From Verrucomicrobiota bacterium (lineage in GTDB: Bacteria > Verrucomicrobiota > Verrucomicrobiia > Opitutales > UBA953), in NCBI GenBank assembly GCA_030834165.1, contig JAURFU010000022.1, forward strand, positions 1-33,395: a DNA stretch of 33,395 nt. The letters are read 5' to 3'. Of the stretch, positions 1-33,395 are shown piece by piece. The first letter of the stretch is position 1, and each line of letters begins with the position of its first letter. A program made the position numbers and the translations under genes. The notes below the pieces were generated by a model that had not been told where the DNA came from, ran no database searches, and worked only from the letters and a program-made list of their open reading frames with translations.

Positions 1-177
1 GGCGTCGCCTCGTTCTTCCTGAAGCTGTGCTTCTTCCTGTTCTTCTTCGTCTGGGTGCGCTGGACCATCCCGCGCTTCCGGTATGACCAGGTGATGCGCA
101 TCGGCTGGCGCGTGCTCCTGCCCGTCGCCGTCCTCAACCTCCTCGCGTATTTCGCCTGGTACGCCTTCCGCGGATAA
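1..177 (+). CDS. nuoH: NADH-quinone oxidoreductase subunit H, C-terminal part
   Basis: This is the last 58 codons of a membrane protein whose start lies outside the window. The visible end has a hydrophobic stretch rich in Phe and Leu, then the family-typical segment [15 protein letters not shown], and a final membrane helix before the stop TAA at 175-177. NuoH is the membrane subunit of complex I that forms part of the quinone-binding chamber next to the peripheral arm. nuoI follows after 9 bp, which is the normal nuo order, so the upstream sequence should hold the rest of the nuo operon. Identification rests on the short conserved tail plus the neighbour and is firm. Confidence 0.93.
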
Positions 178-186
178 CCCACCCCC

Positions 187-732
187 ATGGCCATCAAAGT
201 CGTCGAACGCCGTCCGCTCACCCTCGCTGAGCGCACCTATCTCCCGCAGATCCTGGCGGGCCTCAAGGTCACCTGGGACAACATGGTCCGGCCCCCGGTC
301 ACCCTCCAGTATCCGGACGAACGTCCGGCCATACCGCAGAACTACCGCGGCGTGCCCACGCTCGTGATGGACCCCAACGGCCGCGAGAAGTGCGTGTCGT
401 GCCAGCTCTGCGAATTCGTCTGCCCGCCCAAGGCCATCCGCATCACGCCGGGCGAGATGTCCGAAGACTCCGCCAACGCCCACGTCGAGAAGGCGCCGAA
501 GGAATTCGAGATCAACATGCTCCGCTGCATCTACTGCGGCCTCTGCCAGGAAGTCTGCCCGGAGGAAGCCATCTGGCTGCAGAGCCAGTATTCGATGACC
601 GGCCTCTCGCGCGAAGCCATGGTCAACAACAAGGCGAAGCTCTACGAACTCGGCGGCACCCTTCCCGATAACCACCACAAGTGGGACAAGAAGAAGGAAG
701 AGGCCGAGCGTCAGGCCGGCGGCCATCACTGA
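187..732 (+). CDS. nuoI: NADH-quinone oxidoreductase subunit I (two 4Fe-4S clusters)
   Basis: A 181-residue ferredoxin-like subunit of complex I. It carries two classical cluster motifs: C69-x2-C72-x2-C75-x3-C79-P and C114-x2-C117-x2-C120-x3-C124-P, which bind the N6a and N6b clusters relaying electrons towards the quinone site. Length and the N-terminal amphipathic segment fit the family. The tail after residue 160 is charged and His-rich (ends GGHH), which is variable in NuoI. It starts 9 bp after nuoH and is evidently co-transcribed. No nuoJ follows; instead a hairpin with a T-run lies 31 bp downstream, so either the operon ends here or the remaining nuo genes are elsewhere. Confidence 0.96.
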   Translation: MAIKVVERRPLTLAERTYLPQILAGLKVTWDNMVRPPVTLQYPDERPAIPQNYRGVPTLVMDPNGREKCVSCQLCEFVCPPKAIRITPGEMSEDSANAHVEKAPKEFEINMLRCIYCGLCQEVCPEEAIWLQSQYSMTGLSREAMVNNKAKLYELGGTLPDNHHKWDKKKEEAERQAGGHH

Positions 733-736
733 GAGC

Positions 737-1099
737 AGGGCTAGGGCTAGGCAATATTGGTAGGGACAGCACCATGTGCTGTCCTTTTTTGTTTTTATAA
801 TCTCAAGGGGAGACCGGAAACCGGAGGATTGGCTGGGGTTTCAGGTAGGGACGTGATTGCCATCACGTCCGTGGGCGGACGGTCATCGGAACAATCGGTG
901 ATCTTGCCCGGTTCGATAAAGATACCGATGCGAACGGCGGTCATGGCAATGACCGCCCTACCCAAGGCAAAGCCGCAGCATCCTATCCGGTTTCCGGTCT
1001 CCCTTTGAGTGAAGCATGGGCACGATACAACTAGGGCAGCACGCGTTGCTGCCCCTACCTAAATCAACTAGCCCCAGCCCTAGCTCTGGCCCTATCCCT
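737..1099. repeat. Mirror-image intergenic mosaic between nuoI and the OYE gene
   Basis: No gene is credible here. From left to right: hexamer tract of AGGGCT type (737-752); hairpin (764-784); first 44 bp of the core repeat (802-845, plus orientation); hairpin GGACGTGAT/ATCACGTCC (849-870); weaker pairings (875-930); hairpin GGCGGTCAT/ATGACCGCC (936-957); the same core start in minus orientation (982-1009); hairpin GGGCAGCA/TGCTGCCC (1034-1054); hexamer tract in minus orientation (1067-1099). The two core ends are near-identical inverted repeats of about 26 bp. The layout is symmetrical about roughly position 910. The gap separates two convergent genes. Confidence 0.7.
764..790 (+). terminator. 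Hairpin with T-run after nuoI
   Basis: Perfect 9-bp stem GGACAGCAC / GTGCTGTCC with a CAT loop (764-784), followed directly by six T. It has the form of a rho-independent terminator for the nuo transcript. It is also one member of a hairpin family repeated through the window (see 1034, 2500, 6719, 12426), all flanked by TAG on the left and often CTA on the right, so the terminator may be a recruited repeat. Confidence 0.75.
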
Positions 1100-1119
1100 C
1101 CGCGGGCTTCAACCCGCGG
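1100..1119 (-). terminator. Hairpin across the stop codon of the OYE gene
   Basis: Perfect 7-bp inverted repeat CCGCGGG / CCCGCGG (1100-1106 and 1113-1119) whose loop contains the TGA stop of the minus-strand oxidoreductase (1109-1111). No T-run follows, so it may act in transcript-end protection rather than in termination. Confidence 0.35.
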
Positions 1120-2188
1120 TCGGATAATCCGTATACCCCTTGGGGCCGGAGGCGTAGAAGGTGGCTTCGTCCGGCGTATTGAACGCGAGGTTTTCCTGCA
1201 GGCGACGGGGCAGATCCGGATTGGCGAGGAACGGCACGCCGAAGGCGATCGCATCGGCCCAGCCTTCGGCGATGGCCTGCTCGGCCTGCGCGCGGTCGAA
1301 GCCACCGGCGGTGATGAGCACGCCCTTGAAGTCCTTGCGCAGTTCCTTCGGGCCGACGCCGTCCTTGGCCCCGTGCGCGATGTCCTGGGCGGTGACGCGG
1401 GTCACGTGCGCATAGGCGAGCTCGAGTTTGGAGAGTTCGCGCAGGACGTAGCCGAAGGTCTCGGTCGGATGGGCGTCGGCCATGTCATTGAACACGCCGC
1501 CGGGCGAAAGGCGGATACCCACGCGGTCCGAACCCCAGATGGAGACGACGGCCGCGGTGACCTCGAGGGTCAGGCGGGCGCGGGCGAAGACGGGGCCGCC
1601 GTAACCGTCTTCACGGGTGTTGGTGCCGCTGCGGAGGAACTGGTCGAGGAGGTAGCCGTTGGCGTTGTGGATCTCAACGCCGTCGAAGCCGGCTTCCTTG
1701 GCCAGACGCGCGCCACGGACGTATTCGCCGACGATGCCGGGGATCTCTTCGATGTGCAGGGCGCGGGGCGTGACGTAGTCCGCCATCTGCTTGCCCGTCC
1801 AGACCTGGCCCTTCGGCTTGATGGCCGACGGGGCGACGGGCAGCTCGCCGTTGGGCTGGAAATCCGGATGCGAGATGCGACCCACGTGCCAGAGCTGCAG
1901 GAAGATCCGGCCGCCTTTGGCGTGCACGGCGGACGAGACCTTCTTCCAGCCGGCGACCTGCTCGTCGGTGTAGATGCCCGGAGTGTTCGGATAGCCATGA
2001 CCACGGGGCGAGACGGTGGTCGCCTCGGCGATGATCAGGCCCGCGCCGGCGCGCTGGGCGTAATATTCGGCCATCAGGTCCGTCGGGACGTTGGCGCCCT
2101 CGGCGCGGCAACGGGTGAGCGGGGCCATCAGGACGCGGTTCGGCAGCGTGAGGGCGCCTACCTGAAGAGGAGCAAAGAGGGAGGACAT
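1109..2188 (-). CDS. NADH:flavin oxidoreductase / ene-reductase (Old Yellow Enzyme family)
   Basis: A 359-residue FMN-dependent TIM-barrel reductase of the NemA/PETN-reductase class, which reduces activated C=C bonds using NAD(P)H. Seen directly: N-terminal LFAPLQVGALTLPNRV with the PLTR motif; the substrate-anion pair in GVEIHNANGYLLDQF (H174, N177) with Y179 as the presumed proton donor at the right spacing; TNTREDGYGG phosphate/FMN region; GVFND; and a C-terminal FGVPFLANPDLP. Length matches the family (about 360). I chose the ATG at 2188 because homology begins there; the open frame runs further upstream into repeat sequence. The true substrate cannot be told. Single gene on the minus strand, convergent with nuoI; no clear Shine-Dalgarno. 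Confidence 0.93.
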   Translation of the reverse strand: MSSLFAPLQVGALTLPNRVLMAPLTRCRAEGANVPTDLMAEYYAQRAGAGLIIAEATTVSPRGHGYPNTPGIYTDEQVAGWKKVSSAVHAKGGRIFLQLWHVGRISHPDFQPNGELPVAPSAIKPKGQVWTGKQMADYVTPRALHIEEIPGIVGEYVRGARLAKEAGFDGVEIHNANGYLLDQFLRSGTNTREDGYGGPVFARARLTLEVTAAVVSIWGSDRVGIRLSPGGVFNDMADAHPTETFGYVLRELSKLELAYAHVTRVTAQDIAHGAKDGVGPKELRKDFKGVLITAGGFDRAQAEQAIAEGWADAIAFGVPFLANPDLPRRLQENLAFNTPDEATFYASGPKGYTDYPTAG

Positions 2189-2200
2189 GGGCGGAAGATA

Positions 2201-2240
2201 GAGGGCCGGAGGAAAAGAGGACAGGAGGAAAGGAGGCGGG
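2201..2240. repeat. Period-8 GAGG tract (copy 1)
   Basis: Five consecutive octamers each beginning GAGG, at 2201, 2209, 2217, 2225 and 2233, with variable remaining positions (consensus about GAGGRCNN). It lies 12 bp upstream of the OYE start, so the leader of that mRNA would be CCUC-rich. The same period-8 design recurs at 6671, 16262, 16392 (inverted) and 25846 (inverted). Confidence 0.75.
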
Positions 2241-2295
2241 GGTGGTGCCAGCGGTTGGCGGTTAGGAAGAGACAGAGGGAGGCAAGAGGGAGGGC

Positions 2296-2520
2296 TGAAT
2301 CGATGACAGAGGACAGATGACAGAATGCCCGGCACCTGCGCCTGAACCTGAAAACCCGTGCCAGGGACCTGGCGGCCGAGACCTGAGACCTGAAAGTGTT
2401 TCTGCCCCCAGCCAACCATCCGGTCTCCGGTTTCCCTTTGGGCTCATCTTGTCTGCTGCCCGCCACCTGCCACCCGCCACCTGGAAACGAATTCCGCCAG
2501 GGCAGCACGCGGTGCTGCCC
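2296..2520 (-). repeat. Core intergenic repeat with hairpin (copy B)
   Basis: Read on the minus strand: hairpin GGGCAGCAC/GTGCTGCCC with a 3-nt loop (2500-2520), a GGTGGC-rich linker, then the core repeat (2445 down to 2296) beginning CAAAGGGAAACCGGAGACCGG and ending TCATCGATTCAGCCC-like. It is homologous along its length, hairpin and linker included, to copy D at 12426-12661, and in the core to copy C at 6822-6960. The rest of the 2189-2645 gap holds the GAGG tract and, from 2521 to 2645, nothing I recognise. Confidence 0.7.
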
Positions 2521-2645
2521 CTGCCACGATGCAGCGATATCGAGCACGAGCCCTATCACGCCGTTCTCGCTCATTACCCCCATTAATCTTCCCTCCCACG
2601 CCGGACACCCCTATGTGTGCTGGGCACCTTTCAGCGTCGTCCGCC

Positions 2646-4349
2646 ATGTCCGTCCCCCCTCCCCTGCCCCTCGCCCGCTCCGCCCAACCGACGTACATCA
2701 TCGGCCACAAGAACCCGGACGCCGACGCCATCTGCTCCGCCCTCGCCTACGCCGCCTTCAAGGAGGCCTCCGGCCAGACCGGCTTCAAGCCCGCCCGCTG
2801 CGGCAATTCCAACGCGCGCATCGACGCGATCCTGGGCCGCTTCGGCGCCGCGCTCCCCGAATTCGTGGGCGACGTCATCCCCCGCATCGAGGACATCATG
2901 CACCGCGACCCGTTCAAGGTGAGCGTCGACGACACGTGCGCCCGCGCGCTCGAGCTGCTCGACCTGCATGACGTGCGCGCCCTCCCGGTCGTCGGCAAGG
3001 ACGGGCGGCTCGAAGGCTACGTCTCCATCTTCAGCCTCGGCGACTACTTCATCCCCAAGCCCAAGCGGGCGACCTCGATGCGCAAGGTCACCAGCTCGAT
3101 CAACGCCATCATCCGCTCCATCGGCGGCACCGAGGTCGTGGCCTACGACGCCGCGAGCGTCGAGGAGCTCTACGTGCGCGTCGCCGCCATGGAGCTCGAC
3201 TCCTTCGGCAAGTCGGCGACCGTCGAAGGCATCCCGACGAACAAGAGCGTCATCGTCGTGGGCGACCGCGCCGACGTCCACCTGCGCGCCATCGAGATGG
3301 GCGTGCGCATCATCATCGTCACCGGCGGCCACCGGATGCGGGCGGACGTCCTCGAACGCGCCAAGGCCGCGAAGGTCTCCGTCGCCTACGCCGACACCGA
3401 CAGCGCCACCACCGCGTGGGCCGTGCGCGCTTCCACCCTCGTGGGCGGCCTCGTCCAGCGCGACGCCTTCACCTTCAAGCCGCAGGAGAAGCTCTCCGTG
3501 GCCCGCCGCCGCATCGTCCAGAACCCGGCCCTGATCTGCCACGTCGTCGACGAGGACGGCCGCCTGCTCGGCGTCTTCACCAAGTCCGACATCATCAACC
3601 CGCCGCGCGCCAAGCTCGTGCTCGTCGACCACAACGAACTGTCCCAGGCCGTCGACGGCGCCGCCGAGGTCGAGATCGCCGAGGTCGTCGACCACCACCG
3701 CCTCGGCAACGCGCCGACGCACCAGCCCATCCTCTTCATCAACCGGCCGCTCGGTTCGACCTGCTCGATCGTCGCCGACATGTTCCGCACGGCCGGCCTG
3801 ACGCCGACGCCGCAGGTCGCCGGCCTGATGATGTGCGGCATCATCTCCGACACGCTCCTCCTGCAGAGCCCGACCACCACGCCGCTCGACGCGGACCTGC
3901 TGCAGTGGCTCGCCCGCGTCGCCGACGCGGACCCGCGCCAGCTGGCCGACATGATCTTCAACGCCGGCTCCGTGCTCGCGACCCTCAGCCCCGCCGCGGC
4001 CGTCCGCGCCGACTGCAAGCAGTACAAGGAAGGCGAACGCCGCTTCTCCGTCTCGCAGGTCGAGGAGCTCGGCTTCACGAACTTCTGGAAGTGCGAGGAC
4101 GGCCTCCTGGAGGCCCTCGAGAAATACCGCCTGGAGAACGGCCTGAACTTCTCCTGCCTCCTCGTGACCGACATCGACACCCAGAGCTCGCTCTTCCTCA
4201 TCCGCGGCGACGCCGAGGTCGTGCAGGCCATCACCTACCCGCAGAAACGTCCGCCGGACATCTTCGACCTGCCCGGCATCGTCAGCCGCAAGAAGCAGCT
4301 CATGCCCTACCTGGGCGGCCTGCTCGGAGGCTCGCACGAAAGCGCATGA
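2646..4349 (+). CDS. Manganese-dependent inorganic pyrophosphatase with CBS and DRTGG regulatory insert
   Basis: A 567-residue family II (DHH) pyrophosphatase, which hydrolyses PPi and drives biosynthesis. Order: DHH part 1 with GHKNPDAD (H21, D25, D27 metal ligands); CBS domain about 85-131; DRTGG-like domain about 150-262; second CBS about 270-318; DHH resumed with D328-H-N-E and D349-H350-H351; DHHA2 substrate lid about 440-567, including RKKQ near the end. The insert in the middle of the DHH domain is the architecture of CBS-pyrophosphatases, which are controlled by adenine nucleotides. I chose ATG 2646 (MSVPPP) because the frame upstream is repeat sequence. Its stop overlaps the RNase R start (ATGA), implying translational coupling. 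Confidence 0.93.
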   Translation: MSVPPPLPLARSAQPTYIIGHKNPDADAICSALAYAAFKEASGQTGFKPARCGNSNARIDAILGRFGAALPEFVGDVIPRIEDIMHRDPFKVSVDDTCARALELLDLHDVRALPVVGKDGRLEGYVSIFSLGDYFIPKPKRATSMRKVTSSINAIIRSIGGTEVVAYDAASVEELYVRVAAMELDSFGKSATVEGIPTNKSVIVVGDRADVHLRAIEMGVRIIIVTGGHRMRADVLERAKAAKVSVAYADTDSATTAWAVRASTLVGGLVQRDAFTFKPQEKLSVARRRIVQNPALICHVVDEDGRLLGVFTKSDIINPPRAKLVLVDHNELSQAVDGAAEVEIAEVVDHHRLGNAPTHQPILFINRPLGSTCSIVADMFRTAGLTPTPQVAGLMMCGIISDTLLLQSPTTTPLDADLLQWLARVADADPRQLADMIFNAGSVLATLSPAAAVRADCKQYKEGERRFSVSQVEELGFTNFWKCEDGLLEALEKYRLENGLNFSCLLVTDIDTQSSLFLIRGDAEVVQAITYPQKRPPDIFDLPGIVSRKKQLMPYLGGLLGGSHESA

Positions 4350-6664
4350 GCGCCGAAGAAGTCCTGCTCAAGTTCCTCGCCCGGCCCGGCTACAAGCCGA
4401 TGCGCCTCGAAGCCATCGTGCAGGCCCTCGGCGGCACGCGCGAAGACCTCCGCCGCCTCAGCAAGACGATCCCCCGCCTCATCAAGGCCGGGGCCGTCGT
4501 GACCGTCAAAGGCCACCTCCTCGCCCTGCCGTCGGCGGGCCACGGCGGCTTCCGCCGGCCCGAGGCCGAGCTCCTCGAGGGCACGATCCTCTTCCGCCCC
4601 AGCGGCTCCGCCCGCGTGGTCTTCGACGCCGTCCCCGGCTCGCCGCCGCGCGAGCAGCTCCACGTCGACGCCGACGACACGCACGTCGCCCTCCACGGCG
4701 ACCGCGTGCTGGTGAAGCTCAACGCCAACCGCCGCGACCGCAACGGCGACGACTGGGGCACGGGCACCGTCGTCCGCGTCGTCAGACGCGCGCTCAGCCA
4801 GCTCACGGGCACGCTCGGCAACAACCGGCTGCAGTGGTTCGTCGTGCCCGACGACCCCCGCGTCTCGCGCGAGATCATCGTGCGCGACCCCGCCCGCGCC
4901 GGCCTGACGCCCGCGCCCAAGCCCGGCGACAAGGTCGTCGTGCGCCTCGACGCGTGGGAACGCCGCAACCTCAGCCCGACGGGCACGGTGACCGAAGTCC
5001 TCGGCGTGACGCACACGCCGATGGCCGAATACCTCGCCATCCTGCGCCGCTACGGACTCCGCCCGGAATTCCCGCCCGCGGTCGCCGCCGAGGCCAACGC
5101 CTTCGGCAAGACGGTGTCCAAGGCCGACTGCGCCGGCCGCGAAGACTTCCGCCAGATCCCGACGATCACCATCGACCCGGACGACGCGAAGGATTTCGAC
5201 GACGCCCTGTCCGTGCAGCGCATGCCCGACGGCAACGTCCGCGTGGGCATCCACATCGCCGACGTCTCGCATTACGTGAAGCCGGGCTCGCCCCTCGACG
5301 TCGAGGCGCGCGAACGCGGCAACTCCACCTACCTGGTCGGCACGGTCATCCCGATGCTCCCGCACGCGCTCTCGAGCGGCCTGTGCTCGCTCGTGGAGGC
5401 CGAGGACCGCCTGGTGAAGACGGTGATCTGCGAGTTCACGCCGGACGCCCGTCTGGTGAGGACCGAATTCGCCAACTCGGTCATCCGCAGCGTCAAGCGC
5501 CTCACCTACAAGCAGGCCTACGCCTTCCTGCGGCATCTCACCAAGGACGAGCTCCGCGCCCTGCCCGCGCCGCCGCCCCACCAGACCGGCTCGCCGGGTC
5601 GCCCGCTCGCCGAACTGACCGACGCCGAACTGGACCTCGTCCAGGGCATGATCGACGACCTCTGGAACATCGCCAAGGTGCTCCGTGCCGAACGCTTCCG
5701 CGCCGGGTCGCTCGACCTGGAGATGAAGGAGATCAAGATCTACTGCGACAAGGACGGCTGGGCCGACCGCACCGAGGTCGTGCAGCACGACGAATCCCAC
5801 CAGCTCATCGAGGAGTTCATGCTGCTCGCCAACGAGTCCGTCGCCACGGCCCTCGACAAGGGCTCGGTCCCGCACGTCAACCGCGTCCACGACGACCCCG
5901 ACCCGGAGAAGCTCGCCGCCCTCCGCGAGGAGCTCGCCGGCAACGGCTTCAAGGTCGGCGACCTGACCCACCGCTCCGAGATGGTCAAGCTGCTCGCCAG
6001 CCTCAAGGACCGCGAGGACGGCTATGCGATCCGCATCCAGCTCCTGCGCTCGCTCAAGCAGGCCTGCTACCGCCCCTCCCCTGACGGCCACTTCGGCCTG
6101 GCGAAGCGCCACTACTCGCACTTCACGTCGCCGATCCGCCGTTACTCCGACCTGCTGGAGCACCGCATCTTCGACGCCTACATCGCCAAGCACGGCGTAC
6201 GCTCGGCCCCCAAGGACCCGCCCCGCTCGCCGGGCCTCGGCGAGCTGACGCGCTCCTGCGAGCACATCTCGATCACCGAACGCAACAGCTCCGAGGCCGA
6301 GCGCGACTCGGTGAAGATCAAGCTGCTCGAGCTCTTCGAACGCGAGGCCGCCCGCCCGGACAAGCGGCCGTTCGAGGCCACGATCACCGACGTGAAGCCG
6401 CACGGCCTCATGGTCGAGCTCAACGCCTCGCAGGCCTACGGACTCGTGCACATGTCGACGCTCACCGACGACCACTACCGCCTCAACGACCGCGGCAACA
6501 TGCTTGTCGGCGGCCGCACGGGCCGGAAGTTCATGCCGGGCGGCGTCATCACCGTGACCGTCGACCGCGTCGACCGCTTCAAGCGCCAGGTCGATTTCCG
6601 CCTCTACGACGACCGCCAGGCCCAGAAGCCGAGAGGACCGGAACGGCGGAAGGGACAGCGGTAA
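4346..6664 (+). CDS. rnr: Ribonuclease R
   Basis: A 772-residue 3'-5' exoribonuclease of the RNB family that degrades structured RNA; E. coli RNase R is 813 residues. Visible: N-terminal winged-helix segment (about 1-65); cold-shock-type OB folds (about 75-225); RNB catalytic core with IDPDDAKDFDDA (D277, D283, D285, D286 as metal ligands); the family signature HFTSPIRRYSDL near 591 (YSD where YPD is usual); C-terminal S1 domain about 675-755; short basic tail. The ATG at 4346 overlaps the pyrophosphatase stop by 4 bp. The frame stays open upstream inside the preceding gene, but that is a shadow. Pairing an RNA exonuclease with a pyrophosphatase may just reflect shared housekeeping expression. 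Confidence 0.96.
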   Translation: MSAEEVLLKFLARPGYKPMRLEAIVQALGGTREDLRRLSKTIPRLIKAGAVVTVKGHLLALPSAGHGGFRRPEAELLEGTILFRPSGSARVVFDAVPGSPPREQLHVDADDTHVALHGDRVLVKLNANRRDRNGDDWGTGTVVRVVRRALSQLTGTLGNNRLQWFVVPDDPRVSREIIVRDPARAGLTPAPKPGDKVVVRLDAWERRNLSPTGTVTEVLGVTHTPMAEYLAILRRYGLRPEFPPAVAAEANAFGKTVSKADCAGREDFRQIPTITIDPDDAKDFDDALSVQRMPDGNVRVGIHIADVSHYVKPGSPLDVEARERGNSTYLVGTVIPMLPHALSSGLCSLVEAEDRLVKTVICEFTPDARLVRTEFANSVIRSVKRLTYKQAYAFLRHLTKDELRALPAPPPHQTGSPGRPLAELTDAELDLVQGMIDDLWNIAKVLRAERFRAGSLDLEMKEIKIYCDKDGWADRTEVVQHDESHQLIEEFMLLANESVATALDKGSVPHVNRVHDDPDPEKLAALREELAGNGFKVGDLTHRSEMVKLLASLKDREDGYAIRIQLLRSLKQACYRPSPDGHFGLAKRHYSHFTSPIRRYSDLLEHRIFDAYIAKHGVRSAPKDPPRSPGLGELTRSCEHISITERNSSEAERDSVKIKLLELFEREAARPDKRPFEATITDVKPHGLMVELNASQAYGLVHMSTLTDDHYRLNDRGNMLVGGRTGRKFMPGGVITVTVDRVDRFKRQVDFRLYDDRQAQKPRGPERRKGQR

Positions 6665-6670
6665 AGCGTG

Positions 6671-6706
6671 GAGGACTCGAGGGCCGGAGGGCCCGAGGAC
6701 AGGAGG
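6671..6706 (+). repeat. Period-8 GAGG tract (copy 2)
   Basis: Four full octamers starting GAGG at 6671, 6679, 6687 and 6695, plus a fifth GAGG at 6703, beginning 6 bp after the rnr stop. The GAGG strand is the coding strand here, as it is downstream of exbD (16431-16392) and nrdA (25877-25846). Confidence 0.75.
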
Positions 6707-6718
6707 TAAATAAGGCAG

Positions 6719-6744
6719 GGGCAGTACCGCGTGCTGCCCTTTTT
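6719..6744 (+). terminator. Hairpin with T-run after rnr
   Basis: Stem GGGCAGTAC / GTGCTGCCC (9 bp with one G-U pair), loop CGC, then five T (6740-6744). It looks like the rho-independent terminator of the pyrophosphatase-rnr operon and belongs to the same hairpin family as 764-784. Confidence 0.75.
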
Positions 6745-6752
6745 CATGGTAG

Positions 6753-6798
6753 GGCTGACCACCCTTGGTCAGCCGCGGTTGAGCGAGGGCGCTCAACC
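6753..6798. repeat. Tandem pair of perfect hairpins
   Basis: Two adjacent 9-bp perfect stems, GGCTGACCA/TGGTCAGCC (6753-6774, loop CCCT) and GGTTGAGCG/CGCTCAACC (6777-6798, loop AGGG), joined by GC. The pair is bracketed by TAG on the left and CTA on the right. The pair at 25763-25800 has the same GC joint. Confidence 0.75.
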
Positions 6799-6821
6799 CT
6801 ACCCAAGACAGAGAGGCATAA

Positions 6822-6960
6822 CTCAAAGGGAAACCGGAGACCAGATGGTTGGCCGGGGGCTGAAACACTTTCGGGTCCCAGGTCTCGGCCATCGGGTATC
6901 AGATCCGGGTTTTCAGGTACAGGTTCGGGTGTCTGGCATCTGTCATCTGTCATCGATTCA
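6822..6960 (+). repeat. Core intergenic repeat (copy C)
   Basis: About 139 bp starting CTCAAAGGGAAACCGGAGAC and ending TCATCTGTCATCGATTCA. It lines up with copies B and D over the whole length, with recognisable blocks GGTTGGC, GAAACACTTTC, CCCAGGTCTC, GCCATCGGGTATC and TTTTCAGGT. It fills the gap between the convergent genes rnr and the glycosyltransferase. Frames through it are not conserved between copies, so I do not regard it as coding. Confidence 0.7.
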
Positions 6961-6988
6961 GTCATCCATTCAGCGCTCAACTCAGTCC

Positions 6989-7702
6989 TCAATTCTTCCA
7001 AACCAGCCTCCCCCACGCCCGCGCATAATCTCCGGCGGCTTTGCCGAGGCGGATGCGGCCGGCGTCGTCGTCGGTCCACTTGACGGGGATCTCGACGAGC
7101 TTGGCGCCGGCGCGGGCGAGACGGACGAGCGCTTCCGCGCCGAAGGAAAAACCGCGCGCGTCGGCAGGCATCTGTAACTTCGCGAAGGTCGAGCGACGCA
7201 CCAGCTTGAGCCCGCAGCCGGGATCGGACAGGCGCGCGCCGGGCAGTATCCGCCAGAACAAGGAAAGCATCGCGGAGATGAGCGAACGCTTCCACGAACG
7301 GCCGATGACCTGCGACTCGCCATGCCATCGGGAGCCGGCGACGAGGTCGGCCTGGCCCTCGGAGATCAGCCGATAGCCGCGCACCAGCGCTTCGGGGTCG
7401 GTCGCCATGTCGGCGTCGCAATAGGCGAGCACGTCGTAGCCCTCCGGAGCGGACTCCCAGGCGGAGAAGATCGCCTCGCCCTTGTCCGCCCGGTCGGTCG
7501 CCCGATGGTAGACGACGCGGTAGGGATTCTGCGCTGCGGCCTCGATGGCCACCGCCCGCGTCCAATCCGTCGACCCGTTATCCGAGACCACGATCATCGC
7601 ATCCGAACAGTGGTGGGCCTGCAGGCTTTCGGCCAGCCGAGCCAAGCCGGGACCCAGCCGGCGCTCCTCATTGCGAACAGGAATGACGATTAAAAGGGGC
7701 AT
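6989..7702 (-). CDS. Family 2 glycosyltransferase (dolichyl-phosphate sugar transferase-like)
   Basis: A 237-residue soluble GT-A enzyme without membrane segments. Opens with LLIVIPVRNEERRL; SDNGSTDWT binds the nucleotide; RADKGEAI follows; CDADMATDPE carries the DxD metal/nucleotide motif; DPGCGLKLVRR and the acidic WTDDDAGRIR region lie in the C-terminal half. The pattern resembles ALG5/DPM1-type transferases, which move glucose or mannose from a nucleotide sugar to a polyprenyl phosphate at the membrane, but the sugar is not predictable. It stands alone on the minus strand, 140 bp from the divergent TonB-receptor gene, and converges with rnr. Start ATG at 7702 is supported by the motif at residues 3-12. 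Confidence 0.88.
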   Translation of the reverse strand: MPLLIVIPVRNEERRLGPGLARLAESLQAHHCSDAMIVVSDNGSTDWTRAVAIEAAAQNPYRVVYHRATDRADKGEAIFSAWESAPEGYDVLAYCDADMATDPEALVRGYRLISEGQADLVAGSRWHGESQVIGRSWKRSLISAMLSLFWRILPGARLSDPGCGLKLVRRSTFAKLQMPADARGFSFGAEALVRLARAGAKLVEIPVKWTDDDAGRIRLGKAAGDYARAWGRLVWKN

Positions 7703-7765
7703 CGGGGGTCGGTTAAAATCCTCTTATTTCCTAAATAACTCAACCCTTACATCCGCCGGATGCGA

Positions 7766-7820
7766 TTGAGATGAGATTGAGACTCATTTTCATGTTTGAC
7801 TGTTGAGACTGAATCTCAAC
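7766..7820 (+). promoter_or_regulatory. TTGAGA operator array, Fur-like palindrome
   Basis: The sequence GTTGAGACTGAATCTCAAC (7802-7820) is an inverted repeat with 7-bp arms and a 5-bp centre. It resembles proteobacterial Fur sites of the TTGAGAATNATTCTCAA kind. Two further TTGAGA half-sites lie upstream at 7766 and 7777. The array ends 22 bp before the ATG of the TonB-dependent receptor, in an AT-rich patch shared with the divergent glycosyltransferase. Regulation by an iron-responsive Fur-family repressor is inferred from sequence and context. Confidence 0.5.
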
Positions 7821-7842
7821 TTTGGCGACCTCAACCAATTCT

Positions 7843-10077
7843 ATGCGTGCCCACCTTCTCTTCCTGCTCGCCGCCAGCCAAGTGACCTTGGCCCAGAACG
7901 CCGCGCCGACGATCAAGCCCAGCGAGCTGCCCCCCCTGAGGGTGACGGGCATCGCGCCCGACGCGTTCATCCTGCCGGGCTCGGCCGCCGTCATCGAAGG
8001 CGAGGAGTTCCGCGCCAAGGGCTACACCAACCTCAAGCAGATCGCCGCCAACACCCCGGGCGTGTTCGTGCGCGACGAAGACGGCTTCGGCAACTTCCCC
8101 AACATCTCGATCCGCGGCGTCGACGGCACCCGCAGCGCGAAGGTCACGCTGATGGAGGACGGCATCCTCACCGCACCGTCTCCCTACTCTTCTCCCAACG
8201 CCTACTACTCCCCGAAGTCCGGCCGTATGGCGGGCATCGAATTCCTCAAAGGTTCCAGCCAGGTGATGTACGGCCCGCACACCACGGGCGGCGTCATCAA
8301 CTTCCTCTCCACCCCGATCCCGACGGGCGGGCAGCAGTTCTTCTCCCGCCTGACCGCGGGCAGCTACGGCAACTTCTTCAACCAGACCTGGCTCGGCGGC
8401 ACGACGATGACCGAAGCCGGCAAGGTCGGCGCGCTCGTCGAACTGCACACCCAGCTCAGCGACGGTTACCGCTCGATCGACGGCATCGGCCGCCGAAGCG
8501 GCTTCACGCTCACCGAACCCATGGTCAAGCTGGCCTGGGAGCCCAAAGGCCCGCTCCGCCAACGTCTCGAACTCAAGGTCGGCCAGACCGGCTTCGAGGC
8601 CGACGAATCCTACGCCGGACTCAGCGAGGCCGACCTGCGCGCCAACCCCGACCGCCGCTACGGTTCGAGCCGCTTCGACCACCATGTGGCCGAGCACTGG
8701 CGCACCTACGTGAAGTGGATCGCCGAACCGGACAAGTCCCTGCGCCTCGAGAGCGCGGCCTACTACAACCAGTTCGACCGCAACTGGGATAAGCTCGACG
8801 GCCTGACGACCACGACCGGCGCGACGCTCCGGACCAACGTCGCCGAAGCCCTCGTGCACGCCCCTTCCCTCGCGATCCTGCGCGGCGACCTCGTCGCCGG
8901 CAACGACGGCTCTTTCTACACGAACGACGCCGTGCGCAACCACGAGGCCTTCGGCTGGCAGGGTTCGGTGCGCAAGCAGTTCGCGACCGGCGAAGCCAAG
9001 CATGAGCTCGTCACCGGCCTGCGCGTCCACCGCGACACCGCCGGCGGCACGAACCAGCGCACCACCTACGTCGTCGACGACGGCGTGATCGGCGCCGGCA
9101 CCAAGGGCGCGGTGACGTCCGCCGGCTTCCAGGAGACCACCGCCACGGCCTTCTTCGCCGAAGACGCGATCAAGCTCGGCGCGCTCACGCTGCGTCCCGG
9201 CATCCGCTACGAATACCTCGACATGGCCAACACCACCTCCGGCGGCGCCTACGCGCCGGTCGACAGCGAGATGGTCATGGGCGGCCTCGGCTTCACCTAC
9301 GAACTCGACGCGCAGAACACCCTCTTCGGAGGCGTCTACCGCGGCGGCTCGGCGGCGAACCCCTCCGGCTACGCGGCGGGTACGCGCTCCGAAGAAAGCC
9401 TCGGCAAGGAACTCGGCCTGCGTCACCGCGAACGCGCGACCAGCTGGGAGCTCACGGCCTTCCACACGGATTTCCGCAACCTCATCGCTCCCGTGGTCGG
9501 CGTCGCCGGCGGCGGCCTCATGCCCGTGACCAACGGCGGCGGCGCGACTTCCTACGGACTCGAAGCACTGGTCCGGCACGACCTCGCCGGCGCCCAGGGC
9601 CGCGGCTTCGCGCTCCCGGCCTACGCCGGCGTGACGTGGACGCACGCGCGCTTCAGCGACATCGAGGGCAGCCGTCTCGGCAATTCGGCGGGCATCTTCG
9701 CCGGCGCGAGCAACGGCAACGAGATCCCTTATATCCCGGAATGGAAGCTCTCCGCCGGCCTCGGCTTCGAGACCGGACCGTGGGGCGGCTCGCTCGACCT
9801 CAGCTACTACTCCGCGACCTGGGGCACCGGTTACAACGGCAACCCTCGCCTCGTCGATGGTTCCGGCGCGCTGGCCAACCCGTCCGCGATCGACGGCAAG
9901 GTCGACGGACTGCTCACCTTGGACCTCAACGTGCGCTATCAGCTGACGAAGGCCTTCAAACTCGTCGGCGGCGTCCAGAACCTCCTCGATAAGCGGGCCA
10001 TCATCAGCCGCGCCCCGCTGGGACCGCGCGCCAACGCCCCGCGCACCGTGTTCTTCGGCGGCGAAGTCGCCTTCTGA
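7843..10077 (+). CDS. TonB-dependent outer-membrane receptor (FecA-like)
   Basis: A 744-residue outer-membrane transporter. Signal peptide at 1-17 (MRAHLLFLLAASQVTLA). A TonB-box-like LPPLRVTG follows, then the plug domain about 45-160 with IRGVDGTRSAKVTLMEDG and MYGPHTTGGVINF, which are typical of the Fe(III)-dicitrate (FecA) group. A beta barrel of aromatic-rich strands runs to the C-terminus, where NLLDKR and a terminal Phe (GGEVAF) form the outer-membrane insertion signal. I chose ATG 7843 since it gives a clean signal peptide; a TTG at 7822 in frame is an alternative. The tonB-exbB-exbD genes downstream would energise it. Substrate is probably a ferric complex, from plug similarity and the Fur-like site, but not proven. 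Confidence 0.9.
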   Translation: MRAHLLFLLAASQVTLAQNAAPTIKPSELPPLRVTGIAPDAFILPGSAAVIEGEEFRAKGYTNLKQIAANTPGVFVRDEDGFGNFPNISIRGVDGTRSAKVTLMEDGILTAPSPYSSPNAYYSPKSGRMAGIEFLKGSSQVMYGPHTTGGVINFLSTPIPTGGQQFFSRLTAGSYGNFFNQTWLGGTTMTEAGKVGALVELHTQLSDGYRSIDGIGRRSGFTLTEPMVKLAWEPKGPLRQRLELKVGQTGFEADESYAGLSEADLRANPDRRYGSSRFDHHVAEHWRTYVKWIAEPDKSLRLESAAYYNQFDRNWDKLDGLTTTTGATLRTNVAEALVHAPSLAILRGDLVAGNDGSFYTNDAVRNHEAFGWQGSVRKQFATGEAKHELVTGLRVHRDTAGGTNQRTTYVVDDGVIGAGTKGAVTSAGFQETTATAFFAEDAIKLGALTLRPGIRYEYLDMANTTSGGAYAPVDSEMVMGGLGFTYELDAQNTLFGGVYRGGSAANPSGYAAGTRSEESLGKELGLRHRERATSWELTAFHTDFRNLIAPVVGVAGGGLMPVTNGGGATSYGLEALVRHDLAGAQGRGFALPAYAGVTWTHARFSDIEGSRLGNSAGIFAGASNGNEIPYIPEWKLSAGLGFETGPWGGSLDLSYYSATWGTGYNGNPRLVDGSGALANPSAIDGKVDGLLTLDLNVRYQLTKAFKLVGGVQNLLDKRAIISRAPLGPRANAPRTVFFGGEVAF

Positions 10078-10135
10078 AGCCGGACACGGCTTGCCTCCCC
10101 ACGACGCCGCTCGCATCTTCCCCCCTTCCCCGCGC

Positions 10136-10810
10136 ATGCGCCCCGCGCCCGTCCAGCCTGACTCCGAACGCCTCCTCGACTTCGTCGTGGTGGCGATCGC
10201 CGTCGTGGCCTTGGGGGTCTCGGTCAGCGGAGTGACGCGGACGCCCCCTCGGCTCGAACCAGCGACGTTTCCTGCCGCCAAGCCCAAGCCGGCGTTGGTG
10301 AAGCTCGATCCGACGAAACTGCGCACCGCGCCTTCGGCCAACGCCGACCAGGCCGCGGTCGCCCCGGACGCCGCGTTGGCGCCGGCGCCGCTCGCGCCGA
10401 TCAGCTCGCTGCCGGACGTGAACCTCCCGGCCCTGCCGCAGGTCCCCGTGGCGAGCGTGCGCCGCACTCCCGTGACGCCGGCCGCCACGGACGCCGGCAA
10501 GACCGGCGCGACCGGCCCGGCGCGGGGCGGAGTGACCGCCGGCCCCGTGGTGCTCGACGCCAACGAGATGGCCGGACGCCAACCGTGGCCCGAGTATCCG
10601 TACGAATGCCTTCGACGGCGCGAAAGCGGCGTCGTCCGCGTCGAATTCGAAGTCGGCGAGAACGGCGCCGTGCGCCGCGCCCGCGCGGTCGACTCCTCGG
10701 GCTGCCATCGCCTCGATGAAGCGGCGACCGAGACCATCCTGCGCCGCTGGGAATTCCCCGCCGGCGACGTCCGCCTCTTCGAGATCTCCATCCACTTCCA
10801 ACTCCAGTGA
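10136..10810 (+). CDS. tonB: TonB-family energy transducer
   Basis: A 224-residue protein with one N-terminal membrane helix (about 14-32), a Pro/Ala-rich periplasm-spanning linker (about 33-140) and a TonB C-terminal domain (about 150-224). That domain contains YPYECLRRRESGVVRVEFEV, a DSSGC segment and a terminal RRWEFP strand region. It would connect the ExbB/ExbD motor to the plug of the receptor encoded 58 bp upstream. I chose ATG 10136; a TTG at 10091 would add 15 residues of unlikely sequence. Two cysteines in the C-terminal domain (in YECLRR and SSGCHR) are unusual for TonB but seen in shorter TonB-like domains. Confidence 0.85.
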   Translation: MRPAPVQPDSERLLDFVVVAIAVVALGVSVSGVTRTPPRLEPATFPAAKPKPALVKLDPTKLRTAPSANADQAAVAPDAALAPAPLAPISSLPDVNLPALPQVPVASVRRTPVTPAATDAGKTGATGPARGGVTAGPVVLDANEMAGRQPWPEYPYECLRRRESGVVRVEFEVGENGAVRRARAVDSSGCHRLDEAATETILRRWEFPAGDVRLFEISIHFQLQ

Positions 10811-10812
10811 CC

Positions 10813-11487
10813 ATGCCCCTCGCCAACGTCCTCGTAGAGACCTTCCTCAAGGGAGGTCCGATCATGTGGCCGATCCTCGTCTGCCTGATCGTCGCCCTCG
10901 CGACCGTCGCCGAGCGCCTGCTCTACTGGCGCAACGTCAGCCGCCTGCGCGCCGACAAGGCCTTCGCCGAAGCCCTCTGGGAGGTCCGCCTCGGCCAATA
11001 CGGCCCCGCCTGGCAGCGCACGCAAGGCGCGACCTCCCCGTTCCTCATCGCGCTGCGCTCGGGTCTCGCCAACGGCCGCACCGAGCCGGTGACCGCGATG
11101 CAGCTGCGCGCGGAGGAGACGCTCGAAGACGCCGGCGCCCGCCAATGGCTGCTGAGCACGATCGTCACCCTGGCGCCTTTGCTCGGCCTGCTCGGCACCG
11201 TCGTCGGCATCATGGGCAGCTTCCAGTTCATCGGCTCCGAGCAGCTCGCGGTCGCCAAGGTCAGCGGCGGCGTCGGCGAAGCCCTCATCGCGACCGCCGC
11301 CGGCCTGGGCATCGCGATCTTCTGCCTCGTCCCGCACAACTTCTTCCACCGCCGCGCGCAGTCCCTGCGCCATGACCTCGAGCAGGCCATCAACCAGGCC
11401 GAGATCGCGCTGAAAAGCGCCGCGGCCGCCGGCCAGCCGGTGAGCGAATTCCAACCCGCGCCCGAGGAAGCCGGGCGCCGTCGCTGA
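10813..11487 (+). CDS. exbB: MotA/TolQ/ExbB proton channel protein (set 1)
   Basis: A 224-residue inner-membrane protein with three expected helices: one near the N-terminus (GGPIMWPILVCLIVALATV), and two in the conserved C-terminal half (TIVTLAPLLGLLGTVVGIMG and ALIATAAGLGIAIFCLVPHN). The LAPLLGLLGTVVGI signature is characteristic. With ExbD it forms the proton-driven motor that powers TonB. The ATG at 10813 lies 2 bp after the tonB stop; a GTG at 10807 overlapping that stop (GTGA) is equally possible. The next gene, exbD, begins one base after the stop. Confidence 0.92.
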   Translation: MPLANVLVETFLKGGPIMWPILVCLIVALATVAERLLYWRNVSRLRADKAFAEALWEVRLGQYGPAWQRTQGATSPFLIALRSGLANGRTEPVTAMQLRAEETLEDAGARQWLLSTIVTLAPLLGLLGTVVGIMGSFQFIGSEQLAVAKVSGGVGEALIATAAGLGIAIFCLVPHNFFHRRAQSLRHDLEQAINQAEIALKSAAAAGQPVSEFQPAPEEAGRRR

Positions 11488-11488
11488 G

Positions 11489-11914
11489 ATGGCCGTCCGA
11501 CTCCGCCGGCCGAAGGAAGGAGAGACGGGGGCGCGCATCGAGATCGTGCCGCTCATCGACATCATGTTCTTCCTGCTGGCCACGTTCATCCTGGCCACGC
11601 TCGGCCTGACGCAGAGCCAGGCGCTCGCGCCCGTGCGCCTGCCGACCTCCGGCGCGGCCACGGCCTCGGCGGAACGCAACCTCGTCGTCGCCGTCGACGC
11701 CGCCGGCACCCTCTCGCTGGACGGCCGCGCGCTGGGCCGCAACGAACTCGTCGCCGAACTGCGCCGCCGCGCCGCCGCCGCGCCGGGACGTCCCGCGCTC
11801 GTGCAGGGCGACGCCCGCACGCCGTTCGCCGCCATGACCCGCGCCCTCGAGGCCGTGGGCGAAGCCGGCATCACCGAAGTGCGCTTCGCCGCCGAGCCCG
11901 TCGAAAGCCGATGA
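11489..11914 (+). CDS. exbD: ExbD/TolR biopolymer transport protein (set 1)
   Basis: A 141-residue protein with a short cytoplasmic N-terminus, one membrane helix starting IEIVPLIDIMFFLLATFIL with the essential proton-carrying Asp at 24, and a periplasmic domain ending FAAEPVESR. It is the stator partner of ExbB. It starts 1 bp after exbB, and its stop overlaps the start of the next gene (ATGA), so all five genes from the receptor onward probably form one operon. Confidence 0.92.
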   Translation: MAVRLRRPKEGETGARIEIVPLIDIMFFLLATFILATLGLTQSQALAPVRLPTSGAATASAERNLVVAVDAAGTLSLDGRALGRNELVAELRRRAAAAPGRPALVQGDARTPFAAMTRALEAVGEAGITEVRFAAEPVESR

Positions 11915-12369
11915 GCCTGCGCGCCGTCCAGTTCGTCCTGATCGGCCTGCTCGTCGCCGTCGCCGGCTGGCAATGGCGGCGCGACCTCGGCCTGCGCGCG
12001 GATTACGCCGCCGAAGGCGCGACGCGCGCGAAGCTGACGGCCGACCTCGCCCAGGCCCGCGCCGAGAGCGAAGGCCTCCGCCAGGATCTCGCCGAACTAC
12101 GCACGCAGCTCGACCGCACGCGCGCCCAGCGCGCCGATGCCGAGGCGGAGAACAAGAAACAGACGGCCGAGTTCGTCGCCCGCACCAAGGACTGGCAGGC
12201 GGCCCTGCGCGGCTGGGAAGACGCCGTGAAGGCCCGCGACGCGCGCCTCGCCGAAATGCAGGAACGCGAGAAACTCCTCGTCCTCCGGCTCACCGAGGCC
12301 GTCCGACACGCCGAAGCAGCGACCGCACGGGCCGAGGAGATGAGGAAGCGGATGGAAGAGAAGAAGTGA
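11911..12369 (+). CDS. Membrane-anchored coiled-coil protein, unknown function
   Basis: A 152-residue protein I do not recognise. Residues about 4-22 (LRAVQFVLIGLLVAVAGWQW) form a single membrane helix; the rest is almost wholly a charged heptad-like helix rich in Ala, Glu, Arg and Lys (TADLAQARAESEGLRQDL and onward to MRKRMEEKK). No cysteine-based or enzymatic motif. Its ATGA overlap with exbD says it is translated with the TonB motor, so it may brace or space the motor in the envelope, but this is inferred from position only. It is the last gene of the operon; a repeat hairpin follows. Confidence 0.75.
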   Translation: MSLRAVQFVLIGLLVAVAGWQWRRDLGLRADYAAEGATRAKLTADLAQARAESEGLRQDLAELRTQLDRTRAQRADAEAENKKQTAEFVARTKDWQAALRGWEDAVKARDARLAEMQEREKLLVLRLTEAVRHAEAATARAEEMRKRMEEKK

Positions 12370-12413
12370 GGGAGCGAGGGAGGGCTAGAGCTAGGGCCAG
12401 GGATAGGGCTGGG
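12368..12413 (+). repeat. GAGGGAGN octamer pair and AGGGCT hexamer tract
   Basis: Starting inside the stop codon of the coiled-coil gene, two GAGG octamers (12368, 12376) run into five consecutive hexamers of AGGGCT type (12381-12410). The inverted counterpart of the hexamer tract is at 12680-12705. Confidence 0.65.
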
Positions 12414-12425
12414 TAATAGTGGCAG

Positions 12426-12661
12426 GGGCAGCAACGAGCGCTGCCCTAGAAGATTTCGTTCTCGGGTGGCAGGTGGCGGCCGCAGGCAGCGGGTGGCGGG
12501 AGCAAACAAGATAAACTCAAAGGGAGACCGGAAACCGGCTGGTTAGCTGGGGCAGAAACACTTTCAGATCCCAGGTCTCAGCCATCGGGTATCTGATCCG
12601 GGGTTCCAGGTTCTGGTGCAGGTTCCGGACTTTCTGCCATCTGTCCTCTGTCATCGATTCA
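12426..12661 (+). repeat. Core intergenic repeat with hairpin (copy D)
   Basis: Hairpin GGGCAGC/GCTGCCC (12426-12446), GGTGGC-rich linker (about 12465-12500), then the 146-bp core (12516-12661), starting CTCAAAGGGAGACCGG and ending TCATCGATTCA. Same order of parts as copy B on the other strand at 2520-2296. It separates the convergent genes for the coiled-coil protein and dxs. Confidence 0.7.
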
Positions 12662-12679
12662 GCCCTCTGATCTAAAACC

Positions 12680-12705
12680 AGCCCTAACCCAAGCCCTAGC
12701 CCTAA
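12680..12705 (-). repeat. Inverted AGGGCT hexamer tract
   Basis: On the minus strand, consecutive hexamers AGGGCT, AGGGCT, TGGGTT, AGGGCT, immediately after the dxs stop. Together with 12381-12410 it brackets core copy D with inverted tracts, as 737-752 and 1067-1099 bracket the nuoI/OYE mosaic. Confidence 0.6.
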
Positions 12706-12707
12706 TC

Positions 12708-14591
12708 TCAACCCACCTTCTCCTTGATCGCCGCGAGCATCTGGTCGGGCGAGAGTCCGTGGGCGGCGCGGAGCGTCTTCACGTCGGTGGCGTGACCGAC
12801 GAAACGGTCGGGCCAGCCGAGGCGGAGCACCGGCGTGCGCACGCCGTGTTCGGCGAGCGTCTCGAGCGCGCCCGTGCCGAAGCCGCCGGTGACGGCCCCG
12901 TCCTCAAGCGTGACGATGAGCTTCGCGGCCTTGGCCTGCTCGACGAGCAAGGCGGCGTCGATCGGCTTGGCGAAGCGCGCGTTGACCACGCCGACGGAAA
13001 GGCCGGTCGCGGCGGAAAGCTTTGCGGCGAGCGCCTCGGCCTCGGGCACCATGGTGCCGAGGGCCCAGAGCTGGACGTCGGCGCCGGCGCGCAGGACTTC
13101 CGCCTTGCCCAGGGGAAGGATCGCCGGCTGCGCCTTGACCGCCTTGCCGGCGGCGGCGCCGCGCGGGTAGCGGATGAACATCGGCGCGCCGGACTTCAGC
13201 GCGGTGTGCAGCATGTCGGCGAACTCATCCTCGTCCTTCGGCTGCATCAGCGTGACGTTCGGGACGCAGCGCAGGTAGGCGATGTCGAAGAGGCCGTGGT
13301 GCGTCGGGCCGTCGCTGGGCGAGACGCCCGCGCGGTCCATGCAGAAGGTCACCGGCAGGCGCTGCAGGCACACGTCATGGATGACCATGTCGTAGGCCCG
13401 CTGCATGAAGGTGGAATAGATCGCGCAGACCGGACGGAGGTCGCGCGCGGCGATGCCGGCGGCGAAGAGCGCGGCGTGCTCCTCGGCGATGCCGACGTCA
13501 TGATACTGCGCGGGCAGCTCCTTCTTGAGCTGGTTGAGGCCCGTGCCCGAAGGCATCGCGGCGGTGATGCCGACCACGCGGGTGTCGGCCTTGGCCTCGC
13601 GGACGAGGAGCGCGCCGAAGACGTCCTGCCAGGCCCTGGGCGCGCCGGGGGCGCCGGAAGCGAGCGAGTCGCCGGTCTCCGGGTCGAAGGCGCCCGTGCC
13701 GTGGAACTTCTCCGGGTTATTGAGCGCGGCGCCGAGGCCGCGGCCTTTCTCGGTGCGGACGTGGAGGAGGATCGGGCCTTGGGAGTCCTTGCAGAAATTG
13801 AGGTAGCGCTCGAGGGCGCCGAGATCGTGGCCGTCGATCGGTCCGACGTAACGCACGCCATACTGCTCGAAGAGCGAGGAACTGTGCGTGAACCAGTTCT
13901 TCACGTGGCGTTTGAAGCTGCGGCCGAAGTCGAGGAACTTGGTGCCGGCGCGGGTCTTGCCGAGGAAGCGCTTCAGGCCCTGCTGCGAGTTGTTGTAAGG
14001 CCGCGTGACGATGAGGCGGCTCAGGATGTCGGCGACCGCGCCGACGTTGCGGTCGATGGACCACTCGTTGTCGTTGAGGACGATGACCAGGCGCTTGGTC
14101 GACTTCGCGGCGTTGTTGAGCGCCTCCATCGTGACGCCGCAGGTGAGGGCCGCGTCGCCGATCAGGGCGACGACGTGCGAGGCCTCGCCGAGGCGGTCGC
14201 GCGCGTTGGCGAGGCCGACGGCGGCGGAGAGCGCCGTGCCGGCGTGCCCGGCGCCGAAGACGTCGTGCAGGCTCTCCTCGCGGTTGAGGAAGCCGCTCAG
14301 GCCGCCGGTCGTGCGGATGCCGTCGAAGTCGGCGCCGTTGCGGCCGGTGAGGAGCTTGTGCACGTAGCCCTGGTGGGCCACGTCGAAGACGAACTTGTCC
14401 TGCGGGGTGCCGAAGACGCGGTGCAGGGCGATCGAGAGCTCGACCACCCCGAGGTTGGGGCCGACGTGGCCGCCGTTCTTGGCGGTGACGGTCACGAGGC
14501 GCTCGCGGATCTCCTGCGCGAGGAGCGGGAGCTGCTCGGGCGCGAGGGCCTTGACGTCGGCCGGGCCGCGGATGGACGCGAGGAGCGACAT
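12708..14591 (-). CDS. dxs: 1-deoxy-D-xylulose-5-phosphate synthase
   Basis: A 627-residue thiamine-diphosphate enzyme that condenses pyruvate and glyceraldehyde 3-phosphate, the first step of the MEP isoprenoid pathway. Visible: GGHVGPNLGVVELSIALH (H42), FDVAHQGYVHKLLTGR (H73), the ThDP-binding stretch from GDAALTCG (D146) to LNDN (N173-N175), the catalytic glutamate region DVGIAEEHAALFAAG, and SDGPTHHGLFDIAYLRC. The usual GDGA is GDAA here; I believe this variant is found in related phyla and not a defect. The ATG overlaps the xseB stop by one base (TGATG), a pairing common in bacteria. Confidence 0.95.
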   Translation of the reverse strand: MSLLASIRGPADVKALAPEQLPLLAQEIRERLVTVTAKNGGHVGPNLGVVELSIALHRVFGTPQDKFVFDVAHQGYVHKLLTGRNGADFDGIRTTGGLSGFLNREESLHDVFGAGHAGTALSAAVGLANARDRLGEASHVVALIGDAALTCGVTMEALNNAAKSTKRLVIVLNDNEWSIDRNVGAVADILSRLIVTRPYNNSQQGLKRFLGKTRAGTKFLDFGRSFKRHVKNWFTHSSSLFEQYGVRYVGPIDGHDLGALERYLNFCKDSQGPILLHVRTEKGRGLGAALNNPEKFHGTGAFDPETGDSLASGAPGAPRAWQDVFGALLVREAKADTRVVGITAAMPSGTGLNQLKKELPAQYHDVGIAEEHAALFAAGIAARDLRPVCAIYSTFMQRAYDMVIHDVCLQRLPVTFCMDRAGVSPSDGPTHHGLFDIAYLRCVPNVTLMQPKDEDEFADMLHTALKSGAPMFIRYPRGAAAGKAVKAQPAILPLGKAEVLRAGADVQLWALGTMVPEAEALAAKLSAATGLSVGVVNARFAKPIDAALLVEQAKAAKLIVTLEDGAVTGGFGTGALETLAEHGVRTPVLRLGWPDRFVGHATDVKTLRAAHGLSPDQMLAAIKEKVG

Positions 14592-14824
14592 CAGCCCTGC
14601 GGATCTTCGTCGCGCCTGCCCAGCTGCTCGATGCGCAGTTCGGCGGCCTCGAGCGACTTCTGGCAGGACTTCAGGAGGCGCATGCCTTCCTCATACTTCG
14701 CGACGAGGGCGTCGAGGGACACGTCGCCGGACTCGAGGGACTCGACGAGCTGCTCGAGCTGCTTGAGTTCGGCCTCGAAGCCTTCCTTGCCGGAAGCCGA
14801 GGCGGGTTTCTTGTCCGCGCACAT
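14591..14824 (-). CDS. xseB: Exodeoxyribonuclease VII small subunit
   Basis: A 77-residue helical protein with the XseB pattern: FEAELKQLEQLVESLESGDVSLDALVAKYEEG followed by a second helix with LLKSCQKSLEAAELRIEQL. It binds the large subunit XseA, which is not in the window, to make the single-strand DNA exonuclease. The ATG at 14824 gives the normal length; the frame is open far upstream but only as a shadow. Located 50 bp after the DUF167 gene and overlapping dxs by 1 bp, so it belongs to the four-gene minus-strand run. Confidence 0.93.
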   Translation of the reverse strand: MCADKKPASASGKEGFEAELKQLEQLVESLESGDVSLDALVAKYEEGMRLLKSCQKSLEAAELRIEQLGRRDEDPQG

Positions 14825-14874
14825 GGGCCTACTGTCGGCGGAGGCCCCTCCCCTCTCAAGCGGATTGTGCGATT

Positions 14875-15147
14875 TCAGCCGAGAAGACGCGCCCAGGCCT
14901 GCTCGGCCGAGACGCCCCGGAGCGCGACGACCTTGGCGGGCGAAGCGGCCCCCGAGACCAAGGTCACGCCGGCGGCGGGCAGGCCGAGCCGCTCCGCGAG
15001 CAAGGCGAGGATCGCGCGGTTGGCCTGGCCCCCTTCGGGCGGCGCGGCGACGCGGACCTTCAAGGCTTCGCCCAGCCGGCCGACGATCTCCGTGCGCGAC
15101 GCGCCCGGGACGGCCTTCACCTTGAGCCGGCAACCCTCCGCGCTCAC
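14875..15147 (-). CDS. DUF167 / YggU family protein
   Basis: A 90-residue protein with the family hallmarks: LKVKAVPGASRTEIVG at the start and the strongly conserved VRVAAPPEGGQANRAILALLAERL in the middle, followed by a GVTLVSGAASPAKVV strand. Size fits the family (90-100). The molecular role of DUF167 is not established. It starts with GTG at 15147, overlapping the stop of the M42 peptidase by 4 bp (GTGA), so the two are probably translationally coupled. Confidence 0.9.
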   Translation of the reverse strand: MSAEGCRLKVKAVPGASRTEIVGRLGEALKVRVAAPPEGGQANRAILALLAERLGLPAAGVTLVSGAASPAKVVALRGVSAEQAWARLLG

Positions 15148-16226
15148 AGGTACTGCGTGAGGGCCTTGACCGTCGGCGCGTCGAGACGGCGGACGAGCGC
15201 GACCGCGAGGTCGACGCAGGCCTGCAGGTCGGCGACGTCGATGACCGAGTTGTGCGTGTGGATGTAACGCGCGGGGACGCCGAGCACGATGACCGGCAGG
15301 CCCAGCTCATGGGCCTGGAAGGATCGCGCGTCGGTGCCGCCCGTGCGGCGCACCGCGAGCTGGCAAGGGATGCCCTGCTCGGCCGCGACCTGCAGGGTCA
15401 GGTCGACGAGGCGAGGGTTCATGATCGCCGTCGGATCGTAGGCGCGCACCTGCACGCCGGCGCCGAGGGCGCCCTGCTGTTCGCCGTAAGGCGCGAGACC
15501 GGGAAGGTCGTCGGCGGGCGGGCCTTCGAGGACGATGACCACGTCGGGCTTGGCGAGCCGGGCGGCGACGACCGCGCCGCGGCAACCGACCTCTTCCTGG
15601 ACGGTCGCGACCGCGAGCAGGTCGGCCGCGGGCGGAGCCGCGTCGAGCGCGTGCGTGGCGAGCGTGAGCGCGGCCATGCCGACGCGGTTGTCGAAGGCCT
15701 TGGCGACGTAGAGGCCCGGCTCGGCGAGCGCCGTGAACGGACCTTCGGGCACGACCGGATCGCCGGCGCGGACGCCGAGGCGCGCGACGGCGGCGGCCGA
15801 GCGGGCGCCGATGTCGACGAGCACCTTGTCGGCCGAAGAGGCCTGGGCGCCGCCCTGATGCGGCGGGAGCGCGGCGACGACGCCGATGAATTCCTTGCGC
15901 CCGGAGCGCGACCAGACGCGCAGGCGCTGCGAGGCGAGCACGCCGTCGGGCCAGCCGCCGACCGGCACGACGCGCAGGAAGCCGTCGTGCGTCACCGCCT
16001 GCACCAGGAAACCGATCTCATCCATGTGCGCCGTGAGCACCACGCGCGGTCCGCCCTTCGGCGAAGCGGGCGAAGCGAGCACGCCGCCGAGCCCGTCGGC
16101 GCCGAACGTGCGGCCGCGGAGCTCGCGCACGAAGATCGCGCGGACCGCGTCCTCGTGGCCGGACGTGCCGTGGGCCTGCGTGTAGTCTTCGAGCAGGCGG
16201 AGGACTTCGGGGAGACGGGTCGACAT
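15144..16226 (-). CDS. M42 family glutamyl/leucyl-type aminopeptidase
   Basis: A 360-residue cytosolic dinuclear metallo-aminopeptidase. Metal and catalytic positions are all visible: H67 with D69 in LTAHMDEIGF, bridging D179 in AKAFDNRVG, catalytic E211 and ligand E212 in VQEEVGCRG, E234 in VLEGPPADD (Asp in many relatives, Glu in some), and H323 in ARYIHTHNS. The TGGTDARSF segment before the last ligand is typical. I chose ATG 16226 (MSTRLPEVL); the upstream extension encodes repeat-derived sequence. First gene of the M42-DUF167-xseB-dxs run. Confidence 0.92.
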   Translation of the reverse strand: MSTRLPEVLRLLEDYTQAHGTSGHEDAVRAIFVRELRGRTFGADGLGGVLASPASPKGGPRVVLTAHMDEIGFLVQAVTHDGFLRVVPVGGWPDGVLASQRLRVWSRSGRKEFIGVVAALPPHQGGAQASSADKVLVDIGARSAAAVARLGVRAGDPVVPEGPFTALAEPGLYVAKAFDNRVGMAALTLATHALDAAPPAADLLAVATVQEEVGCRGAVVAARLAKPDVVIVLEGPPADDLPGLAPYGEQQGALGAGVQVRAYDPTAIMNPRLVDLTLQVAAEQGIPCQLAVRRTGGTDARSFQAHELGLPVIVLGVPARYIHTHNSVIDVADLQACVDLAVALVRRLDAPTVKALTQYL

Positions 16227-16261
16227 GGGAGGAAGCGAACGGAGATGGAGGATGGACGATG

Positions 16262-16431
16262 GAGGACTCGAGGAACGGAGGGCCGGAGGACTCGAGGACG
16301 ATACAGGGTCAGCGGCAGGTAAGATGAAGGAGGTATCCGTGAACGCAAGGGCTCGAGCAGACGAAGCGATCAAGAATAGAAGCCATCTCGTCTGCCCTCG
16401 TGTCCTCGTGTCCTCGAGCCCTCGAGTCCTC
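16262..16431. repeat. Inverted pair of period-8 GAGG tracts
   Basis: Left arm 16262-16301: five octamers starting GAGG on the plus strand. Right arm 16392-16431: five octamers ending CCTC on the plus strand, so GAGG on the minus strand. The arms can pair (CGAGGACTCGAGG against CCTCGAGTCCTCG) and enclose about 90 bp in which I see no gene. It fills the 215-bp gap between exbD (set 2) and the M42 gene, both on the minus strand. Confidence 0.7.
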
Positions 16432-16441
16432 GCATTCCCGA

Positions 16442-16843
16442 TCAACGCGGCCGGCGGGTCTGGAGGCGCGGCTTCAGGCCGGCCTTGGCGGCGGCGTCGA
16501 GGGCGCCGACCGCGGCGCCGGTGAGCGAGCGTTCGTCGGCGACGATGATGACCTCGGTGCCGGGCGACTTCAGCGCATGGTCGACGAGGGCCTTCGCGAG
16601 CGCGTCGGCGGCGATGGGTCGGCCTTCGAGGTAAAGCTTGCCGTCGCGGTCGACGCCGACGACCAGCGAGGAGGCTTCGGCGCCCGCCGTGCCCGCCGAG
16701 GCCGTGGGCGGCACGATGGCGAGCGCGCGCGTCTGTTCGAAACGTCCGCTGAGGAGCAGGAAGAAGACGAGCACCACCATCACGTCGATGAGCGGCACGA
16801 CGTTGATGTCGGCGCGGCGCCGGCGGGCGACGACGAGGCTCAT
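16442..16843 (-). CDS. exbD: ExbD/TolR biopolymer transport protein (set 2)
   Basis: A 133-residue protein with one membrane helix starting INVVPLIDVMVVLVFFLLLS, essential Asp at 20, and a periplasmic domain ending in a basic tail (QTRRPR). It overlaps the upstream exbB by 4 bp (ATGA). It differs clearly from the set 1 ExbD in length and sequence, so it is a second motor and not a recent duplicate. No TonB-like gene is next to it. It may be a Tol-type motor or energise another envelope complex. Confidence 0.9.
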   Translation of the reverse strand: MSLVVARRRRADINVVPLIDVMVVLVFFLLLSGRFEQTRALAIVPPTASAGTAGAEASSLVVGVDRDGKLYLEGRPIAADALAKALVDHALKSPGTEVIIVADERSLTGAAVGALDAAAKAGLKPRLQTRRPR

Positions 16844-17391
16844 CGGCGGCGGGCTTCGAGCGCCTCGACGAGGACGTCCAGACGCGAGGAAAGGATCTCG
16901 AGGCGACGCGCGAGCCAGTTCGTGGCGAGCAGCGAAGGGATCGCGACGCAGAGGCCGATCATCGTCGTGCTGAGCGCCAGGCCGACGCCGCGCGTGAGCG
17001 TGACCGTGTCCGGCAGACCCTGCTCGGGGAAGAGCGCGGCGAGGCCGGCGACCGTGCCGAGCAGGCCGAGCAACGGCGCGCCGGCGACGATGCTGTCCAG
17101 GAGATGCAGGCCGCGCTGGAGCCGGATCAGCTCATGGCGCGCCCAGGCCTTGAGCACCTCGCCGGAAGCGCCGTCCTTCCAGCGCTGGACGAGACGACCG
17201 GCGACGGACTCGCCGTCGGCGGCGACGACCAGCTCCGGCTGGCCGGTGAGGACCGACTTGACCAGGGACTCCGGCGCGACCTTGGAGACCCGCAGGGCGA
17301 GGGCCCGTTCGATGATCAGGAAAAGCGCGAGGAAGGAACAAAAGCCGAGCGGCCAGATGAAAGCGCCCGCTCCTTGGATGAGAGTTTGCAC
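16840..17391 (-). CDS. exbB: MotA/TolQ/ExbB proton channel protein (set 2)
   Basis: A compact 183-residue family member with three membrane helices: N-terminal GAFIWPLGFCSFLALFLIIERALAL, then SIVAGAPLLGLLGTVAGLAALF and ALSTTMIGLCVAIPSLLAT. The APLLGLLGTVAGL signature places it in the MotA/TolQ/ExbB superfamily. It starts with GTG at 17391 with GAGG 5 bp upstream, one of the few Shine-Dalgarno-like sites here. Divergent from the giant pseudopilin-like gene across a 182-bp AT-rich gap, so the two may share control. Confidence 0.9.
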   Translation of the reverse strand: MQTLIQGAGAFIWPLGFCSFLALFLIIERALALRVSKVAPESLVKSVLTGQPELVVAADGESVAGRLVQRWKDGASGEVLKAWARHELIRLQRGLHLLDSIVAGAPLLGLLGTVAGLAALFPEQGLPDTVTLTRGVGLALSTTMIGLCVAIPSLLATNWLARRLEILSSRLDVLVEALEARRR

Positions 17392-17573
17392 GCCCTCAAG
17401 AGTCGGGAAACCCCTAGAGGTCGCAAGCCCCCTCTTTTAAACACAAAAAGTGGCAAAAAAAGCCAATTTTATGATTTTAAATGATTGTTTATGATTATTT
17501 GGAACCAATGTGTAAAACCAATCCTTTGACTTAGCCGTAGGTGGGTTTACTGTGATTTTACCCCACTTTTCCT
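17392..17573. promoter_or_regulatory. AT-rich divergent control region with three phased ATGATT repeats
   Basis: The lowest-GC stretch of the left half of the window. ATGATT occurs at 17471, 17481 and 17491, exactly 10 bp apart, so all three lie on one face of the helix. A possible -35 TTGACT is at 17526, without a good -10. Start of exbB (minus) is at 17391 and start of the giant gene (plus) at 17574. Confidence 0.5.
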
Positions 17574-20500
17574 ATGAGACTTAAACGCTCAGGTTTCTCG
17601 CTCGTGCTCTCGCTGACCATCATGGCGGCGATGGTGATGATGGTGATCGTCCTCGCCTCTTTCCTGCAGGTCGAAAGCCGCTTGGCGCAAAGCAACGCCG
17701 GCTACCTGCGCGCGCGGTTCAACGCGCTCGCCTCGGCCCGCATCGCGGTGGCCCAGCTGCAGGTCACGGCCGGCCCCGACCAGCGCGTGTCGATGCGCGC
17801 CGACCTCTTCTCGCCCGACGTCGCCTCGCCGCCGCCCACCTCGGTGCCGACCGGCGCGCTGGTCAATCCGAACAAGCCGGCCAACGTCCACCACCAGCGT
17901 CGTTACTGGACGGGCATCTGGGCCACCGGCGGCGTCGACTCCTCGAAGCCGCGCGACTGGAACGTCGCCGACCCGCACGACACGCGCCTCTTCCTCGGCT
18001 GGCTGACTTCGCCCACCGCCGTCGACGGCGCCAACCCCGAACTCGCGGACGCCAATTTCCTGAACTACTATCTCGCCAACCGCACCTACTTCGACGCCTC
18101 GACCGGCAAGGTCGCCGGGGGCGCCAGCAGCGAAGGCCAGATCCTCATCAACCGACTCGGCCTCGTCGCCCAGAACCCGGTGACGACGCCTAACTTCGTG
18201 CGCCTGGTCGGCGGCTCGCCCGCCGGCGTGAACGGACAGGTCGCCGGCAGCGTGCAGTGGCCGCCGACGGCCACGACGCCCTTCCTCCAGGAATATTACG
18301 GCGCGGTCGACCTCCCGTCGATGCCGATGCCCGGACCGACGATGACGAGCGGTTCGCTCGGCGCCCGTGGCCGCTACGCCTACTGGATCGGCGACGAAGG
18401 CATCAAGGCGAAGGTCAACCTCCCCGACGCCAACGCGCCCTTCCCCGCCGCGACGGTGACCGATTGGGACAAAGGTTTCGCCGGTTCGGCCGCGCAGCGC
18501 AGCGCCATCGAGTCCGTCACGCCTTCGATCAACGCGGCCGCGGCGGCCCTGCTGCCCGGCGGTTTCGGCGCGAACTACCAGAACTGGCGCAACAGCGACG
18601 CGCTGACCGCCGGCAGCGCGAACCTCCTCCAACTGCCGAAGACCCAGACCCGGGGCGACCTCGCGCTCTGGGCCGCCCGCCAAGGTGGCGGCTTCGCGGC
18701 CGGCGAAAGCATGGCCACGGCGACCCGGCTGCTCTGGCACGAGATCACCCCGCTGTCCTACTCCGTGCTCTCCGACGCCTTGAACGGCGGGTTGAAGACG
18801 GACCTCTCCACCGCCTTCGAACTGCCCTACTCGGTCTTCCGCACGCTGGAGGTGTTCCCCGGCCAGAAGGACGCCGCCGCGAACCCGACGATCTCCGACC
18901 GCCGCCAGTCGCTCTTCCATGACGCCCCGAATTCGGACTTCAACCCCGGCATGGCGACGGACCTCGACTACAACCGCCCCAACCTCGTCGACAAGCTCGG
19001 ATCGCCGCAGGAACTGCTCAAGGCCTCGCCGCGTTCCTCCGAATGGGCGCCGCGCTACCTGAGATCGCTCTCTTCCATCGGCACGACCGTCAACCTCATC
19101 AAGAACCGCAACGGCGGCGAGACCCCTGAGCGCCTCGGCTTCGCCTACGAAGTGCCGCTGGCATCCCAGTTCTTCAACAACGACCGCCTCGGGGCCAACC
19201 TCGTCGCGCTGACCGCCGCCAGCAACGAACGCTCCGCGCTGAAGAACGACGCGCTCCCCTGGTCGGACATCGCCTACCCCTCGGGCGACCCCTCCACGCA
19301 TCCTGACAACTGGACCGGGCGCATCGTCCGCGGACCGACCTGGGACCTGTATCGCAACTTCTACCGCATGTATAAGCGCGAGATCGAAGCCGCGGCCGCC
19401 GCGGACTCCTCCGCGCTCCGCGGCCAAGGGGCGCCGGCGGACGCCAGCACCTTCATCGTCCGCGGGCTCGAGCCGCTGACCTACGCCACCGGCAACCGGG
19501 GCCTGCCGGTCCGCCGGGCCGGACCGGCCGCAGGGGACGCCTACAACTCCCCCGTCAATCCGGTGCTGGACAACTTCTTCGCCGGCGGCGGTCCTGCGAA
19601 CAACTACTTCCACCGGAACAACCTCGCCGACAGCATCTCGGGCCCGACCTTCCAGACCGAGCGCCTCCACCATGTCCCCTTCAACTACTCCTACACCGGC
19701 AGCTCCGACCCCAAGAACCGCAACGCCGCGGGACTCAGCTTCCCGACCAGATTAACCGACTCCGGCTACGACACCCCGCAGGTCAAGACCACGCGCACCT
19801 GGCCGACCAGCCCGATCCTCGCGCCGACCATCCTGCGCTTCTCGACCATCTACTCCGGCGTCCGCCAGTCCGACAAGCTCGGCATGACGGTCGACCCCAT
19901 CATCGTCGTCCATAATCCGTACGACGTCCCGCTCGAATTCGAAGGCCTCGCGATGGTGACGAGCGGCATCAGCTCGCCCTTCCGTTTCATCTTCCGCTCG
20001 ACGAACAATAACTTCCTGTCCACCGAGCGCCAGTACGCCGACCCGCTGGCCGGCCGGCCGGTGGGCCTCGCCGGCGCGCTCGACCCGGTCAACAACGCCA
20101 CCATCGACATCGGCGACGTCGTCATCGGCGGCGGCGAGAACGACAACCGCTCGATGTCCTTCCGCATCGTCGCCGGTTCCGGCGGCACGACCAGCGGCGG
20201 CGGCCAGGTCATCCGGCTCGAACCCGGGCAGATCCGCGTGATCGGCACCTCCCCATCGACCGGCGACCTGATCAACAGCGGCAACACCAACGTCTCGATC
20301 CCGGGCGACGTCGGCTTCGAACTCTCGAGCCGCGCCTTCTACGCGATGACGCCGTTCCATAACGTGCGCTCGCGCCTCGGCTCCGGTTCGCGCAACCAGA
20401 ACGCCGAACGCGTCCTCTGGACGATGGACTTCGACATCTGCAAGATCTTCGCCGAATACAACAATCCCAACTGGGCCACCACGACGCCCTCGGCCGGCGG

Positions 20501-23390
20501 CCCCTGGATCACCTGGACCAACGGCGGCGTCCTCGACGTCGAATACGCCCGCCGCCTCAACGACCTCTGGAACAACGTCAAGAGCCAGCGCCGCGTGCAT
20601 GACGCCTTCACGGCCTGGGACGGCTCGCTGCCCTCCCTCGAAACCATCCTCGCGGGACGCTCCCTGCAGATCCTCGTCCGCAACCAAGGCTGGATCAACT
20701 ACAACGGCTACATCGTCGGCGCCGAAGGCGAGCTCATCACCGCCACGCCAGGGCCCGACGGCAGCATGGGCACGCTCGACGACGTGATGACCTACAGCCG
20801 TAACCCCAGCCGCTACGTCGCGCCGACGCGCCGCAACGGCCGCGTCGCCATCCAAGGCAACCAGTCCTGGAATTTCTACCTCATCGGCAAGAAGAGCATC
20901 GAAGGAGGCGCCGCCCTCAACACGCACCGGCGCTGGTTCGGCTCACCCGACGAGGACGCCTCCACCTACATCCCGGACCCGGTCAACCCCGACCGTCTGA
21001 TCCGCCGCTACAACGAAGGCTCGCTCACCGTGAACGGCTTCAACCTGGTCGACGAAAGCCTGCTCCTGAACTTCCAGGCCATGACCTCCGGCTGGCCGAT
21101 GTACAGCAACGGAAACAACGACGAAGCCTATTACACCCAGCCGGACCGCGAGTGGACCCGGGCGCTCGGCGCCAACCCGCCCACCCCGAGCTTCTACATC
21201 AAAGGAAGCAACGTCGGCATGAACGTGCCGACCGACCCGGAATTCAACGTCGGCAACGGCAAGGGCATCGAAGTCACCAATGCCAAGGCCGACACCCTGC
21301 ATAACTCGCGGGCCGTGGTGCTGACCCCGAACGAGCCCAAGCTCCCGGTCTTCATGGTCGACTTCGTGCGCCGCGCCGCGGACATGACGCGCGACACCAG
21401 CAAATGGTATCCCTCGAGCTACCTCTCCGCCGGCTTCGGCATGAACCCGACCAATCCCGGCACCGGCCTCGATCGCATGCAGACCCCCACGGAGATGCGT
21501 AACGCGCCGATGACGCCGTACTTCCTCAGCGACCGCGCGCAGCAGGCCTATCTGTTCGGCTTCGACGGCAAGGCCCATACTCCGGTTGGCTGGACCGAGA
21601 CCCAGCGCGTGCTCGTGAACGGCTCGCTCATCGACATCGAATTCCCGACCACCCCCGACAAGCGCGGCGCTTTCTGGGGTCCGAGCGTGAACAACGACAG
21701 CATCGGCAAGAGCAACATCATCCTCTACCCCATCCCGCGCCGGCCGCTGCTCTCGCTCTCGCAGCTCGGCACCGTCGCCTACGCGGAGACGAACACGGAC
21801 GCCGATCTGACCGTCGGTTCCTCCTTCGCCCACCCCGGCATCGGCGACCTCACGCGGATCGTCGAATGGCCCGGACCGCGCGACCTGTTCCCGAGCGAAG
21901 CCACCCTGGCTTCCGACGTCAAGGGCCCCGTACCCGAGCTCGGCTACGTGGCCAAGGCCATGGGTTCGCGTCCGGTGCGCAACCGGACCAACGTCCGCAC
22001 CGACCACGCCTTCGCGGCCAACTACGCCCTTTGGGACACCTACTTCTTCAGCGGGCTGAACCTGCAGGCGAATTCCTACTCCCATCTGGACGGAACCCAG
22101 CGGGCCTGGCCCAGCTCGGGCGCCGACCTGCCGCTCGACGCGACCGTGCAGACCCAGCAGGCGACCGCGCTCGCCGCGGCCGGCGTCGCCAACTCCGCGA
22201 CCTTCGCCAGCTTGAAGACGGCGCTGAACGCCGGCCAGAAGCCGCTGGCGAACAAACGCGTGACCTACTTCGCGGACGGCAAGCCGTCGTTCACGCTGAA
22301 CAGCCAGTACCAGACCACGCTCCGGCTGCCGGAGACCGAGTTCCCGCATCCCAAGTACCTGGCGGGGTCGTCGCTTTATGACGGCGGCTTCAACGTCAAC
22401 TCCACCTCGCGCGCCGCCTGGCGGGCCGTGCTCGGCGGCCTGAAGGGACAGATGCTGCCCGACGCCGCCAATCCGGCCAATCCGTCCATGACCGCCCTGA
22501 CCAAGTTCGCGCGGGCGTTCGGTCCGGCCGACAACACGGGAAGCGATCCGTGGACGCAGTATCGCGAGCTCACCGAGGCGCAGATCGACGAGCTGGCCGG
22601 ACGCGTCGTGGAGGAAGTGCGCGCACGGGGTCCGTTCATGTCCTTGGGCGACTTCATCAACCGCCGCCTCATCAACAACGACGCGTTCGGACTCAAGGGC
22701 GCGCTCCAGGCCGCGATCGACAAGTCCTCGATCAACAACACCGCGATCACCGCGGCGGGAGGGACCTTCGGCGCCCCGGCGGCGACGACCCCGAACGACC
22801 CCAACTCCAACCGGCTCAGCAACAACTCGATGGTCGGGACGACGAGCTGGTGGCGGGAACCGAGCGCCTACCCCAAGATCCCGGCCAACAAGCGCTTCCC
22901 CTCGATCCGGGCGATGAGCCGCACGAACACCGAAGCGACCGTCACCGCCGGCCTCGGCGCCCCGGGCATCGTCACCCAGATGGACGTGCTTAACTCCGTC
23001 GGCCCGAATCTCACCGCCCGCTCCGACACCTTCGTGGTGCGCGCTTATGGCGAAGCCCAGGACGACGCCGGCAACGTCATCGGCAAGGCCTGGGTCGAGG
23101 TCGTCGTCCAGCGTTCGACCGAATACGTGGCCATGGCCGTCGGTCAGCGCTACCCCGAATACGTGGAACCGACCCGCCGTCGCCTCGCCTACCGCGTCAA
23201 CTCCAGCGCCAACAAGGAGTATGACAAGCAGGTCCTCGTCGAGACCTACGAGGTCGCGCCCCCGCCCAATCCGCCCGGCGCCACCGCCGCGGACCGCCTC
23301 GCCCTCGCGCAGGAACAGCGCCTGAACCGCATCCTTGGCCGTCGTTTCCGCGCGACCGGCCTGCGCTGGCTCTCGCCCAACGAAATCTGA
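17574..23390 (+). CDS. Giant pseudopilin-like protein (Verru_Chthon cassette protein A-like)
   Basis: A 1938-residue protein. The N-terminus MRLKRSGFSLVLSLTIMAA with about 25 hydrophobic residues is a type III (prepilin) signal: cleavage would fall between G7 and F8. The fifth mature residue is not Glu, as in GspK/PilX-type minor pseudopilins. Most of the rest is extracytoplasmic-looking sequence rich in Asn, Gly and Pro. Near 1060 is a DGSMGTLDD loop like calcium loops of pseudopilins. Near 1665-1725, LTEAQIDELAGRVVEEVR and GPFMSLGDFINRRL recall the helix-hairpin-like part of GspK. I recall similar segments in the TIGR02600 family of Verrucomicrobia, but this copy is longer than I expect. 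Two secreted proteins follow at once. Confidence 0.75.
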   Translation: MRLKRSGFSLVLSLTIMAAMVMMVIVLASFLQVESRLAQSNAGYLRARFNALASARIAVAQLQVTAGPDQRVSMRADLFSPDVASPPPTSVPTGALVNPNKPANVHHQRRYWTGIWATGGVDSSKPRDWNVADPHDTRLFLGWLTSPTAVDGANPELADANFLNYYLANRTYFDASTGKVAGGASSEGQILINRLGLVAQNPVTTPNFVRLVGGSPAGVNGQVAGSVQWPPTATTPFLQEYYGAVDLPSMPMPGPTMTSGSLGARGRYAYWIGDEGIKAKVNLPDANAPFPAATVTDWDKGFAGSAAQRSAIESVTPSINAAAAALLPGGFGANYQNWRNSDALTAGSANLLQLPKTQTRGDLALWAARQGGGFAAGESMATATRLLWHEITPLSYSVLSDALNGGLKTDLSTAFELPYSVFRTLEVFPGQKDAAANPTISDRRQSLFHDAPNSDFNPGMATDLDYNRPNLVDKLGSPQELLKASPRSSEWAPRYLRSLSSIGTTVNLIKNRNGGETPERLGFAYEVPLASQFFNNDRLGANLVALTAASNERSALKNDALPWSDIAYPSGDPSTHPDNWTGRIVRGPTWDLYRNFYRMYKREIEAAAAADSSALRGQGAPADASTFIVRGLEPLTYATGNRGLPVRRAGPAAGDAYNSPVNPVLDNFFAGGGPANNYFHRNNLADSISGPTFQTERLHHVPFNYSYTGSSDPKNRNAAGLSFPTRLTDSGYDTPQVKTTRTWPTSPILAPTILRFSTIYSGVRQSDKLGMTVDPIIVVHNPYDVPLEFEGLAMVTSGISSPFRFIFRSTNNNFLSTERQYADPLAGRPVGLAGALDPVNNATIDIGDVVIGGGENDNRSMSFRIVAGSGGTTSGGGQVIRLEPGQIRVIGTSPSTGDLINSGNTNVSIPGDVGFELSSRAFYAMTPFHNVRSRLGSGSRNQNAERVLWTMDFDICKIFAEYNNPNWATTTPSAGGPWITWTNGGVLDVEYARRLNDLWNNVKSQRRVHDAFTAWDGSLPSLETILAGRSLQILVRNQGWINYNGYIVGAEGELITATPGPDGSMGTLDDVMTYSRNPSRYVAPTRRNGRVAIQGNQSWNFYLIGKKSIEGGAALNTHRRWFGSPDEDASTYIPDPVNPDRLIRRYNEGSLTVNGFNLVDESLLLNFQAMTSGWPMYSNGNNDEAYYTQPDREWTRALGANPPTPSFYIKGSNVGMNVPTDPEFNVGNGKGIEVTNAKADTLHNSRAVVLTPNEPKLPVFMVDFVRRAADMTRDTSKWYPSSYLSAGFGMNPTNPGTGLDRMQTPTEMRNAPMTPYFLSDRAQQAYLFGFDGKAHTPVGWTETQRVLVNGSLIDIEFPTTPDKRGAFWGPSVNNDSIGKSNIILYPIPRRPLLSLSQLGTVAYAETNTDADLTVGSSFAHPGIGDLTRIVEWPGPRDLFPSEATLASDVKGPVPELGYVAKAMGSRPVRNRTNVRTDHAFAANYALWDTYFFSGLNLQANSYSHLDGTQRAWPSSGADLPLDATVQTQQATALAAAGVANSATFASLKTALNAGQKPLANKRVTYFADGKPSFTLNSQYQTTLRLPETEFPHPKYLAGSSLYDGGFNVNSTSRAAWRAVLGGLKGQMLPDAANPANPSMTALTKFARAFGPADNTGSDPWTQYRELTEAQIDELAGRVVEEVRARGPFMSLGDFINRRLINNDAFGLKGALQAAIDKSSINNTAITAAGGTFGAPAATTPNDPNSNRLSNNSMVGTTSWWREPSAYPKIPANKRFPSIRAMSRTNTEATVTAGLGAPGIVTQMDVLNSVGPNLTARSDTFVVRAYGEAQDDAGNVIGKAWVEVVVQRSTEYVAMAVGQRYPEYVEPTRRRLAYRVNSSANKEYDKQVLVETYEVAPPPNPPGATAADRLALAQEQRLNRILGRRFRATGLRWLSPNEI

Positions 23391-23391
23391 C

Positions 23392-24219
23392 ATGTCCTTC
23401 CCCCGACTCCTCACCGCCGTCCTCTGCGGCGGATATTTCCTGCTTGGCTCCGTCCAAGCGCAGCAGCCCGGACGCGAACTCCGGACCTGCAACCTGCGCC
23501 TCGCCTGGTGGACGGCGCCGGAAAACCCTCCGGAACTGGCGCTGCAGAAAGACAAGGACCGGACGCCCTTCGCGCCCGACATCATGGCCTTGAGCCAGAC
23601 GATCGAGTACCGGGGCGAACCGAACGCGGTGGTCCTGAAGAAGACCTTCTCGACCGAAGTCGACAAGGCGGGCAAGCCGATCGAGCAATGGGTCCCCTAC
23701 TGCACGATTCCGGTCGGCCCGGACGACACCGACCTCGCCGTCCTGCTCTTCCCGGATGAGAAGCGGGGCGTCGCCCAGACCCGCGTCTTCGACTTCGGCG
23801 CGGAGGCCTTTCCGTACGGCAGCGTCCAGCTGGTCAACTTCACTTCGGCCAAGATCGCGATGGTGATCGAAGGCACCCCGGTGGTGGCCAACAGCCGGAG
23901 CATGGCCCGTTACCCCAAGGTCTTCGACAAGATCTCGATCTGCACCTTCAAGCTGGCGGCGGCCGAGGCGAACGGCGAGCAGAAGCTCCTGCGTTCGACG
24001 ACCATGATCTTCAAGCCGACCGCCCGCGTCCTGCTCTTCGCCGTGGAGTACCCCGGGGCCGAGGAGGATGCCCGCTATCACGTCGAGCTCATCACGGACA
24101 ACAAAGGCAGCCGACCCCAGGTGGCCGAAGCCGCCCCGCCTGCTCCGAAAGGCAAAGGTGCTGCCAAGGCGAAAGGCAAGAAGGGCGCGCCTCCGCCCGA
24201 GCCGGAAGCGCCGCTCTGA
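23392..24219 (+). CDS. Secreted protein of unknown function, paralogue 1
   Basis: A 275-residue protein with a signal peptide (about 1-23, ending SVQAQ). I do not recognise a named domain. It begins 1 bp after the giant pseudopilin-like gene. Middle part: CTIPVGPDDTDLAVLLFPDE, FPYGSVQLVNFTSAKIAMVI, STTMIFKPTARVLLFAVEY, then HVELITDNKG; the C-terminus is low-complexity Pro/Ala/Lys. The strand-rich middle looks like an immunoglobulin-like or similar beta domain. The next gene repeats the same landmarks, so the two are probably tandem paralogues. Start ATG 23392 is preferred because it gives the signal peptide. Confidence 0.7.
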   Translation: MSFPRLLTAVLCGGYFLLGSVQAQQPGRELRTCNLRLAWWTAPENPPELALQKDKDRTPFAPDIMALSQTIEYRGEPNAVVLKKTFSTEVDKAGKPIEQWVPYCTIPVGPDDTDLAVLLFPDEKRGVAQTRVFDFGAEAFPYGSVQLVNFTSAKIAMVIEGTPVVANSRSMARYPKVFDKISICTFKLAAAEANGEQKLLRSTTMIFKPTARVLLFAVEYPGAEEDARYHVELITDNKGSRPQVAEAAPPAPKGKGAAKAKGKKGAPPPEPEAPL

Positions 24220-24222
24220 GCC

Positions 24223-24936
24223 ATGCGCGCGTGGCTCCTCCTCGGTCTGCTGCCGCTGGCCTCCGCGACCGGGCAGGCCGGCGCGGAGCTGCATGTCAGC
24301 AAGGTCGGAGAAGGGCCGGATTTCGTGGCCTTGCGCTTCCCGCAGGACGTCCCGCCGCTTCGGCTCGAGGCTTTCCTGAGCCATGTCATGCCGCCGACGG
24401 CCCTGCCGGACATCCCGAGCGCCCGGCTCTTCGGCGAACCGACGGAAGCCGGACAGACGGCGCTTGAGCTCGGCGCACTCAAGCTGCCGGCTCATGGCCG
24501 CCACCTGCTCCTGCTCAGCCGTTCCGGCGACGGCCGCGTCCGCACCCGGCTCCTGCCCTTCGACCGGGAGAACCTCCCCCTCGGCGGGGTCCAGTTCCTG
24601 AACCTCACCTCCCGGAAGATGCGCTGCTCCATCGAAAACGAAGCCGTCGAGCTCGCCCCGGACGAGGTCAAACTGCTGCCTACCGCCGACGTCAGGCGAC
24701 GCATCGTCAACCACCGGCTCGAGCTGAAGACCAAGGAAGGATGGAAGATCGATAGTTCGTCCACGCTCATCCTCGGCGCCAACCGCCGCTTCCTGTTCGT
24801 GTTCCAGGAGGATCACCCGCGCAGCCCGCTGCGCCGGGAGCTCGTCACCGATTACGATCCGGCGCGTAACCTGGCGCCGCTGACGCCGCCGCCGGTCAGA
24901 GCTGAGCCGCCGCCTCCCGATCCGCCAGCCAAGTGA
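24223..24936 (+). CDS. Secreted protein of unknown function, paralogue 2
   Basis: A 237-residue protein with a signal peptide (about 1-20, MRAWLLLGLLPLASATGQAG). It starts 3 bp after paralogue 1. Shared landmarks in the same order: LPFDRENLPLGGVQFLNLTS against FPYGSVQLVNFTS; SSTLILGANRRFLFVF against STTMIFKPTARVLLFAV; ELVTDYDP against ELITDNKG. The tail is Pro-rich (PPPVRAEPPPPDPPAK) and its last 41 bp overlap the 3' end of the convergent 6-phosphogluconolactonase gene. Function unknown; context suggests an accessory of the pseudopilin-like protein. Confidence 0.68.
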   Translation: MRAWLLLGLLPLASATGQAGAELHVSKVGEGPDFVALRFPQDVPPLRLEAFLSHVMPPTALPDIPSARLFGEPTEAGQTALELGALKLPAHGRHLLLLSRSGDGRVRTRLLPFDRENLPLGGVQFLNLTSRKMRCSIENEAVELAPDEVKLLPTADVRRRIVNHRLELKTKEGWKIDSSSTLILGANRRFLFVFQEDHPRSPLRRELVTDYDPARNLAPLTPPPVRAEPPPPDPPAK

Positions 24937-25615
24937 CGCGCGGCGCGAAGGCGCGCAAAACCTGTCCCGGATGCAGGGATGGCTGGAATTCGCCGCAGGC
25001 GATCTCGCGCAAGGCAGGGGCCTTGGCGGCGCCGCCGACGAGCACGACGATGGTCGCGCATTGGGCCAGGCCGGCCTCGGTGATGGTCAGGCGCCAGCCG
25101 CGGCCCGGCCACTCGGTGGCGACGAAGCGCGCGCCGGACGGCTGTCCGATCAACGGGCACTCGGGCCAGAGCGAGGCGATGTGGCTGTCGTCGCCGAGCC
25201 CGAGCACGCAGAGATCGAAGGCCTTGGCCGGCGAGCGCGCGCGCCAGGCGGCCTCATAGGCGTCGGCGGCTTCGGCCGGCGCCCGTTCGACCGGCCAGGG
25301 GAACCGCCGGGCCGCCGGCACGCCGAGGGCGTCGAGCATGCCGCGGGCGGCGTGGCCGAAGTTGGAATCATCGGACGACAGCGGCACGCAACGTTCGTCG
25401 CTCACGTGCCAGTCGATCCGGGCGAGCGCTTCGGCCGTGAGCGCCCCCGTGCGGACCACCCAGGCGTAGAAGGCCTTGGGCGTGGAGCCACCGCTGAGGC
25501 CGACGGAGGCCGGACCTTGGGCCGCGAGGGCGTTGATGCGACGGGCGAGCTCGGCGAACGATTCCTCGCGGGTGAGGATCTCGACGGTGCCGGCGGAAGT
25601 GGCGAGGGAAGACAT
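24896..25615 (-). CDS. pgl: 6-phosphogluconolactonase
   Basis: A 239-residue enzyme of the pentose phosphate pathway (second oxidative step). Seen: VGLSGGSTPKAFYAWV (phosphate loop), WHVSDERCVPLSSDDSNFG, and FDLCVLGLGDDSHIASLWPE, where the His of the family motif GxGxDGHxASLFP is kept. Length is normal (230-260). I chose ATG 25615 (MSSLATS). The neighbouring zwf and gnd genes are not in view. Its 3' end overlaps the convergent secreted protein gene by 41 bp. Upstream, TATCTTCCGCCCC abuts the start codon, nearly the same as in front of the OYE gene. Confidence 0.93.
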   Translation of the reverse strand: MSSLATSAGTVEILTREESFAELARRINALAAQGPASVGLSGGSTPKAFYAWVVRTGALTAEALARIDWHVSDERCVPLSSDDSNFGHAARGMLDALGVPAARRFPWPVERAPAEAADAYEAAWRARSPAKAFDLCVLGLGDDSHIASLWPECPLIGQPSGARFVATEWPGRGWRLTITEAGLAQCATIVVLVGGAAKAPALREIACGEFQPSLHPGQVLRAFAPRVTWLADREAAAQL

Positions 25616-25762
25616 GGGGCGGAAGATAACGGAGTAGAGCATGGAGCATCGAGTATAGAGTATGGGATGCGACAGCTGATCGCGGCTGGCGGTCAGCGGT
25701 TGGCGGACAGGGGCATAATGAACCTATGTCGTGACGCGGTCCCGACCCTGCCTGAAGCATAA

Positions 25763-25800
25763 CCGCGGCCCCCGCGGGCGGATGCGATGTCATCGCATCC
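25763..25800. repeat. Tandem pair of hairpins
   Basis: CCGCGG/CCGCGG (25763-25777) joined by GC to the 9-bp perfect stem GGATGCGAT/ATCGCATCC (25780-25800, loop GTC), followed by CTACC. Same design and same GC joint as 6753-6798. Lies in the 271-bp gap 25616-25886 between pgl and nrdA; 25616-25760 shows nothing else that I can name apart from a CAGCGGTTGGCGG word shared with 2249-2261. Confidence 0.65.
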
Positions 25801-25815
25801 CTACCTAGACAAGAA

Positions 25816-25835
25816 GGGCGTCCTGGCGGACGCCC
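25816..25835 (-). terminator. Terminator hairpin after nrdA
   Basis: Perfect 8-bp stem GGGCGTCC/GGACGCCC with a 4-nt loop. On the minus strand it is followed by TTCTTGTCT, and on the plus strand by CTCGTTTTT, so it could end transcripts from either side. The nrdBA transcript is the obvious client. Confidence 0.7.
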
Positions 25836-25845
25836 CTCGTTTTTC

Positions 25846-25877
25846 CGGCCCTCCGGTCATCAGGCCCTCGGGCCCTC
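25846..25877 (-). repeat. Period-8 GAGG tract (copy 5)
   Basis: Four octamers with GAGG (one GATG) on the minus strand, starting 10 bp after the nrdA stop and ending 10 bp before the terminator stem. Confidence 0.65.
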
Positions 25878-25886
25878 GAATCCGGC

Positions 25887-29066
<3,180 letters not shown>

Positions 29067-29183
29067 GTCAGGGAAAGGGTGGGGACGAGGGGAGAGGGAG
29101 AATGAGGGAGGATGCGTCGGCGGCGGCCGGCGCAGGTTTTTTCAATGGATAGGATGAGGGGTAAGAACAGGAAACATGCCAAA

Positions 29184-29209
29184 CCGGGCGCGAAGGGGGT
29201 GACGCCCGG
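29184..29209 (-). promoter_or_regulatory. Hairpin between nrdB and nrdA
   Basis: Stem CCGGGCG/CGCCCGG (7 bp) with a 12-nt loop, 17 bp after the nrdB stop and followed by three T. It could weaken read-through into nrdA or protect the nrdB message, giving unequal subunit amounts. The rest of 29067-29183 is purine-biased on the plus strand and has no gene. Confidence 0.4.
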
Positions 29210-29226
29210 ATCTGGACAGCGGCGGC

Positions 29227-30318
29227 TCAGAGTTCGTCGTCGTTGACGGTGCCGAGGGCGCCCTGCTTCTGGTATTCCGTGACGCGGCCTTCGAAGAAGT
29301 TCTGCTCCTTCTTGAGGTCCATCATCTCGGAGAGCCAGGGGAAAGGATTGGTCGTCTCGGCGACGAGCGGATCGAGGCCGCAGTTGCGCAGGCGACGGTC
29401 GGCGATGTAGTCGATGTACTGCTCGAACTCCTTGGCCGAGAGACCGAGGGCGTTGACGGGCAGGCAGTCGCGGATGAAGTCCTTCTCGAGCGACACGGCG
29501 GTGGCCATGAGCTGGCGGAGCTCCTCCTTGAAGGCGGGCGTCCAGACGTCGGGGTTCTCCTTGACCAGCTCGGCGAGCAGGTTGCGGAAGAGGTCGATGT
29601 GGTTGGATTCGTCGCGCAGGGTGTAGCGGAACATCTGGCCGATGCCGGGGAACTTGTTCTGACGGGCGAGCGAGAGGACCATGCCGAAAAGGCCGTAGAA
29701 CTGGGTGCCTTCCATGCACTGCCCGAAGAGGAAGATGTTATGGGCGAGGGCCTGCTTGTCCTCGAGCTTGGTCAGGTCGAGCTTGCGGCGCAGCGCGCGG
29801 GAGTTGTTGACGACGAAGGCGGCCTTCTTGGCGATCGTCGGGATGTCCTCGAACATCGCCTCGCACTCGTGCGGGTTGATGCCGAGGGACGAGATCATGT
29901 AGACGAGCGAGTCGGCGTGGATGTTCTCCTCGTGGGCGTGGCGGCCCAGGACGAGCTTGAGCTCGGGGGCGGTGACGACCTCGCGGACGACGTGGATGAT
30001 GTTGTCGCCGACGATGCCTTCGGCGGCGGAGAAATAGCCGATTGCCATCTTCACGATCCAGCGGTCGATCTCGGTGATCTGACCGGTCTGGTCGCGCCAC
30101 TGCTCGCAGTCCTTCTGCATCGGGATGTCTTCGGGCTCCCAATGGTTGTTCTTCATCGTGCGATAGAGATCGTACGCCCACTGGTACTTCAGCGGGAGGA
30201 TGTTGAAGAACATCGATTCGCGGCCGTTGATGACGCGCTTGTTGGCGAAGGCTTCCTCGGCCTTGGTCTTGTCGAGGATGAAGGTTTTCTGACCTACTTT
30301 GATGGTGATGGTTTCCAT
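29227..30318 (-). CDS. nrdB: Class Ic-type ribonucleotide reductase, beta subunit (no radical tyrosine)
   Basis: A 363-residue ferritin-like radical subunit. Ligands read from sequence: E100, E131, H134, E203, E237, H240. Their spacing (31, 3, 69-72, 34, 3) fits NrdB of E. coli (D84, E115, H118, E204, E238, H241) and C. trachomatis. At the position of radical Y122, four after H134, there is L138. The first ligand is Glu (FSAAEGIV) as in Chlamydia, where Asp is usual. Both marks point to the Mn(IV)/Fe(III) class Ic mechanism, in which the metal pair itself stores the oxidising equivalent. The C-terminus has Y349 before an acidic tail (VNDDEL) that should dock to NrdA. First gene of nrdBA. Confidence 0.94.
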   Translation of the reverse strand: METITIKVGQKTFILDKTKAEEAFANKRVINGRESMFFNILPLKYQWAYDLYRTMKNNHWEPEDIPMQKDCEQWRDQTGQITEIDRWIVKMAIGYFSAAEGIVGDNIIHVVREVVTAPELKLVLGRHAHEENIHADSLVYMISSLGINPHECEAMFEDIPTIAKKAAFVVNNSRALRRKLDLTKLEDKQALAHNIFLFGQCMEGTQFYGLFGMVLSLARQNKFPGIGQMFRYTLRDESNHIDLFRNLLAELVKENPDVWTPAFKEELRQLMATAVSLEKDFIRDCLPVNALGLSAKEFEQYIDYIADRRLRNCGLDPLVAETTNPFPWLSEMMDLKKEQNFFEGRVTEYQKQGALGTVNDDEL

Positions 30319-30393
30319 GGGTGGAGAGTGGGGAAAAGGGCTCAGTTAGTGGCCGGGAAGGGCCGCTAGGTGATTGGTATGTGCGGAAGTAAA

Positions 30394-30409
30394 ATACTAC
30401 ATGTAGGGG
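30394..30409 (-). promoter_or_regulatory. NrdR-like box, proximal
   Basis: Contains the palindrome CTACATGTAG (30397-30406). About 11 of 16 positions match the NrdR consensus ACACWATATATWGTGT as I recall it. It lies 76 bp upstream of the nrdB start. Confidence 0.65.
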
Positions 30410-30425
30410 CTGCAAATTTATTTCA

Positions 30426-30441
30426 CCACTAGATGTAGTGA
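30426..30441 (-). promoter_or_regulatory. NrdR-like box, distal
   Basis: Contains CACTAGATGTAGTG (30427-30440), with 5-bp arms CACTA/TAGTG. About 12-13 of 16 positions match the NrdR consensus. Its centre is 32 bp from that of the proximal box, about three helical turns, which is the arrangement known for paired NrdR sites. On the minus strand a TAGAAT hexamer right beside it could be a -10 element. Confidence 0.72.
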
Positions 30442-30514
30442 TTCTACGCAAACTCCTGACAAACCAGCACTTAGGTAAAAAACTTTATTCACAATCACGA
30501 TTTTTGACAGGTTT

Positions 30515-30543
30515 TTGATAGTTCGGCGCCGTTAGGGTATATG
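30515..30543 (+). promoter_or_regulatory. Candidate sigma-70-type promoter for the yihY gene
   Basis: TTGATA at 30515-30520 and TATATG at 30538-30543, separated by exactly 17 bp, in an AT-rich patch. Transcription from here would give a leader of roughly 95 nt before the ATG at 30644. Confidence 0.45.
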
Positions 30544-30556
30544 CCTCAATAAAATC

Positions 30557-30661
30557 AGGGTCGGCCACGGCGCAACCGGCACTTGTTGGTCTTGCTCACG
30601 GCCCGGGGTTGCCCGTCTCGCCGGGCCACCTCAGGCTCAGGCCATGACCATGGCCGACCCT
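30557..30661 (+). promoter_or_regulatory. Structured leader that can pair over the yihY start codon
   Basis: An 11-bp perfect inverted repeat, AGGGTCGGCCA (30557-30567) and TGGCCGACCCT (30651-30661), closes a domain of about 105 nt; it extends to 14 bp with one mismatch. Inside is GGCCCGG/CCGGGCC and, as a rival pairing, GCAACC/GGTTGC. A small hairpin GGCCAT/ATGGCC (30640-30655) holds both possible start codons. The distal arm overlaps the start of the reading frame. I could not match it to a known riboswitch or to SRP RNA. Confidence 0.45.
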
Positions 30662-32083
30662 ACGACCAAGCCCTCCCCTCTCGGCCGCCTCCTGGAGGCC
30701 AGCTGGTCACCGCAGGCGCTCGCGCAACGCGGCTGGCGCGGCGCGTTGAAAACGACGTGGCGCGTGATCGCGACGACGTGGCACGGGATCCTCACGCACC
30801 GCCTCCCGCAGCAGTCGGCCGCGCTCACCTACTACACGCTGATGTCGCTCGGACCGTTGCTGGGACTCGCGCTCACGGTCTCGGGCTTCATCCTTTCGCG
30901 CGCCGGCGACCAGCAGGACAATCCGGCCAAGCGCGCGATCGTCGCAGCGGTGGAATACGCGGCCCCGCAGATCGTGGCGAAGGCCGCGGCGGCGGACGGA
31001 CACGCCACGCTGCGGGAGATCAACAAGGACCTCGACGGGCTGGTCGACCGGCTGCTGAAGACCGCCGCGAGCGGCCAGGCGGGCGTGATCGGCCTGCTCC
31101 TCATCCTCGGCCTCGCGGTGCTCATGCTGAGCCGCGTCGAGGACGCGCTCAACGGCATCTGGGGCGTGCGCTTCGGCCGCAGCTGGCGGGATCGTTTCGC
31201 GAACTACCTCCTCTTCCTCGTGCTGTTCTTCCTCGTCGGCGCGACGACGCTGACGATGCTCTCGGCGGCCTCGCTCGCGGCCTCGTTCGGCGCGGGCGCG
31301 ACGTGGCTGGCCGGATGGTTCCATCGGCTGCCCGGCGGCGAACGCCTGACCGGCTTCGTGAGCGGCGGCGGCCCCCTCTTCCTCTCGCTGACGATGCTGA
31401 CGCTCGCGTTCACGGCGTTCAACCGCATGATGCCCAACGCGCGGGTGCGGTGGGGCGCGGCGTTCGTCGGCGGCCTCGCGGTCGCCGTGCTCGTGATCGG
31501 CAACCATCGGCTCGCCGCCCTCTACGTCGGCAAGGTGACGGAGCTGCAGAGCCTCTACGGCGAGCTCAGCATCGTGCTGGTGCTGATGTTCGGGACCTAC
31601 CTCAGCTGGCTCTTCGTGCTCGTCGGCGGCCAGGTGGGCTACGCCTTCCAGAACCGGCGCACGCTCGCGCGCCATAAGTCCTGGGAGTCGCTGAGCCACC
31701 GGGCGCGGCGCACCCTCGCCTTCCTCTGCGTCATCGAGACCCTCCGACGCTACCGCGAAGGACGCGTCGGCCCGACGGCCGAAGACATCGGCGTGAGCGC
31801 GCGCGTGCCGGCCTCCGTCGCCGAGGGCTGCCTCCAGATGCTCAGGGAGACCGGGTTGCTGGCCTTGGAATCGCGGACCGGCGGCCATAAGCCGGCGCGG
31901 CCGCTCGAAGCCCTCGGCCTCGTCGACTTCTGGGCCATCGTGGACGAACACGCCACCGGGCGCGCCGGCGACCTCGATCTTTCGGGCGATCCGGCCGCGC
32001 GCGCCCACGGTGAGCTAGAAGAACGTCTCCGCGGGCAAGCCGGAGCGGAAGTCACGCTGGGCGAACTGGCCGCCCGCGGCTGA
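30644..32083 (+). CDS. YihY/BrkB family inner-membrane protein with C-terminal helix-turn-helix-like extension
   Basis: A 479-residue protein. The first 340 residues have the YihY/virulence factor BrkB layout: the signature LPQQSAALTYYTLMSLGPLLGLAL in the first membrane segment, then VEDALNGIWGV and five further hydrophobic segments, the last SIVLVLMFGTYLSWLFVLVGGQVGYAF. Once annotated as RNase BN, the family's role is not settled. Residues about 350-479 are soluble, with a winged-helix-like stretch (EDIGVSARVPASVAEGCLQML, then LRETGLLALES) as in long members of the family. Start is ATG 30644 or ATG 30650. The DUF2071 gene follows after 4 bp. Confidence 0.88.
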   Translation: MTMADPTTKPSPLGRLLEASWSPQALAQRGWRGALKTTWRVIATTWHGILTHRLPQQSAALTYYTLMSLGPLLGLALTVSGFILSRAGDQQDNPAKRAIVAAVEYAAPQIVAKAAAADGHATLREINKDLDGLVDRLLKTAASGQAGVIGLLLILGLAVLMLSRVEDALNGIWGVRFGRSWRDRFANYLLFLVLFFLVGATTLTMLSAASLAASFGAGATWLAGWFHRLPGGERLTGFVSGGGPLFLSLTMLTLAFTAFNRMMPNARVRWGAAFVGGLAVAVLVIGNHRLAALYVGKVTELQSLYGELSIVLVLMFGTYLSWLFVLVGGQVGYAFQNRRTLARHKSWESLSHRARRTLAFLCVIETLRRYREGRVGPTAEDIGVSARVPASVAEGCLQMLRETGLLALESRTGGHKPARPLEALGLVDFWAIVDEHATGRAGDLDLSGDPAARAHGELEERLRGQAGAEVTLGELAARG

Positions 32084-32087
32084 GGCC

Positions 32088-32831
32088 ATGCGTACTCCGG
32101 AACTGGAAGGCCTCATCCGGCGACGGCTCTTGGTCAATTTCCGGGCCGACCCCGCGGTCGTCCGACGCCTGCTGCCGGCGCCCTTCCGGCCGAAGCTGCA
32201 CGCGGGATACTCCATCCTCGGCATCTGCCTCATCCGGCTCGAAGGCATCCGCCCGGCGGGTTGGCCGGCCTGGTGCGGACTGAGCAGCGAGAACGCCGCG
32301 CACCGGATCGCCGTGGAGTGGGACGAAGACGGCCGACGGCGGGAGGGCGTCTACGTCCCGCGAAGGCACACGGGCTCATGGCTCAACCAGCTGGCAGGAG
32401 GCAGGCTCTTCCCCGGAGAACAGCAGGCGGCCCGGTTCCGGGTCAATGATACCGGCGCCGAGATCAGCCTGCGCATGGAGTCCGCCGACGGGAGCACGAT
32501 GCTTGAAGTGGCCGGCGCCGAAGCCGCGGAACTTCCCGGCGGCTCATGTTTCGCCAGCCTCGGCGAAAGCTCCGCGTTCTTCGCGGCTGGCAGCATAGGC
32601 TACTCGGGCAACCGGGACGAGGCGCGGGCCGACGGACTCGAGCTCGTGACAGATCGATGGGAGGTACGAGCCCTGCGGCTCGGGACGGTCTCATCGACCT
32701 TCTTCTCGGACCGCGCGACCTTCCCGGAGGGAAGCATCGCCTTCGACCATGCCTTGCTCATGAGGGACATCCCCCACCGTTGGAAGGCGCTCCCCGGGCT
32801 CGCGCTCGGCCCGCGGTCCTGCTGCGACTGA
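32088..32831 (+). CDS. DUF2071 (YqjF-like) protein
   Basis: A 247-residue protein. Typical features of DUF2071: the opening RRLLVNFRADPAVVRRLLPAPFRPKLHAG, the YSILGICLIRLEGIRP strand, EWDEDGRRREGVYVPRRHT, and the late SSTFFSDRATFPEGSIAFDHALLMRDIPHRW. The fold is related to acetoacetate decarboxylase, but no catalytic lysine can be assigned from sequence and the function is unknown. It is 4 bp after the YihY gene and converges with the rRNA operon; the ending CCD is unusual but harmless. Confidence 0.82.
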   Translation: MRTPELEGLIRRRLLVNFRADPAVVRRLLPAPFRPKLHAGYSILGICLIRLEGIRPAGWPAWCGLSSENAAHRIAVEWDEDGRRREGVYVPRRHTGSWLNQLAGGRLFPGEQQAARFRVNDTGAEISLRMESADGSTMLEVAGAEAAELPGGSCFASLGESSAFFAAGSIGYSGNRDEARADGLELVTDRWEVRALRLGTVSSTFFSDRATFPEGSIAFDHALLMRDIPHRWKALPGLALGPRSCCD

Positions 32832-32872
32832 GACCGGACACGCCCGGCCAGCCGAGACCTCCGTAAATGAGG

Positions 32873-32904
32873 GGACCCCGATCTCCTTGCGGAGACCGGG
32901 GTCC
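32873..32904 (-). terminator. rRNA operon terminator
   Basis: A 14-bp stem (one G-U pair on the minus strand) with a GCAA tetraloop, directly downstream of 5S rRNA on the minus strand and followed by CCTCATTTACGG. It may also stop transcripts of the convergent DUF2071 gene. Confidence 0.8.
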
Positions 32905-32909
32905 GTGAA

Positions 32910-33025
32910 CCTGGCGATGACCTACTCTCGCACACCAGCGTGGGTGCACTACCATCGGCGGCTGCATGCTTAACTATCGTGTTCGGGAAGGGAACGAGTG
33001 TTTCCATGCGCCCATGATCACCAGA
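32910..33025 (-). rRNA. rrf: 5S ribosomal RNA
   Basis: About 116 nt on the minus strand. Terminal stem formed by CTGGTGA at the 5' end and TCGCCAG at the 3' end; the conserved interior reads CCCGAACACGATAGTTAAGC and, later, GATGGTAGTGC and GAGAGTAGGTC. Ends are set by the stem and may be off by one or two bases. The 23S gene lies upstream on the same strand. Confidence 0.95.
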
Positions 33026-33179
33026 ATGTGTCCTCGGGCAGCTCTCTGATGGGTGATCATGAGATGGTTTTCGCCAGGTGGCGAGCTGCCGTCATCGGGA
33101 AAGATAAACAGTTTGCGCATACTAAAATTACTAATCCGTAATGCTATCGGCCTAGACGTACTTGATACGGCTAAGAAGC
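33026..33179 (-). other. 23S-5S spacer
   Basis: About 154 bp between the two rRNA genes. No tRNA is visible. ATGGGTGATCAT-like words near 33048-33060 resemble the start of 5S (GGTGATCATGGGCG), and GATGACGG/CCTGGCGAA segments may pair in processing stems. Boundary with 23S is estimated. Confidence 0.5.

Positions 33180-33395
<216 letters not shown>

Follow-up and report, generated by a model that had tools for sequence, protein, structure and literature searches.

How does the spacer between two convergent genes come to carry its repeats in mirror order? The question is raised by the 376-nt spacer between nuoI and a reductase gene in the window, i.e. the whole stretch of 33,395 nt that was analysed, which belongs to a genome of 2.25 Mb that is 81% complete (referred to below as the own genome). 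The first-pass annotation had read this spacer as a mirror-image element, either mobile with composite ends or a built-up bidirectional terminator, and its parts are indeed present in that order at the positions it gave. The core arms turned out to be longer, i.e. 37 nt each, with 96% complementarity over the outer 24 nt and differing inner ends, and the minus-strand hexamers lie at about 1069-1099. From left to right the parts read HEX+ REP+ CORE+ REP+ REP- CORE- REP- HEX- (Table 1). Our analyses make it probable that the spacer is not one element but consists of separate palindromic insertion units nested in one another. From the outside to the inside, the nest is composed of a hexamer-armed palindrome, the outer REP hairpins, the core palindrome, and a REPIN in the core loop.

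Table 1. Features of the nuoI/reductase spacer and its flanking genes; positions refer to the window
Feature	Position	Strand	Basis or remark
nuoI, left flanking gene, convergent	187..732	+	NCBIfam NuoI; ORF
AGGGCT hexamer tract, left arm	737..751	+	hexamer forms 17 plus-then-minus pairs in own genome
Left outer REP hairpin, GTAG-tagged, GGACAGCAC stem type	759..784	+	type flanks RAYTs in five sister genomes
T-tract after left outer REP stem; intrinsic-terminator-like for nuoI	785..796	+	
Core palindrome arm A, inner end GGCTGGGG	802..838	+	
Inner REPIN, left REP (GGACGTG-ATTGCCAT-CACGTCC)	844..870	+	
Inner REPIN spacer	871..935	.	
Inner REPIN, right REP; central ATTGCCAT again, other stem	936..962	-	
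Core palindrome arm B, inner end GCTGCGG	973..1009	-	
Right outer REP hairpin, GTAG-tagged, GGGCAGCAC stem type	1034..1059	-	type flanks RAYT at G000:C59, own genome
Hexamer tract, right arm	about 1069..1099	-	
NADH:flavin oxidoreductase family gene, right flank, convergent	1109..2188	-	Pfam PF00724; gene caller

The mirror layout is not due to chance, because the predicted RNA fold of the spacer was better than that of all 100 shuffled sequences on either strand (-207.4 kcal/mol and z -11.8 for the plus strand, -195.2 kcal/mol and z -9.95 for the minus strand). The GTAG tags of all four hairpins point outward, each beside a short palindrome with a 9-bp stem, as is typical of GTAG REPs. The two inner hairpins have the central ATTGCCAT in common, and their stems are unlike. 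Three further spacers of the window (2199-2530, 6669-6992, and 12380-12704) are likewise mosaics, composed of octamer GAGGACT tracts, REP hairpins, core arms, CAGGTCTC tracts, and hexamers.

GTAG REPs, REPINs, and RAYTs are established (excerpts of PMC3116915 and PMC2817692), and GTAG repeats have been reported in O. terrae, a verrucomicrobium (excerpt of PMC3733652). For the outer-type hairpins, 34 pattern matches were found in the own genome, versus none in a reversed control, and such hairpins are present in 43 of 95 genomes, counting the own genome, with all 43 belonging to a single genus. When every type of GTAG hairpin is counted, 334 own-genome spacers contain 48. The own genome has three matches to the RAYT model NF047646, each with GTAG hairpins nearby; the one scanned by itself, a 144-aa protein, scored 79.8 bits against this model of the REP-associated tyrosine transposase, the cut-off being 80. 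RAYTs framed by an inverted pair of one REP type were found for both outer types. In the own genome, inverted GGGCAGCAC REPs, which are of the right outer type (1034-1059), lie on both sides of the C59 RAYT; this type borders a RAYT in genome G016 as well. Inverted GGACAGCAC REPs, the left outer type (764-784), border RAYTs in G016, G011, G036, G070, and G009, and none of the three RAYTs detected in the own genome, 81% complete as it is. The stems of the inner REPIN are absent from every RAYT locus listed, and a cognate RAYT was not found in this incomplete own genome. The RAYT-bearing stretch of contig C43 contains an inverted pair GGGGTCAGAC / GTCAGACCCC (L061:2839-2880).

The 119-bp inverted REP pair in the core loop has one other near full-length copy (G000:C80, 83% identity) and four partial matches, and both of its ends were found in the orthologous spacers L200 and L188, so that it is a recurring unit. 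Of 133 outer-type REP copies, 18 have a hexamer tract next to their tagged side and two have one next to the opposite side. In the 55 genomes of the genus, the numbers of RAYTs and hairpins correlate with rho 0.715, those of cores and hairpins with rho 0.643, and those of cores and RAYTs with rho 0.545; genome incompleteness may add to all three values. Eleven of these genomes, many of which are incomplete, have hairpins without a RAYT match, four show the reverse, and ten have the core without a RAYT match.

The core palindrome is a repeat family in its own right. Its arms were found 69 times in the own genome with at most one mismatch, compared with zero for a reversed control, and the palindrome occurs in 40 of the 55 genus genomes (own included) and in none of 40 genomes outside the genus. 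A 37-base core pattern matched 104 stretches of the genome_contigs collection; of the 80 that were listed, all but seven have titles naming Opitutae, Opitutia, Opitutales, Opitutus, or Verrucomicrobia. The seven (L097, L107, L109, L143, L144, L151, and L164) stem from a record titled Polynucleobacter meluiroseus, which is perhaps a mislabelled or mixed MAG. An Rfam match to ylbH was below threshold (22.6 bits, gathering value 50) and was taken as chance.

We analysed 79 non-redundant core pairs, 86 before near-orthologous ones were dropped. In 50 of them the loop was short, the palindrome measuring about 80 bp in all, and in 29 it was longer. Both inner arm ends were intact in 22 of the 29 long-loop copies and one in the other seven, while a random stretch passes this test on one side in 0.9% of cases; therefore, the extra DNA mostly sits in the loop. 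The insert varies between copies, being either a pair of REP hairpins or a different palindromic module.

With regard to known classes, the core palindrome is similar to MITEs (named in PMC3733652, excerpt) in its size range and its ends, since the arms of 36-37 nt form terminal inverted repeats. It differs from them in that target duplications of at least 5 bp, for which the first-pass annotation had proposed to look, were found at none of the 79 pairs (null mean 1.4), and in that neither a parent autonomous transposon nor a transposase for the core was found in the sequence examined. The core as the end of a longer transposon was rejected, as adjacent arms 500-3500 bp apart were in F..R orientation three times versus 19 times R..F, and no longer element with core ends was found. 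The arms carry no GTAG, as those of REPINs would. No core arm was found within 260 bp of the RAYTs at the listed loci, nor in 15 loci with long RAYT-like genes, and the core as a RAYT or TIRYT end was dismissed for lack of association at the loci examined.

TIRtrons are RAYT-like genes with terminal inverted repeats containing GGGGWSAS (PMC3733652, excerpt of section 16). The genus has a counterpart in that the long RAYT-like ORFs are flanked by GGGGTCAG-type inverted repeats at several of the 15 loci, whereas the core palindrome flanks none of the 15. The inverted repeats around long RAYT-like ORFs in sister genomes (L301, L303, L305-L308, L312, and L313) contain GGGGTCAGGCCG, which fits the TIRtron motif as given in that excerpt.

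The surroundings of the core were also compared. In ten of the 79 pairs, the flank types to the left and right of the core matched above the 95% mark, with about four expected; the mean match was 9.9 versus 8.7 (p 0.014), and in direct orientation the number of matches was 0 of 79. REPs within 130 nt on both sides were found for three of the 79, and the REP nearest to the core was outward-facing in 21 cases and inward-facing in 15.

The hexamer tract is likewise one arm of a palindrome. Hexamer doublets were found 124 times in the own genome with at most one mismatch (control: 31), and among the 100 of these 124 matches that were listed, 17 of 18 pairs of neighbouring arrays not more than 450 bp apart were plus-then-minus and one was minus-then-plus. 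The loops of hexamer palindromes were seen by eye to hold REP pairs in L336, L331, and L323, and palindromes with GTGCAAA arms to enclose hexamer palindromes in L324-L326 and L329. The AGGGCT arrays (L322-L336) have GGG every 6 nt, with the G-rich arm first in those 17 of 18 neighbouring pairs, and from their sequence they could form G-quadruplexes besides hairpins. We searched twelve tract families and found plus-then-minus order in 24 of 28 pairs in the own DNA and in all three in G016; nine of the twelve families gave at least one such pair.

If units are inserted whole, pairs of different families can only be nested or disjoint, while recruitment of single arms should also give crossing orders. 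To count these orders, we used nine families plus GGTAGGG as the sole REP marker and counted sequence-alike clusters once. In 417 kb of own DNA, 11 pairs were nested, none crossing, and one disjoint, the nested count being small. The corresponding numbers were 1, 0, and 2 in 400 kb of G016, and 20, 0, and 20 in L092-L195, which had been selected for holding a core arm. Summed over the three sets, 32 overlapping pairs of different families were nested and none crossed. Without REP pairs, 17 were nested, none crossing, and three disjoint in all sets. Before removal of redundancy, the numbers were 11/0/1, 2/0/3, and 39/0/38, with a sum of 52 nested, 0 crossing, and 42 disjoint over sets that partly overlap. 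Among neighbours of the same family (REP omitted, redundancy removed), 92 of 104 were plus-then-minus and one was minus-then-plus; without the core, the values were 48 of 56 and one, and before redundancy removal 140 of 156 were plus-then-minus. Taken together, 32 nested pairs with no crossing and the 92 of 104 fit the insertion of whole units, and not the accumulation of single arms. The chance reading that the first-pass annotation had reserved for pieces without preferred order does not apply, as the same counts demonstrate a preferred order.

One reading of the layers is that they are the ends of one composite non-autonomous transposon that moves as a whole. Their mirror symmetry is in line with this, as is the joint presence of the core and the inner REPIN in L188, or of the core and a variant REPIN in L199/L116. 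However, the parts are multi-copy and the whole is not: a second complete copy was not found in the own genome, the best other match covering 127 of 371 bases at 83%, and the eight-part mirror was found once among 39 clusters of at least four parts. Individual layers are also found on their own or combined differently, outer and inner layers separate between species, and the core lacks a target duplication. A single composite transposon was therefore rejected on account of the independence of its layers, and we regard it as extremely improbable. Of the mobile reading in the first-pass annotation, it holds true that some ends have a mobile character, being REPs with RAYT genes, but not that the spacer is a single element with composite ends.

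The separation of the layers was evident from orthologous spacers. Ten sister loci have the nuoI/reductase pair in convergent orientation, and the pair was examined in L188 and L273 as well. In L203 and L204, the outer REPs recur and the inside is exchanged. In L188, the core and the 119-bp REPIN recur and the outer layers differ. L199/L116 have the core with a variant REPIN. In L200, the REPIN and arm B are present, and a different tract occupies the place of arm A. L197, L202, and L208 instead have a short spacer with mirror-ordered GTTGGCC tracts, and in L273 (genome G060) the spacer encloses a whole REP-flanked RAYT gene. As layers are shared or exchanged between sister species, turnover at this site proceeds block by block. 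Ten further sister loci have a reductase gene that is co-directional with nuoI, and their spacers have neither a core arm nor GGTAGGG. The search for empty sites that the first-pass annotation had suggested yielded no clean one among the orthologous loci matches listed. The nuoI spacer of L209 (genome G010) has a near-repeat of a block consisting of a REP pair, a core arm, and a REP.

A second reading is that the layout was selected as a large RNA hairpin, as a bidirectional terminator or a stabiliser of mRNA 3′ ends, with pairing parts recruited arm by arm. The very stable predicted fold on both strands is what it would lead one to expect, and the nuoI side resembles a terminator. A terminator scan found a GC-rich hairpin followed by a T-run there, as in intrinsic terminators, and the T-tract behind the nuoI-side REP is present in all nine distinct orthologous spacers that have this REP (two of them, L201 and L209, assigned by eye), versus 7 of 135 copies elsewhere. 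Because of this difference, the left outer REP has probably been kept as the predicted terminator of nuoI. GTAG hairpins are also denser between convergent genes. In the own genome, 22 were found in 7.2 kb of convergent spacers, 18 in 15.4 kb of tandem, and 8 in 10.4 kb of divergent ones, and in G016 the values were 13 in 5.2 kb, 18 in 22.4 kb, and 0 in 9.9 kb, the gene context being taken from a purpose-written codon-usage gene caller.

The other half of the terminator reading did not hold. On the reductase side, the scan gave no minus-strand site within the spacer, and one beyond it at 720-703, inside nuoI, so the spacer has a T-run terminator on the plus strand only, and its minus strand is without a T-run. 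Mirror order is also not confined to convergent spacers. In a test of whole spacers, which gave modest signals, the p values in the own genome were 0.009 for convergent, 0.042 for tandem, and 0.020 for divergent spacers; in G016 they were 0.007, 0.051, and 0.167, so that mirror order outside convergent spacers is less apparent there. Within a hexamer palindrome, the partner arms resemble each other no more than arms taken from other copies do (p 0.59, n=17), and recruitment arm by arm should lead to crossing, which none of the 32 overlapping pairs shows. We thus consider selection of the layout as an RNA hairpin unlikely.

A third possibility is that inverted copies were made in place by hairpin-templated copying (template switching), so that an arm would make its own mirror arm. 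This could account for a mirror pairing that is general at the level of tract types. On the other hand, the partner arms would then be expected to resemble each other more than unrelated arms of the family, which the hexamer comparison contradicts. With no sign of concerted evolution or of copying between hexamer arms, neither arm-to-arm copying nor fine co-variation is claimed here. The arms of the core are even systematically unlike: the inner-end combinations of the 79 pairs were W/X in 45, W/W in 19, W/other in 15, and X/X in none. Template switching is accordingly hard to credit as the origin of the layout.

For the favoured nest of separate insertion units, we propose the following course. 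Each palindromic unit would have arrived whole, with both arms together, and the REPINs would have been moved by RAYTs. RAYTs are HUH transposases that act on single strands. The loops of resident units may have been favoured landing sites, perhaps exposed by a folded single strand, and the left outer REP would afterwards have been retained as the terminator of nuoI.

Comparison with published systems shows that the spacer is ordinary in its REP parts and unusual in its organisation. Like the GTAG REP/REPIN/RAYT systems described in the excerpts of PMC2817692, PMC3116915, and PMC3733652, it has a GTAG tag with a short palindrome, inverted doublets, and, in the genus, RAYTs between two inverted REPs; in contrast to them, several REP types are layered in and around unrelated palindromes within one spacer. 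REP elements or dimers within a longer palindrome are also known from A. variabilis, T. roseum, and H. neapolitanus (section 7 of PMC3733652), with one kind of host palindrome per species, whereas multiple families, multiple layers, and also non-REP modules are involved here. Short tandem tracts in plus-then-minus order that are capable of forming stem-loops have been described for the GGGAATC heptamers of Xanthomonas, with 70 and 75 convergent tract pairs in two species (excerpt of PMC4692102). These heptamers are a single tract family, whereas nine of the twelve families are paired here and are nested with one another and with REPINs. The first-pass annotation knew of no described family with this composition. 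As the REP parts belong to a known class and REPs within palindromes have been published, this applies to the many-layered version only. Each principle, i.e. REPs inside palindromes and mirror-paired tandem tracts, has a precedent in these excerpts, and the nesting of many families in many layers is new relative to them. No title on nested palindromes in Opitutae was present among the literature matches listed, in a search whose scope mostly did not extend to subscription journals.

A more general rule is conceivable, which we put forward tentatively and with more doubt than confidence. The intergenic DNA of the genus may obey a balanced-bracket rule: about a dozen palindrome families, including those with arms of degenerate 6-9-nt tandem tracts, would be copied whole by a shared activity that targets hairpin loops in single strands, RAYT-like or other. 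The loops of older units would be the landing sites of newer ones, so that a spacer would record the order of insertions like tree rings.

The nuoI spacer represents a case of a mobile-type repeat that has seemingly been kept as a gene terminator. More generally, the results touch two open questions, i.e. what governs target choice by REPINs and other small palindromes of bacteria, and how new palindrome families originate. The targeting of loops is directly testable in a genus such as this one. With its many nested families, the genus would give relative insertion times for each spacer, which would be comparable across dozens of species.
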